A stretch of DNA of 64,000 nt from Chloroflexota bacterium (GTDB lineage: Bacteria; Chloroflexota; Anaerolineae; Anaerolineales; Villigracilaceae): assembly GCA_016235425.1 (NCBI GenBank), contig JACRLC010000094.1, forward strand, positions 1 through 64,000. Reading direction: 5' to 3'. Under the pieces are notes generated by a model. It was given only the letters and a program-made list of their open reading frames with translations, made no database searches and was not told the origin of the DNA. How positions within the stretch are numbered: position 1 is the first letter of the stretch; every line of letters starts with the position of its first letter. This document shows, piece after piece, positions 1 to 64,000 of the stretch. A program made the position numbers and the translations under genes.

Positions 1-79
1 CGGCTGCAATTTCGACAGGGCTACTGCGACCCCATAGCTCTAGAAAAATTTTATCAGTTTCTTTGTTCCAAGTGGTCAT
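1..79 (-). CDS. Partial ORF, possible first integron cassette gene
   Basis: An open frame starts with ATG at 79 and runs off the left edge; only 26 residues are visible, beginning MTTWNKETDKIF. The W..E.D..FLELW pattern resembles the start of small SANT/helix-turn-helix proteins, but this is too short to assign. It is divergent from the integrase at 298, which is the geometry of intI and the first cassette of an integron. That it is real coding sequence is inference, since only the open frame, ATG and orientation support it. Confidence 0.4.
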   Translation of the reverse strand, partial: MTTWNKETDKIFLELWGRSSPVEIAA

Positions 80-130
80 TGATGATCGAGTTATGCTTTG
101 GCTTTCTCTTCATGACTACATCTTACGGGT

Positions 131-137
131 TCGTCCA
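131..137 (-). other. Candidate integron recombination core (GTTRRRY)
   Basis: Read on the minus strand this is GTTGGAC, which fits the GTTRRRY core at attI/attC crossover points. It lies between the integrase and the leftward ORF, about 52 bases before that ORF's ATG, where a first-cassette junction would be expected. A 7-mer this degenerate has roughly a one in five chance of occurring in this spacer on one strand, so support is weak. Confidence 0.2.
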
Positions 138-187
138 ACTACGGATAGACTGCACCGAATATAACGGCTTATGGACTGCACTTTCCC

Positions 188-230
188 CTGCAATCTAATC
201 CCCCAAATTAATTTAGGAATTAGATTGCAG
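188..230. repeat. 12-bp inverted repeat upstream of the integrase
   Basis: Arms CTGCAATCTAAT (188-199) and ATTAGATTGCAG (219-230) are perfectly complementary around an AT-rich 19-bp centre. It sits about 70 bases before the integrase start. It could be an operator, part of the attI region or a terminator for a leftward transcript; nothing decides between these. The rest of the 80-297 spacer shows no other feature I can support. Confidence 0.5.
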
Positions 231-297
231 AACTGGTACAATCTACTTCAACCAGTATAGCACGCCTCATTTTGCTCTGCAAAGGGAGATTCAAACA

Positions 298-1359
298 ATG
301 CCAGAACAACCCACACCCCCAAACAAATCAATATCATCCCCGTCCAGGATCCCCGAAAGGGGGCAGGGGACATCGTCCCTCACGGAGCATCCTGTAAGGG
401 CGAAGGGCAAAAAACTCCTCGACCAACTCCGCGACGCCATCCGCGCCAAACACTACTCCTATCGTACCGAACAAACCTACTTGGACTGGTGCAAACGCTA
501 CATCCTTTATCACAACAAGCGCCACCCCGCCGAAATGGGAGTCCCCGAAATTCAAGCCTTCATCACACACCTCGCCACCGAGCGCAACGTCGCCGCATCC
601 ACACAGAATCAAGCCCTCAGCGCCGTCCTCTTCCTTTATCGAAACGTCCTTCTCAAAGACATCAAATTTCCCACCGACGTTATCCGTGCAAAAAAACCCG
701 ACCGTCTCCCATCGGTGCTCTCCAAGGCCGAAGCCCTTTCCATCATCCAAAACATGAGCGGCATCCCAAAATTAATGACCCAACTCCTGTTCGGCTCCGG
801 ACTTAGGCTTATGGAATGCCTCCGACTCCGCATCAAAGACATAGACTTCGCCAACCGCCAGATCATTGTCCGCGATGGCAAGGGCGAAAGCGACCGTTCT
901 GTTCCCCTTCCCCAAAGTATTACCCCTGCCCTCAAAGAACACGTACAAAATGTCAAACGCATCCATCAAACTGATTTGAAAGAGGGCTACGGTGAAATCC
1001 GCCTCCCTTATGCCCTCGAAAGAAAATACCCCAATGCCAACCGCGAACCTGCATGGCAATACGCCTTCCCCGCCTCCCAGCGCTCACGCGACCCCCAAAC
1101 TGGCAAAACCATGCGCCATCACCTCGATGAAAGCGTTCTTCAGCGTGCTGTAAAACGGGCCACTCGCGCCGCCAAAATTGACAAACCCGTATCCCCCCAC
1201 ATCTTCCGTCATAGCTTCGCCACCCATCTTTTACAAAACGGATATGACATTCGCACCGTCCAGGAACTGCTCGGACATAAAGATGTCAAAACCACCATGA
1301 TCTACACCCACGTCCTGCAACTCGGCGCCCTCGCCGTCAAATCCCCCCTCGACGACTAA
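298..1359 (+). CDS. Integron-type tyrosine recombinase (IntI family)
   Basis: A site-specific tyrosine recombinase of 353 aa. The N-terminal SAM-like DNA-binding domain spans about residues 38-125. The catalytic set is complete: R170, K195, H301, R304, H327 and nucleophile Y336. Between K195 and H301 it has the extra segment typical of integron integrases (about 228-272, with [10 protein letters not shown] and a W-Q-Y-F-P run) that XerC/D and phage integrases lack. The C-terminus ending VKSPLDD resembles the conserved tail of environmental IntI proteins. GGGAG precedes the ATG. Residues 15-38 are low-complexity and look repeat-derived. Known family role: moving gene cassettes between attI and attC sites. 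No attC array lies to the right; any cassettes should lie left of the window. The enzyme looks intact. Confidence 0.88.
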
Positions 1360-1861
1360 CCACTGACCACCGAATTATTATTACAGCGCAAGGTTCGGAT
1401 CAGGCATGGCCACCTGCATGAACCATCCACGAATATTCACGAACACCTGCACTGCGCGCAGGCGCAAGTGTAAACGAATGGGTAGTGGTTACATTGTAAG
1501 TGATGACAATTTTTACCTCTTCAACCGAATTGCTTTTTTTAACACGAATGACGCGAATTTGGCGAATTTCGCTAATATTTTCTGAAGAATTCGCGTCATT
1601 CGCCCATTAGCGAAATTCGCGTTAAGAACTGTCACTTACTTTTCATCCACTACCAACGAATGGATGTGCCATATTCGTGAATTCGTGGACGGTAATCTCG
1701 GCCCCCTCGCCGTCAAATCTCCCCTCGACGACATACGAGAACCAAAGGGAGAATACACTGTAGCTCCATGTGCCTTGGCCGTTGATTGCGCCCCCAGAGC
1801 CGAAGCCCTGAGCGGAGCGAAGGGGCAGCGGATCGAGGTCAAATCCCCGCTCGATGATTGA
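1321..1861. repeat. Integrase 3' end and two downstream echoes
   Basis: The last 36 coding bases of the integrase (1321-1356) recur at 1697-1732 with 34 of 36 identical. A shorter, more diverged copy lies at 1838-1861. The two downstream copies are in the same frame as each other and both still encode VKSPLDD; the last keeps a TGA stop in the same place as a real integrase end. The sequence between copies is not integrase. They look like remnants of earlier integrase 3' ends rather than chance. Confidence 0.75.
1423..1692. repeat. Large imperfect palindrome, about 270 bp
   Basis: Outer arms (CCATCCACGAAT... at 1423 and ...ATTCGTGGACGG ending 1692), middle arms (GGTAGTGG and GTAAGTGA near 1480-1500, complemented near 1630-1655) and an inner 15-bp stem (CGAATGACGCGAATT, complemented just downstream) are nested around about 1,577. 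The stretch 1360-2037 holds no gene; it contains this palindrome, the integrase echoes and the ACTGAT-type repeats. Confidence 0.6.
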
Positions 1862-1883
1862 CCGACTCCCTCCTCCTGCCCGC

Positions 1884-2064
1884 TGATAACTGTTCACTGC
1901 TCACTGATAACTGATTACTCCTCACCAATGATTGGCCCCGCCATCAAAACGGGTAGCCGCGTTACACTTCTCCAATCTCCAATCTCTACTTCTCCACGCA
2001 CCACATTGCCTCTTTATTACCAATTACTGATAACTGGTTACTGCCCACTGATCACTGCTCCTCC
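1884..2064. repeat. ACTGATAACTG-type simple repeats
   Basis: Degenerate iterations of CTGATAACTG, TTCACTGCTCACTG and ACTGATCACTG occur at 1884-1920 and 2020-2062, with a related TCTCCAATCTC run between. The second block contains the stop codon and the last codons of the esterase gene on the minus strand. A related fragment lies near 39,806-39,830. Confidence 0.6.
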
Positions 2065-2964
2065 TTCCCCATCCCTCATAATAAACTCCCCCACCTTCCC
2101 AATCGCCTCCCTCGCTTCAGGCAGGATGCTCGCCGCGAAGTGCCAGACGTGTTGCATCCCCTCCCAGACTTCAAGCCTCACTTCCACACCCGCGCGGCGG
2201 GCGCGTTCCGCCAAGTGCGTCGAATCCGAGAGCAGGATTTCGTCCGAGCCGACCTGAATCAGCAGGCGCGGCAAACCGTGCAAATCCGCATAAAGGGGAG
2301 ATGCCAGCGGATCGCGTGCATCTGCCTCGCCCAGGTAGAGATGGGCGGAGACGCGCAGTTTATCCCCGTTGATCACGTAATCGGCTTTGGCATTTTCCTG
2401 CCAGGATTCGCCGCTTGCGGACAAATCCGTCCACGGCGAGAGCACAACGGCAGAGGCGGGCATGGGAATGCCGCGTTCACGCAACGCAACCAGCAGGGCA
2501 ATCGTCAGGCCGCCGCCAGCCGAATCCCCGGCAATCGTAATTTGCCGGGGTTTTATCTTTTTATCCAGAAGCCATTGATAGGCAGACAGCGCGTCCTCGA
2601 GCGCGGCAGGATAGGGATGTTCTGGCGCGAGACGGTAGTCAACGGTCAGGGCGCGTCCCCTTGCCGCGTAGGCGATGTTTGCGGCCAGGGCGCGGTGCGA
2701 GCGGGTGGAGCCTGCGTTGTACGACCCGCCGTGCAAATATAAAATGACGCGCGCCGTGCCGGTCCCCGCCGGAATGATCCATTCGCCGGGGACGCCGTTT
2801 GCCGACACACCGATATGGTCAATGTGGACGATAGGACGAAAGATTTCCCCCGCCATATCCAAATTTGCGCGTCCATCCCCGACGTTGAACGGGTCGCCGT
2901 TTTGGGGCAGGAATTTCCTTGCGAAGAGCAGTGACTTTAAAGCCCGTGCCTGCCAGCTAAGCAT
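2038..2964 (-). CDS. Alpha/beta hydrolase, hormone-sensitive lipase-like esterase
   Basis: A carboxylesterase-type hydrolase, 308 aa. It has the oxyanion-hole motif HGG (YLHGGSYNAGS, about residue 75) and the nucleophile elbow GDSAGG (about residue 148), which define the HSL/family IV group; the Asp and His appear to be in the C-terminal third (DEILLSD and QHVWH). The ATG at 2964 is chosen because GGAGGT lies 6 bases upstream; an upstream in-frame GTG at 2982 would put the SD inside the gene. No signal peptide, so probably cytoplasmic. The last residues (GGAVISGQ) are encoded by a dispersed repeat, suggesting that the original C-terminus was altered. Substrate unknown. Confidence 0.85.
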   Translation of the reverse strand: MLSWQARALKSLLFARKFLPQNGDPFNVGDGRANLDMAGEIFRPIVHIDHIGVSANGVPGEWIIPAGTGTARVILYLHGGSYNAGSTRSHRALAANIAYAARGRALTVDYRLAPEHPYPAALEDALSAYQWLLDKKIKPRQITIAGDSAGGGLTIALLVALRERGIPMPASAVVLSPWTDLSASGESWQENAKADYVINGDKLRVSAHLYLGEADARDPLASPLYADLHGLPRLLIQVGSDEILLSDSTHLAERARRAGVEVRLEVWEGMQHVWHFAASILPEAREAIGKVGEFIMRDGEGGAVISGQ

Positions 2965-3021
2965 TTCTACCTCCGCTATCACTGTAACACGCGGAGGTTA
3001 AAAATATGTTTGAAGTTTCCT

Positions 3022-3191
3022 GTCATTGCGAGGAGGGTGTTCGCCTGCCCCGATGTTCTTTCGGGGTCACGATGAAGCAATCTCCCGTTAAACGGCAAAG
3101 TCTCATCGAGGACATCTTTCCACTTACCGGGGATTGCTTTGTCGCAACAAACGCTTCTCAGAATCCCGCCGTAATTCGGCGGGACAATGAC
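3022..3191. repeat. GTCATTGCGAGG-family palindromic element
   Basis: Begins GTCATTGCGAGGAGG, contains the internal GAAGCAATCTCCCG and GGATTGCTTTGTCGC motifs, and ends GGGACAATGAC. Termini are inverted. This copy also carries CCCGCCGTAATTCGGCGGG. It fills the gap between the esterase and the MFS gene. Other copies are at 4547, 38880, 41459 and 56337. Confidence 0.8.
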
Positions 3192-3214
3192 ATGTTTATT
3201 TAACGGAACCAGCC

Positions 3215-4521
3215 TCAAATCCCCGCGCGAAGCGTTGCCCGGGATTTGGAAATGCGGTTGAGCAAATACAGCCCAAAGGCGCTGGCCAGGCCGAGGGTGA
3301 GTCCTCCCATCCAAATGGCGCGCGGCGCGATGTTGTCGTTGATGAAACCGCCGATCAGCGGGGACAGCGTGCGGGCGAGACCCCAGCCCAGCCAGTAGAT
3401 GGACATGTAACGGCCGCGCAGGTCGGCGGGGGCGAGGTCGGCCACGTATTTGCTGGCGGTGGGGACGAGGGTCAGTTCGCCGAAAGTCAGGATGACCATG
3501 CTCAGCCAGAATCCCCAGAAACCGCTCATCAACGCCACGCTTCCCGCGCCCGCGGCATAGATGAGCATGCCCGCCGCCGCGACTGGAAGCGTTTTGTGGC
3601 GGCGCGTCACCCGCGTAACCGAATATTGGATGAAGACGCACATCAGCGCGTTGGTGGTGGGGATCCAGCCGTAGAGCGCTTCGGGGATGCCGAAGTTCAT
3701 TTTTGCGTAGACCGGCATGAGGATCCACAGCATGGTCGGCGCGATCAGCCCGATGCTGACGAGCACGACGAAGGCCATGTAGCCTTTATCTTTGAAGACG
3801 CGAAGGTAGCCGTTGGTGGTCCTTGCTTCTTCCATTTCAGAACGCGGACCAGCGCCGATTAACGCGGAATCTTTTCTGCGTTCTCCGCGTTTTTCAGCGT
3901 TCGATTTGTTTGGCGATTTTTCCAATGTTTCGCGTGCCAGGAAAAGCAGGAGCAGGCTGTAAGCGATGAAGCCCGCCGCCGCACCGTAAAACCCGCCGCC
4001 GCACCGTAAAACGCAAGATTGTAGGATGTGGACGCCAGAAAGCCGCCGACAGCCGGTCCCATGGCGAAAGCCGCGTTGTTGGCGATGCGGTTGATGGCGT
4101 AGGCGTCGGTGCGTTTCTCGGAGAGGATCATATCCGCCAGCATCGCGTCCGCCCCGACCTGGTAAAGGGGATTCGACAACCCGATCAGGATCATCAGGAT
4201 GACGAAGTGCGGGTACGTTTCGGCGCGCATGAGGAAGAAATACGCGATCCCGTTCATAGCGAGGCTGAAAACCATCACCACCTTGCGCCCGATCTTATCG
4301 GCCAGTGTGCCGGCAAGAAAGGACGACAGCAATCCCGTGCCTGCGTTGATCGAGATCAACGTGGCAACGGTGCTGAGAGGCAGGTTTAGCTTACCGCTGG
4401 CGTAGATGAGCAGGAACGGCCAGATCATACTTCCCCCCGCAGTAGCTAGGACAATGCCCGTGATCATCAGCCAGAATTGGCGGGGATATTCGTTGTAGAG
4501 TGTTCTTAGTTTTTGAAGCAT
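3215..4521 (-). pseudogene. MFS transporter, frameshifted by a 20-bp duplication
   Basis: Two overlapping frames together encode one 12-helix major facilitator protein. The N-terminal half (from ATG 4521) carries MFS motif A (GTLADKIGRKVV) and six helices; it leaves frame at LAFYGAAAGF. The C-terminal half continues in another frame to 3215 with six more helices. The cause is visible: the 20-bp unit at 3972-3991 is repeated at 3992-4011, and removing one copy restores the frame (LAFYGAAAGF then IAYSLLLLF). The central loop (EKSPNKSNAEKRGERRKDSA) is polar and probably repeat-derived. Either a recent pseudogene, a slippage-prone switch or an assembly error. Substrate unknown; drug or sugar efflux is typical of the family. 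Confidence 0.85.
3972..4011. repeat. Perfect 20-bp tandem duplication
   Basis: CCCGCCGCCGCACCGTAAAA occurs twice in direct tandem (3972-3991, 3992-4011). Because 20 is not a multiple of 3 it shifts the MFS frame. Confidence 0.95.
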
Positions 4522-4546
4522 GGATTGATTTTATCTGCTGCGTTAT

Positions 4547-4735
4547 GTCATTGCGAGGAGCGCTCTTGTTCTTCGCGGCGAAGCAATCTCCTCTTGCACA
4601 GTGTCACGCTGAGTCCTTCGACAGGGTTTCGACAGGCTCAACCTACCAGCTCAGGATAAACTCCGCGAAGCTTCTCTGCCATTTGTGAACGAGACCCTTC
4701 GGTCGCTGAAAAACGCTCCTTCAGGGTGACATGGT
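4547..4735. repeat. Composite dispersed repeat
   Basis: Starts as a GTCATTGCGAGGAGCG element with GCGAAGCAATCTCC, then passes into a second family (GTGTCACGCTGAGTCCTTCGACAGG ... CCTTCAGGGTGACATGG, here described by its ends). There is no credible gene between the MFS locus and pnp. Confidence 0.7.
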
Positions 4736-4776
4736 TCGTTCATCTATCTCTATTCATCCTGGTGAACAATTGAGAC

Positions 4777-4814
4777 AAAAAAGCCCCTCCCGCACAACGA
4801 GGCGCAGGAGGGGC
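4777..4814 (-). terminator. Rho-independent terminator of pnp
   Basis: On the minus strand GCCCCTCC (4814-4807) pairs with GGAGGGGC (4790-4783) and is followed by six T residues. It lies 18 bases beyond the pnp stop. Confidence 0.88.
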
Positions 4815-4831
4815 GTATGACTTTCAAACTT

Positions 4832-7066
4832 CTAGCGTCGTCCGCCGCGGTTATCACCGCGTCCCCCACGATCGCCGCCGCGTCCGCCGCGATCACCACC
4901 TCTGCCTCCGCCGCCGGGCCGCGGGCCGCTCTTGCGCTGATCCTTCTCGCGCGCCTCCTCGGCCGTCCAGCCTTCGAGCACGGCTTGGCGAGACAGGCGG
5001 ATCTTGCCCTGCGGGTCAATGTCCGTGACCATCACGGTCAGTTCATCGCCGAGCCTGCAAATATCCTCCACCGTATTGACGCGCTCGCTGTCGAGCTGCG
5101 AGATGTGGACGAGGCCGTCCACGCCGGGCAAAATTTCCACGAACGCGCCGAAGGCTTCGATGCGAACGACCTTGCCGGTGTAGATGTTGCCGATCACTGC
5201 GCTGTCACTCAGGGCTTCGACGCGTTCCTGCGCAATTTTCGCTCCCGCGCCTTCGGTGGACGCGATGTACACGGTGCCGTCTTCCTCGATGTCGATCTTC
5301 GTGTGCGTCTCCTCCTGCAATGCGCGGATGTTCTTTCCGCCGGGGCCGATCAATGCGCCGATCTTATCCACCGGAATCTTCACGGTGATGATGCGCGGCG
5401 CGTGCGGTTTCAATTCTGCGCGCGCTTCGGGCAGGACGACCAGCATCTTTTCCATAATGGACATGCGTGCCACGCGCGCCTGTTCGAGCGCTTCCTTCAT
5501 CATCTGCGCGCTCAGGCCGGAAATCTTGATGTCCATTTGCAGGGCGGTGATTCCAGCCGCAGTCCCGGCAACCTTGAAGTCCATGTCGCCGAGATGATCT
5601 TCCGTGCCTTGAATGTCGGTGAGAATTTGGTAGCGGCCGGCATCATCCGTAATAAGTCCCATCGCCACGCCGGAGACGGGAGCCTTGATCGGCACACCCG
5701 CGTCCATGAGTGCAAGTGTCGAGCCGCAGACCGATCCCATCGAAGTTGAGCCATTGGAGGACAAGGCCTCTGACACAACGCGGATGGTATACGGGAAGGA
5801 TTCTTCCGCCGGAATGACGGGTTCCAACGCCCGTTCTGCCAGCGCTCCATGCCCGACCTCGCGCCTGCTCTGGCCTCGAAGAGGCTTTACCTCACCCGTG
5901 GAGAACGGCGGGAAGTTATAGTGGTGCATGTACCGTTTGGTGTCGTTGGGCGATAAGTTATCCAGTTCCTGCGCTTCGCCGAGAGTACCGAGCGTCGCAA
6001 ACGAAAGCACCTGGGTCTCGCCGCGGGTGAACAAACCTGTTCCGTGAGCGCGCGGGGAAATTCCCACTTCGCACCAAATCGGGCGGATCTCGGTCGGTGT
6101 GCGGCCATCGGGGCGCTTGCCTATGCTCAGGATTCTCTCGCGCACGATTTTGTGTTCCGCCTCACTGAACGCGGACTCGACATCCTTCTTCGCAGGTGCG
6201 TCGGGGGTTCCCTCCACGCAAAACTCCGCAGCGACCTTCTGGAGCAATTCGTCCATGCCGCCGTAGAACTCGGCCTTGCTCAACGGCTTGTCGAGCAGTT
6301 CATTCATCGAGGCGCTGACGAACTCGAAAACTTTCTTTTGCAGTTCTTCGTCTGCGATGGCGATGGTCGGTTCGCGTTTCGGCTTGCCCACTTCCGCGGC
6401 CATCTTGAGTTGCAAATCGATCAGCGGCTGGATGGACTTGTGACCAAGTTCCAGCGCGTCGGCCATCACATCTTCGGGAATTTCGTTCGCGCCGCACTCA
6501 ACCATGAGAATCGCCTCTTTGGTGCCGGCAATTCGCAGGTCCAGATCGGAAGCGTCCATTTCGGCAAATGTCGGGTTGATCACGAATTCGCCGTTGACGC
6601 GTCCCACGCGCACCGCGCCCACAGGTCCGCCCCACGGAATGTCTGAGATCATGATGGCGGCGGAGGCGGCGTTGATGGCGAGGATGTCGAGCGGGTTTTC
6701 GCTGTCCGAGGAAAGCGAGAACATCATCACCTGCACTTCATTTCGCATTCCATGCTGGAACAGCGGGCGCAGGGGACGGTCGGTGAGGCGGGCGGTGAGG
6801 ATGGCTTCCGTGCCGGGGCGTCCTTCGCGGCGGAAGAACGAGCCGGGGATCTTTCCGCCGGCGGAAAGTCTTTCTTCGTATTCCACGCTTAGCGGGAAGA
6901 AGTCAATGCCTTCGCGCACGCCGCCCATGGTGGCCGCCGCAAAGACAATGGCATCGTTGGTTCCAAAGGTCACTGCGCCGCCTGCCTGGCCGGCTAGTTT
7001 GCCGGTTTCAAAGGTAAAGGTGCGCGTTCCAACGACGGCTGAATATTTTTTCGATTCGGGTTTCAT
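4832..7066 (-). CDS. pnp: Polyribonucleotide nucleotidyltransferase (PNPase)
   Basis: Phosphorolytic 3'-to-5' exoribonuclease of mRNA decay, normally a trimeric ring. 744 aa, the usual length. It has two RNase PH-type domains (about 5-230 and 310-545) around a helical linker. A KH domain follows with the [10 protein letters not shown] loop (about 552-612), then an S1 domain ([20 protein letters not shown], about 620-690). The tail is unusual: roughly 30 residues of [11 protein letters not shown] repeats, which should add non-specific RNA binding. The ATG at 7066 has an AGGAG 4 bases upstream; the longer frame would need TTG and has no SD. rpsO lies directly upstream on the same strand, the classic rpsO-pnp order, but 325 bp of repeats and a terminator separate them here. 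Confidence 0.97.
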
Positions 7067-7080
7067 TTTGTCTCCTGTTG

Positions 7081-7150
7081 CGTAGGGGCGGGTTTCCCCG
7101 TCCAATAAGGTGTTATTTCCACCTTGGGGGACGGGACGTCGCCCCTACGA
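7081..7150. repeat. CGTAGGGGCG inverted-repeat element
   Basis: CGTAGGGGCGGGTTTCCCCG at 7081 is mirrored by GGACGTCGCCCCTACG ending 7150. It occupies the 5' leader of pnp, 15 bases before its start codon, so a pnp transcript from upstream would carry this hairpin. Confidence 0.75.
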
Positions 7151-7234
7151 TATTTTCCGCCTGTGTCAGGGACTGAAGAGCGGGGGCAACAAACGGTTGT
7201 CTTCGCTATTCAATTCCTGACTGCGGGTCTATTT

Positions 7235-7383
7235 TCCTCTCCTAAAGCAGGAGAGGCCGGGGTGAGGGCTGCTCCCTCTCCCACCGGGAGAGGGCTGGGG
7301 TGAGGGTTTCTCCCTCTCCCACCGGGAGAGGGCCGGGGTGAGGGTTTCGCCCTCTCCCATCCGGGAGAGGGTCGGGGTGAGGG
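7235..7383. repeat. Array of four CCCTCTCCC...GGGAGAGGG hairpin units
   Basis: Four consecutive units of about 36 bp each pair CCCTCTCCC with GGGAGAGGG and end in GGGTGAGGG. The first unit is diverged (CCTCTCCTAAAGCAGGAGAGG). Single copies of the same family lie at 11368-11428 and 18032-18066. No gene is present in 7067-7430. Confidence 0.9.
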
Positions 7384-7385
7384 TT

Positions 7386-7406
7386 AAAAAAGACCCCAAA
7401 GGTCTT
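7386..7406 (-). terminator. Probable rpsO terminator
   Basis: On the minus strand AAGACC, TTTGG loop, GGTCTT, then a run of T. It lies 25 bases after the rpsO stop, so rpsO and pnp are probably not simply co-transcribed. Confidence 0.7.
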
Positions 7407-7430
7407 TGAGACTTTCAGGGTCTAACGGCC

Positions 7431-7706
7431 TTACTGCTTGCGGCGGAGGTTCAAACGGTCGGTCACTGCGATGTATTGCTGGTACTGTGTCTTGCGCAAG
7501 TACGTGAGCAAACGGCGGCGCTGTCCAACCATTTTGAGCAATCCACGGCGGCAGGATTCATCGTGCTTGTTCGCGCGCAAGTGCTCGGTGAGCTGGGTGA
7601 TGCGGCGGGTAAGGATGGCTACCTGTACTTCGGGTGAGCCGGTGTCCTTGTCGTGGCGATGAAAATCCTGAATTGCCTGTTCTTTCACTTCCTTCTGTAA
7701 CGGCAT
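7431..7706 (-). CDS. rpsO: 30S ribosomal protein S15
   Basis: 91 aa, full length for S15, which binds the 16S rRNA three-way junction in the platform. The family signature is present in [20 protein letters not shown] and the central helix ([18 protein letters not shown]), with the RRRLLTYLR segment near the end. The ATG at 7706 starts the conserved [10 protein letters not shown] and has AGGAAG upstream; a 39-residue upstream extension of the frame has no family similarity. Upstream of pnp as in most bacteria. Confidence 0.97.
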
Positions 7707-7848
7707 GACGTATGCTTCCTTTCTGTAAGATTTTGGCGGCAAAAACTCGCCGCACGAGCAGGTCTCCATGCCCACAGCCAAATCCCGCTTTTGGCGGGGA
7801 TACCGTGCGGCAGGACCAGTCACGGGCGGAAATTATACCAGAAAAGTA

Positions 7849-8766
7849 TTATTCGTCTGTTGTTACGCGGTTTCGTCCGGCCTGCTTGCTCTGGTACATC
7901 AGCCCGTCTGCCCGTTTGAGCAGGTCCTGGAGCATGTCGTCCGGTTTTGCGATGGTCGCGCCGATTGAAATGGTCACTTTCAGGTTTCTGCCATCATCTT
8001 CAATCTCCGCCCCTTCGATTAACCTTCTGAGCTTTTCAGCCACTTTTCCCAGCCCCTGCATACTGATGTCCAGCACGAGAACAAGGAATTCCTCGCCGCC
8101 CCAGCGCCCGCACGAATCGGTTATGCGGAGATTCTGCCTGAGTGAATTGGCTGTGAACCGCAACACTTTGTCGCCGGTGAGATGCCCGTACGTGTCGTTG
8201 AAATTTTTGAAATGATCGATATCAATGAACAGAATTCCGAAAGGCACGCCGCCATTCTTATAATCTTCCAGCGCGAATCGAATCTTTCCTTCGATGTGCG
8301 AGCGGTTGCCAATGCCTGTCAGCGCGTCGAATAACACGGTTTGCTCCACCTTTCTGTTGCGTTGGTAGGCCGCGATCACAGCCTTGTTATCGGAGAAGAT
8401 TTCGATTGCGCCGTTGATATTTCCCCGCTCATCTTTTGTTGGAATGATCCTTGCCAGTGTTGAAACGCGATACCCCTCCGCATGTTTGAGAAAGACCATG
8501 CTTTCACGGCTGTTTCCATCTTTCAGTGTCAGAAGAATTGGAAGATCGTCTTCCCTGATTTCCGTCCCATTTTCGAGCAGGTGTGTGATGTGATTATTCC
8601 CGCAAAATGTCCCCAATATATCGTCGGCGCGAAAGCCCGTGATTCGCTCCGCTCCCAGGTTCCACCCAACGACGCGCCCAATGCTGTCTATTTGGTATAT
8701 GCCTTCGAATATATTCTCAGCGAGCGCTTCGTAGATTTTATGTTCAAAATCTCTTGCCTGCTTCAT
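7849..8766 (-). CDS. PAS-GGDEF diguanylate cyclase
   Basis: 305 aa, cytoplasmic. An N-terminal PAS fold (about 10-130: NIFEGIYQIDSIGRVVGWN, then the TLARIIPTKDERGN strand) is joined by a short coiled linker to a GGDEF domain (about 145-300). The active-site motif is GGEEF (223-227) and the metal-binding Asp residues lie in FIDIDHFKNFND (182-193). RITD at 214-217 sits five residues before GGEEF, the position of the allosteric I-site, so product inhibition by c-di-GMP is likely. There is no membrane segment and no EAL domain. The PAS ligand is unknown. It appears monocistronic and its upstream spacer shows nothing else. Confidence 0.92.
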   Translation of the reverse strand: MKQARDFEHKIYEALAENIFEGIYQIDSIGRVVGWNLGAERITGFRADDILGTFCGNNHITHLLENGTEIREDDLPILLTLKDGNSRESMVFLKHAEGYRVSTLARIIPTKDERGNINGAIEIFSDNKAVIAAYQRNRKVEQTVLFDALTGIGNRSHIEGKIRFALEDYKNGGVPFGILFIDIDHFKNFNDTYGHLTGDKVLRFTANSLRQNLRITDSCGRWGGEEFLVLVLDISMQGLGKVAEKLRRLIEGAEIEDDGRNLKVTISIGATIAKPDDMLQDLLKRADGLMYQSKQAGRNRVTTDE

Positions 8767-8841
8767 GTAAAAATATTAGCATGTCAAAACATGATTTAAC
8801 CTTACAGGTCATTTGCACGGCCTTGAATCAGGACTTTTAGA

Positions 8842-9624
8842 CTATACCTCCGTTTGGATCGCGCTGCCCGATTCGTACCGCTTCAATCCCAGGCGGAAAA
8901 CTGCCACCGCCATAAATAAGAATACCGCCGCCCCGATCAATAATTCCATTAAAACCTGCCACGAAAAACTTCTCACAAACTCCGCAGGGATCGCGCCCAT
9001 GAACGCCGCCGGGATGATCGTGAACAGGATGAACTTGGCGTAGTTGTCGAAGATCGTGATGGGATAGATTCCGAACGAGAGCATTGCATTCAAGGCCAGG
9101 TTGGTGAAATTGGACATCATCCCCAGCCAGAACGCGAGACTCTGTACGAGGATGAGAAATGCCGCGAAAACGGTGGCCGCTAAAAGCGTCCCGAGGATGA
9201 AGCGGGCAAGTCCATCCGGCGAGAAATGACCCGAAAGCGCGTAACTGATGAAGCCGTAGGTAAAGTCGCCCATCCCGCTTGAGATCATGCGGCTGGAAAT
9301 GGTGTGCAGGAGGACCGGCCGCGGCATCGAAAGATAATAATCGAGCCGTCCCTTCGAGATGATGTCGCTCAGGTTGAAGGCGTTTCCAAAGAACAGACTC
9401 ACCAGCCCGAACGCGCTTGCCAGCACGCCGAACGTCACGTACATGTCGCCGATGCCCCAGCCGCGCACTTCCTTGAAGCGGTTGAAGAAAATGATCCAGA
9501 TGGCGAAATAGATGAAGTTGTTTGCCATCATTCCCAACACCTGCAGCAGGAACGAGGCCCGATATTCCATCACGGATTGCAGGTTGGCTTTCCATATGGC
9601 GAGGAGGAATTTGAATTCTTTCAT
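8842..9624 (-). CDS. ABC-2 type permease, second subunit
   Basis: 260 aa with about six hydrophobic segments, beginning MKEFKFLLAIWKANLQSVMEYRASFLLQ. The N-terminal amphipathic stretch, the RASF-LLQ entry to helix 1 and the GRLDYYLSMPRPVL motif match the ABC-2 permease family formerly called DUF990. It follows directly on the stop of the preceding permease with no gap, so the two should be translationally coupled and form a heterodimer with the ATPase at 11365. The direction is probably export; the substrate is unknown. Confidence 0.85.
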   Translation of the reverse strand: MKEFKFLLAIWKANLQSVMEYRASFLLQVLGMMANNFIYFAIWIIFFNRFKEVRGWGIGDMYVTFGVLASAFGLVSLFFGNAFNLSDIISKGRLDYYLSMPRPVLLHTISSRMISSGMGDFTYGFISYALSGHFSPDGLARFILGTLLAATVFAAFLILVQSLAFWLGMMSNFTNLALNAMLSFGIYPITIFDNYAKFILFTIIPAAFMGAIPAEFVRSFSWQVLMELLIGAAVFLFMAVAVFRLGLKRYESGSAIQTEV

Positions 9625-10419
9625 TCATCCGCCATTAATGGTCAGAGATGTCACCCCGCGCCGATAAGCAGTCGCAAGCGCAAGGCCCAATATGAGAATC
9701 CAGATTGCCTGCATCATAATCACGTTGGCAAATAAATCCAGCGAGGGCGAGACAAACAGACGGGCGGGGCCGTAGACCATTGCCGAGAAGGGCAAAGCCT
9801 TTGCAATGGATTGCAGCCACGCGGGATAAAAATCCAGCGGGATGAGCAGGCCGCCGAGGATGAATGCAAATTTCTGGTAAATCCAAACGAATGCGGAGAT
9901 GTCCTCCACCGCGAACGCCGCCAGGCCGATCAGGCAGGCGGTACAGAAGTTCAGTATCCACGACCCGATGATCGCCAGGAAGGCCAGTGTCCAGCCGCTT
10001 AATCCGGGCGGCGCGCCGACCAGCCGCCAAACCACAACACTTCCGAAAACGGCGTTCATGAGCGCGCGAAAGACGGTCTCTCCCATCGAGTTGCTGAATT
10101 GGTAAAGGATAAAGCTGTACGGTTTATTCAGCATGTAGGCAATGGAGCCATCCTTGACGTTTTCGCTGACGGTGCGCGCCACAAATGACCGGCTGAGTTC
10201 GATGGTTTCAGCCAGCATGAGATACCACATGGTGTCTCTTAGGGTGAGTCCATTGATGGAAGCCGTCCCTGCGGCGTTGAAGGTGACGTTCCACAACTGA
10301 TAAAAAATCCACATAAACGGGACGATCATCAAACTGCGGCCAATCAGTTCGCCGGGATAGGCGAGACTGTTGACCAGTGTCGTTTGGAAGATAGCCCAGT
10401 ATTTGGAAACTGATTTCAT
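9625..10419 (-). CDS. ABC-2 type permease, first subunit
   Basis: 264 aa, about six membrane helices, paralogous to the next gene. It has the matching MKSVSKYWAIFQTTLVNSLAYPGELIGR N-terminus in shortened form (MKSVSKYWAIFQ) and the NVKDGSIAYMLNKPYSF segment that corresponds to the GRLDYYLSMPRPV segment of its partner. Same transcription unit as the ATPase at 11365 and the DUF2785-like gene at 10524, although a 71-bp repeat element separates it from the latter. Confidence 0.85.
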   Translation of the reverse strand: MKSVSKYWAIFQTTLVNSLAYPGELIGRSLMIVPFMWIFYQLWNVTFNAAGTASINGLTLRDTMWYLMLAETIELSRSFVARTVSENVKDGSIAYMLNKPYSFILYQFSNSMGETVFRALMNAVFGSVVVWRLVGAPPGLSGWTLAFLAIIGSWILNFCTACLIGLAAFAVEDISAFVWIYQKFAFILGGLLIPLDFYPAWLQSIAKALPFSAMVYGPARLFVSPSLDLFANVIMMQAIWILILGLALATAYRRGVTSLTINGG

Positions 10420-10440
10420 CGGTAATTGCCTGTTTATTTT

Positions 10441-10511
10441 GGAGTCAAAAGTCTCCCGACTTTTGACGTGCCCGCCGTTGTATTTCCAACGTCAGGAGAC
10501 GTTGGACTCCT
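10441..10511. repeat. GGAGTCcaa...ttgGACTCC paired hairpin element
   Basis: Two adjacent stem-loops, one on AAAAGTCTCCCGACTTTT and one on CCAACGTCAGGAGACGTTGG, framed by GGAGTC and GACTCC. The same family is at 53081-53150 and 61562-61620. Each carries a different sequence in the stems but the same GTCTCC core. Confidence 0.8.
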
Positions 10512-10523
10512 GCATTACTTATG

Positions 10524-11348
10524 CTAAAACTGCTTTAGCCCTTGCAATGTCTTTTGAATGGATGCGAGAATATGCTCCTTGCCATCCAGTTCTTCCGTTT
10601 GCGTAATGCGAAAGTGCAGGCTCCGCAGGAAGGTTTTCGTGTTGAAAAAGGTGGTTTGCGCGGTCTGGTTTTTGTACGAATCCTTCCAGAAGTCTCCATC
10701 AGGCGGCGTAAAAACTGCCAGCCAATCCTGCGAGGCAAGTTTGCGCTGATAGACGGACATCACGGCGCGCACCAAGCGGTCATCCTCGCCGTGAATGTAG
10801 ACCCAATCCGTCGGTGTTATCAACTTCTCTGCTATCCCGTGCAGAAGCATCTCCAGGTGTTCGCGTTCCAGTTTGGGATTTTCGGCCAGCGTGTACAGCA
10901 AATCTGACGTGTGCGCGAGGGCGTGCGCCCAGCCTTTTTCAGGAATGTAGCCGCGCGGGTCTTTTTCCTCTTCGAGGTAGTTGAGTCCCTTGGCGAGGAT
11001 GTTCAGGACTTCGTCTCGGTCCAAAAAGGGATGCTGTTTGTCGTGGTAAACGATTTCGGCAAGGAACAAAACCGAGAAGGTGCGCGCAAACACGGAATCA
11101 GTGTCGCGCTCGCCGAGTCCGTTTTGCAGGTTGACGAGCAGGCGCAAAATATACGCGCGCAGTTCGTCGTGTGAGTACAGGCCCTGTTCGATCCAGTTGG
11201 CAAAGGTCTCGTAGGCGATCAGGTCGCGCAGTTCGGGGTCGGTGCTTTCGAGGCAGGAAAAAAGCTCCTCGGTCAGCGGCCCGGCCGAATGTCCCGCGGG
11301 AAGCGCAAATTTATTCTCGCGAATGTCCAACCAGAATTGTTTGTCCAT
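10524..11348 (-). CDS. DUF2785-like helical protein
   Basis: 274 aa, soluble, predicted almost entirely alpha-helical with HEAT-like character. The segment GWAHALAHTSDLLYTLAENP (about 160-180) and the FLDRDEVLNILAKGLNYLEEEKDPRG run match the DUF2785 family. Its biochemical role is not known. It is embedded in the ABC-2 exporter operon between ATPase and permeases, 16 bases from the ATPase stop, which suggests a linked function or an insertion of a passenger gene. Confidence 0.8.
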   Translation of the reverse strand: MDKQFWLDIRENKFALPAGHSAGPLTEELFSCLESTDPELRDLIAYETFANWIEQGLYSHDELRAYILRLLVNLQNGLGERDTDSVFARTFSVLFLAEIVYHDKQHPFLDRDEVLNILAKGLNYLEEEKDPRGYIPEKGWAHALAHTSDLLYTLAENPKLEREHLEMLLHGIAEKLITPTDWVYIHGEDDRLVRAVMSVYQRKLASQDWLAVFTPPDGDFWKDSYKNQTAQTTFFNTKTFLRSLHFRITQTEELDGKEHILASIQKTLQGLKQF

Positions 11349-11364
11349 ATTGTTTCCCTTCCAT

Positions 11365-12405
11365 CTACACCCTTCTCCCGCCTGCCCCCGTTCTTTGGGG
11401 GGCGGGGGAGGGGACGGGGGTGAGGGCCGCCTCCTGATAAATTTTTGCGATCACTTCTTCAAGGGGCGGGTCTGAAATGGTGATATCCACAATTTCGCCT
11501 GCCTGGGAAAGGTGCGCCATCACGGAATCCACCGGGGTCTGGGTGGTGTTGAATCTCAGCTTCACGCCGTAATGCCCGACCTTTAGAATCTCGACGCCGT
11601 TGATCGAAAAGCCTGCCGGCACTTCTTCGGCGTAACGGACCTCTACCATTTTCGTGGTGAGATATTTTCGTTTCAGGTTCGAGACTTTATCTTCGTAAAC
11701 GATCTGGCCGTGATTGATGATGATGACGCGTTTGCACAGCGCTTCGAGATCGCCCGCGTCGTGCGACGTGAGCAGGACGCCCACATTTTCCTCCTGCGCC
11801 ATGCGGCAGATGGCGTCGCGGATGTGCTGCTTGGCGACCACGTCGAGGCCGATGGATGGTTCATCGAGCAGGAGCAGTTTCGGGCGGTGAAGGAGCGAGG
11901 CCGCCACTTCGCATCGCATTCGCTGGCCGAGCGAAAGTTTGCGGACGGGCGTCTCCAGCAAATCCTGAATCTCGAATGCTTCCGCGAGCTGGCTGATTCG
12001 CAGTTTTACGTCGCGGTCGTCCATCTCGTAAATTTTTCCGAACAGGATGAGCGTGTCCACTGCGGGCAGGTGGTACCACAATTGCGGACGCTGGCCGAAA
12101 ACCGTGCCGATGTGATAGGCGAGTTTTTGCCTGTCCTTCCACGGGACGAAATCGAGCACCTTCGCTTCGCCTTCGCTTGGATACAAAATGCCCGTGAGCA
12201 TTTTGATGGTGGTGGACTTGCCCGCGCCGTTCGGCCCGATAAAGCCGAGCAATTCGCCCGCTTCCATCTGGAACGAGAGCCTGCGTACCGCTTCGATGGA
12301 GTTGTACTCCGGCTTGAACAGCGCGCGGACCGAACCGCCCAGCCCCGCGGCTTTGCGTTTGGATTGAAATGTCTTTTGCAGTTGATGGACTTCTATGGCT
12401 GGCAT
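11365..12405 (-). CDS. ABC exporter ATPase (drug/Nat-type, C-terminal extension)
   Basis: 346 aa. Walker A is GPNGAGKST (about 57-65), the signature LSLGQRMRCE, Walker B LLLLDEPSIGLD, and the switch His is in LTSHD. A C-terminal domain of about 80 residues (MVEVRYAEEVPAGFSINGVEI...) follows, as in exporters paired with the DUF990-type permeases downstream. The last 19 residues (from LTPVPSP) are encoded by a CCCTCTCCC-family repeat, so the natural C-terminus probably ended near YQEAA. No Shine-Dalgarno is visible before the ATG; a -10-like TATACT lies 7 bases upstream, which suggests a leaderless mRNA. Confidence 0.93.
   Translation of the reverse strand: MPAIEVHQLQKTFQSKRKAAGLGGSVRALFKPEYNSIEAVRRLSFQMEAGELLGFIGPNGAGKSTTIKMLTGILYPSEGEAKVLDFVPWKDRQKLAYHIGTVFGQRPQLWYHLPAVDTLILFGKIYEMDDRDVKLRISQLAEAFEIQDLLETPVRKLSLGQRMRCEVAASLLHRPKLLLLDEPSIGLDVVAKQHIRDAICRMAQEENVGVLLTSHDAGDLEALCKRVIIINHGQIVYEDKVSNLKRKYLTTKMVEVRYAEEVPAGFSINGVEILKVGHYGVKLRFNTTQTPVDSVMAHLSQAGEIVDITISDPPLEEVIAKIYQEAALTPVPSPAPQRTGAGGRRV
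11368..11428. repeat. Dispersed hairpin repeat inside the ATPase 3' end
   Basis: CACCCTTCTCCCGCCTGCCC... pairs with GGGCGGGGGAGGGG... and ends GGGTGAGGG, the same family as the array at 7235. It encodes the last residues of the ATPase and contains its stop. Confidence 0.8.
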
Positions 12406-12412
12406 GTTCGTT

Positions 12413-12442
12413 AGTATAGAATGGGGATGATGAACTGGACAA
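12413..12442 (-). promoter_or_regulatory. Putative leaderless promoter of the ABC-2 operon
   Basis: On the minus strand TTGTCC (12442-12437), an 18-base spacer and TATACT (12418-12413). The -10 ends 7 bases before the ATPase ATG, so the predicted transcription start falls at or next to the A of the ATG. It overlaps the 5' region of the divergent lipoprotein gene. Confidence 0.5.
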
Positions 12443-12474
12443 GTTCTTGGTATTATAGCGTGAAAGAGGAGCGA

Positions 12475-13149
12475 ATGAAAAAATTTGGGTTCATTTCAAT
12501 CATTGCACTGCTGATATCAGCCTGCTCGTTGCCGGGAATCTCGACCGCGCCAACACAACCTGCAAGTCAGCCAACTCCCGTAAAAATAGGCACAGCCACC
12601 CAACCCGCAACCCTCACAGGGACCCAGCCAACGCCCACGTTCACGAGCACACCAACGGTGCTCGGCGGCCTGCCGCCTACCGCGAGAAAGACCAGCACAA
12701 AACATGTAACTGTCACTCCCACTTTTACGCCTCTTCCGATTTTTCCCGATACACCGACGCCGTTGATTCTTGTAGTCACAGATACGCCGGGTGAAGGGTT
12801 TCGCTCCGTTGAAATTTCCGGGAACAAAATATTTTGGGGTATCTGCAAACCGGGAACGGTCAACCTCACCGCGGAAGTCACCGAACCGGATGAAGTTGTG
12901 CGCGTCTACCTTTTTATCCATCTCCTGGATTTTGATACGCCGGACACCACACCGTGGTATGGGACCGTCATGGACGGCCATGAAGACGGGACTTTCACGT
13001 ACATGTTGAATGCAGATTACGTGGATGGGCGTAGAAATTATTTGAAAGCATGGGTCGTTTACCAGATGGTCGCAGTTGACAAGGATGAGAAGACGATAGG
13101 CCGGACGAAAATCTACGAACAAACCTTGACCATTGAACCTTGCAAGTGA
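12475..13149 (+). CDS. Pro/Thr-linker lipoprotein, paralogue 1
   Basis: 224 aa from the ATG at 12475, chosen because GAGGAG lies just upstream and the frame then begins with a signal peptide (MKKFGFISIIALLISAC). The lipobox ISAC places the anchored Cys at residue 17. A Thr/Pro-rich linker follows (about 22-105, many PTFT/TPT repeats), then a C-terminal beta-rich domain of about 110 residues that starts and ends near cysteines (GICKPG ... IEPCK), probably a disulfide. No known family recognised. The next gene is a clear paralogue, so the pair arose by tandem duplication. Cell-surface role inferred only from the signal. Confidence 0.8.
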   Translation: MKKFGFISIIALLISACSLPGISTAPTQPASQPTPVKIGTATQPATLTGTQPTPTFTSTPTVLGGLPPTARKTSTKHVTVTPTFTPLPIFPDTPTPLILVVTDTPGEGFRSVEISGNKIFWGICKPGTVNLTAEVTEPDEVVRVYLFIHLLDFDTPDTTPWYGTVMDGHEDGTFTYMLNADYVDGRRNYLKAWVVYQMVAVDKDEKTIGRTKIYEQTLTIEPCK

Positions 13150-13183
13150 AATTTTGCCGATGATTTTCATCAAAAGGATCACC

Positions 13184-13864
13184 ATGAAGAAACTTGCGAT
13201 CATTCTGCTTTGCGTTTCGTTGACCGCCTGTTCGTCATTCCCGGTTCAGGAAATCACCAATTTCTTTGCAACCCCAACCGGCGCACCGCCGGAGGTGACA
13301 TCTACAAATACGGCAACTATCACGCCCACCCAGCCCACCCCAACTTTTACGCCGACGCCCACGTTGATCGGCGAAAAATCCAAAACGCCCACAGATGCAG
13401 TCACAACGACTCCCGGTGTGTCACTGCCAGTCATCACGGCCACGCCTACGGTGTTGGCAATACCTTCGCAGGATATCAAAGGGTTTAACATGATCACCCT
13501 CTCGGTGAATGAATTTTTCATCGGAGATTGTGAACCCGCGGAGGTCAAATTTATCGCGCAGGTTGCCCAATCCACGGTCGTGGCATTTGTGGTTTTGTTT
13601 GTGCGTTTCAAGAGCGCCGCTACTGGCGTAACCAGCGAGTGGACGAGCCTCCAAATGGATAATGTTGGAGCCGGAACTTTTACGCACACGTTGGTCCCCG
13701 ATGAAATGAAGGCAGTCGGTTCGTTTGAAGACCCGTGGGTGCAATATCAACTTGTGGCAACGGATGCCAATACCAGGCAGGTTGGCCGCACGCAGATCTT
13801 CGATGAAGCCCTCCGATTGAAATCCTGTGATCTGTTGACGCCCTCTCCTTTGGCAACCCCATGA
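13184..13864 (+). CDS. Pro/Thr-linker lipoprotein, paralogue 2
   Basis: 226 aa starting at ATG 13184 after AAAGGATC. Signal peptide MKKLAIILLCVSLTAC with lipobox LTAC. The layout is as in the preceding protein: Thr/Pro linker (about 40-105), then a domain with the same pattern (GDCEPAEV ... VQYQLVATD ... GRTQIFDEALRLKSC aligned to GICKPGTV ... VVYQMVAVD ... GRTKIYEQTLTIEPC). The stop TGA overlaps the ATG of the sirtuin gene (ATGA), which implies coupled translation. Function unknown. Confidence 0.8.
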   Translation: MKKLAIILLCVSLTACSSFPVQEITNFFATPTGAPPEVTSTNTATITPTQPTPTFTPTPTLIGEKSKTPTDAVTTTPGVSLPVITATPTVLAIPSQDIKGFNMITLSVNEFFIGDCEPAEVKFIAQVAQSTVVAFVVLFVRFKSAATGVTSEWTSLQMDNVGAGTFTHTLVPDEMKAVGSFEDPWVQYQLVATDANTRQVGRTQIFDEALRLKSCDLLTPSPLATP

Positions 13865-14616
13865 AAATGGACATCCCCGCCGATTTGATTCGCTTCCTCC
13901 AGCGATCCACCCGCGTCGCCGCGTTAACTGGAGCTGGAGTCTCTCAGGAAAGCGGACTTCGCACCTTTCGTGACTCCCAGGATGGCATCTGGAAGCAATA
14001 CCGCCCCGAGGATTTAGCCTCCCCCGAAGCATTCGCCCGCGACCCAAAACTCGTCTGGGATTGGTACGCGTGGCGGCGCGAAGCGATCAAGGGCGTGCGT
14101 CCGAATCCCGGTCACCACGCGCTCGTGGAAATCGAAAAGAAGATTCCCGAATTCACCCTCATCACGCAAAACGTGGACGGCCTCCATCGCATGGCCGGCA
14201 GTGCAAAAATTTTGGAGCTGCACGGCAACATCCAGCGCGTGCGCTGTTCGGAATGCGGGACGTTTACCGAAACCTGGGGCGATGACACCGAGTCTGTGCC
14301 GTGTTGTGAATCCTGCGGCGGCATTTTGAGGCCGGATGTCGTCTGGTTTGGGGAAAATTTACCGCGCGCAGAATTGGAAGCCGCAATTCAAGCGGCGCGC
14401 AATTGTGATGTGTTCTTTTCCATCGGCACGTCAGGTGCGGTTCAGCCTGCCGCGTCGCTGGCGTTTGCCGCGCACAACAAAGGCGCGGTGTTGGTCGAGA
14501 TTAATCTCGACCCCACACCGCTCACGCCGAAAGCGGATTTTTTCCTGCACGGAAAATCGGGGGAGATATTGCCTGAGTTGGTGAGGATGGTTTGGGGAAC
14601 AGACGGTGGACTGTAG
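13861..14616 (+). CDS. NAD-dependent protein deacylase, Sir2 family
   Basis: 251 aa. NAD-binding GAGVS (24-28) and TQNVDGLH (102-109), catalytic His121 in LELHG, and a zinc ribbon with CSEC (129-132) and CESC (149-152). Y69 and R72 form the YxxR pair that in class III sirtuins (CobB, SIRT5) binds succinyl- or malonyl-lysine, so desuccinylase activity is likely beside deacetylation; this is inferred from the motif. The final residues (WGTDGGL) fall in a dispersed repeat. Overlaps the lipoprotein stop by four bases. A second in-frame ATG at 13867 is possible. Confidence 0.92.
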   Translation: MKMDIPADLIRFLQRSTRVAALTGAGVSQESGLRTFRDSQDGIWKQYRPEDLASPEAFARDPKLVWDWYAWRREAIKGVRPNPGHHALVEIEKKIPEFTLITQNVDGLHRMAGSAKILELHGNIQRVRCSECGTFTETWGDDTESVPCCESCGGILRPDVVWFGENLPRAELEAAIQAARNCDVFFSIGTSGAVQPAASLAFAAHNKGAVLVEINLDPTPLTPKADFFLHGKSGEILPELVRMVWGTDGGL

Positions 14617-14652
14617 ACGATAGACGGTCTGTGGTCAACAGTCCACTGTCTG
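14601..14652. repeat. Dispersed GACGGTGGACTGTAGACG-type repeat
   Basis: Degenerate iterations of AGACGGTGGACTGTAGACGA ending with CAACAGTCCACTGTCTG, which is inverted to the start. It carries the sirtuin stop codon and separates it from the convergent membrane-protein gene. Confidence 0.6.
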
Positions 14653-14654
14653 AT

Positions 14655-17600
14655 TCATGCCTGCCACTCGCTCAATCTTTCGCCCAGCTTTGTGATTCGT
14701 TCGCGCATCACCACTGCCAGAATTCCAAGCATCAACAAGATGATTCCGGTGCATCCAATCAGCACCACCGTTGAAATTCCCTTCAACGCGCTGTAGATCA
14801 CGGTCACGACGCCGAGCACGGAAAACACAATCGGCGTGAACACGAGACTGCGTGAGCGGATGATAATCCCATACGTCAACACAGCCAGCGATTGGAAGAA
14901 CAGCACCACGAAGAAAATCAATCGCTCGGTGTTGAGCATTTGAGTGTACGTTGTGCCAAGTAAAATCGACTGCGAAACCATGCCCGTCATGAACGCGCCC
15001 GTTTTGCTTCCAGCGCGCGTCAACAGGTAATGCTGGATCATGCCGAGCAATGCCGCACCCATCGAGAAATATTGCGGCTCGTCCACTTTCAATTCAAACA
15101 GAATCATGAAATAGGCAAGCAGGTAAAGTGCATTGGTGGGGAATCCCAGCCAGACATTTTTCCGCGCAAAGGCTTCGACCGCCCAAAGAGTTGCCGCGAC
15201 TGCAACAGGAATCGACGCGTCCAACCCGCCGAGAATTGGCGCGGAAAACGAGACGATGACTCCCAGCCCAAGCCCGCTGAAGAGCAGGGTCGTGTCCCAG
15301 CCTTTGGCGCGGTTTGTGTGACGGAGGAAATAGCCGGCCGCGTAATACATCGCGGCGGCGACGATGATCGGGTGAATCCATTGGGTCACGTCGAATTCGC
15401 GGAAGAGGAAGGCGACGAAGAGTGGCAGGGAAACTGTAAAGGTATAGAGAAGAGTCGGTTGGCGGTAGAGCAGGCTGACGGCCAGAAAGAGAAGCGTGTA
15501 AATTCCGAAGCAGATTGCCGCGGAACGCGAGTCGTGGGTGAGTCCGTTGGAGAACGAAAATCCATAGTTAGCGAGAGTCAACAATGCGCCGATGCCGCGC
15601 ACGGGCCATTTTAGCACGCGGGGATTTGCGAAGGTGAGGTGCGCGAGCAGGTCGGTGAGAATCCAGACGAGGCTGTAGGCGAGCAGGTGATAGGAAAGTT
15701 CGTTGATGTTGAAGTCGCGCAGGATGAGGAACGCGCCAATGTTGAACATGGCGGGCATGCCGATTTCGAACCAGCCATCGCGGCGCAGGTACATTTCCGC
15801 GGCGAAGAGCAGACCCGCGGCGAGCGCGTACCAGCCGCCTGCTTCCTTGAGCGTGACCAGCGCGCCCAACGAAAGCGCCGCGCCGAGCGCCAGTGCACTG
15901 TTGCGAAGCATGAACGACCAGTCTGGTTTTGCGCGAAGCGCGAGGCCGGAGATGAAGTAAAGGACGGCGATTGCGGTCAGCGCGGGAAGCCAGGCATCGA
16001 GGAGGTCGAAGTGGCGGAGAGTGTAGATTGTCGCAAGCGGAAAATACCCTGCGGGCGCGTAGCCGAAGACGGCTTTGCGTTGAACGAGCGCGTACACGGT
16101 GAAAAAGACGGTGAGCGCCGCGAGGGAGATTGCGGCCTTCGCAGTGTTCCCTTCGGTCATCAAGTCAATGGTGCAGGCCAGCGCGGCGAGCGCTCCGAGC
16201 GCGCGGACGGGCCAGTCGAGCAGGCGTTCTTGTTTGTAGGTTTTCGAGAAAATTAAATCAAGCGAAAACCAAATCAGGGTGAAGCCAAGCAGGATGTTGG
16301 CAAATTCATCAAGTTTGAAATCGCGCAGGATAAGATAAAGCGCGGCGGGGAGGAAGAGGTGCGGCCCCATTTCAAACAGGCCCTGTTTTTGGCTGTACAT
16401 TTCGACTACAAACAACAGGCCGATGACTGCGATATACCAGCCGCCCGTTTCTTTGAGCGAAAAAATTGCCGCGAGCGAAATCACACTGCCCAGCACAAAT
16501 CCGCTGACTTTGAGCATTCTGCTCCAAAGTGCGCGCGTTTCATCTTTCCTGAGCGCAAAGCCTGCGAAATAATAAATCACGCTCAGCGCGGTGAGGGTTT
16601 CGAGCCAGAGATTCAAGTCGAAGTGGTTGACTGAATAAATTACCGAGAGGGCGAGTGAAAGAGTTGTGAGGAAACCAAGCGCGGGTTGGTTGCAGCGAAT
16701 GGAATACGCCGCAAAGAAGACGGCGTACGCTCCGAAGATGATGGCCGTGTTGATGAGTGGAGCAGTTTCGGACGCGGCGTAGGACGCGAACGTCCATAGC
16801 ACGAACAGCGCGCCGAAAATGCGCGGCGGCACGCGCCAGACCAGGTTTTCCTTGAAGTCTGCCTTCAGGAGCAAATCTGGTGCGAGCAGAATAAGACTGA
16901 TGACAAGTAGTTGGAAGCCGAAGAAAACGTCAATGTTTTCGAGGAAGGGAAGCTGGAAAAAAGTGAAGTACGCGCCAATTCCCGCGAGCAGAGACGCCGC
17001 CCACAAAAGCCCGCGCGGGCGCAGGTAGTGGATAATTCCATAGATTACCGCGATGCCGAGCAACGCGCCGAACGCGAGCCAGTCATTTTCCAGGAAGCCT
17101 ATGACGATTGCAACCAGAAATGCGGACACGGATGCAATCAGGATGGGCAGGCTGTATTTACGCGAGACTTCAAGACCATAAATCGCTTCACTTGCAATTG
17201 AGAGAATTGCCCCCCAGCCGAAGAAGAGGAACGTGTTGAAGGTGGAGCCTGCGTCGAAGATGGTTACACCGAACCACGGGATTGGAATCAACGCCGCGGC
17301 GGCGAACCAGGGGAAAAGGCCGAAGGGATAAAGCCGGTTCGCCCATGCGAAGAATCCGAAGGCCAGTAACCATATGATGATGGAAGCGATATTCCAGGCT
17401 GTGTACCCGTCGGTGTCGAAGAAGTGAAGAATCCATGTTCCGAGTGAAAAGAGCAGGACGATTGTTTGCAGGATGAGCGCGCTGGTGAAAAGCGGAAAGG
17501 CAAATTTTGAGTCTTTCCAGCTTTTCAGCAGGAGTGTGCCAAACAGACCGGCCAACGCGGCGAGACCCGTCATGGTCAACGCGAATTCGGGTTCGGCGTC

Positions 17601-18521
17601 GAATATCCCGCCGACGCGATAGAACGCGGCGGCCAGCGCGATGAAGGCTGTGACGCTGAACAGACGAGATTCGTATAGCCAGGTACTGACTCCCCAAATG
17701 ACAGCCATGAACAGTGAAACAACTGTCCAATAGCCCGCGCCAACCGGCCCGAACAATTCCAATGTTTCTTCGATGACGTTGGCGGTAATGGGCAGGAGGA
17801 ACGAAAAGACGATGAACAGCGCGAAGCTCGGCTGGGGCAGTCGCTTGCGGATGGCAACGGCGACCGCGCCGAAGATGACTGTCCCGGCAATTAATATCGG
17901 CAGGCGCGCGGCTTCGACCAACGCGCCCAAAATTACAGCCGATGCAATGACGAAGAACGCGCCAAGATACAGCGCGATTTTGATGCTGGTTTCACTGAGT
18001 AATGTTTGGAGTAAAGTGGGGCGCGGCATTGCCCCTCTCCCAGTGGGAGAGAGGACGGGGTGATGGATGGGCGCGGGAGTCTCTTCGGGGGATGGAACTG
18101 TTTCTTTAGCGGGAGCAGGCTGCGGCCTCGCGGGAGGCGGGCTCGTTGGGATGGGTGGTGCCAGGATGAAGTCGAAATTGTAGCGCCGCTTCAAAACGTC
18201 GGCTTGAGTTTTTTCAAGCAGGCCGCTTTGCTCCCAGTAGTCAATTTCTTTGATGAGGGTGAGGCGCTCGCCGCGGTTGAGTTTGGTTGACAGGCCGCGA
18301 ACGTTGCGGCTGGCGGGAAGGTCGAGCGCGGAGAGAGCGGCGGCGCCGATTTCCCTGTTGTTTAGCGCAAGGTTTTCGAGTTCGGCGCAGATGGCCTCGC
18401 TGGTGTAGTTGAGATTGTGAAGTTCCTGTATGGCGGCAAGGCAGCTGGGCTGGCCGCCGTGTTGTAGGGTTTCGAGAATGCGCGCGAGAGTTTGTTGTGG
18501 TGATGCAGATTGCTCCGCCAT
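14655..18521 (-). CDS. Giant polytopic membrane protein with internal repeats
   Basis: 1288 aa from ATG 18521 (GAGGAG upstream; the frame extends further but without an SD). The N-terminal 130 residues are soluble and helical, followed by a Pro-rich linker (PPIPTSPPPARPQPAPAKE) and then more than 30 hydrophobic segments to the end. Internal modules of about 220 residues repeat at least twice: compare FSLKETGGWYIAVIGLLFVV with VTLKEAGGWYALAAGLLFAA, and LYLILRDFKLDEF with FLILRDFNINEL; a third, more diverged copy follows. Part of the linker (HHPVLSPTGRGAMPRP) is encoded by a repeat at 18032-18066. No catalytic motif is recognised. It may belong to the DUF2157-like or polysaccharide-related membrane proteins, but I cannot assign it. 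Confidence 0.75.
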   Translation of the reverse strand: MAEQSASPQQTLARILETLQHGGQPSCLAAIQELHNLNYTSEAICAELENLALNNREIGAAALSALDLPASRNVRGLSTKLNRGERLTLIKEIDYWEQSGLLEKTQADVLKRRYNFDFILAPPIPTSPPPARPQPAPAKETVPSPEETPAPIHHPVLSPTGRGAMPRPTLLQTLLSETSIKIALYLGAFFVIASAVILGALVEAARLPILIAGTVIFGAVAVAIRKRLPQPSFALFIVFSFLLPITANVIEETLELFGPVGAGYWTVVSLFMAVIWGVSTWLYESRLFSVTAFIALAAAFYRVGGIFDAEPEFALTMTGLAALAGLFGTLLLKSWKDSKFAFPLFTSALILQTIVLLFSLGTWILHFFDTDGYTAWNIASIIIWLLAFGFFAWANRLYPFGLFPWFAAAALIPIPWFGVTIFDAGSTFNTFLFFGWGAILSIASEAIYGLEVSRKYSLPILIASVSAFLVAIVIGFLENDWLAFGALLGIAVIYGIIHYLRPRGLLWAASLLAGIGAYFTFFQLPFLENIDVFFGFQLLVISLILLAPDLLLKADFKENLVWRVPPRIFGALFVLWTFASYAASETAPLINTAIIFGAYAVFFAAYSIRCNQPALGFLTTLSLALSVIYSVNHFDLNLWLETLTALSVIYYFAGFALRKDETRALWSRMLKVSGFVLGSVISLAAIFSLKETGGWYIAVIGLLFVVEMYSQKQGLFEMGPHLFLPAALYLILRDFKLDEFANILLGFTLIWFSLDLIFSKTYKQERLLDWPVRALGALAALACTIDLMTEGNTAKAAISLAALTVFFTVYALVQRKAVFGYAPAGYFPLATIYTLRHFDLLDAWLPALTAIAVLYFISGLALRAKPDWSFMLRNSALALGAALSLGALVTLKEAGGWYALAAGLLFAAEMYLRRDGWFEIGMPAMFNIGAFLILRDFNINELSYHLLAYSLVWILTDLLAHLTFANPRVLKWPVRGIGALLTLANYGFSFSNGLTHDSRSAAICFGIYTLLFLAVSLLYRQPTLLYTFTVSLPLFVAFLFREFDVTQWIHPIIVAAAMYYAAGYFLRHTNRAKGWDTTLLFSGLGLGVIVSFSAPILGGLDASIPVAVAATLWAVEAFARKNVWLGFPTNALYLLAYFMILFELKVDEPQYFSMGAALLGMIQHYLLTRAGSKTGAFMTGMVSQSILLGTTYTQMLNTERLIFFVVLFFQSLAVLTYGIIIRSRSLVFTPIVFSVLGVVTVIYSALKGISTVVLIGCTGIILLMLGILAVVMRERITKLGERLSEWQA
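18032..18066. repeat. CCCTCTCCC repeat inserted in frame
   Basis: CCCCTCTCCCAGTGGGAGAG followed by AGGACGGGGTGATGG is one unit of the family arrayed at 7235. It sits in the Pro-rich linker of the giant membrane protein and keeps the frame open. Confidence 0.8.
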
Positions 18522-18538
18522 GTGTGCTCCTCGTGATA

Positions 18539-18573
18539 GGTGACAGTCACTTGTGGAAAAAGTAGCTGCCACC
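18539..18573. repeat. GGTGACAGTCAC imperfect palindrome
   Basis: GGTGACAGTCACTTGTGG is mirrored by AGTAGCTGCCACC. A closer, nearly perfect copy of the family is at 37509-37536. It lies in the leader of the giant membrane-protein gene. Confidence 0.5.
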
Positions 18574-18594
18574 TTTATTAACCCTCAATCGAAG

Positions 18595-20079
18595 CTACCG
18601 ATACACGACCCCACTGCGCGGCGGGACGGTGACGAGAACTTTATCGTTCTGCGCGCTGACGTTTTCTTGTGAGCCGAACAGCACGCGCGGCTTTTTCGCG
18701 GGCGCGCGGAGTTCCACTTTGCGCTCTTCGTCGGATGCGTTTAGCGCGACGACGATTGATTCATTTTTCAGCGTGCGTCTGAACGCGGCAACTTTATCCT
18801 GGGTATACAGTCGTTCGTATTCACCACGCCTTAACGCAGGGTGGTTTTTACGCAACACGCAACACTCTTTAGCATAATCCAGCAAATCTTTATCCCATCT
18901 TGATTCGTCCCACGGGAAGGACTTGCGGCAATCGGGGTCGTGACGCCCGTCCACGCCGACTTCGTCGCCGTAGTAAATGCACGGCGCGCCGGGGATGGTG
19001 AACATGAAGAGCCATGCCAGCTTGAGCGAGTTTTTGTCGCCGCCCGCGCACGAAAGGAAACGCGGCATATCGTGGCTGTCGAGCAGGTTGAGTTGCGCGC
19101 ACGTAATCTCAGGCTTGTACAAATTGAAGAGACGGTCAAGCTCGTTGGCGAAGTCATACGCCTGCATGTTCGGGTGGACTCGGTTGTGCAGTCCGCCGGC
19201 CTGGTTGACCACGCCCATGTCCAGCCGGTGGCCGCCGAAGAAACTCAGCGCCGCGGCTGTGACGAGATAATTCATCACCGCGTCGAACTGGTCGCCTTGC
19301 AGCCACCTCTGCGCCTCGTGCCAAATCTCGCCGACGATGTACGCTTCGGGATTAATGGCGCGCACGCGGCGGCGGAACTCCTGCCAGAAGGCGTCATCGT
19401 CAATTTCGCCGGGCACGTCGAGCCGCCAGCCGTCAATGCCGAAACGCACCCAGTATTCGCTGATGTCGAAAAGAAATTCGCGCACGGCAGGTGTGTTCGT
19501 GTTGAACTTCGGAAGCGCAGGCAAATTCCACCAGCCCTGGTAGCCGATGGCTTTCAAACTGCCTTCCTGCTGAATCAAATGTTGTTCGTGCGGAGTCGGG
19601 TACGCGCCCCAGTGCTTGTGTCCATTCAGGCGTTCGGAGTCGAAGTGGAACCAATCCTTGTACGGCGAAGCCGCGCCCGTTTCCAGCACGTGATGGAATT
19701 GCCAGATGCCGCGGCTGGCGTGATTGAACACGCCATCGAGCACCACGCGCACGCCGCGCTTGTGTGCCTTGTCCAGCAGGAATCGCAAGGCCTTGTTGCC
19801 GCCGAGCAGCGGGTCAACGTTGTAATAATCGTACGTGTGGTAGCGGTGGTTCGACGCCGACGCAAAAATCGGGTTCAGATAAATCGCGGTAATCCCCAAA
19901 TCCTGCAAATAATCGAGTTTTTCGGCCACGCCGTAAAGGTCGCCGCCTTTGAAGCCGTGATGCGTGGGCGGCGCGTCCCAGGCTTCAAAGCCGATGTCTG
20001 GCAGCCGCTTGCTTCGCGCAAAACGGTCGGGAAAAATCTGGTAGAAAATTGCGTCTTGCACCCATTTGGGAGTGGTCAT
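18595..20079 (-). CDS. Cytoplasmic GH13 alpha-glucanase (neopullulanase/cyclomaltodextrinase-like)
   Basis: 494 aa, no signal peptide. The four GH13 regions are present: DGVFNHAS (I), GWRLDVPGE (II, nucleophile Asp), VGEIWHEA (III, acid/base Glu) and LDSHD (IV). The QDAIFYQIFPDRFARSK opening and the HHGFKGGDLYGVAEKLDYLQ block are typical of maltodextrin-degrading GH13 enzymes. It would hydrolyse short maltodextrins after uptake. Start ATG 20079 has AGAGGA upstream and lies 14 bases from the end of the lipoprotein amylase gene, so it is the last gene of the maltodextrin operon. Length fits a catalytic domain plus C-terminal beta domain without an N-terminal CBM34. Confidence 0.9.
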   Translation of the reverse strand: MTTPKWVQDAIFYQIFPDRFARSKRLPDIGFEAWDAPPTHHGFKGGDLYGVAEKLDYLQDLGITAIYLNPIFASASNHRYHTYDYYNVDPLLGGNKALRFLLDKAHKRGVRVVLDGVFNHASRGIWQFHHVLETGAASPYKDWFHFDSERLNGHKHWGAYPTPHEQHLIQQEGSLKAIGYQGWWNLPALPKFNTNTPAVREFLFDISEYWVRFGIDGWRLDVPGEIDDDAFWQEFRRRVRAINPEAYIVGEIWHEAQRWLQGDQFDAVMNYLVTAAALSFFGGHRLDMGVVNQAGGLHNRVHPNMQAYDFANELDRLFNLYKPEITCAQLNLLDSHDMPRFLSCAGGDKNSLKLAWLFMFTIPGAPCIYYGDEVGVDGRHDPDCRKSFPWDESRWDKDLLDYAKECCVLRKNHPALRRGEYERLYTQDKVAAFRRTLKNESIVVALNASDEERKVELRAPAKKPRVLFGSQENVSAQNDKVLVTVPPRSGVVYR

Positions 20080-20093
20080 GAAAATCCTCTTTG

Positions 20094-21674
20094 TTATGGA
20101 ATGAATTGAATTATATGCGAGCCATGCGGACTCAACATTTCAATCGGCTTGTAGGATGAGAAACCGCTTCTTTCTGGACTTTTGGCCTGCCCGCCGCCAA
20201 ACAACATTTTCGTCTCGTAAGCATTTTCCGTTAAAACCGCATCATCGAGAGTGAGCGCGTAATCGGAGATTGTCTCATCCGTGAGATTGACGAGGACAAG
20301 AATAATCTCCTCACCTGAAACACGGAGCGCGGCGAATATCCCCGAATTTTTCGTATCCAGCAAATATAGATTTCCATTGCCAAGCGCGGGATGCGACTTG
20401 CGAAGCCCAATCAACGCGCGGTAGTGGTTGAGCAATGATTCTGGGTCGTTTTCCTGTGCCGCCACATTGATGGTTGTGTAATCGGCATTTGGCGCACGCC
20501 ACGGATTCCCGGAAGTAAACCCAGCATTCGCTCCGTCTGACCATTGCATGGGAAGGCGGATATCTTCATCGGGTTTGACGCCGCTCATGCCGATTTCTTC
20601 GCCATAGTAAATAAACGGTGTGCCGGGTAATGTGAGCATTAATGCCGCGGCTGTCTTTGCCTTGCCGATATCGCCATTGAAAACAGACATGACGCGGTTT
20701 TGGTCATGGTTGGTGAGGAAGGTGGCGAAGCTGAAGTCGGGCATATCCTGCATTGAAAACTTGAGCGCGCTGTTGATTCCCGAATTCGAGCCGCCGTTCG
20801 CGCTGTTGACGAATCCACTCGACATTTCGAAATTGAAGATTTGGTCGAGCTGGTCCCCGGTGTAGGATTTCACCACCGAAGAACCCGCACCGAACACTTC
20901 ACCGACTGTATAGGCTTCGGGGTTTTGTGATTTGTAGGCAGTGTAGAAATCCTTGTACCATTCGTGAGTGGCGGGAGTGTTCTCGCGGATATTGCCATCT
21001 TCGATGAGGTGCTTGGCCGCGTCCACACGGAAGCCGTCTATGCCGATGTCGTTGAGCCAGAAGTCCGTCGCTTTGAGCATTTCAGCGGTCACTTCTGGGT
21101 TGGTGTAATTCAGGTCGGGCATGCCTTCCCAGAAGTAGCCGTAATAGTATCCGTGATCTCCCGGATGCCAGCCGTTTCCGGGATCGGTTTCGGACCAGAC
21201 GTAGAAGCCGCGGGACTTTGAGTTGGGATCATTGTTCGCTTCTTTGAACCACGGATGTTCATTGGATGTGTGGTTGAGTACCAGGTCAATGATGATGCGA
21301 ATGCCGCGCTTGTGTGACTCTTCGAGGAGACGCTTGAAATCGTCCATTGTCCCGTATTCGGGATTGACCGCGTAGTAGTCGGTCACGTCATAACCGTGAT
21401 AGGAGGGCGATGGGTGGATGGGCATGAGCCAAATGGCTGTGATCCCCAACTCTTGCAGGTAGTCCAGTTTTTGAGTGATGCCGTTGAAGTCGCCGATGCC
21501 GTCCTTGTTGGTGTCGTGGAAGGAGCGGACGAAAATCTCGTAGAATACCGCGTCCCGCCACCAGGGTTGAGGGGCTGACTCTGCCGGTGAAACGGAATCA
21601 GTTGTCGGCCCCGCGGGAGCGCAGGCGGATAAAACGGAAAAAAGCAAAAAGATGAGAGTCAGCCGTTTGATCAT
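20094..21674 (-). CDS. Lipoprotein GH13 alpha-amylase/oligo-glucosidase
   Basis: 526 aa from ATG 21674. The signal peptide MIKRLTLIFLLFSVLSAC carries lipobox LSAC, so the enzyme is anchored outside the membrane. GH13 regions: DLVLNHTS (I), GFRVDAAKH (II, nucleophile), VGEVFG (III, acid/base) and TNHDQNR (IV). PWWRDAVFYEIFVRSFHDTN and DYLQELGITAIWLMPIHPSP match the amylase/oligo-1,6-glucosidase group. It would cut external dextrins for the binding protein at 23910. A perfect 10-bp hairpin lies just before its start. The longer open frame upstream is not supported because it would bury the signal peptide. Confidence 0.92.
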   Translation of the reverse strand: MIKRLTLIFLLFSVLSACAPAGPTTDSVSPAESAPQPWWRDAVFYEIFVRSFHDTNKDGIGDFNGITQKLDYLQELGITAIWLMPIHPSPSYHGYDVTDYYAVNPEYGTMDDFKRLLEESHKRGIRIIIDLVLNHTSNEHPWFKEANNDPNSKSRGFYVWSETDPGNGWHPGDHGYYYGYFWEGMPDLNYTNPEVTAEMLKATDFWLNDIGIDGFRVDAAKHLIEDGNIRENTPATHEWYKDFYTAYKSQNPEAYTVGEVFGAGSSVVKSYTGDQLDQIFNFEMSSGFVNSANGGSNSGINSALKFSMQDMPDFSFATFLTNHDQNRVMSVFNGDIGKAKTAAALMLTLPGTPFIYYGEEIGMSGVKPDEDIRLPMQWSDGANAGFTSGNPWRAPNADYTTINVAAQENDPESLLNHYRALIGLRKSHPALGNGNLYLLDTKNSGIFAALRVSGEEIILVLVNLTDETISDYALTLDDAVLTENAYETKMLFGGGQAKSPERSGFSSYKPIEMLSPHGSHIIQFIP

Positions 21675-21683
21675 GTTAATGCA

Positions 21684-21709
21684 GACGACGGGCAGAGTCG
21701 CCCGTCGTC
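21684..21709 (-). other. Intercistronic stem-loop before the amylase gene
   Basis: GACGACGGGC, AGAGTC loop, GCCCGTCGTC: a perfect 10-bp stem without a T run. It lies between the permease stop (21734) and the amylase ATG (21674). It may be a processing or stabilising hairpin. Confidence 0.6.
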
Positions 21710-21733
21710 GAATCGTGCGGAGGTCAAAATGAA

Positions 21734-22744
21734 TCAGCCTTTGACGCCGCCCGCGGTCAGGCCGCTGACGATTTGTTTTTGGAGTGCGATGTAGATGATT
21801 GCGACCGGGAGCGCCACGATAATGGCCATGGCCGCGAAGCGATTCCACGGAATGCTGTTGGCGTATTGGCCGGTCATGTTGTAGAGGGTCATGGCGAGGG
21901 TGTAGTCTTTTGGCTGGGTGAGGAAGAGCCAGGGCAGGGCGAATTCCTGCCAGTGGCCGATGAAGCCGAGGAAGAAGGTGACGGCCAGCTGCGGCATGGC
22001 GAGAGGAAGCACGATTTGCCAGAATATTTGGTCGGGGTCCGCGCCGTCAATCATGGCGGCTTCTTCGAGTTCCTTTGGAATGGTGTCGAGATAGCCTTTG
22101 AGATTCCAAACAGCGAAAGGCAGTGCGCCCGCGATCATGGCGATGCCTACGCCCAGCAGGGAATCGCGCAGGTTGAAGATGGCCTGGCCCGTGCTTGCGC
22201 CACAGGAGGTGAATGGATAGAAGGCCGTCACGCCGCCGCCGCAGTTCGCGATGCGGACGCTGTTCATTAACAGGTAAAGCGGCGCGGAGAGACCGATGGC
22301 TGGCATGAGCAATGGCACGAAGACCAGCACCATCAGTACCTGTCGCATTTTGAATTTGAAACGCGAGAAGGCATACGCGGCTGTCACAGCGACGAGCAAT
22401 GCGGCGAGGCCGACGCCCACCGAGAGGAGGAAGCTGTTGAGAAGCAGTTGAAGGAAGGTAACGGGGTTGGCTGTTGGGCGGTCGAGCACCTGCTGGTAGG
22501 CCACGAAGGATATTTCCTTCGGGAAAAGCTCCAGTGCGGAGGGACGGGACGTTTTCGAGCTGAATGAGAGCGTGACGATGTAGAGGATGGGGAAAAGGAC
22601 TTCCGCGGTGATGAACAGGGTGAGCAATTGGAGAAGAACCTGTCTCCACAGCGGAAGGTCGCGTCCGCCGACTTCACCCGACGTGTTCATATTGAGGAAG
22701 CGGACGACGGGATTTTTGCTTTTGGTTGGGGCGCTGGTAGTCAT
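21734..22744 (-). CDS. MalG-type sugar ABC permease
   Basis: 336 aa inner-membrane permease with six predicted helices. The EAA loop that docks on the ATPase reads EEAAMIDGADPDQIFWQIVL. A short insert between helices (NCGGGVTAFYPFTSC) contains two Cys residues and is unusual for the family. The SD GGAGGCG lies inside the end of the malF-like gene and the two genes are 3 bases apart, so translation is coupled. Works with the permease at 22748, receptor at 23910 and ATPase at 25174. Confidence 0.93.
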   Translation of the reverse strand: MTTSAPTKSKNPVVRFLNMNTSGEVGGRDLPLWRQVLLQLLTLFITAEVLFPILYIVTLSFSSKTSRPSALELFPKEISFVAYQQVLDRPTANPVTFLQLLLNSFLLSVGVGLAALLVAVTAAYAFSRFKFKMRQVLMVLVFVPLLMPAIGLSAPLYLLMNSVRIANCGGGVTAFYPFTSCGASTGQAIFNLRDSLLGVGIAMIAGALPFAVWNLKGYLDTIPKELEEAAMIDGADPDQIFWQIVLPLAMPQLAVTFFLGFIGHWQEFALPWLFLTQPKDYTLAMTLYNMTGQYANSIPWNRFAAMAIIVALPVAIIYIALQKQIVSGLTAGGVKG

Positions 22745-22747
22745 GGG

Positions 22748-23770
22748 TTACGCCTCCGTATAGGATTCGGTCGCGCGCGTGATGCGGTTGGTGATGAGGA
22801 AGACGACCAGCGCGACGAAGAAGATGATCACAGAGAAGGCCGCCGCCACGCCATACAAGCGCAGGTTGCGGATTAGGTCAAACGCGAACGTGACGAGGAT
22901 TTCGGTCGAACGCGCCGGGCCGCCTCCGCTCATAAAGTAAACGAAGTTGAAAAGATTGAAGGAAAGTGTGAAGCCGTAAACTGCCGCCGGGATCATGACT
23001 GGGCGGAGCAATGGCACGGTGATATTCCAGAATTGTTGTGCGCCGGATGCGCCGTCAATCGAAGCGGCTTCGTACAAGTCCTTCGGGATGCTTTGCAGGG
23101 CGCCGGTTGCCACGAGAGTCATAAACGGCCAGCCAAGCCAGAAGTTGGCGATCATCATGGCATAGTAGGCAAGAGTCAGCGGGCCGTTGGGAAGGAGCCA
23201 TGGGATGGGAGGCGAGTATTCCTGCAACCAGCGGATGCGAACGGGATCTATTTGTCCGAAGAGGTGGACGAGAAGGGTCAGGAACTGGTTCATCGCACCA
23301 TATTGCTCGTCGAAGATATTCTTCCAGACGGTTCCCACCACAATGGGCGGCACCACCACCGGAAGAACGAAGATGGCGCGATAAATGCGTTTGCCCCATA
23401 AGCCCTGCGTGTTGAGCAGGACGGCGATCAACACGCCAGCAGGCACATGAACCATGACGTTGGTCAATGCCCACCAGATGTTGTAGATGAGGACCCGGAA
23501 GAATTCAAAATTCTGAACAGGCAGGCCGCCGGTGATGATGTCGACATAGTTCTGCACCCCCACTTTTTTCAACTCGGGTGAGGCCAGTTGCAGGAGCAGG
23601 TCCTTGGTTTGGAAATCCGTGAAAGAAATAATGACCTGATAGATGAGCGGGTAAAAAGTGATGACGCCCATCACGGCAAATGCAGGGAGCAGGTAAAGGT
23701 ATGGCAGACTCACTTTGCGGAAAACAGCTTTCCGCTTCTCCCTGCTGAGTTGCATGGATGTAGTTGCCAT
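22748..23770 (-). CDS. MalF-type sugar ABC permease
   Basis: 340 aa, six helices, EAA loop EAASIDGASGAQQFWNITVP. It lacks the large periplasmic P2 loop of E. coli MalF, as is usual outside enterobacteria. ATG 23770 is preceded by TGGAGA. A strong hairpin separates it from the receptor gene upstream, so it should be expressed at a lower level than the receptor. Confidence 0.93.
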   Translation of the reverse strand: MATTSMQLSREKRKAVFRKVSLPYLYLLPAFAVMGVITFYPLIYQVIISFTDFQTKDLLLQLASPELKKVGVQNYVDIITGGLPVQNFEFFRVLIYNIWWALTNVMVHVPAGVLIAVLLNTQGLWGKRIYRAIFVLPVVVPPIVVGTVWKNIFDEQYGAMNQFLTLLVHLFGQIDPVRIRWLQEYSPPIPWLLPNGPLTLAYYAMMIANFWLGWPFMTLVATGALQSIPKDLYEAASIDGASGAQQFWNITVPLLRPVMIPAAVYGFTLSFNLFNFVYFMSGGGPARSTEILVTFAFDLIRNLRLYGVAAAFSVIIFFVALVVFLITNRITRATESYTEA

Positions 23771-23863
23771 AATTTATTCTCCAGTTGTTTGTGATTTTAT
23801 GCCTTGCGGGTATAAAAAGAACGGCGTCCATAAAAACGCCCGCTTCCAAAACGTCAACTCTGG

Positions 23864-23897
23864 AAAAACGAACAGGGAGAAATCCCTGTTCGTTTTT
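23864..23897 (-). terminator. Strong stem-loop between receptor and permease genes
   Basis: AAAAACGAACAGGGA (23864-23878) and TCCCTGTTCGTTTTT (23883-23897) form a perfect 15-bp stem with a 4-base loop. On either strand the stem ends in T residues, so it may act as a partial terminator and also protect the receptor mRNA 3' end. Confidence 0.85.
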
Positions 23898-23909
23898 GAG
23901 TTTGCCAGA

Positions 23910-25076
23910 TTACTTGTTGGCGGCTTCCGAGGCGGCTTTTATGTAATCGGCCGCGGCGGTACCCTTCTCGAACACCTCGTCGGTGTTGCAGAAGTTCGAC
24001 CAGTACAGGCCGAGTTGCGGAACCTGTGGGCGGACATAGCCGTTCTGGAAAGCATCCAGCAGGCCCTGGATGAGGGGATCGGTCACTTCCACGGTGGTGT
24101 TGGCGGGGACGTGTCCGGCCTCGTTCATCATGGTTTCCTGGGCGGCTTTGCCGGTCAGGTAGAGAGCCACCTGGAGGGCGGCTTCCTTGTTGGTGCTATT
24201 CGGGTTGAAGTAGAAACCGTCAACGCCGAGGAACGGGGTGGCGGGACCGGCAGGCCCGGCGGGCAGGGGAGCGACGCCGAGTTTGTCGCCGAGGGCGGTG
24301 CGATAGTCGCCCATTGCCCAGTTGCCGTTGGTGATGGCGGCGGCGGTGCCTTCGGTGAAGGGAGCGAGGCCGTCGCTGTCGTTCTTGGGCCAGCTATTTG
24401 CCTTGGAGATCTGGTACAGGTCATTCAGGTAGGCCATGGCATCGGAAACGCCCGTGCCCTGATCGGCAACGACTTTCCAGTTCTCGTCAAAGACCTGGCC
24501 GCCGTAAGCGCCGAAGAAGCCAAAGTGGTGGTAACAGCCATAGCTGATGGAGACTTCCGTGCCGCCTTCCATGAGGGCCTTGAGTTCGTCGGTGGTGGCG
24601 GGCGGGGTGTCAATCAGATCCTTGTTGTACCAGAACACAACAGCCTTGAGGGATTCGGGGATGCCGTAAAGCTTTCCTTCAACGCTCATGCCGTCAATGG
24701 AGAGCTGGCCGTAATCGCCGAGTTTGCCGGCGGCAAGTTCGGTGATGTCGGCAATCAGGCCGTTGCGGGCATCATCGCCGAGGGAATCGTTCGGGGCGAT
24801 GAACATATCCGGGCCGGCGCCCGCGGCAACGTCTGTGCGATATTTGTTATAAATATCGTTGAAGGGAACCTGGAGAACGTTGATCGTAATGTCAGGCAGG
24901 TCGGTTTTGGCCTGTTCGAGTACCTTGGTGAGCGCGACTTCTTCTGCGGAACCGGTTCCGTAAGCGTGCCAGAAGGTTACTTCGGTGCCGCCGCCCGCGG
25001 AGGGTGCGCCACATGCGGTAAGAAGGACACTGGTGATCAGCACGAGGCTAAGCAGGGTCCAGAGACTCTTTTTCAT
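23910..25076 (-). CDS. Sugar ABC transporter receptor, MalE-like lipoprotein
   Basis: 388 aa family 1 extracellular solute-binding protein. The signal peptide ends in lipobox LTAC (Cys about residue 21), followed by a Gly-rich linker and EVTFWHAYGTGSAEE, the typical start of the first lobe. GPDMFIAPND and GKLYGIPESLKAVVFWYNKD are family hallmarks of maltodextrin-type receptors. GAGGAG precedes the ATG. Position in a locus with two GH13 enzymes supports maltodextrins as substrate (inference). An extra GAAAGGAGGTGG stands about 80 bases upstream. Confidence 0.93.
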   Translation of the reverse strand: MKKSLWTLLSLVLITSVLLTACGAPSAGGGTEVTFWHAYGTGSAEEVALTKVLEQAKTDLPDITINVLQVPFNDIYNKYRTDVAAGAGPDMFIAPNDSLGDDARNGLIADITELAAGKLGDYGQLSIDGMSVEGKLYGIPESLKAVVFWYNKDLIDTPPATTDELKALMEGGTEVSISYGCYHHFGFFGAYGGQVFDENWKVVADQGTGVSDAMAYLNDLYQISKANSWPKNDSDGLAPFTEGTAAAITNGNWAMGDYRTALGDKLGVAPLPAGPAGPATPFLGVDGFYFNPNSTNKEAALQVALYLTGKAAQETMMNEAGHVPANTTVEVTDPLIQGLLDAFQNGYVRPQVPQLGLYWSNFCNTDEVFEKGTAAADYIKAASEAANK

Positions 25077-25155
25077 TTCTCTTTACTCCTCAATAGAATG
25101 TTGGAAGATGGACTTGCAGGTCTGAGAAAATAAGCTGTTTTATCCTCGGCTTTAA

Positions 25156-25167
25156 CCACCTCCTTTC
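25156..25167 (-). promoter_or_regulatory. Orphan strong Shine-Dalgarno (possible STAB-SD), copy 1
   Basis: GAAAGGAGGTGG, nearly perfect anti-SD complement, with no start codon at a proper distance. It lies just after the ATPase stop and about 80 bases before the receptor ATG, which has its own GAGGAG. The same GAAAGGAGGTG precedes the second receptor gene (34929-34940). Confidence 0.45.
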
Positions 25168-25173
25168 GCAGGT

Positions 25174-26274
25174 TTATCGGATTGTTTCTTCTGTTTCCGC
25201 ATCGAAGATGTGGAAATTGTCCATATCGAACATCACGTGCGCCTGCTGTCCCACTCTCAGGCTTGAGCGCGGGTCCACGCGGGCGACGAATGTGTTTTTG
25301 CCGCTGATGAGATACAGGAAGATTTCGTTGCCCATCAACTCGGTCACATCCACTTTTACCGCGACCTTCTCAACGTCGATGTTGAGCGGGACGAAATTCT
25401 CGTCGTGAATATTTTCGGGGCGGATGCCGAAGGTGATGTTCTTATCGGCATGGGCCTTGTACGGCCCGGCTTTCTTTTCAGGGATTGGCACTACGAAGTC
25501 GCCGGCATCCACCACCAGCCTGCCATTGTCCTTGCGGAGTTTGCCGGGGAAGAAGTTCATGGCCGGTGAGCCGATGAAGCCCGCCACGAATAAATTGCCG
25601 GGATGATCGTAAAGGTTTTGCGGGGTATCGATCTGCTGTAACTTTCCCTTGTTGATCACTGCGATGCGGGTTGCCATGGTCATGGCTTCGGTTTGGTCGT
25701 GCGTCACATAGATGAACGTGGTTTGCAGGCGCTGGTGAAGTTTGCTGATCTCGGCGCGCATCTGGACTCTCAGCTTTGCATCGAGGTTCGAGAGCGGCTC
25801 ATCGAACAGGAAGACCTTCGGTTCGCGCACGATGGCGCGTCCAACCGCAACGCGCTGGCGCTGTCCGCCGGAAAGCTGGCGCGGTTTGCGGGTGAGCAAA
25901 TCCTGAATGCCGAGAACCTCGGCGGCCTCAGTCACGCGGCGCTTGATCTCCTCTTTTGGCGTCTTGCGTAGTTTCAAGCCAAAGGCCATGTTGTCGTAGA
26001 TCGAAAGGTGCGGGTACAGCGCATACGACTGAAAGACCATGGCAATATCACGGTCCTTCGGCGCAACGTCGTTCACCACCCGGTCAGCAATCTTGATCGC
26101 GCCGCTGGAAATTTCTTCCAGCCCGGCCAGCAGGCGCAGGGCGGTTGTCTTGCCGCATCCTGACGGGCCGACCAAAACGAGAAACTCCTTGTCGTCAACA
26201 TGGATGTTCAGGTTGTCAACTGCAACCATGTCGCCGAAGCGCTTGTAAACATTCTCATATGTAACACTTGCCAT
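25174..26274 (-). CDS. Sugar ABC transporter ATPase (MsmK/UgpC/MalK-like)
   Basis: 366 aa. Walker A GPSGCGKTT (about 37-45), Q-loop FQSYALYPH, signature LSGGQRQR, Walker B VFLFDEPLSNLD, switch His in VTHDQTEAM. A C-terminal MOP/OB domain of about 130 residues (IGSPAMNFFPGKL, FGIRPENI) is the regulatory part typical of MalK-type subunits. GGAGGT precedes ATG 26274. It opens the maltodextrin operon, and being a shareable type of ATPase it may also power the MalF/MalG pair of the neighbouring ROK locus, which lacks its own MalK-type ATPase (inference). Confidence 0.95.
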   Translation of the reverse strand: MASVTYENVYKRFGDMVAVDNLNIHVDDKEFLVLVGPSGCGKTTALRLLAGLEEISSGAIKIADRVVNDVAPKDRDIAMVFQSYALYPHLSIYDNMAFGLKLRKTPKEEIKRRVTEAAEVLGIQDLLTRKPRQLSGGQRQRVAVGRAIVREPKVFLFDEPLSNLDAKLRVQMRAEISKLHQRLQTTFIYVTHDQTEAMTMATRIAVINKGKLQQIDTPQNLYDHPGNLFVAGFIGSPAMNFFPGKLRKDNGRLVVDAGDFVVPIPEKKAGPYKAHADKNITFGIRPENIHDENFVPLNIDVEKVAVKVDVTELMGNEIFLYLISGKNTFVARVDPRSSLRVGQQAHVMFDMDNFHIFDAETEETIR

Positions 26275-26307
26275 GGTAACCTCCAGTCGGAAGAATGTAG
26301 TGAATCA

Positions 26308-26313
26308 ATTATA
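26308..26313 (-). promoter_or_regulatory. Possible -10 of the maltodextrin operon
   Basis: TATAAT on the minus strand, 34 bases before the ATPase ATG. A convincing -35 is absent (best ATGGCA at 17 bases), so activator dependence is possible. Confidence 0.4.
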
Positions 26314-26350
26314 AATCGCAACCTGGTTTTTGCCATATGAATCTGCAAAA

Positions 26351-27364
26351 CTAATTTGTTGTTTTATTATACAAATTCATCTTTTGCGATGAAATTGGTT
26401 TCCTTTGCGCCGCTGATTCGAGCAAAGCCAGGATTGCGGCGGCGTTCCCGCGGCTATCCTCAAGCGTCACACGCGGCGGTTCTCCATGCAGAACGGCTGA
26501 TACAAGATTTTCGACTTCGCCAAGATAAAGCTCCTGTCCTTTGGTGTTGATGGCTTCTTCGCGGTCTCCGCACGTGAGAATCAACTTTGTATTTTGCCCC
26601 GGTTTAAAAGGATAGGGAATTTTTAGCGTGGCCTCACTGCCGACGATTTCCATATTCGAACGAAACGGCGACTTAAATCCGCTGTCGAATTGAAAGAGGA
26701 CATCTCCCTCGAATCGCATTTGCCCGACAAAAGACAAATCGCATCCACCCGGACCCTCAACCTGCCAGCCAAAAACTTCAAGCGGTTCCGCCCCGACGAT
26801 CATCCGCGCGTAACTGATGGGATAACAGCCCACATCCCAGATGCTCCCGCCGCCCATTTCCTTGACCGTGCGGAAATTCCCCTCGCGTGTGAGCGTGAAC
26901 GTGAACGAGCCGCGCATGAATTGCAGTTTTCCGAGCGCGCCGCTGTCCACGATCTCTTTCACTTTCAACGTTTGCGGATGATGGCGGTACATGAACGCTT
27001 CCATCAAAACTTTGCCGGTCTCTTTGGATGCCGCGGTCATCGCGTCCACTTCTTCGAGGGTGAGGGCCAGGGGCTTCTCGCATAAAACGTGTTTGCCAGC
27101 GCGCAGTGCCTTGATCGTCCATTCGGCATGCAGGTGGTTGGGAAGCGGGTTGTAGATGACGTCAATTTCGGGGTCGGCGAGGAGCGCTTCGTAACTCCCG
27201 TACGCGCGCGGGATTTTCCATTCACGCGCGTATGCGTCGGCGGTGGATTGACTCCTCGAAGCGGCGGCCAGCAAGCGGGTCCGTTTGGAGGCGTTGAGAG
27301 GCTTGATCAGGGAGCGGTTGATTTTTGCCGTCGAGAGGAGTCCCCAGTTAAGCGGGCGATCCAT
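26351..27364 (-). CDS. Gfo/Idh/MocA family oxidoreductase
   Basis: 337 aa NAD(P)-dependent dehydrogenase. An N-terminal Rossmann fold (WGLLSTAKINRSLI, an unusual version of the GxGxxG loop) is followed by the family EKP motif (HVLCEKPLALT, catalytic Lys about 96). The C-terminal half is the beta-sheet substrate domain, with GGGSIWDVGCYPISYAR holding the usual catalytic D and Y/H region. Likely acts on a sugar or inositol derivative. Its start overlaps the MFS stop by 17 bases, so it belongs to the ROK-controlled operon and may oxidise the imported sugar. Confidence 0.92.
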   Translation of the reverse strand: MDRPLNWGLLSTAKINRSLIKPLNASKRTRLLAAASRSQSTADAYAREWKIPRAYGSYEALLADPEIDVIYNPLPNHLHAEWTIKALRAGKHVLCEKPLALTLEEVDAMTAASKETGKVLMEAFMYRHHPQTLKVKEIVDSGALGKLQFMRGSFTFTLTREGNFRTVKEMGGGSIWDVGCYPISYARMIVGAEPLEVFGWQVEGPGGCDLSFVGQMRFEGDVLFQFDSGFKSPFRSNMEIVGSEATLKIPYPFKPGQNTKLILTCGDREEAINTKGQELYLGEVENLVSAVLHGEPPRVTLEDSRGNAAAILALLESAAQRKPISSQKMNLYNKTTN

Positions 27365-28526
27365 GTCGTCTGCCTTTCATCAAAACAAAGATCGAAAACC
27401 ACAATAACGCGGCTAGGACAAGGTTGAGGGCAAAACCCATTTGCAGGCCGAGCAAGTCACTGCCCCAGGCGACCACCCACGGACCGATGACACCGCCGAT
27501 ACCGGCAAAGGTGAAAAGCACGCCCAGGATGGTGTTGATATTTTCGGTGTGCGTGTCTGAGACTGCGGCGGTGATGGTGGGGAAGATGATCGAGAGGAAG
27601 AGGCCGGTGAGCGGGAGAAAGAACGAGAGGGCAGTGGAACCAAACAAGCCAAGTGCGAGACAGGTCAACACGCCCAACGCGGCCAGAAAAATGGATCGCA
27701 GATAACCGACGCGATGGACAAAAAACCCGCCGAGGAGACGACCGATCATGAGCATCGCGAAGAAAAATGAAAGCGCTTGATTGCTGGCAGTTACAGAGAG
27801 GGCGTGTTCTTTTTGCAGAAATGTGACCAGCCACGAAGCCATGCCAATCTCGACGGCTACATAAAGTACGATTGAAAGGTAGAACCAGGGCAGTTGACCT
27901 TTGAAGGCCACACGCGGGATTTCGTGAAAGTTGAGCCGGGTCCTTTCTTCGGTGCGGGGAAAACGAAGGGAGAGAAAAATAAGAACAAAGAATGCGATGA
28001 GAAGTAGATCCCAGCGATATATGACCCGCCACGATGCGTTCAAGCTGAACATCCATCCGGCGAAGAGGGGTGCCAGCATGGAACCCAACCCGTGCAGGAC
28101 GGCCATTAGATTGAGATAGAGTCCTTTGCGTTCATGGTGCAGGTTGATGATGATGGCATTCGGGCCAAGTTCAAGCGCGCCCAAACCCAGCCCAATGACA
28201 AAGAGGGATGCCGCCAACAGCAGGGCGGAACTGAACGCGCTGTATCCGCTCACACCCAGGAGGAGGCACGCGCCTGCAAGCAGGAGAACGGGTTTGAGGC
28301 CGAAACGATCTGCCAGGATGCCTGTGATGAGGGTGGCAATCAGAAACCCGAAATACTCGCCGAAGAAGATATTGCCGCCGATGCCATAGTCAAAATCCAA
28401 TTCGGCCAGCATGGCGGGCAGGGTGGGGCCTTTGAGGTTGTCGGTAAAGCCAAAGACGAAGAAGGCGAGGAAGCAGGCGGCGGTCAGGAGGAAGACCGTA
28501 ATGGTGGATGGTTTGGCTTGATTAAT
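27348..28526 (-). CDS. MFS sugar transporter without a standard start codon
   Basis: About 392 aa if translated from the ATT at 28526. The first internal ATG (28412) would lose helix 1, yet the upstream frame encodes it clearly (TVFLLTAACFLAFFVFGFTDN), in the style of fucose-permease-like MFS proteins. Between the in-frame TAG near 28545 and that helix there is no ATG, GTG or TTG. AAGGA lies 8 bases before the ATT, just across the stop of the permease gene upstream. Either a rare ATT (or nearby ATA or internal CTG) start is used, or the start has been lost. The remainder is intact with about 12 helices. Confidence 0.75.
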   Translation of the reverse strand: MNQAKPSTITVFLLTAACFLAFFVFGFTDNLKGPTLPAMLAELDFDYGIGGNIFFGEYFGFLIATLITGILADRFGLKPVLLLAGACLLLGVSGYSAFSSALLLAASLFVIGLGLGALELGPNAIIINLHHERKGLYLNLMAVLHGLGSMLAPLFAGWMFSLNASWRVIYRWDLLLIAFFVLIFLSLRFPRTEERTRLNFHEIPRVAFKGQLPWFYLSIVLYVAVEIGMASWLVTFLQKEHALSVTASNQALSFFFAMLMIGRLLGGFFVHRVGYLRSIFLAALGVLTCLALGLFGSTALSFFLPLTGLFLSIIFPTITAAVSDTHTENINTILGVLFTFAGIGGVIGPWVVAWGSDLLGLQMGFALNLVLAALLWFSIFVLMKGRRHGSPA

Positions 28527-28528
28527 CG

Positions 28529-29713
28529 TTATTTTCCTTGACTACGCGTTGCCACATCGAATATCACGGCGGCCACTAGAACGCCGGCGCGGACGATGTA
28601 CTGGTAGGATATATCAATGCCCATCAGGTTCATGCCGCTTGTTAGCGATGTCATAACCAATGCGCCGATGAGCGACCCCATCACCTTGCCAACACCGCCT
28701 GCTGCCGATACGCCCCCCACAAAGGCTGCAGCGATGGCGTCCAATTCAAACAATGTTCCCGCTACCGTGGTGGCAGATCGCAGACGGGCTGCAAATAAAA
28801 TTCCTGATAATGCAGAGAGCATGCCCATCGAAGCAAAAACCACATGAGTTATTTTCTTAACGCGAATACCACTCAATTCAGCCGCCTCTGGATTCCCCCC
28901 AACGGCGTAAATGTGTCTGCCGAGTACTGTTTTTGAAGTGATGAAATCATACAATATCACCACAATCAAAACGACCACTGCGGTCCATGAGAGGCCCTGA
29001 TATCCTGCCAATATCCATGCAATGCCACCGATTAAAGCTGAAACAAATACAAGTTTAAGGGTGAATATTCCTGCCGGTAATATTTCAAAGTTGTGCTTTT
29101 GCATCCTTCTGCGTGTGATAAGTTCGTTTGTGATAAATAAAGTGATAGCCAGCAGACCAAGGATTAACGTTAATTTATGCACTCCTGGCAAAATCCCGAT
29201 GTCCGGAATGTCCGGGATAAAGCCGTTGCCGATGGCGTTAAATGTCTCATTTGGAATTATGATTGTGCCAGTGGATATTGTAATAAGCTGCAGTGCTCCT
29301 CTGTAGCCCAGCCATCCGGCAAGCGTTGCAACAAAGGCCGGGATGCCTAGCTGTGCTACCAGGAAAGATGTAAAAAGTCCTGCGACTATTCCGAGTATTA
29401 GGATCATTGGTATGACTACATAGACTGGCAGGTGCCAAGATACCATCGCGATGGCTGCCACGGCACCCAGGAAACCCGCCAAGAAGCCGACCGACAGATC
29501 AATATGTCGAATAACAATGACCAGCGTCATACCGACCGCCAATACAGCGATGTAACCGGTCTGATTCACCAGGTTGACCAGATTTCTTGATGATATGAAT
29601 AGGCCGTTCGTTGTAATAGCAAATACCATCATAATGATGAACAGGGCAATAAACATGCCATATTCACGAATATTCTCTCGAACCATCTTCTGAGCATAAT
29701 TAATGAATGACAT
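28529..29713 (-). CDS. XylH/MmsB-type monosaccharide ABC permease
   Basis: 394 aa with about ten helices, BPD_transp_2 family. Diagnostic segments are GMTLVIVIRHIDLSVGFLAGF, LGIPAFVATLAGWLGYRGA and GRHIYAVGGNPEAAELSGI (each a family block). This family serves type I (XylF/ChvE/RbsB) receptors, not MalF/MalG-type receptors. The stop is 3 bases from the ATT start proposed for the MFS gene. The start lies 18 bases after the ATPase stop. Confidence 0.93.
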   Translation of the reverse strand: MSFINYAQKMVRENIREYGMFIALFIIMMVFAITTNGLFISSRNLVNLVNQTGYIAVLAVGMTLVIVIRHIDLSVGFLAGFLGAVAAIAMVSWHLPVYVVIPMILILGIVAGLFTSFLVAQLGIPAFVATLAGWLGYRGALQLITISTGTIIIPNETFNAIGNGFIPDIPDIGILPGVHKLTLILGLLAITLFITNELITRRRMQKHNFEILPAGIFTLKLVFVSALIGGIAWILAGYQGLSWTAVVVLIVVILYDFITSKTVLGRHIYAVGGNPEAAELSGIRVKKITHVVFASMGMLSALSGILFAARLRSATTVAGTLFELDAIAAAFVGGVSAAGGVGKVMGSLIGALVMTSLTSGMNLMGIDISYQYIVRAGVLVAAVIFDVATRSQGK

Positions 29714-29731
29714 TTTAGTCTTCCCTAGAGC

Positions 29732-30529
29732 CTACCCGGCAACTGTTTTTTCACGGAAATCATCACGGGCCCCAATCATGTAGGCTACTACCCGTTCGCG
29801 GAACTCATGTATGTCACCTTCCACAGGCGTGTCGGAAACTTTGCGCCCCTGGCGCAACACAATCATCCGATCACTCACCTGGTAAATATCTTCCAGGCGG
29901 TGGCTAATGATGATGATTGACGAGCCTTGCGCCTTGAGTTCGCGCACTAGATCGAGCACCTTGTCAATAGCTGCCACGCTCAAGGCTGCCGTGGGCTCGT
30001 CCATGATAATGACCTTAGCGTTGAATGCCGTTGAACGGGCAATGGCCACTGCCTGGCGCTGCCCCCCGGACAATCTCTCCACTTTTTGACGCACAGAAGA
30101 GATATCAATCTTGAGGCGATTTAACAGGCTTTTCGTTTCCTGCTCCATGTGGCGGTGGTCCATCACCCCTATCGGGCCCAGTCTTATCCGCACCACTTCG
30201 CGTCCCAGGAAAACATTGGCTGCCACGTCGAGGTTGTTGGCAAGGGCATAATCTTGATATACCATCTCGATGCCCTGGCGACGCGCATCCATCGGATTGC
30301 TAAGATGCGCCTTCTTGCCTTCAAGGAAAATCTCTCCTTCATCAGGAATATAGGCTCCACTGAGAACCTTCATGAGTGTGGATTTGCCAGCGGCATTGTC
30401 GCCTACCAGGCCCAACACTTCATTGTGATGCAATGCCAGGTCTATTCCGCGTAATGCCTGGACAGCGCCAAAGTTCTTCTTGATGTTCCGCATTTCCACG
30501 ACGGGTATGGCTTCTTCAATGGGTTTCAT
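29732..30529 (-). CDS. Single-domain sugar ABC ATPase (FrcA-like)
   Basis: 265 aa with one nucleotide-binding domain: Walker [10 protein letters not shown] (about 42-50), Q-loop [12 protein letters not shown], signature LSGGQRQA, Walker [12 protein letters not shown], switch His ISHRLED. The GDNAAGKS variant and short length match FrcA-type fructose/monosaccharide ATPases, while most XylH/MmsB partners are double-domain proteins of about 500 aa. AAGGAG precedes the ATG. A truncated N-terminus of a different sugar ATPase lies 21 bases upstream. A homodimer could serve the XylH-type permease. Confidence 0.93.
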
Positions 30530-30550
30530 CGCTATCTCCTTGAGTTTAAT

Positions 30551-30667
30551 CTAAAAATGAATCTCAAGCTTGGTAACTCGAAAGCTGACGTCGTTCAAAG
30601 CTTTCGCGCCGGGGAATTCCTTTGAAATGTTTTTCATCTCCGGTATTGTTGTGATCATTGTGCTCAT
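30551..30667 (-). pseudogene. Remnant N-terminus of a second sugar-ABC ATPase
   Basis: A 38-codon frame from ATG 30667 to TAG 30551 contains MKNISKEFPGAKALNDVSF, the highly conserved opening of XylG/MglA/RbsA/MmsA-type ATPases (usual form KNISKEFPGVKALDDVSFxxxxGEIHALxGENGAGKST). It breaks off at KLEIHF, exactly before Walker A. Nothing downstream continues it. It is therefore the scar of a lost or replaced ATPase gene between the MalG-type permease and the intact FrcA-like ATPase. Confidence 0.8.
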
Positions 30668-30714
30668 TGCTCTGCGTTATATAAAAGTTTAGCAATGGTT
30701 TTATCAATAATAGG

Positions 30715-31590
30715 TCAGCCCTTGAGCGAACCTGCAAGTAGACCGCGCAGGAAGTAACGTCCAAGGAATATATAGACAAGGAGGGTTGGTAATGCTGCCA
30801 GAAATGCCCCAGCCATTTGAACGTTCCAGGCAATGATTTGGCTTCCTGCCATATTGTTCAAGGCGACAGTAATGGGCCAATCCTGGTTGCCTGTGAGGAT
30901 GACCGCGAAGAGGAAGTCATTCCAGGCTGACGTAAATTGCCAGATTAAAACCACTACAAAACTAGGTATTGAAATCGGTAATAAAATATAGCGATATACA
31001 CCGAGCATATCTGCGCCATCAATTCGTGCAGCTTCGATCAATTCCTGAGGCAGGCTGGCGTAATAATTTCGGAAAGTGAGTGTAGTGATGGGGATGCCGT
31101 AAATCACATGCGCGGTAATCAATGCTGGAATCCCCGAAAGGCCAATCGCATTCATGAACTGAACAAGCGGGATGAGAATGCTTTGATAGGGGATGAACAT
31201 ACCAAAAAGAATGAATGGAAAGATGAAATCTGCTCCTTTGAATTTCCATTTGGCAAGTACATAACCATTCAGTGATCCAAGAATTGAGGAAATTAATGTT
31301 GCAGGAATGACCATCACAAAGCTGTTTTTCAAAGCCGGCGCGAGATTTTCAAAGGCCGCGACGTAATTGTCAAAGGCAATGCTGCGCGGCAAATCCCACA
31401 TGGTTTTCAAATCCACTTCGTCGAATGCTTTAAAACCGGTTATCAGCATGACATACATTGGAAGCAGATAAAAAATTGTCATGAAGATAAGTGGCAGGTA
31501 GAGCCAGCTCTTTCCGGGACGGAAGGATCGGACTGGCGCTTCTAATTTGGAATTGCCGAACCCGGTGGAGGTACGCGCCCCATCATTCAT
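30715..31590 (-). CDS. MalG-type (GtsC-like) sugar ABC permease
   Basis: 291 aa, six helices; begins with a soluble 25-residue tail and then KSWLYLPLIFMTIFYLLPMY. The EAA loop is EAARIDGADMLGVYRYILLP. It shares an ATGA overlap with the permease at 31587, so the two are coupled. Together they form the membrane channel expected for the type II half of the fused receptor. No MalK-type ATPase is in this operon. Confidence 0.92.
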   Translation of the reverse strand: MNDGARTSTGFGNSKLEAPVRSFRPGKSWLYLPLIFMTIFYLLPMYVMLITGFKAFDEVDLKTMWDLPRSIAFDNYVAAFENLAPALKNSFVMVIPATLISSILGSLNGYVLAKWKFKGADFIFPFILFGMFIPYQSILIPLVQFMNAIGLSGIPALITAHVIYGIPITTLTFRNYYASLPQELIEAARIDGADMLGVYRYILLPISIPSFVVVLIWQFTSAWNDFLFAVILTGNQDWPITVALNNMAGSQIIAWNVQMAGAFLAALPTLLVYIFLGRYFLRGLLAGSLKG

Positions 31591-32474
31591 AGTTGGCTCT
31601 CGCTTTTTAATGTGTAGCGCATATAAGGAATGATGAGAACGGCTACACTGATCAATAAAAGTGTTCCTATGGCAGCGCCACGACCATAAAACAAACCGTC
31701 AAATGTACTCTGCCACATATAAATGGCGGGCACATCTAGGGGAAGCTGCTTGCCTGCAATGGCAATGATCAAGTCGAAGACTTTGAGGGAAATATGACCC
31801 AGAATAATCAATGCACTCAGTGTTACGGGAGTGAGGATGGGAAGAACGATATGGCGATAGATTTGAAACTCGCTAGCCCCGTCAATTTGGGCTGCTTCGC
31901 GTAGTTCCTGAGGTATGCTTCGCAACCCGGCGAGGTACAAAGCCATCGTATAACCGGACATTTGCCAGATCGCTGCAAGCGCTATGGCGGCAATCCCCCA
32001 ATTCGGGGTTGTGTGCCATCTGTTGACAAGAAAATCAAAATTGATGTATGAGAAAAGAAGGTTTAGGCCGCTCATCCGGGAACCTTCGGCGGGATTCATC
32101 AACCAACGCCATACGACCCCGGTAACGATAAATGAAATCGCCATTGGAAACAGGAAGAGTGTTCGGAAAAATGCTTCCCCTTTGAGACCTTGATCCAACA
32201 AAACCGCCAGCAAAAATCCCAATACGATACTGCCGACAACAAAAATGAGCGTGAAAGTGATCGTATTACGGATATCTACATGGAAGCGTGGATCTGCAAA
32301 TAGCTGGAGGTAATTATCCAAACCTACCCACGTATAATCAGGTGTCAAGCCTTTCCACTTGCTAAGAGAAACACGCACCGACCATCCGATAAAAACATAA
32401 ATAAAAATAAATACGGCTGCGATGGATGGCATAACCAGAATTAATGAGAGATAGCGATCTTTGTTTTTAAACAT
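31587..32474 (-). CDS. MalF-type (GtsB-like) sugar ABC permease
   Basis: 295 aa, six helices, EAA loop EAAQIDGASEFQIYRHIVLP. VRVSLSKWKGLTPDYTWVGL and the NPAEGSRMSGLN loop are close to glucose/mannose-type permeases. GGGAGAGG precedes ATG 32474. A 9-bp stem hairpin lies between it and the receptor gene. Confidence 0.92.
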   Translation of the reverse strand: MFKNKDRYLSLILVMPSIAAVFIFIYVFIGWSVRVSLSKWKGLTPDYTWVGLDNYLQLFADPRFHVDIRNTITFTLIFVVGSIVLGFLLAVLLDQGLKGEAFFRTLFLFPMAISFIVTGVVWRWLMNPAEGSRMSGLNLLFSYINFDFLVNRWHTTPNWGIAAIALAAIWQMSGYTMALYLAGLRSIPQELREAAQIDGASEFQIYRHIVLPILTPVTLSALIILGHISLKVFDLIIAIAGKQLPLDVPAIYMWQSTFDGLFYGRGAAIGTLLLISVAVLIIPYMRYTLKSESQL

Positions 32475-32504
32475 GGATAACCTCTCCCGTGCTTCTATAA
32501 AGAT

Positions 32505-32531
32505 TGGGGCTCACTTTATCGGTGAGCCCCA
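32505..32531 (-). other. Stem-loop after the fused receptor gene
   Basis: GGGGCTCAC (32506-32514) pairs perfectly with GTGAGCCCC (32522-32530), 7-base loop, no strong T run. It lies between the receptor stop (32549) and the permease ATG, the same position as the stem at 23864 in the maltodextrin operon. Confidence 0.75.
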
Positions 32532-32548
32532 TTGTACTGCAAATCAGA

Positions 32549-34858
32549 TTACTTGCACGGGCCAGAGGAGGCGCAAGCCGCAACAAGTGCGGATTGGAAT
32601 GTATCCACGTTCTGGTCAGCGATGAACAGGCCGAGGGCAGTATCGATCTCGGTCTTCCAGGAATCATTGGCAACTACACCGTGAGTCAGCGAGCCAACTA
32701 CGGTGTTAGAAGCCCAATCATCCATGGCGGACTGGAGATATTCACCGAAGAGGGTCTTATCGCAGTCAGTGCGGGCGCAGATCGAGCCCTTGACCGGATT
32801 GAAAGCTTCCTGACCTTCCTTTGAACCAGCGATCTTCAACCAGGCCGTAGCGCCTTCAGGATCCGGCGCACCGACAGCTAGAACAAATGAGTCGGACAGG
32901 AATTGGAACACACCAACTGTACCCGGAACCGGAGCCCAACCATAATCGGTATTCGGGGCTTTGCCAAGTTCGCGGAAGTAACCTTCAGCCCAGTCACCCA
33001 TGACGTTGAAAGCGGCATCGCCATTGACGACCAACTGTGAGGCATCTTGCCAACTTAGCGAGGCAGAGTCACTATTTGCATAGGTCAAAGCTTTCTTGTA
33101 GTTGTCGAGCCCAGTCTTGACCTCAGCGCTACCCCAATCTGTACTGCCATCCCATAGACCATTGTAGGCATCGGCGCCAAGTGTGCCGAGTAAAACAGTT
33201 TCGAGCAGGTGCATCTTGGTCCACTGTTCGCCCAAGGCGAGAGGAGTTACGCCGGCAGCCTTCAAAGTATCCATTGCGGCGAACCACTCATCTATCGTGG
33301 CGGGAACTTCAACGCCGTTGGCTTCGAGTACGGCCGGGTTGTACCACAGCACGTTCGCGCGATGGATATTAACCGGCACGGAATAGATATTGTCATCCTG
33401 TGAGATCAACGGGATAAGAGTTTCGGGCATCACATCGAGCCAGCCTTCGGCTTCGTAGAGATCGTTGAGCGGTTCGATTTGTGCGCCAGCAACATACGTA
33501 CCGATCAGTTCCTGACCGGCATGACCTTGCCAGCTATCGGGCGGATCGCCAGCCTGTAGGCGGGTTGCGAGCACCGCGCGTGCATTTGTGCCAGCTCCAC
33601 CAGCAACGGTCGCGTTGATGAATTCGACGTCAGGATATTGCTCACTAAATACACCAATCATGGCTTCGAGACCAGCAGCTTCACCACCACCGGTCCACCA
33701 AGAGAACACTTCCACCTGACCAGAAACTGGGCTTACAGCCCCTTCTTCCAGGCCGGTGAAGTCGCTGGCGGGCCAGTAACCGGAATCGATCACGGCTTCC
33801 TTGACGTTGGCCTTGTCCACCGAAATGACTTCGGAGGGCTTGGCGGGAACATCAATCTTGCCGTTGTTGTAGGTGTTGGTCTGCGGGGGAGTACTGCCTT
33901 CGAGGTAGGCCACAGCCGCGCTGATCGCATCGGCAACCAGTGTGCGGACATCCTTCAGGACGGTCATGGACTGCTTGCCGTCAATGATGTATTGAACGGA
34001 TGCTTCTTCGGCATCCTGACCGGTCACGATGTAGCTGGTCACATCCTTGTCGGCGGCAAAAGCATCGGCAATCGCGCGTGCGGTACCATCGTTCGGGGCG
34101 AGGATGAAGACGTCACCCTTGTCAGCAGCGGTGGTTGCAGTGAGGTTGGATTCGGCGAGGGTCTTGGCGGTATTGAAGTCCCAGTTGGTGGTGATCTGGC
34201 CGATGATCTGGCCCATTTCGTCGCGGGTCAAAGTGGCCTTTTCCTGCAGGGCAACCGCTTCGCTGGAGTTCTTGATGACGAAGGTGCCATCAGCGATCTT
34301 GGGTTGCAGGACGTTCCAGGCGCCTTCAAAGAAGAGGAAGGCGTTGTTGTCGGAGGCTGCGCCTGCGTAGAGGTAAAGTGGGTTGCCGGTGCCGGTGGCT
34401 TTGTCAACCAGGTATTGGGCCTGGGCGGCGCCCACGGCGAGGCTGTCGAAGGTGACATAGTAGTCCACAGCCTCGGTGTCGCGGATCAGGCGGTCGTAGG
34501 AAATGACCTTGACCCCGGCGGCGCGCGCTTCCTCAGCGGCCGCGGCGGCGGCGGTGCCGTCCTGCGGGCAGATGATCAGGACTTTGATGCCCTGAGAGAT
34601 CAAAGCTTCGACGTTGGCCTTTTCCTTGGCGGAATCGCCCTGGCTGAATAGAATCTGAACGTCATAGCCAGCGGCGGTAAGAGCGTCCTTGAAGCGGGTC
34701 TCATCCTGGATCCAGCGCGGTTCGTCCTTCGTGGGAAGTACGATACCGACGGCCAGGGTGCTTGCAGGCGCTTCGGTTGCCTGCGGCCCACAGGCCGACA
34801 GGATCATCATGACCGCTATCAGTACAGTCATCAGGCTGTACAACATCTTTTTAGACAT
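32549..34858 (-). CDS. Fused double sugar receptor: ChvE/XylF-like + GtsA-like lipoprotein
   Basis: 769 aa, about twice the usual receptor length. One signal peptide with lipobox LSAC (Cys about 23). Residues about 35-368 are a type I periplasmic-binding fold of the ChvE/MmsE group: KVISYDRLIRDTEAVDYYVTFD, SDNNAFLFFEGAW, VTGQDAEEASVQYIIDGKQS, VIDSGYW. A 12-residue linker (TGLEEGAVSPVS) follows. Residues about 381-769 are a type II, family 1 receptor of the GtsA type: GQVEVFSWWTGGGEAAGLEA, GDPPDSWQGHAGQELIGTYV, GDWAEGYFRELGK. No second signal peptide and no internal stop or SD. Start ATG 34858 has AAAGGAGAAG upstream. The operon supplies permeases for both folds. I know of no family with this domain pair. 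Confidence 0.9.
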   Translation of the reverse strand: MSKKMLYSLMTVLIAVMMILSACGPQATEAPASTLAVGIVLPTKDEPRWIQDETRFKDALTAAGYDVQILFSQGDSAKEKANVEALISQGIKVLIICPQDGTAAAAAAEEARAAGVKVISYDRLIRDTEAVDYYVTFDSLAVGAAQAQYLVDKATGTGNPLYLYAGAASDNNAFLFFEGAWNVLQPKIADGTFVIKNSSEAVALQEKATLTRDEMGQIIGQITTNWDFNTAKTLAESNLTATTAADKGDVFILAPNDGTARAIADAFAADKDVTSYIVTGQDAEEASVQYIIDGKQSMTVLKDVRTLVADAISAAVAYLEGSTPPQTNTYNNGKIDVPAKPSEVISVDKANVKEAVIDSGYWPASDFTGLEEGAVSPVSGQVEVFSWWTGGGEAAGLEAMIGVFSEQYPDVEFINATVAGGAGTNARAVLATRLQAGDPPDSWQGHAGQELIGTYVAGAQIEPLNDLYEAEGWLDVMPETLIPLISQDDNIYSVPVNIHRANVLWYNPAVLEANGVEVPATIDEWFAAMDTLKAAGVTPLALGEQWTKMHLLETVLLGTLGADAYNGLWDGSTDWGSAEVKTGLDNYKKALTYANSDSASLSWQDASQLVVNGDAAFNVMGDWAEGYFRELGKAPNTDYGWAPVPGTVGVFQFLSDSFVLAVGAPDPEGATAWLKIAGSKEGQEAFNPVKGSICARTDCDKTLFGEYLQSAMDDWASNTVVGSLTHGVVANDSWKTEIDTALGLFIADQNVDTFQSALVAACASSGPCK

Positions 34859-34928
34859 GTTATTCTTCTCCTTTTGTTTGTAAGAAACGTGCAACTGGGA
34901 AAGACATTCGATCTGCTTGTTTTCCGTA

Positions 34929-34940
34929 TCACCTCCTTTC
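34929..34940 (-). promoter_or_regulatory. Orphan strong Shine-Dalgarno (possible STAB-SD), copy 2
   Basis: GAAAGGAGGTGA includes the TGA stop of the ROK gene and is about 70 bases before the receptor ATG, which has its own SD. It matches copy 1 (25156-25167) in sequence, position after an upstream stop, and distance to a receptor gene. Confidence 0.45.
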
Positions 34941-36161
34941 AGCGTGACTGGGATTGGTCAGTATATCGTTGACGACGATCGCAATTGCACCCATCAGGCT
35001 GGCGTCCGTTCCAAAAGATGAAGGAAGCACATTGGCCTGCTGGTCAATTCCGGCGAGTGAGTGGTGGTCAACGGTTTCGCGAATGGGCGACAAAAGGTAA
35101 TCGCCCGCGATGCTCAAGGGCCCGCCGAGGATGATCATTTCCGGATTAAAGATATTGATAAGACCCGCGAAGCCCTGTCCCATTGCGCGTCCCGCTTCGG
35201 CAAAAGATTCGATGGCTTCCTGGTCTCCGCAATCCGCGGCTTGTTTGATGAGGGGAATCGAAAGCGGAGCATTTTGTTCCGCCAGCAGCTTCGGAATAAT
35301 ACTGCTCCGCTTCACTTCCAGACGAGCCTGCACTCGTTGAATAATCGAATACTGGTTTGCATACGTTTCCCAGCAGCCGCGGTTCCCGCAATGGCAAACG
35401 TTTTGCGATGGTTCGGCTACAATCGGAGAATGCCCGATCTCGCCTGCGTAGCCATACCCACCGCGGTACAGTTGTCCGTTCAGGAACAACCCGCCGCCAA
35501 TGCCCACGCCCGCAAAGACGAAGATGAAATCCCTGTTGTGACGCGCTATGCCAAATAAATGTTCGGCAATCGCCGCCGCGTTCGCATCGTTTTCGATGAA
35601 GATACTTAATTTCGTATGTTGTGAAAAAATTTCCTTGAACGGGACGTTTCGCCAGTGCAAATTCGGGGCGAAGATCAAAACCCCTTTATTTAGGTCAACA
35701 GTTCCGGGCGTCGCGAGACCGAGTCCCAAAAAGCGGAGTCCCGTTTTCTTCCCCACGGTCATCGCTTCCTTGACGATCCCCAGCGTCTGGGCAATCATCT
35801 TTTCCTGGCCCTCTGCGGGATCGGCATCCGCTGTTTTTCGCCAGAGGATGTTGCTCAGGAAATCGGTAAGAGCCACCGAAACAAAATCCACTCCCAACTC
35901 CACGCCGATAATGCAACCGGCCTGCGGGTTAATCTCCAGCAGGGTGGCGGGGCGGCCAGCGCCGATGGAATTGACACCCGTTTCGTGAATCAAATTTCGT
36001 TCGAGCAGTTCTTCCACAAGGCTGGAAATCGTGGATTTATTCAACCCCGTGATCACAGCCAGCTTGGCGCGTGAGACAGGCGCCTGCGTATGGATCAGCC
36101 GGAGGACTGATGACAAATTCAACTCACGTACAAAAGCCTGGTCTGCTGTATTTTTTCGCAT
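34929..36161 (-). CDS. ROK family sugar-responsive repressor
   Basis: 410 aa, XylR/NagC type. N-terminal winged helix (LIHTQAPVSRAKLAVITGLN, then KSTISSLVEELLERNLI, about 20-62). The ROK sugar-binding domain follows, with FAGVGIGGGLFLNGQLYRGG and the zinc motif CHCGNRGCWE (about 248-257). The DGxGK-type kinase features are incomplete, as in ROK repressors. It would bind DNA without sugar and release it on binding its inducer. A consensus promoter and 25-bp palindrome lie directly upstream, so it is very likely autoregulated and, with only 70 bases to the receptor gene, controls the whole operon down to 26351. Confidence 0.93.
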   Translation of the reverse strand: MRKNTADQAFVRELNLSSVLRLIHTQAPVSRAKLAVITGLNKSTISSLVEELLERNLIHETGVNSIGAGRPATLLEINPQAGCIIGVELGVDFVSVALTDFLSNILWRKTADADPAEGQEKMIAQTLGIVKEAMTVGKKTGLRFLGLGLATPGTVDLNKGVLIFAPNLHWRNVPFKEIFSQHTKLSIFIENDANAAAIAEHLFGIARHNRDFIFVFAGVGIGGGLFLNGQLYRGGYGYAGEIGHSPIVAEPSQNVCHCGNRGCWETYANQYSIIQRVQARLEVKRSSIIPKLLAEQNAPLSIPLIKQAADCGDQEAIESFAEAGRAMGQGFAGLINIFNPEMIILGGPLSIAGDYLLSPIRETVDHHSLAGIDQQANVLPSSFGTDASLMGAIAIVVNDILTNPSHAERR

Positions 36162-36166
36162 GGGAG

Positions 36167-36191
36167 TTAGTATGTTGTGCCAACAAACTAA
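36167..36191. promoter_or_regulatory. Palindromic operator of the ROK repressor
   Basis: Arms TTAGTATGTTG and CAACAAACTAA around TGC; 10 of 11 positions are complementary. It starts 5 bases from the ROK ATG and covers roughly +1 to +22 of the transcript predicted from the promoter at 36196. Confidence 0.75.
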
Positions 36192-36195
36192 TTCT

Positions 36196-36223
36196 ATTAT
36201 AGCCAGCTTGGGCTTTTTGTCAA
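36196..36223 (-). promoter_or_regulatory. Consensus sigma-70 promoter of the ROK/sugar operon
   Basis: On the minus strand TTGACA (36223-36218), 16-base spacer, TATAAT (36201-36196). Both hexamers are perfect consensus. Predicted start about 36189, inside the palindromic operator. Confidence 0.88.
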
Positions 36224-36361
36224 CTTAAAATTTCAGGCAACAACCATGAAAACCCTTTTGGACTTCCACGTTTGTTGGCTTTTTCTTCTCGATAACAGCG
36301 CTTCAAACCCGACCCTTTGCCTGCCTCCGTTTAATGGAGCGATCCTCCCCTTTGTAGAATC

Positions 36362-37486
36362 CTATGTCAGTGACACACCGATCAGCTTTCCGATTCCGTA
36401 AGTCAAACCCGCCGCGGCAATGCCGACCAGCACCTGACGAAGGCCGGAGTAAAGTACGCCTCGGCCAGTCATCAGGGTAATGGCCGCGCCGATGATGAAC
36501 AGTCCAATAGCACTCACGATCAGGCTGATGTAGATCGCCGTTGTCCCGGCCCAAAAGAAGAAGGGAAAGATGGGGAAGATCGCGCCCACTGCAAACAGGA
36601 AAAACGATGTAAATGCCGCTTCATAAGCAGAGCCGCCCAATTCCTCGGGGTCAATTCCCAATTCCTCACGCGCCAGCGTATCAAGAATGCTTCCCTTGTC
36701 AGCCATCATGTGAGTGGCAAGCTCGCGTGCACGCGCCTCAGGCAGTCCTTTGGACTGGTAGATCAGGGCAAGCTCCTCCTGCTCTTCCTCCGGGTTGGCG
36801 GCAATTTCCTCTGCCTCGATCTTGATCTGATGTTCATAAAGTTCGCGGGAACTTTGCACTGAAAGCCACTCGCCAAGCGCCATCGAACCCGCGCCTGCCA
36901 GCAGACCGGCCAGTCCCGCAATCAAAACATCTGGATTGGAGTTGGTTGCACCAGCCACACCCATCACGAGGCTCAAAATGGACACCAGGCCATCGTTCGC
37001 GCCAAGTACCGCCGCGCGCAGGGCATTGCCCCCGCTTGCGCGGTGACGTCCCTCCAACTGTGCCACGCTTCCGCCGGGCAGGCCTTCTTTGGAATGTGAA
37101 GCTATCATCAGCAGCCGCGCGTGTGATTTTTCATCCCGCGCAAATTCCGCGGCCTCTGCCTCCGGCTGTCCGTCGTAGGCATTGCTGTCTGCGCGTTCAT
37201 TGCTGGTAATTGTGGGCAGCACAAATTGCGGCCCGAACCTTTTTGCAAGCCAGATCAATGTGCGGGCGCGCCAAGTGGGTACGCGCGCAGGTGGTTTGAC
37301 TCCGCTCCCCCTGATTTTTTTGTCCCACGCATCGGCATGTTTTGCCTCACTCGCCGAAAGCTTGCGATACACCTCTGCCAGCTGGGGCTGCTTTTCCGTT
37401 TCCGCCAGCGAAAGATACAAAGCCGCGCCGTCAATTTCCTTCTGGCGGTTGGCAAGGTATCGTTTTACATCTTCATTTTTTGCCAT
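36362..37486 (-). CDS. VIT1/CCC1-type iron transporter with ferritin-like N-domain
   Basis: 374 aa. Residues 1-130 form a rubrerythrin/ferritin-like helical domain: repeated ExxH motifs ([25 protein letters not shown]) and early Glu residues ([15 protein letters not shown]) that could bind a di-iron site. Residues 150-374 are a VIT1/CCC1 five-helix membrane domain ([42 protein letters not shown]) with the Glu-rich metal loop ([17 protein letters not shown]). The arrangement is that of MbfA-type membrane-bound ferritins, which export iron or manganese. GGGAGAG precedes the ATG. It lies apart from the metal island at 52 kb. Single gene with no operon partner. Confidence 0.9.
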
Positions 37487-37508
37487 GGTCTCTCCCGGAA
37501 AATAATAA

Positions 37509-37536
37509 GGTGGCAGTCACCAAAGTGACTGTCACC
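37509..37536. repeat. GGTGGCAGTCACC palindrome
   Basis: GGTGGCAGTCACC, AA, then AGTGACTGTCACC: near-perfect 13-bp arms between eno and the VIT1-like gene. Related to 18539-18573. Confidence 0.7.
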
Positions 37537-37556
37537 TGTCAGTCCACTATCGCTCC

Positions 37557-38867
<1,311 letters not shown>

Positions 38868-38879
38868 TTATATTCGTCA

Positions 38880-39022
38880 GATGTCGTTGCCCCGCCAAAC
38901 TACGGCGGGATTCCGAGGAGCGTTTGCCGCGACGAAGCAATCTCCGGTAACGATATGTATTTTAGAAAGGTATACTTTGCTTAGTGGGAGACTGCATCGG
39001 CAGGGAACGCCTCGCAGTGACA
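38880..39022. repeat. GTCATTGCGAGG-family element, degenerate copy
   Basis: ATGTCGTTGCCCCGCC ... CCGAGGAGCGTTTGCCGCGACGAAGCAATCTCC (described in parts) ... GCCTCGCAGTGACAGCGAC. It fills the eno-plsC divergent spacer and so must carry or neighbour both promoters. Confidence 0.7.
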
Positions 39023-39060
39023 GCGACAAGTATAATCGCAAACCGCTTGGAGAAAATAAG

Positions 39061-39750
39061 TTGACTGTATCTGAATCCTCTGAATTTGACCCGCGTAATC
39101 GAAAAACATTTTACTTTCACGCCACACCCTTGCGTAAATTTGTAGTTTGGTTTCTAACACGTGCCTTTTTCCTTTTCATGAAACTCGAAATTCGCGGGCT
39201 TGAGAATCTTCCAATGGATGGGGCGGTGATCGTAGCATCGAACCACGTTACCAACTTCGATGTCTTTCCGATGCAGATTGCCGTGCCGCGTCCGATCTTT
39301 TTTATGGGCAAAGCGGAGTTGTTCAGGTTTCCTCCAATGGACGCATTGATTCGCAACCTCGGTGCGTTTCCGGTCTATCGCGGCGAAAAGGATGTGTGGG
39401 CAATGTCTCACGCCGCGAAAGTCCTCGCGCATGGACAGACCCTTGGTATGTTTCCCGAAGGGACTCGCTCCAGAGGCAGGGGACTTGGCGTTGCGAAGAC
39501 AGGCACTGCGCGGCTGGCAATTGAATCGCGTTGCCCGATCGTGCCGATGGCCGTCGTTGGCTCGGATGAATTTTTCAAATACTTTCCCCGCCGCACGCCT
39601 GTCACCGTCACTTTCCTTCCGCCGCTTCTCCCCAAACCCGGAGAGACCCCGCTTGGGCTGACGGATCGTCTCATGTTCGCGCTGGCTTTCGTTTTGCCTG
39701 AAGATATGCGCGGAGTGTATGCCGAAATGCCAAAAGGGTTTGGAGGGTAG
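39061..39750 (+). CDS. plsC: 1-acyl-sn-glycerol-3-phosphate acyltransferase
   Basis: 229 aa from a TTG at 39061, chosen because TTGGAGAAAA stands 8 bases before it and the region upstream is a dispersed repeat. The four LPLAT blocks are present: NHVTNFD (I, catalytic His and Asp), GAFPVYRG (II), FPEGTRSRG (III) and CPIVPMAVVG (IV). One hydrophobic segment near residues 20-40 (FVVWFLTRAFFLFM) would attach it to the membrane. It makes phosphatidic acid in phospholipid synthesis. Confidence 0.9.
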   Translation: MTVSESSEFDPRNRKTFYFHATPLRKFVVWFLTRAFFLFMKLEIRGLENLPMDGAVIVASNHVTNFDVFPMQIAVPRPIFFMGKAELFRFPPMDALIRNLGAFPVYRGEKDVWAMSHAAKVLAHGQTLGMFPEGTRSRGRGLGVAKTGTARLAIESRCPIVPMAVVGSDEFFKYFPRRTPVTVTFLPPLLPKPGETPLGLTDRLMFALAFVLPEDMRGVYAEMPKGFGG

Positions 39751-39758
39751 ATATGAAT

Positions 39759-39789
39759 AAACGGGAAACGCCCCACCCGATTCCCGTTT
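39759..39789. terminator. Bidirectional stem-loop between plsC and pyrG
   Basis: AAACGGGAA (39759-39767) pairs with TTCCCGTTT (39781-39789). It lies between two convergent genes; T residues flank the stem on the minus-strand reading. Confidence 0.6.
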
Positions 39790-39823
39790 CATCGCCAACC
39801 AATCTCCACTTACTAATTACTGA

Positions 39824-41437
<1,614 letters not shown>

Positions 41438-41458
41438 TTACCTTTCATAATTCATTCC

Positions 41459-41545
41459 GTCATTGCGAGGGCGGTGTTCTCCCGCCCGAAGCAATCTCGC
41501 CCGCGCAGTTTGGGATTGCTTCGTCGCTCCGCTCCTCGCAATGAC
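41459..41545. repeat. GTCATTGCGAGG-family element, compact copy
   Basis: GTCATTGCGAGGGCGG ... GAAGCAATCTCG ... GGGATTGCTTCG ... CTCCTCGCAATGAC. Terminal 12-bp arms are nearly perfect inverted repeats. 87 bp, upstream of pyrG. Confidence 0.85.
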
Positions 41546-41566
41546 AGTGTATGCGTATACAAAGGC

Positions 41567-41596
41567 GATGGGGAGGGCGTTGAAGCCCTCCCCATC
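41567..41596. terminator. 12-bp stem hairpin after the roadblock gene
   Basis: GATGGGGAGGGC (41567-41578) pairs perfectly with GCCCTCCCCATC (41585-41596), 6-base loop. It lies 39 bases after the roadblock stop. The T run is poor, so it may be a 3' protective hairpin rather than a classic terminator. Confidence 0.6.
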
Positions 41597-41634
41597 GGGG
41601 AAAACAATTTGTGTGGAGAAAAATTTCTTTCGAT

Positions 41635-42009
41635 TCATCCGACCAGTTTAACCAAATCTTCAGCCGCGCGCCTCATCTCGAGGAAGATCAAACCCAGTTT
41701 GGCCTCCTGCCGCGCCAGGGCGGTCAGAACCGCTTCCTGCCCGATGGACGTCAGAACAATCGAGCCCGCATCGCCCTTGATGTAGACCTGTTCCAGCGCA
41801 CCGCGTCCAAGTTCGCCTGAAATGCGCTCGCCAAGGCTCAACATCGCTGCCGACATGGCTGATACGCGGTCCTCTTCCACACCCTGTTGCAAAGCGGATG
41901 CCATGATCAACCCGTCCACAGAAACAATAGCAGATGCTTCGATGTCAGGGGCGGCAGCCTGCATGTTTCGCAGGCGTTCAACCAATTGGTCAGCGCGGGA
42001 TTTTGCCAT
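41635..42009 (-). CDS. Roadblock/LC7 domain protein (MglB-like)
   Basis: 124 aa from ATG 42009 (TGGAGA upstream). The whole protein is one roadblock/LC7 fold: a helix (ADQLVERLRNMQ), then EASAIVSVDGLIMASAL, the long central helix and the strand pair GAGSIVLTSIG-like segment (GDAGSIVLTSIGQEAVL). Bacterial members control small GTPases such as MglA or take part in polarity and signalling. No MglA-type GTPase is visible in the window, so the partner is unknown. Confidence 0.85.
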   Translation of the reverse strand: MAKSRADQLVERLRNMQAAAPDIEASAIVSVDGLIMASALQQGVEEDRVSAMSAAMLSLGERISGELGRGALEQVYIKGDAGSIVLTSIGQEAVLTALARQEAKLGLIFLEMRRAAEDLVKLVG

Positions 42010-42142
42010 TTTGGATCTCCAATGAGGGGCTTTCAAAACTCGTGCCGCAACCTCCTTGTGCTTTTATGCGTGGTTGCGGAACTCGTCCCTGAGTTTACCA
42101 GAAAATCAAACTTTCGAGAATTGCGCATAAAAGTTTGGAGGC

Positions 42143-42210
42143 AAACTTCGGAAGTCTTTTAAAAGACTCCCCTGCCTAAGGGCATCAGGACAGACTTCCG
42201 AAGTCTTTTA
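42143..42210. repeat. ACTTCCGAAGTCTT repeats
   Basis: AACTTCGGAAGTCTTTTAAA with AGACTCCCC, then CAGACTTCCGAAGTCTTTTA: two related palindromes separated by 25 bases in the 243-bp spacer between the roadblock gene and the next gene. A third copy lies at 49096-49113. Confidence 0.7.
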
Positions 42211-42253
42211 AATTTGACCCTCCCTCTTCTTCATGTTAGACTTAACGGTTGCC

Positions 42254-42838
42254 ATGATGAAAATCCTGCTCGCCCTTGCGTTGATTATTTTTCAAGATGC
42301 GCCGGTTGCCATCATCACACCGCAATTCGGCGAGACCTTGCGCGGGCAGGTCAACGTCACCGGCAACATCAACGTCACGAACTTTGTCTCCGCCGAACTC
42401 GCCTTTACCTACACCTCCGACCTCACCGGGACCTGGTTCACCATCCAAACATTCCCTGCGCCGGTTCTGGACTCTGCACTAGCCACCTGGGATACGACCA
42501 TGTTAACTGACGGCGATTACACCCTTCGGCTTCGCGTCAACTTACAGGATGGTTCATTTCAAGAAGTTTTAGTCACTGACTTGAAACTCCGCAACGACAT
42601 TCCCCTCCCAACAGAGACTTCCACGCCCGCGCCTGATGCCGTTCCCACATTCCCGCCTCCCACCTCGACCCTTGCGCCTGCTCCCGTTTTACCGACATAT
42701 CCAACCCCCACGCCTCTCCCCACCAATTCCGCCTCCTTGACGACTCCTTCCATCTACTCAAACTTTCGCGACGGAGCATTACTTACACTTGTTTTGTTTT
42801 TTGTGGTCGGACTCTCCCTCAGACTGCGGAGCAAATAA
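42254..42838 (+). CDS. Secreted Pro/Thr-rich protein with C-terminal membrane anchor
   Basis: 194 aa from ATG 42254 (a second ATG follows at once). Short signal sequence (MMKILLALALIIFQDAPVA), then an extracellular beta-rich domain of about 100 residues (AIITPQFGETLRGQVNVTGN ... WDTTMLTDGDYTLRLRV), which resembles Ig-like or Big domains. A Pro/Thr linker (about 125-165) leads to one C-terminal helix (GALLTLVLFFVVGLSLRL). No function recognised. pth follows after 65 bases on the same strand. Confidence 0.75.
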   Translation: MMKILLALALIIFQDAPVAIITPQFGETLRGQVNVTGNINVTNFVSAELAFTYTSDLTGTWFTIQTFPAPVLDSALATWDTTMLTDGDYTLRLRVNLQDGSFQEVLVTDLKLRNDIPLPTETSTPAPDAVPTFPPPTSTLAPAPVLPTYPTPTPLPTNSASLTTPSIYSNFRDGALLTLVLFFVVGLSLRLRSK

Positions 42839-42903
42839 TTGGCTCGTCCACGCGCCTGCACGGCCATCAATCTCTACTTACCACAATCCCGGACTCCACA
42901 CCC

Positions 42904-43488
42904 ATGCCCGAATCCACCTACCTCCTCATCGGCCTCGGCAACCCCGGCCGCGAATACAAAGACAACCGCCACAATGTCGGCTTCATGCTGATAGACACGC
43001 TCGCGGTGCGGCTCAACGCGCGCGGCATGAAACTGCAATCCAAAGCGATTGTCACCTCCGCGTTATACGAGGAGCGCAAACTCATCCTTGCCAAACCGCA
43101 GACCTACATGAATCTCTCCGGCCAATCTGTGCAGGGACTTTTGCACTTCTACAAAATCCCGGTTGAAAACCTGATCGTCGCGCACGATGACCTTGACATT
43201 TCCTTCGGCGCGATTCGTATCCGTCCCGGCGGTGGACCGGGAGGGCAGAGGGGCATGGCTTCCACCATCGAACTCCTCGGCACAAAGGACTTCCCTCGCC
43301 TGCGGATAGGCATTGGGAGGCCGCCCGGTCGCATGGATCCCAAAGATTACGTCTTGCAGAATTTCTCGAGGGACGAGCAGAAAATCCTTTCCGAAGTTCT
43401 CGACCGCGCCGCCGATGCCGCATTGACCTTCGTAACGGATGGGCTGAACAAAGCGATGAATAAGTTCAATGGAAACCCTCCTCAATAA
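42904..43488 (+). CDS. pth: Peptidyl-tRNA hydrolase
   Basis: 194 aa. Releases peptides from prematurely dropped peptidyl-tRNA. IGLGNPGREYKDNRHNVGF contains the conserved N and catalytic H; KPQTYMNLSGQSV and HDDLDISFGAIRIRPGGG with GQRGMASTIELLGT are the other family blocks. Its 3' end overlaps the mfd start by 20 bases, so the two are coupled, a common pth-mfd arrangement. Confidence 0.96.
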   Translation: MPESTYLLIGLGNPGREYKDNRHNVGFMLIDTLAVRLNARGMKLQSKAIVTSALYEERKLILAKPQTYMNLSGQSVQGLLHFYKIPVENLIVAHDDLDISFGAIRIRPGGGPGGQRGMASTIELLGTKDFPRLRIGIGRPPGRMDPKDYVLQNFSRDEQKILSEVLDRAADAALTFVTDGLNKAMNKFNGNPPQ

Positions 43489-46400
43489 ACTTCGCAACCT
43501 TCCTCAATATCAGCAAGCGCTGACGCAAATCCAATCCAGCAAAGGACAATCCGGGTTGGGTTTGCCGCGCGCCGCGCGCCTGCCCCTCCTCTCCGCGCTT
43601 CACGCTGACCTCAACCGTCCCATCCTGCTCGTCACCGACCGCGCCGACCACGCGCTTTCGCTCTATGACGAACTGGGTTTCTGGCTCAAGTCGCCGCGCT
43701 ACCTGTTTGCGGAACCGAATCCGCTTTTCTATGAAGAGGCCGCCTGGGGAGTGTCCACACGACGCGAGAGATTGCAGGCGCTGACTGCCCTGTCCGCGTA
43801 TCGTCTGCCGTTTGCCCCAAAGCCCGAAACGCCGCCGGTCATCATCACCTCTGCGCGCTCACTGATGACGCGCACCCTGCCGCGCCGCGATTTTCTCAAG
43901 GCGTGCAAGAAATTGTCTGCAGGTCAAACCATCCAGCCGGAGATATTGATCCGCGAATGGGCGCGGGTTGGCTACCAGCGCGTCAACACCGTGCTGGAAC
44001 CGGGACAGTTCTCCCATCGCGGCGGCTTGCTCGATATCTGGCCTTCCATCGAAGCGAATCCCGTTCGTTTGGATTTCTTCGGCGACGAGATCGAAACCAT
44101 CCGCAGTTTTGACCCTGCGACTCAAAGAACGATCGAGAAACTTGAGTCAATCCTTATCACGCCCGCGCGCGAGTTTTTGATTCCCGACTCGCAACCCGAG
44201 ACCGAATATACCGAGTTTCACATCCCTTTGCTTCACTCAGCGCAGTCATCATTGCTGGATTATTTTCCGCAAAAATCCCTGGTGCTAATTGACGACATCA
44301 GCCTCGCCGAATCCATGGCGGGCGAAGTGGAGGAGCAGGCTGTCAAATTCAGGCGGGAAAGCATTGCAGAAGGGACTCTCGCCGCAGATTTCCCTGTCCC
44401 GTATTTGACGTGGTCTGAATTGACCGATAGTTTGCATGGATTTGCCTCGCTTGAGCTGGGTCATTCAACCGAGCCAGTCGTCAGTGGTCAGTCGTCAGTG
44501 TTCGCTCTGGCAGACTGCTTTGGTCACGACGAACGCTTCGGCGGACGTCTCAAGCCGTTTATTGATTACCTTCACCCCATCGTTGAAAGCGGCGAGCAAA
44601 TCTTTATCGTCTCGCGGCAATCCCCGCGCTTGCAGGAATTATGGCAGGAGCATTATCCTGATTCGGAATTTGGCAATTTGACATTTGTGGAGGCGTCGCT
44701 TTCAGAGGGATTTATCCTTCAAGGTGAATCGCCCACACACCTTATCACTGATTCCGAGGTCTTTGGCTGGGAACGCCCGCAACCGCGCATCAGGCAAAAA
44801 CAGGTTGCTGAAACACCCGAATCGATTTATTCCGATTTGCGGGTGGGCGATTACGTCGTCCACATCGATCACGGGATCGGACGATTTAACGGACTCATCC
44901 AACGACAGCTCGAAGGCCATGAGCGCGAGTATTTGACGGTGGAATATGAAGGCGGGGATAATCTCTTCGTTCCCGTGCACCAGGCTGATCGTCTGACTCG
45001 ATACGTTGGTTCGGATGGCGGGGTTCCTTCACTGGATCGTCTCGGTGGTCAGGTCTGGCATGAGACGAAGAGTCGAGTCAAGGAAGCCGTGCAAAAGGTC
45101 GCCGGGGAGTTGCTGGATCTGTATTCGCGGCGGCAGGTTGTCGAGGGCTTTGCGTTCAGTGAAGATACTGCCTGGCAGAAGGAACTCGAAGATAGTTTTC
45201 CATACGTGGAAACCGACGACCAGATTCGCGCGCTGACCGAGATCAAGCGCGACATGGAACGCCTTCGCCCGATGGATCGTTTGTTGTGCGGCGACGTTGG
45301 TTATGGCAAAACCGAAGTGGCTTTGCGCGCCGCGTTCAAGGCCGTGATGAATGGAAAACAGACCGCGGTGCTTGTGCCGACGACTGTTCTTGCGCAACAA
45401 CATTTTGAAACCTTCTCGCAAAGGCTTGCGGCGTATCCTGTGAAAGTGGAAATGCTTTCGCGCTTCCGCACGCCGCGCGAACAAAGCGAAATTTTGCTGG
45501 CGCTTGCGCTCGGCGAAGTAGACATCGTTATTGGCACGCATCGTCTCATTTCATCCGATGTGCAGTTCAAGGATTTGGGTTTGGTGGTAATTGACGAGGA
45601 ACAGCGCTTCGGCGTCACGCACAAGGAGCATCTCAAAAAACTCCGCACCGAAGTGGACGTGCTTACGCTCACCGCTACGCCGATCCCGCGCACGTTGTAC
45701 ATGGCGCTGACGGGGGTGCGCGATATTTCCAACTTGAACACGCCGCCCGAGGAACGCCTGCCCATCGTCACCCACGTCGGGCCGTATTCGCCGAAACTCG
45801 TTCGTCAGGCCATTTTGCGCGAACTCGAACGCGGCGGACAGATTTTCTTCGTGCACAACCGCGTCCACACCATTGATGCGATGCGCGCCCATTTGAATCA
45901 ACTCGTCCCCGAAGCACGCGTGGACGTTGGGCATGGTCAAATGCCCGAAAATCAACTTGCGGACGTAATGCACCGCTTCAATCTCGGACTTATAGATGTC
46001 CTGCTTTCGACGACCATTATCGAATCTGGATTGGACATCCCCAACGCCAACACCCTGATCGTTGACCGCGCCGACACCTTCGGCCTCGCGCAACTCTATC
46101 AACTGCGCGGGCGCGTCGGCCGCGGTGCGATGCGCGCGTATGCGTATTTCTTCCGCCACAAAAAATTATCACCCACGCTCGAGGGCCAGCAGAGACTCGA
46201 AGTGATCGCTGAAAACACACAGCTTGGCGCGGGCTATTCAATTGCGATGCGTGACCTTGAGATTCGCGGCGCGGGCGAATTGCTCGGCACACGCCAGCAT
46301 GGATTTATCGAAGCGGTTGGCTTTCACCTTTATACAAGGCTGCTTGCAGATTCAGTCCGACGATTGCGAATCTCGGCTGGGGGGAAGATGAAACCCGAAG

Positions 46401-46894
46401 ATTCATTCATCCTTCAGAATTCATCCCTTCGACAAGCTCAGGGCAGCGCCTTCAACCTTCCCTTGTCCATGCCCGTCAACGTGGACTTGCCGCTGGCAGT
46501 TGGAATCCCTGCCCATTACATCGCCGACCAGGATTTGCGCCTGCGGCTCTATCGGCGCATCGCGGATTTGCGCGACGAAACCGAAGTGGAGGCAATGGCA
46601 TCCGAATTTCAGGATCGCTTCGGGCCTCTGCCTGAAATGGTCGAAAATCTTTTTTACCAGATGCGGGTCAAGTTGAGGGCGGAGGAGGCTGGGCTGGCCT
46701 CGGTCAACTGGGAGAGCGGGCAGATCGTTTTGCGGTATCCTGCCTCGGAGGAGAAAAAGGATGGGAAACGGTTGCAGGATCTCGGTCGAGAGGTGCGAGG
46801 CGGGAAGTCCGCTTATTGGTGCACGTTTGGGGAGCAGTGGGAGTCCAAATTGCTGGACGTTCTCACTCGTCTGTCAGATGGCCCCTCTCACTGA
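43469..46894 (+). CDS. mfd: Transcription-repair coupling factor
   Basis: 1141 aa. Removes stalled RNA polymerase and recruits UvrA to lesions. N-terminal UvrB-like domains (about 1-330), CarD-like polymerase-interacting domain (YVVHIDHGIGRFNGL, about 458), helicase core with Walker A GDVGYGKTE (about 607) and DEEQRFG (about 709), TRG motif region near 880-910 and the C-terminal TRCF domain. Two dispersed repeats are inserted in frame: one at about residues 336-350 (EPVVSGQSSVF) in the poorly conserved interdomain region, one at about 986-995 (SSLRQAQGSAF) before the TRCF domain. Both keep the frame open, so the protein is probably functional. uvrB lies 2 kb further on. Confidence 0.96.
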   Translation: METLLNKLRNLPQYQQALTQIQSSKGQSGLGLPRAARLPLLSALHADLNRPILLVTDRADHALSLYDELGFWLKSPRYLFAEPNPLFYEEAAWGVSTRRERLQALTALSAYRLPFAPKPETPPVIITSARSLMTRTLPRRDFLKACKKLSAGQTIQPEILIREWARVGYQRVNTVLEPGQFSHRGGLLDIWPSIEANPVRLDFFGDEIETIRSFDPATQRTIEKLESILITPAREFLIPDSQPETEYTEFHIPLLHSAQSSLLDYFPQKSLVLIDDISLAESMAGEVEEQAVKFRRESIAEGTLAADFPVPYLTWSELTDSLHGFASLELGHSTEPVVSGQSSVFALADCFGHDERFGGRLKPFIDYLHPIVESGEQIFIVSRQSPRLQELWQEHYPDSEFGNLTFVEASLSEGFILQGESPTHLITDSEVFGWERPQPRIRQKQVAETPESIYSDLRVGDYVVHIDHGIGRFNGLIQRQLEGHEREYLTVEYEGGDNLFVPVHQADRLTRYVGSDGGVPSLDRLGGQVWHETKSRVKEAVQKVAGELLDLYSRRQVVEGFAFSEDTAWQKELEDSFPYVETDDQIRALTEIKRDMERLRPMDRLLCGDVGYGKTEVALRAAFKAVMNGKQTAVLVPTTVLAQQHFETFSQRLAAYPVKVEMLSRFRTPREQSEILLALALGEVDIVIGTHRLISSDVQFKDLGLVVIDEEQRFGVTHKEHLKKLRTEVDVLTLTATPIPRTLYMALTGVRDISNLNTPPEERLPIVTHVGPYSPKLVRQAILRELERGGQIFFVHNRVHTIDAMRAHLNQLVPEARVDVGHGQMPENQLADVMHRFNLGLIDVLLSTTIIESGLDIPNANTLIVDRADTFGLAQLYQLRGRVGRGAMRAYAYFFRHKKLSPTLEGQQRLEVIAENTQLGAGYSIAMRDLEIRGAGELLGTRQHGFIEAVGFHLYTRLLADSVRRLRISAGGKMKPEDSFILQNSSLRQAQGSAFNLPLSMPVNVDLPLAVGIPAHYIADQDLRLRLYRRIADLRDETEVEAMASEFQDRFGPLPEMVENLFYQMRVKLRAEEAGLASVNWESGQIVLRYPASEEKKDGKRLQDLGREVRGGKSAYWCTFGEQWESKLLDVLTRLSDGPSH
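44478..44510. repeat. CAGTCGTCAGTGGTCAGTCG repeat inside mfd
   Basis: Tandem copies of CAGTCGTCAGTG belonging to the ACTGAT/CAGTGGTCAG simple-repeat class found between genes elsewhere; here translated in frame. Confidence 0.75.
46425..46455. repeat. CTTCGACAAGCTCAGG repeat inside mfd
   Basis: CCCTTCGACAAGCTCAGGGC is half of a dispersed palindromic family (related sequences near 1790, 4610, 54700 and 55640). Translated as SLRQAQGS in mfd. Confidence 0.85.
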
Positions 46895-48957
46895 AAATTC
46901 ACGCAGGCCAAGTCGTCCTTCAAGTTCATAATCGTCTGGTTTTGATCCGGCGAAGCAGGCGCGCTCACAAGCAGTCCATCCAGTGAATCACAAAGGCTTG
47001 GCTCGAGTCCTTTCGTGATTCGGTTCGCGGTCTTCGTCAGCGATTTGACTGTATCCCAATCTTCTAGATGAGCGTATCCTTCGATGAAGGGGATATATTC
47101 ATAGCCGTTTCCGGCCTGCTCGCCGTTTGCCTTTGCTTGCTCGTAAAGTTTGACGACTTCGTCCCACCGCCCAAATTGACGCGCCAGGTCGGCTCTCTCG
47201 TAATAGTAGCACCAGCCTTTGTTCACGAGTTTGCCGTAGATTTTTTCCGGGAGCGCGCGTTCGACGCCGTCGTTATCTCCGATTCGCTCGATGGCCGAGG
47301 CCGCGCTTAACTTCCGCATGTCGTCACTGACCAATCGCAGACTAGCATCTTCGGGACGCAGAACCCAGAGACATCGGTCAAGTTCCGGGTTGAAGGAGAC
47401 GACAAGGCTGTCGGTGCTTTGCCCGTTGAAGTGCATGGTTAATTTTGTATCTTCAATCGGATAGCCGCGCGTGAAGCCGTCAAGGTCAGGATACGTGTAA
47501 TAGGCCGGGAAGTACCAGTAGGGAGGAGTTGCAATATCTCCAGGCTGGTAGGAAGTGATAATTCCAAATGATGTGGCGTACTGTCCCATAAAACCCAGGA
47601 TTTCCTCGTCTGTGATAATGGCCGTGCCAGGCTGAATTTCCGGTGCGCGCCAGGTCAATTCCTGGTAGAGACGGGTTTGTTTTTCCCACGAGTATTGGAA
47701 ATCTTTGGTGTGGTCAAGATGAAAGTTGACAGCCAGCGCAATCAAAACCGAAAGGACAGCTGCCGCTTTTCTTCTGTCACTGACGAGGCTGTTAACGATC
47801 AGCACAAAAACAAGAGATGCGCCCAGCATTGTAGGCAGGCCAAACCGCGAAGCGGAAATTAAATTCTTGCTTTCAAGGATCGTTCGCCCGATCAACCATA
47901 CCGGCAGTCCTGCGGCAAACAAACCCGTGACGGCAAGGATAAGGCTTTTCTTTTTCCAGTCATCCGCGGCTTCATCGGATGTGGGCGATTCAAAAGATAG
48001 CCGGGTCAAATAAATGTAGATCCAGCCAAAGGTGATGGCGCTAGCCAGCAAACGATTGATCCCAAACAATGAATCGAAATTGATCAGGTCAACGTCTATT
48101 GCCTGTTGCCAGCCAATGGTCAAAACCGAGATCGCATCTTTCAGCGATGCGCTGAACAGGAACCACAATGCTTTCAATGGTTCGTGGAGGAGTTGGCTCA
48201 AAATGACAGGCGAATTTCTCGTAACGTCCGGCGGGTTCTCAAAGAGGAACACGCGCCAAATACCGAAGGCGGCGAGCGCGAATAAATAGGGCAGCCAATT
48301 AACAATCACGAACCGGAAAACTTTGGATTTGTTTTCTTCTTTTCTGGAGATCAAGATCCACAGGATTACAGGCCGCAAAAGTTCAAGTCCTGCAAAATAT
48401 TCGCTCGTGAACAAGTGGAGCGCAACCAGCAAAACCGCTCCCACAGTTGACGCGCCGACATATTTTCCCGTTGAAATCGCGCGCGCCATCAGCAAAAGCG
48501 ACAACCCGTACAACGCAAACCCAACCCAGTGATGAGTCGATCCCACTGCAAAAGGCTGGAGCATAAAAAATGGATAGACCGCAAACAGCAACGCAAAATA
48601 AGTGATCTCGCGCGTCCTGCCCGGCCAGATCGTCCGCAGAGTTGACCACATCAAGACAACCGTCAGCCAGCGCAACACAAGCATCGCAATGTGCCAGTGC
48701 AATGGTTTGAATCCCAGCAGCCAGAACGCCGAAATATATAGCCACGCCGCGCTTGGCCGGCTGTCGTAAAACAACATTTCCCCCAAGCTCGCGATTCCCT
48801 TGTTGTACGCATAAAAAACATACGGCCAGTCATCCATGTAAAAACCCAGGCTGTGAATGAGCAGGCCGAATCCCAGGAAGCAAGTCAGCAACAATGCCAG
48901 TGGGATGCTATTTTCTTTAAAGGACAGATTCTGGAAGACGGATTTGATCTGTTTCAT
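46888..48957 (-). CDS. GT-C-like polytopic membrane protein with C-terminal helical domain
   Basis: 689 aa from ATG 48957. About ten to twelve helices cover residues 15-400. The first external loop after helix 1 carries an Asp pair (GFYMDDWPYVFYAYN), the hallmark position of the acidic motif in GT-C glycosyltransferases that use lipid-linked sugars. The C-terminal 280 residues are soluble; the last part (WDEVVKLYEQAKANGEQAGN ... YAHLEDWDTVKSLTKTANRI) looks like TPR helices. It overlaps the end of mfd convergently by 7 bases. A protein mannosyl- or oligosaccharyl-transferase role is inference from topology and the DD motif. Confidence 0.75.
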   Translation of the reverse strand: MKQIKSVFQNLSFKENSIPLALLLTCFLGFGLLIHSLGFYMDDWPYVFYAYNKGIASLGEMLFYDSRPSAAWLYISAFWLLGFKPLHWHIAMLVLRWLTVVLMWSTLRTIWPGRTREITYFALLFAVYPFFMLQPFAVGSTHHWVGFALYGLSLLLMARAISTGKYVGASTVGAVLLVALHLFTSEYFAGLELLRPVILWILISRKEENKSKVFRFVIVNWLPYLFALAAFGIWRVFLFENPPDVTRNSPVILSQLLHEPLKALWFLFSASLKDAISVLTIGWQQAIDVDLINFDSLFGINRLLASAITFGWIYIYLTRLSFESPTSDEAADDWKKKSLILAVTGLFAAGLPVWLIGRTILESKNLISASRFGLPTMLGASLVFVLIVNSLVSDRRKAAAVLSVLIALAVNFHLDHTKDFQYSWEKQTRLYQELTWRAPEIQPGTAIITDEEILGFMGQYATSFGIITSYQPGDIATPPYWYFPAYYTYPDLDGFTRGYPIEDTKLTMHFNGQSTDSLVVSFNPELDRCLWVLRPEDASLRLVSDDMRKLSAASAIERIGDNDGVERALPEKIYGKLVNKGWCYYYERADLARQFGRWDEVVKLYEQAKANGEQAGNGYEYIPFIEGYAHLEDWDTVKSLTKTANRITKGLEPSLCDSLDGLLVSAPASPDQNQTIMNLKDDLACVNFQ

Positions 48958-49095
48958 GGGATTTTGACTCGGCAATTATACCCTCCGTCATTTTTGCACC
49001 CGCCTCCTTTTCTGACCTCAAGCCTGCTTCCGTTTCGTTGGCCTTTTCCCTGCCTCTGGGGTAGAATATAGAACACCCGTTCCCTAATCATTAAC

Positions 49096-49113
49096 CAGAC
49101 TTCCGAAGTCTTA
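49096..49113. repeat. ACTTCCGAAGTCTT repeat, third copy
   Basis: CAGACTTCCGAAGTCTTA, 12 bases before the uvrB start; shares 17 bases with the copy at 42191. It lies where the uvrB leader should be. Confidence 0.75.
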
Positions 49114-49124
49114 CAAGGCTATTT

Positions 49125-51161
49125 ATGGACTTTAAACTTCAAGCACCCTTTCAACCAATGGGCGATCAGCCCGAGGCCATCCGCGGACTTGTGGATGGAG
49201 TGCGCGCAGGTAAACGAGATCAAGTTTTGCTTGGTGCGACCGGCACTGGCAAAACCTACACCATCGCGTCTGTCATTCAGGAATTACAGATGCCCGCGCT
49301 GATCATGGCTCATAACAAGACTCTCGCGGCGCAGTTGTACTCGGAATTCAAGGAATTTTTTCCTGAGAACGCTGTCTCTTATTTTGTCAGCTACTATGAT
49401 TATTATCAACCTGAGGCCTACGTTCCGCGGCATGATCTGTACATCGAAAAAGAGACCGAGATCAACGAAGAGATCGAACGCCTGCGGCTGGCGGCCACAA
49501 CCGCTCTAGTCTCGCGGCGGGATGTTATCATCGTCGCGTCGGTCTCGTGCATCTACGGTTTGGGTTCGCCGGAGGAATTTGGCAAAGGGACGGTTGTTTT
49601 GCAGGTGGGGCAGTTGTATCGCCGGAATGCTTTGCTTCGTCAATTGATCGAATCCCAGTATCAGCGCAATGACATGGAGCTTCGCCCCGGCACGTTCCGC
49701 GTGCGCGGCGATACGCTGGAGATCATCCCCGCGTATGAGGATAAAAAAGGTTATCGTATTACCTTCTTCGGCGATGAAGTGGAACGCATCATGCAGTTCG
49801 GCCCGGTGACGGGAGAAATCTTCGATGAGCCAAAGGAGGTTTCGATCTATCCCGCCAAGCAATATCTCACGGATTCGGATCGTTTGAAGGAAGCGATTGG
49901 CAACATCGAAGTTGAATTGGAAGAACGGCTGGCTATGTTCAAAGAGTCAGGGAAACATCTCGAAGCGCAACGCATCGAACAGCGCACGCGCTACGATTTG
50001 GAGATGCTCAAGGAAGTAGGCTATTGCTCCGGCATCGAAAACTACTCGCGTCACCTGGATGGCCGCGCCCCAGGCACGCATCCGTGGACGATGATTGATT
50101 TCCTCCCAAGCGATTACCTGCTCGTGCTCGATGAGAGTCACATGACTGTGCCGCAGATCCGCGGCATGTATAACGGTGACCGTTCGCGCAAGGAGACATT
50201 GGTTGAGTACGGTTTCCGCCTGCCAAGTGCGATGGACAATCGTCCGCTCAAATTCAACGAGTTCGAGGAAGTGATGGGGCACACGATCTACACGTCTGCG
50301 ACGCCGGGGCCGTACGAGATGGAGAAGGCTGATCAAGTCGTTGAGCAGATCATCCGCCCAACGGGACTCGTTGACCCGGAAGTGGAGGTCAGACCAACCA
50401 AAGGGCAGGTGGATGATCTGGTCGGAGAGATCAGGCAGAGGGTCGAAAGAGGCGAGCGGGTTTTAGTCACAACTTTAACGAAGCGCATGGCCGAAGACCT
50501 CTCGGAGTATTTACAGGAGCTGGGGATGAAAGTCCACTATTTGCATTCGGAGGTGGAGACGTTGGAGCGCGTAGGTATTCTGCGTGACCTGCGTCTCGGT
50601 GTGTTTGACGTGTTGGTGGGCATCAACCTTCTGCGAGAAGGTTTGGATCTGCCAGAGGTATCGCTGGTCGCGATTTTGGACGCGGATAAGGAAGGCTTCC
50701 TGCGCTCAGGGACCGCGTTGATCCAGACGATTGGCCGCGCCGCGCGCCACTTGAATGGGCGCGTCATCATGTACGCCGACCGAATGACCGACTCGATGAA
50801 GTTCGCGATTGGTGAGACGAATCGCCGCCGCGCCAAGCAGGTGAAATACAATGAAGAGAACGGCATCGTGCCTGTGAGCATCCATAAGGCGATTCACGAT
50901 CTGACCGAGGAGATGGCCGGGAAAGCTGTGGGTGAGTCGAAGGGTGAGTATCGCGTGAAGGGCGCGGGCGGACTGCCGCGTAATGAACTGCAAAAGATCA
51001 TCGGCGAACTTGAAAAGCAGATGAAGGAAGCCGCGAAGAATCTCGAATTCGAGAGGGCTGCTGCGCTGCGCGATGAGATGTATGAATTGAAAACCCTGCT
51101 CGCCGAGGACGAAAGTTTGAAACCATGGGAGCGGATCAAGTTGCTGATGGGAGAAGAATGA
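49125..51161 (+). CDS. uvrB: Excinuclease ABC subunit B
   Basis: 678 aa, full length. Damage-verifying helicase of nucleotide excision repair. Walker A GATGTGKT (about 38-45), the beta-hairpin [12 protein letters not shown] (about 92-103), DESHMT (motif II, in [15 protein letters not shown]), motif [11 protein letters not shown], and a C-terminal UVR motif ([23 protein letters not shown] in the last 50 residues, quoted in part) that contacts UvrC. Start ATG 49125 gives the conserved [17 protein letters not shown] opening. Its TGA overlaps the next ATG. Confidence 0.97.
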
Positions 51162-51427
51162 GCGTCGAAATTGACCCGGAGCTTGATCCCGAAGAACGAT
51201 TAAATAAGTTCTACGCACTCGGTTCTGCCGCGCTTGGCTTGTTGAGCCTGTGCGCGGCAATTGTCCCTGTTTGCGGCGGGGTATTGGGATTAGCCGGGAT
51301 CGTTTTGGGTTTCTTTGGACGACGATCGGAAAACAAGAAGATGGCGGCGATTGGGATTGTATTATCCGCCATTGGGCTGTTGACGGCAGTTGTGTATGCG
51401 GCATTTGTGTATATCGCGGGATCGTAG
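51158..51427 (+). CDS. Small two-helix membrane protein (DUF4190-like)
   Basis: 89 aa from ATG 51158, which overlaps the uvrB stop (ATGA); GGGAGAAGA is the SD. An acidic N-terminus ([15 protein letters not shown]) precedes two hydrophobic segments ([20 protein letters not shown] and [20 protein letters not shown]) joined by a short basic loop ([10 protein letters not shown]). This is the layout of DUF4190-type proteins. Function unknown; coupling to uvrB may be only positional. Confidence 0.75.
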
Positions 51428-51554
51428 CGAAAGACCGCCTGAATTTTCTTTCCTTATTCTTGAATTTTTCTTTACAAAGCCTTTACACAGCGGTTGTATC
51501 CTTTGGGTTGTAAATCAGGGTAAACCTGAATAATCACTCAAAAGGAGTATACAA

Positions 51555-52049
51555 ATGAAAAAGACAGTTTTGATTATTGCGTTGGTTGTGCTGGCCCTTG
51601 GTGTATTTGGGGTTGGTGCCGCCTTCGCTCAAGGTGGACAGCCCCCGGTTGGCGGTGGATATGGCCCGATGATGCAGGATGGCACCGGCTACCTGCACAC
51701 GTACATGGTCGAAGCGTTTGCCGCCAAGGTCGGCCTTACGACAGATGAAGTCAACACCCGAATTGCCGCGGGCGAGTCAATGTACAATATCGCGATTGCC
51801 GAAGGCGTTGCCGTGGCAGATTTCCCCGCTTTGATGACCGAAGTCCGCACGGCGGCTGTGGATGCGGCTGTGAAAGACGGCGTCATCACCCAGGAACAGG
51901 CCGATTGGATGAAGTCACGCGGTTTTGGCCGCGGCGGCATGATGTATGGCGCCGGCTATGACGGGACCTGCCCGATGTACGGAACCGGCCAGGCCGGACA
52001 GCGCGTACCCGGCATGATGGGCGGCCGCTGGCAGAATCAAAATCCGTAA
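51555..52049 (+). CDS. Secreted helical protein with Gly/Met-rich tail
   Basis: 164 aa. Signal peptide MKKTVLIIALVVLALGVFGV... cleaved near AFA-QGG. The middle (about 45-125) holds two helical segments with VGLTTDEVNTRIAAGESMYN and DGVITQEQADWMKSR, like the DUF2680/YckD-type or metal-resistance periplasmic helical proteins. The tail (GRGGMMYGAGYDGTCPMYGT) is rich in Gly and Met and has one Cys, which could bind copper or another soft metal (inference). AAAAGGAG precedes the ATG. It has its own leader, with TTTACA-17-TTGTAT as a weak promoter and a TCAGG-GTAAA-CCTGA palindrome at about 51514, and a strong terminator after it. Confidence 0.8.
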   Translation: MKKTVLIIALVVLALGVFGVGAAFAQGGQPPVGGGYGPMMQDGTGYLHTYMVEAFAAKVGLTTDEVNTRIAAGESMYNIAIAEGVAVADFPALMTEVRTAAVDAAVKDGVITQEQADWMKSRGFGRGGMMYGAGYDGTCPMYGTGQAGQRVPGMMGGRWQNQNP

Positions 52050-52061
52050 TACGTAATTTGT

Positions 52062-52105
52062 AAACAGAGGCCGAGTTTCGAAAGAGACTCGGCCTCTGTT
52101 TGTTT
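52062..52105 (+). terminator. Strong intrinsic terminator
   Basis: AAACAGAGGCCGAGT (52062-52076) and ACTCGGCCTCTGTTT (52087-52101) form a perfect 15-bp stem ending TTTGTTT. It follows the secreted protein gene and faces the convergent CDF gene. Confidence 0.92.
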
Positions 52106-52135
52106 CGGTCGGTTCATAAAAATATGTGGCGGGGA

Positions 52136-53071
52136 TTAGTGAACGTGATTCACTTCCGTAATATCGCAATACAGCAAATTTGACTCACATCCTTCGCATT
52201 CGAGTTGTAATGTTGCGTGCCGAATATCATACTTGCGGGCAAGCACTTGATTCAAGTCCCGTTGAATCAGCGTTCCTGTGCTGATGGAAGTATCCTGCGT
52301 GACGATGTGCGCTGAGAGCACTCGCAGGTTTTCACTGATGCTCCACACGTGCAGGTCGTGGACATCCAGCACACCGTCCACGTTGCGGAGGTCGGTGAGC
52401 AATTTGTCCACGTCAATGTTTTCGGGGGTGCTTTCGAGCAGGATGTGAATGGTCTGGCGCAGGATGCCCCACGCGTTCCAGAGAATGAGGAGGCCAATCA
52501 GGACGCTGACGAGCGGGTCGAGCCAGTTCCATTTCGTGAAGGCGATGACAATTCCCGCCGCGACCGCGCCAAGTGTGGATAGCACATCGCCCATGAGATG
52601 CAGAAATGTGCTCCGCAGGTTCAGGTCATGCTCACTGCCGCGCTGGACGAGCCAGGCTGTGCCCGCGTTGATGAAAAATGCGACGATGCCGACGCCAATC
52701 AGAATCGGCGCATCCACCTCGGGTGGGGAGATGAAGCGGCGCCATGCTTCGTAGAAAATGCCGAGGGAAATCGAAACAAGCGTTGTCGAGTTGACAAGGG
52801 CAACGAGAATCCCTACGCGGTGATAACCGTAGGTCTTGCCTGCGTGCGCGGGTTGCAGGGCAATCTTCAACGCATACCAGCTCAGACCGAGCGCAATCAC
52901 GTCGGTGAAGTTGTGCGCCGCGTCGGTCAGAAGAGCAAGGCTATTTCCGATGAATCCTGCGACAAGCTCGACCACGACAAACGCGAGCGTGAACGCGAGT
53001 GAGATGGCAAGTCGTTTTGTGGCTTTTATGGCTAACTCTCCAAAGTGAGAATGAGGGTGGTTTGATGACAT
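52136..53071 (-). CDS. Cation diffusion facilitator (CzcD/ZitB-like)
   Basis: 311 aa from ATG 53071. Proton-coupled exporter of Zn, Co, Mn or Fe. Six helices with the two metal-site motifs DAAHNFTD (helix 2) and HLMGDVLS (helix 5), and the cytoplasmic dimerisation domain (DVHDLHVWSISENLRVLSAH). His-rich N-terminus NHPHSHFGE. HxxxD in both sites favours zinc over manganese. It is the last gene of the metal island; a repeat element separates it from the FeoB membrane gene. Confidence 0.92.
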   Translation of the reverse strand: MSSNHPHSHFGELAIKATKRLAISLAFTLAFVVVELVAGFIGNSLALLTDAAHNFTDVIALGLSWYALKIALQPAHAGKTYGYHRVGILVALVNSTTLVSISLGIFYEAWRRFISPPEVDAPILIGVGIVAFFINAGTAWLVQRGSEHDLNLRSTFLHLMGDVLSTLGAVAAGIVIAFTKWNWLDPLVSVLIGLLILWNAWGILRQTIHILLESTPENIDVDKLLTDLRNVDGVLDVHDLHVWSISENLRVLSAHIVTQDTSISTGTLIQRDLNQVLARKYDIRHATLQLECEGCESNLLYCDITEVNHVH

Positions 53072-53080
53072 AGTTAACTC

Positions 53081-53150
53081 GGAGTCCAACGTCTCCAGAC
53101 GTTGGACCTGGTTTGTGCGACCTCCCCAAAATCTGGAGATTTTGGACTCC
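53081..53150. repeat. GGAGTCcaa...ttgGACTCC paired hairpin element
   Basis: GGAGTCCAACGTCTCCAGAC with GTTGGAC, then CCAAAATCTGGAGATTTTGG and ACTCC. Same family as 10441 and 61562. Confidence 0.8.
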
Positions 53151-53161
53151 TTGGCTTTATT

Positions 53162-54562
53162 TTACGCCCAACCTAGTGAACGGGCGATGGTTGCTGTCAG
53201 GAACGTCACCAAAAACGCCGTTCCTAATGTAATCACGACGCTAATCGTTGCCCATTTCAAGGATTTGGTTTCTTTATAAATTGTCATGATAGTGGTCGCA
53301 CATGGATTGTGCAACAGCGCGAACAACATCAAGTTGACCGCAGTGAGCATTGTCCAGCCGTGTGCGCCGACGAGCAGGCTGTGAATTGCGTCGGTGGTGG
53401 ACGGCCCATCAATCATCATGCCTGCGCCCATGTAAACCATCATCATGGTGGGGACGACGATTTCATTGGCAGGGATGGCGATGATGTAGGCGAGAATGAT
53501 CACACCGTCGAGTCCCAGTAAGAGGCCAAAGGGGTTGAGCCAGTCTGCGATGGCGGCGGCCAGGTTCGAGGTCCCGAAAGGAACGTTGGCCAGAATCCAG
53601 ATAAGCGCGCCCGCGGGGGCGGCGGTCTGCATGGCGCGCCAGAGAACGAAGATGGTTCGGTCAATCAGCGATGTGTACAAAATGCGGCTGATGTTCGGGC
53701 GGCGATATGGTGGAAGTTCAAGCGTGAATGCGGATGCTTCGCCCTTCAAAACTGTTTTGGACAAAAGCCATGACATGAGCAATGTGAAGAAGACGCCGAT
53801 CAACACCACGCCGACAACTGTTGAGGCGGCGATGAGGGAGGTCAACGCTGGAGGAAAGGACGCGGCGACGAAGACGGCGGCAAGCATGATCAGGGTCGGG
53901 AAGCGTCCGTTGCAGGGGACGAAGTTGTTGGTGAGGATGGCTATCAGCCGTTCGCGCGGCGAGTCGATGATGCGAGTCGCAACAACACCCGCCGCATTAC
54001 AGCCGAATCCCATTGCCATCGTCAGGGACTGTTTTCCGTGCGCGCCTGCTTTGCGATACAGCCAGTCGAGGTTGAAGGCGACACGGGGCAGGTAGCCGAG
54101 GTCTTCGAGGATGGTGAAGGCGGGGAAGAATATTGCCATCGGCGGGAGCATCACACTGATGACCCAGGCGAGGCCGCGATAGACGCCGTCCCAGATGAAG
54201 CCGGTAATCCACCACGGAATGTTGAGTGAACTGAAGAGTGCATTGCCCCAATCGCCAAACGCAAAAAGGATGTTTGCGATGGCGTCGGATGCGACGTTTG
54301 CGCCGGAGACTGTCAGCCAGATGATGATGGATAAAAGAACCACCATGATGGGCAGGCCGACAATCGGCGAGGTGACGAGACGGTCTATCCTCTGGTCGAG
54401 GTCGTATTTTTTGTCCTTTGCAGTTTTGACCGCGCGCCGCGCGATGTTTTCCGCTTCGGTGTAAAGTGATTTGACGATTTCGTCGCGGAAACCTGTGGAA
54501 AGGTTGCCGCGTAAAGTTTCTGCTTTGGCCAGGACTTCGTTGGGTTGGATGTTTGTTGTCAT
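53162..54562 (-). CDS. feoB: FeoB membrane (Gate) half
   Basis: 466 aa. The channel part of ferrous-iron transporter FeoB with two Gate blocks: MAMGFGCNAAGVVATRIIDS with NNFVPCNGRFPTLIML (first core), and the second core near IPANEIVVPTMMM. No GTPase domain; the first 75 residues are soluble. The GTPase is encoded separately upstream (54766). ATG 54562 lies 203 bases from it across a repeat. The Cys residues in the G-x-C-N and P-C-N-G motifs are present, as in functional FeoB. The two polypeptides presumably assemble. Confidence 0.9.
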   Translation of the reverse strand: MTTNIQPNEVLAKAETLRGNLSTGFRDEIVKSLYTEAENIARRAVKTAKDKKYDLDQRIDRLVTSPIVGLPIMVVLLSIIIWLTVSGANVASDAIANILFAFGDWGNALFSSLNIPWWITGFIWDGVYRGLAWVISVMLPPMAIFFPAFTILEDLGYLPRVAFNLDWLYRKAGAHGKQSLTMAMGFGCNAAGVVATRIIDSPRERLIAILTNNFVPCNGRFPTLIMLAAVFVAASFPPALTSLIAASTVVGVVLIGVFFTLLMSWLLSKTVLKGEASAFTLELPPYRRPNISRILYTSLIDRTIFVLWRAMQTAAPAGALIWILANVPFGTSNLAAAIADWLNPFGLLLGLDGVIILAYIIAIPANEIVVPTMMMVYMGAGMMIDGPSTTDAIHSLLVGAHGWTMLTAVNLMLFALLHNPCATTIMTIYKETKSLKWATISVVITLGTAFLVTFLTATIARSLGWA

Positions 54563-54581
54563 GATAATTCCAGTTCCTTAC

Positions 54582-54747
54582 GGTGGTCGAGTAGTGCTGA
54601 GGCGGCAGCCGAAGCACGTATCGAGACCACATTGCGCAATTTCATGTTTAATTGGAATTGCTGGTCTCCCTGGCCCAGCCCGCCAGGACAGGGCGATACG
54701 CCCCTTGTCCTTCGACTTCGCTCAGGGCGTACGGGGCTACTCGACCA
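54582..54747. repeat. TGGTCGAGTAG element, copy 1 (between FeoB halves)
   Basis: Ends TGGTCGAGTAG and CTACTCGACCA. Its right part (54662-54747: TGGTCTCCCTGGCCCAGCCC ... CTACTCGACCA) is the reverse complement of the element at 55621-55722. It fills the gap between the FeoB GTPase and membrane genes. Confidence 0.85.
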
Positions 54748-54765
54748 GCGGATTTTGAATCTGAT

Positions 54766-55602
54766 TTATTGCCTTCCTTCTACCGACATCTTCCTCGAAA
54801 ACTGCGCATCCGCCCTCTGCTGACGCGCCACGCGTTGACCGAGTTCACCAGACATCAACGCCTGTTGTACTTTCGCGTCGCCGTCCAGCAAGCGGATTGC
54901 CAGCCAGCGGGCGTTGGGGACGCCGGGCGCGGCCTGTTCGATCATGGGCACAAGTTCGTTCACGGCTTTCTGGAATTCGGGTGTGCCTTCGACGCGCATG
55001 GGTTTGGTGGTTACGTTGCCTTGAATGACATCCGCGACAGTGGAAAGTAAGGTGGATATGCCTTCACCTGTCCGTGCGGTGACGGGGATGGCAGGGATGC
55101 CGAGGTCGCGGGCGAGGGAACGCGTATCCACTTCCATGCCTTTGCGGCGGGCCTCGTCCATGAGATTGACCGCTACGACGACTTTGTCGGTAATCTCCAT
55201 CACTTGCATAACGAGGTTGAGATTGCGCTCCAGCGCGGTCGCGTCGGTGACCACGATGGTGCAATCGGGCTGGCCGAACAGGATAAAGTCGCGGGCGACT
55301 TCCTCATCCTGTGAAGCGGACAAAAGCGAATACGTTCCAGGCAAATCCACTATTTTGTAGCGGACGCCGTTGAATTGATATCCGCCTTCCGCGCGCGTGA
55401 CGGTCTTGCCCGGCCAGTTGCCGGTGTGTTGCTTGAGTCCAGTCAACGCGTTGAAGAGTGTGGACTTGCCCGTGTTTGGGTTGCCCGCAAGCGCAACCAC
55501 GCGGTCGTATTTATCGAGTTTGATTCCCATCTGCTCCAGTTCCGCGTACGCGGGGCAGGTTTCGCAGTGTTCGGTGGGGGGTTGTTTTTTGTTTTCGGTC
55601 AT
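54766..55602 (-). CDS. feoB: FeoB GTPase half
   Basis: 278 aa from ATG 55602 (GAGGA six bases upstream; ATG 55620 also possible). G1 GNPNTGKST, G2 region NWPGKTVTRAEG, G3 DLPGTYSL, G4 NLMDEA (instead of the usual NMxDE), G5 near TARTGEG. A helical GDI-like segment follows (about 190-265). The N-terminal CETCPAY adds two Cys residues not found in classical FeoB. It ends where the membrane part would begin, so transporter and switch are separate proteins. It is flanked by inverted copies of one repeat. Confidence 0.92.
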   Translation of the reverse strand: MTENKKQPPTEHCETCPAYAELEQMGIKLDKYDRVVALAGNPNTGKSTLFNALTGLKQHTGNWPGKTVTRAEGGYQFNGVRYKIVDLPGTYSLLSASQDEEVARDFILFGQPDCTIVVTDATALERNLNLVMQVMEITDKVVVAVNLMDEARRKGMEVDTRSLARDLGIPAIPVTARTGEGISTLLSTVADVIQGNVTTKPMRVEGTPEFQKAVNELVPMIEQAAPGVPNARWLAIRLLDGDAKVQQALMSGELGQRVARQQRADAQFSRKMSVEGRQ

Positions 55603-55620
55603 GTAATCCTCGTTTATCAT

Positions 55621-55722
55621 CGGTGGTCGAGTAGCCCTGAGCCGCCGCGCTGAGCCTGTCGAAGCGGTTCGTTGCGAAGGGCATATCGCCCTGCCCTGGC
55701 GGACTGGGCCAGGGAGACCACG
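55621..55722. repeat. TGGTCGAGTAG element, copy 2 (inverted)
   Basis: TGGTCGAGTAGCCCTGAGCC ... CCTGGCGGACTGGGCCAGGG then AGACCA. Inverted relative to the right part of copy 1, so the FeoB GTPase gene is enclosed by an inverted pair about 870 bases apart. Confidence 0.85.
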
Positions 55723-55726
55723 CTTG

Positions 55727-56323
55727 CTAAAACTTCAATCGCGGCAGATACCTGCCCGTCCGTTTCATGTACTCGCGATACTCATCGCCGAATTTTTTGA
55801 TGAGATGTGTTTCCTCGTTCGGCGTGCGTACATCGAGCAGGATGAAACCCAGAATCGAGAGCAAAACCATAAACCAGGAATCGGCTATCAGACCAAGCGA
55901 AAGAAAAGCCAGCGTGCCGAACGTGTAAAGCGGATGTCGAATCCAACGATAGGGACCGCTTGTTGAAAGTTTATGTTCTCTTCGAGTGGCTACCGTCGGC
56001 GAAATGCCTGTGCCAATGCTTTTGAACATCCACGTAATCAAACCCAGGCTTGCCACGCCGATGCCAATGCCAATCCAACGCACCCAACCGGGCAGTCCCA
56101 TTTTTGACCAAGCCATCCACGCGGGAACGATTGTGTAAATGAGCGGGCTGAACCAAAGCAGCAACCCGCCAAGGCGGAGCGCCAGAAATATCGGCCTGCC
56201 TTCATCTTTCATTGAAACCTTCTCGCCTGATTCCCTATCTGCCTTGTGGCGGAAATATCCTGAGATGGTGATGGCAGACAAGAGAATGACGGCGCTAAAA
56301 ATGCGAAAAATGTTTTCGTTCAT
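55727..56323 (-). CDS. Isoprenylcysteine carboxyl methyltransferase-like membrane protein
   Basis: 198 aa, about five helices. The C-terminal half has the family block GPYRWIRHPLYTFGTLAFL and RTPNEETHLIKKFGDEYREY, which bind S-adenosylmethionine in ICMT/PEMT enzymes. Bacterial members probably methylate lipids or isoprenoid compounds; the substrate is unknown. It lies inside the metal island between the DtxR-FeoA gene and FeoB, but repeats separate it on both sides, so a metal role is not implied. Confidence 0.85.
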   Translation of the reverse strand: MNENIFRIFSAVILLSAITISGYFRHKADRESGEKVSMKDEGRPIFLALRLGGLLLWFSPLIYTIVPAWMAWSKMGLPGWVRWIGIGIGVASLGLITWMFKSIGTGISPTVATRREHKLSTSGPYRWIRHPLYTFGTLAFLSLGLIADSWFMVLLSILGFILLDVRTPNEETHLIKKFGDEYREYMKRTGRYLPRLKF

Positions 56324-56336
56324 GTGTTCCTTTCAT

Positions 56337-56418
56337 GTCATTGCGAGGAGCGTTCGTTGCGACGAAGCAATCTCCACGCCAAGTTGGGGATTGCTTCGGG
56401 CTACGCCCTCGCAATGAC
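56337..56418. repeat. GTCATTGCGAGG-family element, best-preserved copy
   Basis: GTCATTGCGAGGAGCGTTCG ... GACGAAGCAATCTCC ... GGGATTGCTTCGGGC ... CCCTCGCAATGAC. 82 bp, inverted ends; lies four bases from the stop of the DtxR-FeoA gene. Confidence 0.88.
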
Positions 56419-56421
56419 GGG

Positions 56422-57423
56422 TTAATTCACGGGCTTCACCCAAATTTGCGAAGCCTGGTCTTTCCTCAACGCAATCAACGTGCCGCGCACGCGGTAGGCA
56501 CGCGGATCGCCGAAGAAATTTTGCAGTTCAGGATAAATCAACGTTCCAGGGGTGAGGCCCAAATCCAAAAAGCGGCGGCGCGTGAATCCCTGCACCGCGT
56601 CATCGAGCGTGACAATTTCAGCGCGCTGGTTGTAAGTCAACTCAGCCAGCGAAACCGCCCGCGCCCGCGCAACCACACTTTCGGGCAGTGGCGCGACGCT
56701 GATATTCGCGGCAACAGTTGGGGCAAGGCGGTATTCGTGTTCTCCATCGCTCAAAACGAATCTCTGCGAGGTCTTTTCGATAATGCGGATGACCTGGCCC
56801 AGGCGGAGTCCGGCCGCAAGGATTTGTTCATACGCTATGGCAGGCTCATCTTCGATATGCACGATTCGCGCGAGGCCCTCAACCTGCCACGCCGTAACGG
56901 GCATTGACTGGACCGACGGCATTTTCCCCTCACGCGTTGGGATGGGATCTCCGTGCGGGTCGCGCGTTGGATGACCGAGCGCGGCGTCGAGTTCGTCGAG
57001 TTGTGCGTCGGTGAGATTGTGTTCGCGATGGTGCGCCTCTTTGTGGATGTTCTTCAACGGCATACGCGCCTCGTCAACGAGATAGCGTTCCCACAAACGA
57101 TGCGCGCGGACAACGTGCAATGCCCAGCGTTCGCCTTCCACGGTGAGATGCAATTCGGAGCCGCGCGTCTCGAGCAGGTTCTGGGATTCCATGTCAGCGA
57201 TGAGACGGGTCACTTTAACGCGATGCAGGTCTAAGGTCCCAGCCAAAGATTCGGGCGAGGCGTGGCGGCCTTGTGACTCTCGGTCAAGTAAATGCTTGAG
57301 AGCGTCCTCAACCTGTTCGCGTTGACGGGCGACTCGCCAATCCTTATAAAGCGAGAGTATTCCGTAACGCGGGACGAAAATTACGATGGCGAGAGCGATT
57401 AGGAGAAGGAGTGATGGTGTCAT
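56422..57423 (-). CDS. Membrane-anchored DtxR-family regulator fused to FeoA-like domains
   Basis: 333 aa from ATG 57423 (AGAGG upstream). One N-terminal helix (TPSLLLLIALAIVIFVPRYG) is followed by a basic linker and a DtxR winged helix (about 35-95: SPESLAGTLDLHRVKVTRLI). The DtxR dimerisation/metal domain follows (about 98-160; RAHRLWERYLVDEA, HKEAHHREH, GHPTRDPHGDPIP). Two SH3/FeoA-like domains complete it (about 165-240 and 248-333); the second closely resembles FeoA (ELTYNQRAEIVTL, RRRFLDLGLTPGTLI, YRVRGTLIALRKDQA). A DNA-binding iron sensor tied to the membrane and carrying FeoA modules next to a split FeoB is very unusual. Confidence 0.85.
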   Translation of the reverse strand: MTPSLLLLIALAIVIFVPRYGILSLYKDWRVARQREQVEDALKHLLDRESQGRHASPESLAGTLDLHRVKVTRLIADMESQNLLETRGSELHLTVEGERWALHVVRAHRLWERYLVDEARMPLKNIHKEAHHREHNLTDAQLDELDAALGHPTRDPHGDPIPTREGKMPSVQSMPVTAWQVEGLARIVHIEDEPAIAYEQILAAGLRLGQVIRIIEKTSQRFVLSDGEHEYRLAPTVAANISVAPLPESVVARARAVSLAELTYNQRAEIVTLDDAVQGFTRRRFLDLGLTPGTLIYPELQNFFGDPRAYRVRGTLIALRKDQASQIWVKPVN

Positions 57424-57437
57424 AGTGCCTCTTTCTT

Positions 57438-57489
57438 GTACTGCGGCATTCATGTCGCCGCACCAAATGCGACATGAATGCCGCAGTAC
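57438..57489. repeat. Perfect 21-bp stem hairpin between the two DtxR genes
   Basis: GTACTGCGGCATTCATGTCG(C) at 57438-57458 pairs without mismatch with 57469-57489; 10-base loop. It fills most of the 65-bp spacer between the DtxR stop and the SD of the DtxR-FeoA gene. No T run follows. Confidence 0.9.
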
Positions 57490-58157
57490 TAATTTATTTC
57501 CACAAAAACCTTGCTGGTGATGGGCAAGCCAAGTACGTTGGACTTGCTCCCGATTTTGATGGTGATGTTGTGGTCGAATTGCGAATGGCCAGTCACCTCG
57601 ATTTGCGCGCCGGGGACGAGGCCAAGGCCGACGAGATGACGCAGGAAGGCAGGATCTTCTCCGTTGACGCGGACGATGGCGCCGCGTTGGGTGGGGCGCA
57701 ACGCCGAGAGCGGTTGTGACTTATCGGTAGGCATAATGAGATTCTCGGTGGGGATGAGGTCGCCGTGCGGGTCGCGGATGGGGTTGCCGAGCGCGGCCGC
57801 GATGCGCCGCTCGAAATCCTCCGAGATGACATGTTCGAGGCGGCAGGCTTCCTCATGGACTTCGTCCCATGAATAGCCAAGCGTTTGCACAAGCCACGTT
57901 TCGAGCAGGCGGTGATGACGAATGACTTCGAGTGCGTTCTTCTTCCCTGCGGCGGTGAGGGTGACGCCCTGATGTTTGTGATATTCCACCAGCGCAGGTT
58001 TGGCTGAAGCGAGTTTTTGCACCATGCCGGTCACGGATGCGGGCTTGATGTCCAGCCGCCGGGCGAGGTCGTTCGTGCTGGCGGGCGCGCCGTTTTTGGT
58101 CAGGTCGTAGATGTGTTTGAGATAGTCTTGAATGGATGTGGTGACTTGTTGGTTCAT
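57489..58157 (-). CDS. DtxR/MntR family metal-dependent repressor
   Basis: 222 aa from ATG 58157, which overlaps the ZIP stop (ATGA). Winged helix (about 20-62: ASTNDLARRLDIKPASVTGM), metal-binding dimer domain (about 65-140: HHRLLETWLVQTLGYSWDEV, HEEACRLEHVISEDFERR, GNPIRDPHGDLIP) and a C-terminal SH3/FeoA-like domain (about 150-222). The H-E-C/E-H pattern (EACRLEH) is typical of IdeR/DtxR primary sites, where Cys favours iron and Asp favours manganese. It probably binds the palindrome at 60472 and controls this island. Confidence 0.93.
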   Translation of the reverse strand: MNQQVTTSIQDYLKHIYDLTKNGAPASTNDLARRLDIKPASVTGMVQKLASAKPALVEYHKHQGVTLTAAGKKNALEVIRHHRLLETWLVQTLGYSWDEVHEEACRLEHVISEDFERRIAAALGNPIRDPHGDLIPTENLIMPTDKSQPLSALRPTQRGAIVRVNGEDPAFLRHLVGLGLVPGAQIEVTGHSQFDHNITIKIGSKSNVLGLPITSKVFVEIN

Positions 58158-59335
58158 TTGATAAGCAATCCCGTCACCCAAAGCAGCATCATGCCGGTCA
58201 GCACGCCGGAGAAAACAGTGAACGGTATGGATTGTTTGTCGGCGTCCCTTTGGATGAGCTTGGCGATTTCGTAAATGACCTCAAAAATGGCGCCCGCGCC
58301 GATGGCGAGGAATAGCACTGCGAGAAACGGCGATGGGGTGTATCCGCCGATCCACGCGCCGAGGATGGCCGGGCCGCCGCCGATGAGTCCCATGACCGCC
58401 AGCCTGCCGAAGCTGGGTTTATCTCGCAGCACGGGGGCGATGATGCCGAGTCCCTCGGTGATGTTTTGGATGATAAAACCGACGACGAGGAACGTACCGA
58501 GCCCAATCTCGCCAACGTTATACGCCGCGCCGATGGCGAGTCCCTCGCCGAGATTGTGGAAGCCGATGCCGACGGCAATCATGGATGCGATTGCAAGTCG
58601 GCGGTCGCTTTCGCTGCCGGTAATTTCGGTCTGTCGTTTCGAGATGGCGTCGAGGAGCAAAAACGTCGCCACCGCGCCGATGCCGATCAGCCCGATGCCT
58701 TGAAAGGAAGCAGGCACTTCGTTTGCAAATTCCAATGCTTCGGCCAGTGTATCCAAGCCGAGGAAGACGAGCAATCCCGCGGTCGCGGCCATGAGGAAGG
58801 TCATGGTGCGTCGGCCAAGTTGGCGCAAAGCTGGGAACCAGAAGATGCCCAGAAAAACGGGAATCACGCCGACGTACAATCCGATCAACGTGAAGCCCCA
58901 GAAGGTTCTGCCCGTCGGCTGCGGCGTTGTGAATGCGACGGGAATCTCGCCGTTGAATGCAATTGCATTGCTGGAAAACATTGTCACCGCGTAGGCCTCG
59001 CCGTAAACCCAGTGATAATCGAGGTGAACGACGGCTTTGCCGAGCCGCGGAATCGTCGGACTCGGCTCCACGCTGAACGGCCACACCGCGGCATTGATGA
59101 CAACCTGGGAAATGGTCACATCTTCGGGGCCTGTGTTGCGGACGTGGAGGTCGATGCTTTTGGGATGGAGGACGTACCGTTCAATCGCGAGACTTTCGAC
59201 GGGCGCGGCGGAATCGAGGGTCAATCCGCCGCCCGTGGAGAGGAAGAGCGCGATCACTCCAGCGAGGAGAATGATTGGGAGCAGAAGCAGGCCGAAAGTC
59301 TGAAAAGAGAGGCGGGTGATTGTCGGTTGAGTCAT
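58154..59335 (-). CDS. ZIP family metal transporter with N-terminal extracellular domain
   Basis: 393 aa. After a first helix (LLLLPIILLAGVIALFL) there is an external beta domain of about 90 residues (ESLAIERYVLHPKSIDLHVR ... FSVEPSPTIPRLGKAVVHLD), unusual for ZIP proteins. Eight ZIP helices follow with metal-site motifs GFHNLGEGLAIGAAY (helix IV) and NITEGLGIIAP (helix V). ZupT-like importers carry Zn, Fe or Mn inward. TGA overlaps the DtxR ATG. A long inverted repeat lies before the start. Confidence 0.9.
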   Translation of the reverse strand: MTQPTITRLSFQTFGLLLLPIILLAGVIALFLSTGGGLTLDSAAPVESLAIERYVLHPKSIDLHVRNTGPEDVTISQVVINAAVWPFSVEPSPTIPRLGKAVVHLDYHWVYGEAYAVTMFSSNAIAFNGEIPVAFTTPQPTGRTFWGFTLIGLYVGVIPVFLGIFWFPALRQLGRRTMTFLMAATAGLLVFLGLDTLAEALEFANEVPASFQGIGLIGIGAVATFLLLDAISKRQTEITGSESDRRLAIASMIAVGIGFHNLGEGLAIGAAYNVGEIGLGTFLVVGFIIQNITEGLGIIAPVLRDKPSFGRLAVMGLIGGGPAILGAWIGGYTPSPFLAVLFLAIGAGAIFEVIYEIAKLIQRDADKQSIPFTVFSGVLTGMMLLWVTGLLIK

Positions 59336-59352
59336 GTTTACCTTATTTGCAC

Positions 59353-59406
59353 CGTCCCGAAGGTTTTTGGGAAAAGCGGGCTTGGATCACGATAACCTTC
59401 GGGACG
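59353..59406. other. 13-bp inverted repeat between MCO and ZIP genes
   Basis: CGTCCCGAAGGTT (59353-59365) pairs with AACCTTCGGGACG (59394-59406); 28-base loop; T-rich just outside. It may act as terminator or mRNA stabiliser for the oxidase transcript. Confidence 0.6.
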
Positions 59407-59417
59407 TTTTACGAAAA

Positions 59418-60446
59418 TTATTCCGTCACATCGAACATGCCGTTCCAGCCCAGTTCCGCAAATTCCGTCACGTGAGCGTGGAACATGTACATGCCAGGAT
59501 ATTTGTAACTGAATTCGAGAATGCCGCGTTGAGCCTGTCCTTGAATGACCGTGTCGGTGTATTCGGCGGGCGTGAGGCTCGTGCCCGTGGGGTAGTAGTT
59601 GAAAAAATTGGCGTGAAGATGAAAGGAATTGAGCAGGTCGAACTCGAGGATGTTGACGAGATAGATGCGAACCGTCTCGCCGACCTTGATCGGGATGGGG
59701 CGATTTTGATAATGGAACGGAATCGCGTTGACCGCATAAAAATCATTCTCGTCGTCGAAGTCCACGTCGAAGCCGCTCATCACCATGACGAATTCATGGT
59801 CAACGCGCGGACGGCCTCCCGGCGGATCCACAATGAACGCGCCGTACAGTCCTTTGGCAATGTGACGCGCGAGCGGGAAGGCGTGACAATGATACAGGTG
59901 CAGACCGAATGGCTCGGCGTCGAATTCATAAGTGAATGATTGGCCCGGCTCCACGAGTCCGCCTGGGCCTGAGCCCGGGACGCCGTCCATCACGCCGGGG
60001 TGAAAGCCGTGAAAGTGCATGGTGTGCGGATGGTCGCTTCCGTTCGAGAAGTTGATGCGGATGCGGTCGCCTTCGGTTGCGCGAATAGTCGGGCCAGGGA
60101 TGCGGCCGTTGTACGTCCACGCGGGGAAGGTGATACCAGGCGCAACTTCGATATCCTTGTTGAGCGAGGTGATGTTATATTCGCGCAAAGTCTGTCCATT
60201 TGGCAAAGTTGAGACTTCGCCATAATCAAAATCTGTAAGGGTGTCGGTCGGGTTGAAGCCATTTTTCTCGTGGTCAACTTCACCTGTGCCAGGGCCTTCG
60301 GTGTGTCCGTGTTGAGATGGCGCGTGATGTTGTTCGTGGTTGTGCGGCTTTGCATTGACCTGTGTCATCGCGGTCGCGCCCGCCGCGCCCACAAGTGCAA
60401 GTCCGCCGACTTTGAGAAAGTCTCTTCGGGATATGGGTTTCATCAT
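59418..60446 (-). CDS. Two-domain multicopper oxidase, Tat-exported
   Basis: 342 aa. The N-terminus has a Tat motif (SRRDFLK) and hydrophobic stretch, then a His-rich segment (KPHNHEQHHAPSQHGH). Two cupredoxin domains: HTMHFHG and HLYHCHAFPLARHI in the first, FHLHANFF and MFHAHVTEF in the second. The type 1 copper Cys occurs only in domain 1 (HCH), so it fits two-domain MCOs with T1 copper in the first domain; these act as trimers. Candidate role: cuprous or ferrous iron oxidation at the cell surface, matching its place at the head of a metal operon. AAGGAT precedes the ATG pair at 60446/60443. Confidence 0.9.
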   Translation of the reverse strand: MMKPISRRDFLKVGGLALVGAAGATAMTQVNAKPHNHEQHHAPSQHGHTEGPGTGEVDHEKNGFNPTDTLTDFDYGEVSTLPNGQTLREYNITSLNKDIEVAPGITFPAWTYNGRIPGPTIRATEGDRIRINFSNGSDHPHTMHFHGFHPGVMDGVPGSGPGGLVEPGQSFTYEFDAEPFGLHLYHCHAFPLARHIAKGLYGAFIVDPPGGRPRVDHEFVMVMSGFDVDFDDENDFYAVNAIPFHYQNRPIPIKVGETVRIYLVNILEFDLLNSFHLHANFFNYYPTGTSLTPAEYTDTVIQGQAQRGILEFSYKYPGMYMFHAHVTEFAELGWNGMFDVTE

Positions 60447-60471
60447 TAAATCCTTGCTTAGTCTAAAGTAA

Positions 60472-60491
60472 AATTTAGGTATACCTAAATT
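60472..60491. promoter_or_regulatory. DtxR-like palindromic operator
   Basis: AATTTAGGTATACCTAAATT is a perfect 20-bp palindrome. The TTAGGT...ACCTAA halves match the DtxR/IdeR half-site. Imperfect symmetry extends outwards (GTCTAAAGTAA against TTATTTTAGTC). It lies 25 bases before the oxidase ATG, next to TTGACT (minus strand, about 60502-60497), so binding would block that promoter. Confidence 0.8.
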
Positions 60492-60545
60492 ATTTTAGTC
60501 AAAAAGAAGAGATGCGTCAAGGGTGATTTGAACGTTCTTTTAGTA

Positions 60546-60573
60546 TTGCAATCTGTTCAATCTATGTGATAAT
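60546..60573 (+). promoter_or_regulatory. Promoter of the ATP-grasp gene
   Basis: TTGCAA (60546-60551), 16-base spacer, GATAAT (60568-60573): 4/6 and 5/6 matches to sigma-70 consensus. The start codon is 31 bases downstream with GAGGTGA before it. Confidence 0.6.
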
Positions 60574-60603
60574 GCAAAAGATTCTAAAAACAGAGGTGAC
60601 TGT

Positions 60604-61581
60604 ATGCGTGTCTGCATTCTTTCTGATGAAGAAATTTCGGCTTTCAATCCTGCTCCGTACATGAAAAATTATGACTGGGAAATGGTCACGATGACCGAAC
60701 CCGTCATGGATGTTTTGCGTTCGCTGGCCGCGCGCAATGAATTCGATGTTTACCTGAATCTGTGCGAAGGATACGATAATGACGGCGATGGGGAACAGGG
60801 TTACGAAGGTGTAGATTTGGTCAGGGCAATGGAAGAGTTGAACCTTCCATTTACCGGAGCCGACTCAAGATGCTATGACCCAACGCGCGAAGAGATGCAA
60901 GCCGTTGCCGATGCAAATGGACTGGGGTTTGCCAAAGGCTATCAGGTGAAAAGCGTGGAAGAAGCCGAAAGGCTGGTGAAAAACCTGCGATACCCCATCA
61001 TGGTCAAGCACCCGAAGAGTTTTGGCAGTACGGGCATGTTCAAGGATTCCCGCGTGGAGACGGTTGAGCAGTTGCGAAAAGTTGTCCAACGCGTGTGTGG
61101 TGAGTTCGGCGCGGCGCGTATGGAGGAATTTATCGTTGGCAAGGAGTACAACGTGCTGGTGGTGGACAACCCTGACGATTTCAGCAATCCTGTTGCGTAC
61201 CCGCCCGCGGAACTGGTTTTTCCTCCTGGCGAAGAATTCTGGCACACGGACGTGAAGTGGAATTACGACGTGCCTTTTGATTTCAAGCAGGTGACCGACC
61301 CTGAATTAATCTCCCGCCTGCATGACCTGGCGAAAAAGATGTATCTTGCAATGGGCGCCACCGGTTATGGCCGCTGTGACATTCGCATGAATGACAAGGG
61401 CGAGTTGTACATTCTTGAAATCAACCCGAACGGTGGGATCATGTTCAAGCCTGAAGAATATGGCCCTGCGGATTACATGATTCTGTACGACCCCGAAGGG
61501 TATAAGGGATTCTTTGACCGGGTCTTTCAGTCCGCGACAATTAGGCAGAAGATGAGGAGTGGGGAGTCCAAAGTCTCCTGA
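60604..61581 (+). CDS. ATP-grasp ligase, D-Ala-D-Ala ligase-like
   Basis: 325 aa. ATP-grasp features: YPIMVKHPKSFGSTGM (Lys and glycine-rich loop, about 133-148), MEEFIVGKEYNVLVVD (about 178-193), ATGYGRCDIRMNDKGELYIL and EINPNGG (Mg ligands, about 273-283). The N-terminal domain with NLCEGY resembles D-Ala-D-Ala ligase (usually NxxHGxxGE) but the substrate-binding residues differ, so another amino acid or peptide substrate is likely. The final residues (GESKVS) and stop are encoded by a dispersed repeat. Monocistronic between its promoter and the terminator at 61633. Confidence 0.85.
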   Translation: MRVCILSDEEISAFNPAPYMKNYDWEMVTMTEPVMDVLRSLAARNEFDVYLNLCEGYDNDGDGEQGYEGVDLVRAMEELNLPFTGADSRCYDPTREEMQAVADANGLGFAKGYQVKSVEEAERLVKNLRYPIMVKHPKSFGSTGMFKDSRVETVEQLRKVVQRVCGEFGAARMEEFIVGKEYNVLVVDNPDDFSNPVAYPPAELVFPPGEEFWHTDVKWNYDVPFDFKQVTDPELISRLHDLAKKMYLAMGATGYGRCDIRMNDKGELYILEINPNGGIMFKPEEYGPADYMILYDPEGYKGFFDRVFQSATIRQKMRSGESKVS

Positions 61582-61620
61582 CTTTGGGTAAACTCAAACG
61601 TCTGGAGGCATTTGAGTTCA
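61562..61620. repeat. GGAGTCcaa...ttgaGTTC paired hairpin element
   Basis: GGAGTCCAAAGTCTCCTGAC with TTTGG, then AACTCAAACGTCTGGAGGCA with TTTGAGTT. Third copy of the family at 10441 and 53081; contains the stop codon of the ATP-grasp gene. Confidence 0.8.
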
Positions 61621-61632
61621 AGAAGCAAAAAA

Positions 61633-61702
61633 CGGACGCTGAAAGCGTCCGCTGCAAAACGCCAAAAGTGTGCGTTTGAAGGCGCGCACTTTTTATTTTT
61701 TC
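61633..61702. terminator. Double hairpin, bidirectional terminator
   Basis: First hairpin CGGACGCT-GAA-AGCGTCCG (61633-61651). Second: AAAGTGTGCG (61665-61674) with CGCGCACTTT (61683-61692), followed by TTATTTTTT on the plus strand. It separates the ATP-grasp gene from the convergent toxin-type operon; the leftward small gene ends inside it. Confidence 0.85.
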
Positions 61703-61848
61703 CGTCTCCTGATACTGCTTCCGAAAAATGCAATCACCAAAAAGGGAATGGCGATGTAGAAATACACGTCCTGGTTTGTGACCCAGCCGATGGTGAAAAA
61801 GACGATGCCGAGAATCATGAAAATGGGGATGAGGCGTTTATTTTTCAC
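61693..61848 (-). CDS. Small two-helix membrane protein
   Basis: 51 aa from a GTG at 61848 that overlaps the stop of the nucleotidyltransferase gene (GTGA); a TTG at 61875 is the alternative. Two hydrophobic segments (LIPIFMILGIVFFTIGWV and VYFYIAIPFLVIAFFG) and a basic tail (SSIRRRKK). No family recognised. Its coupling to the AbiEii-like gene suggests one operon. Confidence 0.6.
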   Translation of the reverse strand: MKNKRLIPIFMILGIVFFTIGWVTNQDVYFYIAIPFLVIAFFGSSIRRRKK

Positions 61849-62480
61849 TGCTTGATTTGTAGTTCCTTTACCCAATTTTGGATTGTTTTCTTTATGTCAG
61901 TCCATTTGACATCCCAGAGCATGGTGGGCATGCGTTCGGACTCGGCGTCATCAAAATAGGTCAATCCATATAAAACAGGGCTTACATCAACCGAGAATTT
62001 TTGCTTGTAGATGTTCAACATTTCGCTTAATGGACGATGTTTAGTCCCCAAGACATAGACGTCGCAAAAGTCCTTGCGCGCTCCACGCTGGGCAACCGCC
62101 GATAGTTTCATGCAGGTAATATCATCAAGGGAGGCAAGATTGCAATCCATATCCTGCCACAAGGTAAGCGAATCAAGAAGTGGGTAGTTGAATTCAAGTA
62201 ACGTAACTCTGACTCCGTCAATTGTTCCATGCAATGTCCCTGGTGCTGTTTGTTCGGTTTTGAAGTTCAAGCCGAAATCGCGCAGAGATTGTGCCAGAAT
62301 GAGTGCGTCATCAATTTTGTTTGACGTGAACCAGTCGAAATCAACCGAAACGCGGTGTCCGAAATAAATTGAAAGGGCGGTTCCTCCCGCGAGATAAAAA
62401 CCGTTCTTTTTCAGGAAAACACCAGATTTCTTTAGAACTTCAATTTGTTTTTTTTCCAGCCCGTCTGTATAAAATTTCAT
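61845..62480 (-). CDS. AbiEii/AbiGii-type nucleotidyltransferase (toxin-like)
   Basis: 211 aa from ATG 62480, which overlaps the preceding stop (ATGA). The polymerase-beta fold core is FYLAGGTALSIYFGHRVSVDFDWF: GG(T) and the D-F-D acidic pair of nucleotidyltransferases (about 28-51). CMKLSAVAQRGARKDFCDVYVL is the second family block (KxxAxxxRxxxKDxxD). Members add nucleotides to tRNA or protein targets as toxins of type IV systems. The start is conserved (FYTDGLEKKQIEVLKK). Encoded with a DUF6922-like partner. Confidence 0.88.
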   Translation of the reverse strand: MKFYTDGLEKKQIEVLKKSGVFLKKNGFYLAGGTALSIYFGHRVSVDFDWFTSNKIDDALILAQSLRDFGLNFKTEQTAPGTLHGTIDGVRVTLLEFNYPLLDSLTLWQDMDCNLASLDDITCMKLSAVAQRGARKDFCDVYVLGTKHRPLSEMLNIYKQKFSVDVSPVLYGLTYFDDAESERMPTMLWDVKWTDIKKTIQNWVKELQIKQ

Positions 62481-62788
62481 TTTTGCCCCCAGGGATTTTT
62501 CTTTGCCGCTTCGACCCACGCGTCAACTGTTTTTCCGGGTAAATCGAGAATCAAAGCCCAGAATCTTAATTGGCGAGGAGACAGCCCGCGACCCTTGTGG
62601 CTTACAATCCACTTCCGCAGGGTCTTATCTTCCATTTGTCCGCGAAGCCAGGTAATGGATTCCCAATTCCCGACCGATAATATTCGACGAATAATGAGGT
62701 CACGGTCTGTTTGCCACGATAATTCCGTGAAGGGATAATCCCAAAAACAGGCTTGCAAATTATCCGGCAGGTGGATTTGTGTTGTCAT
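62477..62788 (-). CDS. DUF6922-like protein, probable antitoxin partner
   Basis: 103 aa from ATG 62788. LPDNLQACFWDYPFTELSWQ, RDLIIRRILSVGNWESITWL and SHKGRGLSPRQLRFWALILD are the blocks of the DUF6922-type proteins that commonly precede AbiEii-like nucleotidyltransferases. Helix-rich and soluble; the RQLRFWALILDLP segment could be a DNA-binding helix. ATGA overlap with the toxin-like gene. An antitoxin or repressor role is inference from gene order. Confidence 0.8.
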   Translation of the reverse strand: MTTQIHLPDNLQACFWDYPFTELSWQTDRDLIIRRILSVGNWESITWLRGQMEDKTLRKWIVSHKGRGLSPRQLRFWALILDLPGKTVDAWVEAAKKNPWGQK

Positions 62789-62828
62789 GAATTTAGTATA
62801 GCATGAAAAAATTACGGCTTTATTTGGA

Positions 62829-64000
62829 TTACGAATCAAATCCCAACCCCAATGTGTCGAGCATTTTCAACCACAAGTTCCGTCGGCCATTGTTGCGGTC
62901 GGACTGAGCCATTGACCAGCTTGTGAGGTTGATGATGGGTGAGCGGAACGGCTCGGGCGGGAAGGGGAATGGTTTGGAGCGCACCATTTCGAGCCGCGTC
63001 CGTTCGTTGTCTTTTTCGTCGAGCAGATCGAGCATAACCTGTCCGCCGAAGCGGGATGCGCCGACGCCAAGCCCTGTGTAGCCGAGCGCGTAGGCCACTT
63101 TGCCGCGCATGGCCTTGCCCCAAAAAACATTGAAGCGCGAGCACGTGTCAATTGCACCGCCCCAGGCGTGTGTGAAGCGCAGACCTTCGAGCTGCGGGAA
63201 TGTCGTGAAGAAATGATCCGCCAGCCGCGCCCACGTTTCGGGGTTATGTTCGAGATGCGGCCCTACGCCGTTATTCCGAAAATAGATTGCGTCGTAGCCG
63301 CCCCACAAAATACGGCCATCTTCCGTCGTGCGGTAATAATGAAATTGATTCGCCGCGTCGCCCAATCCCTGGCGGCCATGCCAGCCAATTGAATCGCGTT
63401 GCGATTTGCTCAACGGTTCGGTCATCAGCACGTAATCGTAAACGGGCACGATGTAATACGATAATCTTTTTAAAAGCGGATTGAAGGCGTTGGTGGCCAG
63501 CGCGACTTTTTTCGCGCGGACTTGACCGAACTGAGTCTTGACCATGATTCCGCCCGCTTCTTCTTCCAGACTTTGGGCCTGCGTCCGTTCAAACAAGCGG
63601 ACTCCAACTTCCAGGCAAGCGCGCCTCAAACCCCACGCCAGCCGCGCGGGATTGACGAAGGCCACGTTTCTGTCAATCAGCCCGCCCAAATAAGTTGGCG
63701 AGTTGACCATGCTTCTCAATTTATCCTGTTCGATCCATTCGACAGGGTAGTTATATTTTGCGGTGATTTCGGGGGACGAGCGCAGTTCATCCACTTGATA
63801 GGGTTCTGTGGCTACGACAATTTCGCCTGAGCGTATGAAATCGCAGTCAATGTTGTAACGTTTTATGGCTGCTTCGATGGCGTCGAGATTTTCGTAACCC
63901 ATTCGGACGATTTGCTTGAATTCACGCGGCCAGCGTTGTAACCCGTTCTCGAACGTATGCGTGAGGCAGTGATCCATGAAGCCGCCGTTGCGGCCGCTTG
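62829..64000 (-). CDS. FAD-dependent oxidoreductase (DAO family), 5' end outside window
   Basis: At least 390 residues; the frame continues past the right edge. The visible N-terminal end SGRNGGF (63998-63978) is the conserved second part of the FAD-binding GxGxxG...SGRNGG region of glycine/sarcosine oxidase-like enzymes, so the ATG at 63977 is internal. Later blocks: EIVVATEPYQVDEL, VFVNPARLAWGL-like (AFVNPARLAWGLRRAC), KKVALATNAFNPLL, and C-terminal HAWGGAIDTCSRFNVFWG with GYTGLGVGASRFGGQV, the second FAD contact. It probably oxidises an amine or amino acid. Stop is 41 bases from the DUF6922-like ATG, so it may share a transcript. Confidence 0.88.
   Translation of the reverse strand, partial: SGRNGGFMDHCLTHTFENGLQRWPREFKQIVRMGYENLDAIEAAIKRYNIDCDFIRSGEIVVATEPYQVDELRSSPEITAKYNYPVEWIEQDKLRSMVNSPTYLGGLIDRNVAFVNPARLAWGLRRACLEVGVRLFERTQAQSLEEEAGGIMVKTQFGQVRAKKVALATNAFNPLLKRLSYYIVPVYDYVLMTEPLSKSQRDSIGWHGRQGLGDAANQFHYYRTTEDGRILWGGYDAIYFRNNGVGPHLEHNPETWARLADHFFTTFPQLEGLRFTHAWGGAIDTCSRFNVFWGKAMRGKVAYALGYTGLGVGASRFGGQVMLDLLDEKDNERTRLEMVRSKPFPFPPEPFRSPIINLTSWSMAQSDRNNGRRNLWLKMLDTLGLGFDS

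Follow-up and report, generated by a model that had tools for sequence, protein, structure and literature searches.

How is a protein to be understood that joins a membrane helix, a DtxR-type metal sensor and a FeoA domain in a single chain, and that is encoded upstream of the genes for FeoB? Such a protein, here called P0001, is encoded in the window, by which we mean the whole stretch of 64,000 nucleotides of Chloroflexota DNA analysed in this study. A preliminary description of this locus had seen in it a membrane-bound sensor that touches both DNA and the FeoB channel and thereby links transport activity to transcription. Our analyses lead to a different reading, in which P0001 is probably an accessory subunit of the Feo system built from a DtxR protein, and not a DtxR repressor. 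A widespread natural fusion between FeoA and a sensor provides a direct handle on the role of FeoA and on the shut-off of FeoB at iron sufficiency; naming such genes transcriptional regulators by their DtxR domain may mislead.

Domain architecture of P0001

The gene and the parts of its product are located as follows.

56422..57423, minus strand: membrane-anchored DtxR-SH3-FeoA protein P0001, 333 aa (open reading frame, Pfam, alignment, AlphaFold model)
57364..57423, minus strand: N-terminal hydrophobic helix, residues 1-20, predicted N-out/C-in anchor (hydrophobicity; helix 3-16 in the model)
56935..57318, minus strand: winged helix plus metal-binding/dimerisation domain, residues 36-163 (degenerate at the DNA-contact positions, conserved at the metal ligands)
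56686..56907, minus strand: first SH3/FeoA-like domain, residues 173-246, equivalent to the usual third domain of DtxR (profile, alignment, structural superposition)
56431..56655, minus strand: C-terminal FeoA domain, residues 257-331 (Pfam)

An alternative in-frame ATG lies 30 bases upstream of the start used here and would add 10 amino acids. Two stretches of P0001 are matched by the Pfam FeoA model. The C-terminal one (residues 257-331), previously noticed as a close match, is a true FeoA domain (4.8e-21; 75 bits against a curated cut-off of 23), and the first one (about residues 173-246) is weak by profile, with 21.8-22.3 bits against the same cut-off of 23. Residues 94-163 match Fe_dep_repr_C (5.5e-23); the winged helix gave no match to its own Pfam model, PF01325, at E<=1 and was recognized by the structure model alone. 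In the AlphaFold monomer (mean pLDDT 90.7, pTM 0.70), residues 37-246 superpose on full-length MntR 5zr6_B with a Z of 23.5 and 1.7 Å over 206 residues. Judged by the Pfam matches and this superposition, P0001 contains all three domains of the DtxR/MntR fold, preceded by an extra membrane helix and followed by an extra FeoA domain, and the architecture originally proposed, a single protein comprising an N-terminal membrane helix, DtxR and two FeoA/SH3 domains, was borne out.

In the first SH3 domain, the motif H189-x-E-D-E-P was invariant in the 29 rows of alignment A1, and would be located close to the ancillary-ligand region of the DtxR SH3 domain. The whole sequence of P0001 contains no cysteine, none of its five Pfam matches at E<=1 is to a FeoC family, and a viral fold search produced no useful match.

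A conserved membrane anchor

The best 19-residue Kyte-Doolittle mean at the N-terminus of P0001 was 2.52, with lysine or arginine residues (K/R) after the hydrophobic stretch and none before it. Across 31 Chloroflexota rows (that of the window and 30 others), with start codons of our own choice, every row reached an N-terminal 19-residue mean of 1.69-2.75; K/R were absent before the stretch in 30 of the 31, a single one being found in L045, and 3-8 K/R were present within 25 residues counted from the end of the stretch. Because K/R follow rather than precede the hydrophobic stretch, the positive-inside rule predicts that the DtxR and FeoA parts are cytosolic. An exported protein bearing a signal peptide was also considered and was rejected, as this distribution of charges fits a cytosolic C-terminus. 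In the AlphaFold model, the membrane helix (residues 3-16) is followed by a single unbroken helix (residues 22-50) bearing the ligand D40.

A genome scan with P0001 returned at least 577 relatives, the best 80 of which were retained for analysis. Within these, an in-frame hydrophobic N-terminal stretch was read by eye in 77 of 79 readable loci, the exceptions being L100 and L138, where the membrane helix is absent in frame; L086, a cut locus, is excluded from the 79. A hydrophobic N-terminus missing from homologues, which the preliminary description had named as evidence against itself, was thus looked for, and the helix proved to be conserved both in the 30 other Chloroflexota rows and in these loci.

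P0001 occupies the FeoA position of one FeoB subfamily

In the window, FeoB is encoded downstream of P0001 by two separate genes.

55727..56323, minus strand: ICMT/PEMT-like membrane methyltransferase, separating the sensor gene from that of the FeoB GTPase (Pfam)
54766..55620, minus strand: FeoB GTPase half P0003, separate gene, 284 aa (Pfam, locus scan)
53162..54562, minus strand: FeoB membrane half P0004, separate gene, 466 aa (Pfam, locus scan)

The gene of P0001 and its counterparts in relatives are hereafter called sensor genes, and operon structure was deduced from gene order. The FeoB GTPase part was encoded 3' of the sensor gene on the same strand in 109 of 111 loci scanned, some of which overlap, and no more than 250 bp away in 108; the remaining loci, L064 and L084, end inside the sensor gene. 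The distance is 802 bp in the window and 688 bp in L038, with an ICMT-like gene in between.

Sensor and FeoB membrane half were compared over the same genome draws, at fixed E-values. All 53 sensor carriers among 745 genomes (400 Chloroflexota and 345 Bacteroidota) possess this FeoB subfamily, which was present without the sensor in 13 of the 745. A stand-alone FeoA of about 77-90 aa was encoded directly upstream of the GTPase part in 10 of these 13 sensor-free genomes (L198-L207); 11 were inspected, including G746, which is cut by a contig end, and the distant fused forms of G086 and G399 were left out. Of the 111 loci, just two (L045 and L109) had a free FeoA alongside the sensor, each time next to another FeoB. 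The sensor gene is found upstream beside a feoB that has no other feoA, the ICMT-like gene intervening in the window. Since stand-alone FeoA fills the slot where the sensor is missing, we conclude that the C-terminal domain is the FeoA of this FeoB system, fused to a membrane DtxR, and this exchange of sensor and stand-alone FeoA constitutes the strongest evidence for that identity. The coupling of a FeoA function to FeoB, as put forward in the preliminary description, is upheld by the tight gene link and by the stand-alone FeoA in all 10 readable sensor-free loci with this FeoB.

Conservation of metal ligands and of DNA-contact positions

The membrane form was aligned with the soluble DtxR of the same loci, in 19 loci from Chloroflexota and 27 loci from other phyla, and the 13 DNA-contact positions were taken from the IdeR list in a passage of PMC8464063. 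Entropy at these positions was 2.09 bits in the membrane form versus 1.10 in the soluble DtxR in the 19 Chloroflexota loci, and 2.63 versus 1.64 bits in the 27 others, the remaining winged helix being nearly alike in both forms (1.12 bits in the soluble versus 1.23 in the membrane form, and 1.71 versus 1.98 bits, respectively). Random sets of winged-helix positions matched the excess of the membrane form in 139 and 293 of 20,000 draws for the 19- and 27-locus sets. The DNA-contact residues in the recognition helix and wing of DtxR repressors are not conserved in the membrane form. Similarly, the mean net charge of DtxR positions 24-64 passes from +4.05 in the soluble to -1.05 in the membrane form (19 loci) and from +2.59 to -1.11 (27 loci), single membrane-form rows ranging from -6 to +6, with some staying positive.

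The six metal ligands (DtxR positions 10, 79, 83, 98, 105 and 106) had mean entropies of 0.00 and 0.04 bits in the membrane form, being invariant in all 19 Chloroflexota rows and, save for position 10 (26 of 27), in all rows of the other phyla; the DtxR metal domain recognized earlier has accordingly retained its metal sites. At the seventh ligand position, Cys102 in DtxR, the Chloroflexota rows vary among H, Q, E, D and S, with H the commonest (12 of 19); the other phyla mostly have E there (24 of 27). Because this ligand varies, the primary metal site may be altered in Chloroflexota. The D40 of P0001 and the E at position 102 in other phyla are MntR-like traits, and the metal sensed would be Fe2+ or Mn2+.

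These patterns suggest that the membrane form has retained metal sensing and has largely lost the DNA-reading surface. A lack of conserved DNA-contact residues, which the preliminary description itself had regarded as telling against its proposal, is largely what the entropies revealed. The idea that the protein touches DNA, coupling transport to transcription, consequently found no support, and DNA binding appears unlikely given the variable contact positions and the net negative winged helix. Degenerate helices are nevertheless no proof of lost DNA binding, because IdeR Q43A binds the consensus like the wild type and P39G still binds DNA, as reported in passages of PMC8464063.

A putative operator and the soluble DtxR

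The sensor gene belongs to a minus-strand run of genes that extends, behind a putative operator, from a multicopper oxidase through a CDF gene.

60474..60489, plus strand: putative DtxR/MntR-type operator TTTAGGTATACCTAAA, a perfect palindrome (pattern search; head of the minus-strand gene run)
59418..60446, minus strand: multicopper oxidase, whose gene opens the run next to the operator (profile match)
58154..59335, minus strand: ZIP-like metal transporter (sub-threshold Pfam match, 31.8 bits against 35.1)
57489..58157, minus strand: soluble DtxR/MntR-like regulator P0002, recognition helix conserved (Pfam, alignment, entropy)
52136..53089, minus strand: CDF cation efflux transporter, downstream on the same strand (Pfam)

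With two mismatches allowed, operator matches were unremarkable in the window, as 39 of 100 shuffles had as many; the exact TTTAGGN4CCTAAA occurs once in the 5.0 Mb genome. In 24 of 106 loci, the 3.5 kb upstream of the sensor gene contain the box TTTAG[AG]N4[CT]CTAAA, which the other 82 lack there and which has no occurrence in 689,079 bp downstream of the sensor genes of the 106 loci; two reversed-pattern controls gave no matches. Where the soluble DtxR is not adjacent, all eight genomes tested encode one elsewhere, with the helix PASV[ST]GM or AASVTGM, and four of these eight carry the same kind of box just upstream of the unlinked soluble DtxR gene. Considering the recurring operator, the conserved helix of the soluble protein and the variable helix of the membrane form, the operator is likely read by the soluble DtxR rather than by the membrane form, with P0002 as the likely transcriptional regulator.

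Taxonomic spread and phylogeny

According to record titles, the best 80 of at least 577 relatives belong to Chloroflexota, Acidobacteriota, Planctomycetota, Gemmatimonadota, Verrucomicrobiota, Calditrichota, Ignavibacteria, Bacteroidota and Myxococcales, plus one Balneolales, and relatives of P0001 thus span at least nine phyla by such titles. The architecture is not a product of chance, since a long homologue of P0001 is held by 18 of 41 genomes of the relatives' set (its own genome included). The distribution of the family is patchy: at E<=1e-30 it turned up in 16 of the 400 Chloroflexota genomes sampled, and full-length matches at E<=1e-90 were counted by us in 37 of the 345 from Bacteroidota. 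The sampled loci are the closest relatives of P0001, and divergent members may differ. In a tree of hand-picked sequences, obtained by a quick search without bootstrap, the 45 membrane forms made up one side of a single branch (SH-aLRT 100), with the 31 soluble forms on the other. An Ignavibacteriales contig encodes, downstream of FeoB genes, a second and weaker relative with 28% identity to P0001 residues 8-243 (L151:11708-12418).

A proposed membrane subunit of FeoB and alternative explanations

We consider it reasonably probable that P0001 is the membrane-anchored FeoA subunit of a particular FeoB, equipped with a DtxR/MntR metal-sensing module that controls import, with the soluble DtxR controlling transcription. 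Computation supplied the architecture, the FeoA slot, the grouping of membrane forms, the conservation of metal ligands, the degeneration of the DNA face and the operator. That P0001 docks on FeoB, which metal it binds, in which direction it acts on import and that it does so post-translationally are inferred. The FeoA domain of P0001 would dock on the FeoB GTPase, and cytosolic Fe2+ or Mn2+ would occupy the conserved sites of the DtxR core. In response to the metal, the first SH3 domain would dock and helix alpha-1, which runs back to the membrane helix, would move; as the unbroken helix 22-50 of the model carries D40 and extends back towards the membrane helix, metal binding could tug at the membrane anchor and shift the SH3-FeoA pair, altering the engagement of FeoA with the GTPase. 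Import would be slowed or stopped when metal is sufficient, and the soluble DtxR would constitute the transcriptional half, acting via the operator at the operon head. Metal-dependent control of FeoB by P0001 is proposed because of this linkage between helix, D40 and membrane and because of the effect of FeoA on NFeoB, the FeoA of B. fragilis being described in PMC8980893, in the passages available, as stabilising GTP-bound NFeoB. As a tentative, if plausible, extension, a DtxR/MntR repressor might have been converted once, anciently, into a FeoB membrane subunit that throttles the channel by its fused FeoA, with transcription kept by the soluble DtxR, in at least nine phyla. If true, this would be a case of a family of transcription factors giving rise to a transporter subunit, and a single transporter would be governed at two levels by a pair of related sensors from the same family.

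Other explanations have to account for the same evidence. The GTPase and membrane halves of FeoB have separate genes in the window, as they do in 61 of 73 readable loci (among the best 80 of at least 577 relatives), and the GTPase half stays beside the sensor gene even when the membrane half is elsewhere in the genome (G075 and G295), as expected of a mere scaffold whose membrane helix and FeoA would keep the GTPase half near the membrane half and offset the split, with the DtxR core as spacer or dimeriser. Such a splint seemed universal at first and was downgraded: FeoB is fused in frame next to the same sensor protein in 12 of the 73 loci, in G393 the sensor accompanies a fused FeoB of 690 aa, and at nine loci a split FeoB occurs with free FeoA and no sensor. 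Because the split is not universal, free FeoA accompanies split FeoB and membrane halves may be separated, a plain splint role is insufficient; a spacer, furthermore, would need no near-invariant metal ligands, and we regard this explanation as unlikely.

Quite unlikely, too, is a membrane-tethered transcription factor that would bind DNA from the membrane and link the state of FeoB to transcription, like one-component membrane regulators. The model does contain a complete DtxR fold including the winged helix, an operator exists upstream, and DNA binding is described, in passages of PMC4805248, for PgMntR, which likewise has the two SH3/FeoA domains. However, the DNA contacts are variable and the winged helix is on average net negative, beside a soluble DtxR from the same loci that is better conserved and positive; all eight tested genomes without an adjacent soluble DtxR possess one; and an unbroken helix runs into alpha-1 in the model, an intact N-terminal helix being presumed, in a passage of PMC10317159, to clash with DNA in DtxR. 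We find it very improbable that P0001 is a metal buffer or chaperone at the channel mouth, its DtxR sites taking Fe2+ or Mn2+ from the FeoB pore and handing it on without regulating transport. Conserved metal sites are indeed kept at the membrane beside the channel, but DtxR-type metal sites are known as switches. The fused FeoA is, moreover, of the type that partners the GTPase in B. fragilis, as stated in part of PMC8980893.

Comparison with described systems

Read as a metal-sensing subunit of FeoB, P0001 resembles several known proteins in part. The nearest one described in the literature searched is PgMntR from Porphyromonas gingivalis, which, in the passages of PMC4805248, shares the DtxR/MntR core, the two C-terminal SH3/FeoA domains and a FeoB in the operon; that FeoB is FeoB2, a Mn2+ transporter, and PgMntR binds Mn2+ and Fe2+. 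Compared by the same description, PgMntR differs in that its predicted DNA-binding domain starts at residue 13, it was purified as a highly soluble protein, no membrane helix is mentioned for it there and it binds its promoter DNA, whereas P0001 has a conserved membrane helix, an apparently degenerate DNA face and a FeoB that is usually split.

Stand-alone FeoA occupies the same slot upstream of the same FeoB and belongs to the same domain family as the C-terminus of P0001, but is about 75-90 aa long, cytosolic and devoid of a metal-sensing module. Among the five clamp positions of BfFeoA given in a passage of PMC8980893, four are hydrophobic in P0001 (F285, L288, I317 and L319), the fifth being T281. 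In the FeoAB fusions of Bacteroides mentioned in that source, FeoA is fused to Feo machinery as in P0001, the partner being FeoB there and a membrane DtxR here; a survey of FeoA fusions left DtxR-FeoA proteins aside, as worded in the same passages (PMC8980893). The repressors IdeR, DtxR and MntR have in common with P0001 the fold of residues 37-246 on MntR 5zr6_B and the retained metal ligands, and P0001 departs from them in its membrane helix, additional FeoA domain and degenerate DNA contacts.

FeoC is a winged-helix protein. It provides a parallel in the way of working, as a small protein acting on FeoB itself: in passages of PMC10710835 and PMC8749426, it interacts with NFeoB and had earlier been suggested to be a transcription factor or to sense iron. 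Unlike FeoC, P0001 has no FeoC profile match and no cysteine, and is a membrane-bound, FeoA-fused protein with a DtxR-type sensor.

Full-text searches covering the titles, abstract starts and passages of the top-ranked matches, subscription papers being outside their scope, found no membrane DtxR-FeoA protein and, within the same scope, no description of a FeoB divided into two genes; the 'split' reported for H. pylori concerns the operon and not FeoB, in the wording of a passage of PMC10353542. New with respect to the literature searched are how broad the family is, the conservation of its membrane helix, the degeneration of its DNA face and its exchange with stand-alone FeoA in the slot.

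Traits of the FeoB subfamily and neighbouring genes

In 72 of 78 readable loci, the GTPase half (54766-55620 in the window, and its relatives) has an N-terminal CxxC some 27 residues ahead of the P-loop, a possible metal or redox site that was not seen in the five canonical FeoB N-termini compared. The membrane half (53162-54562 and relatives) displays the pore motifs GCNAAG, CNGR[FWY]PT and ANEI[VI], which differ from those of five canonical FeoBs of carrier genomes, and a fold search with it matched no solved structure. The genome of the window harbours a second system, in which a free FeoA gene is directly followed by a FeoB with a longer frame (G000:C40:49600-50276), and eight carrier genomes from several phyla each have at least one further FeoB in a long frame of 678-762 codons. 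The second FeoB of carriers suggests a division of labour or of metal.

ICMT/PEMT-like genes occur in or beside the operon in many Chloroflexota loci (e.g. L038, L048, L052, L081 and L084), sometimes in two or three copies. Two further genes of the window were annotated.

61845-62519, minus strand: AbiEii-like nucleotidyltransferase of the type IV toxin-antitoxin class (46.7 bits)
51555-52049: small protein, hydrophobic at its N-terminus (weak sub-threshold DUF2680 match)
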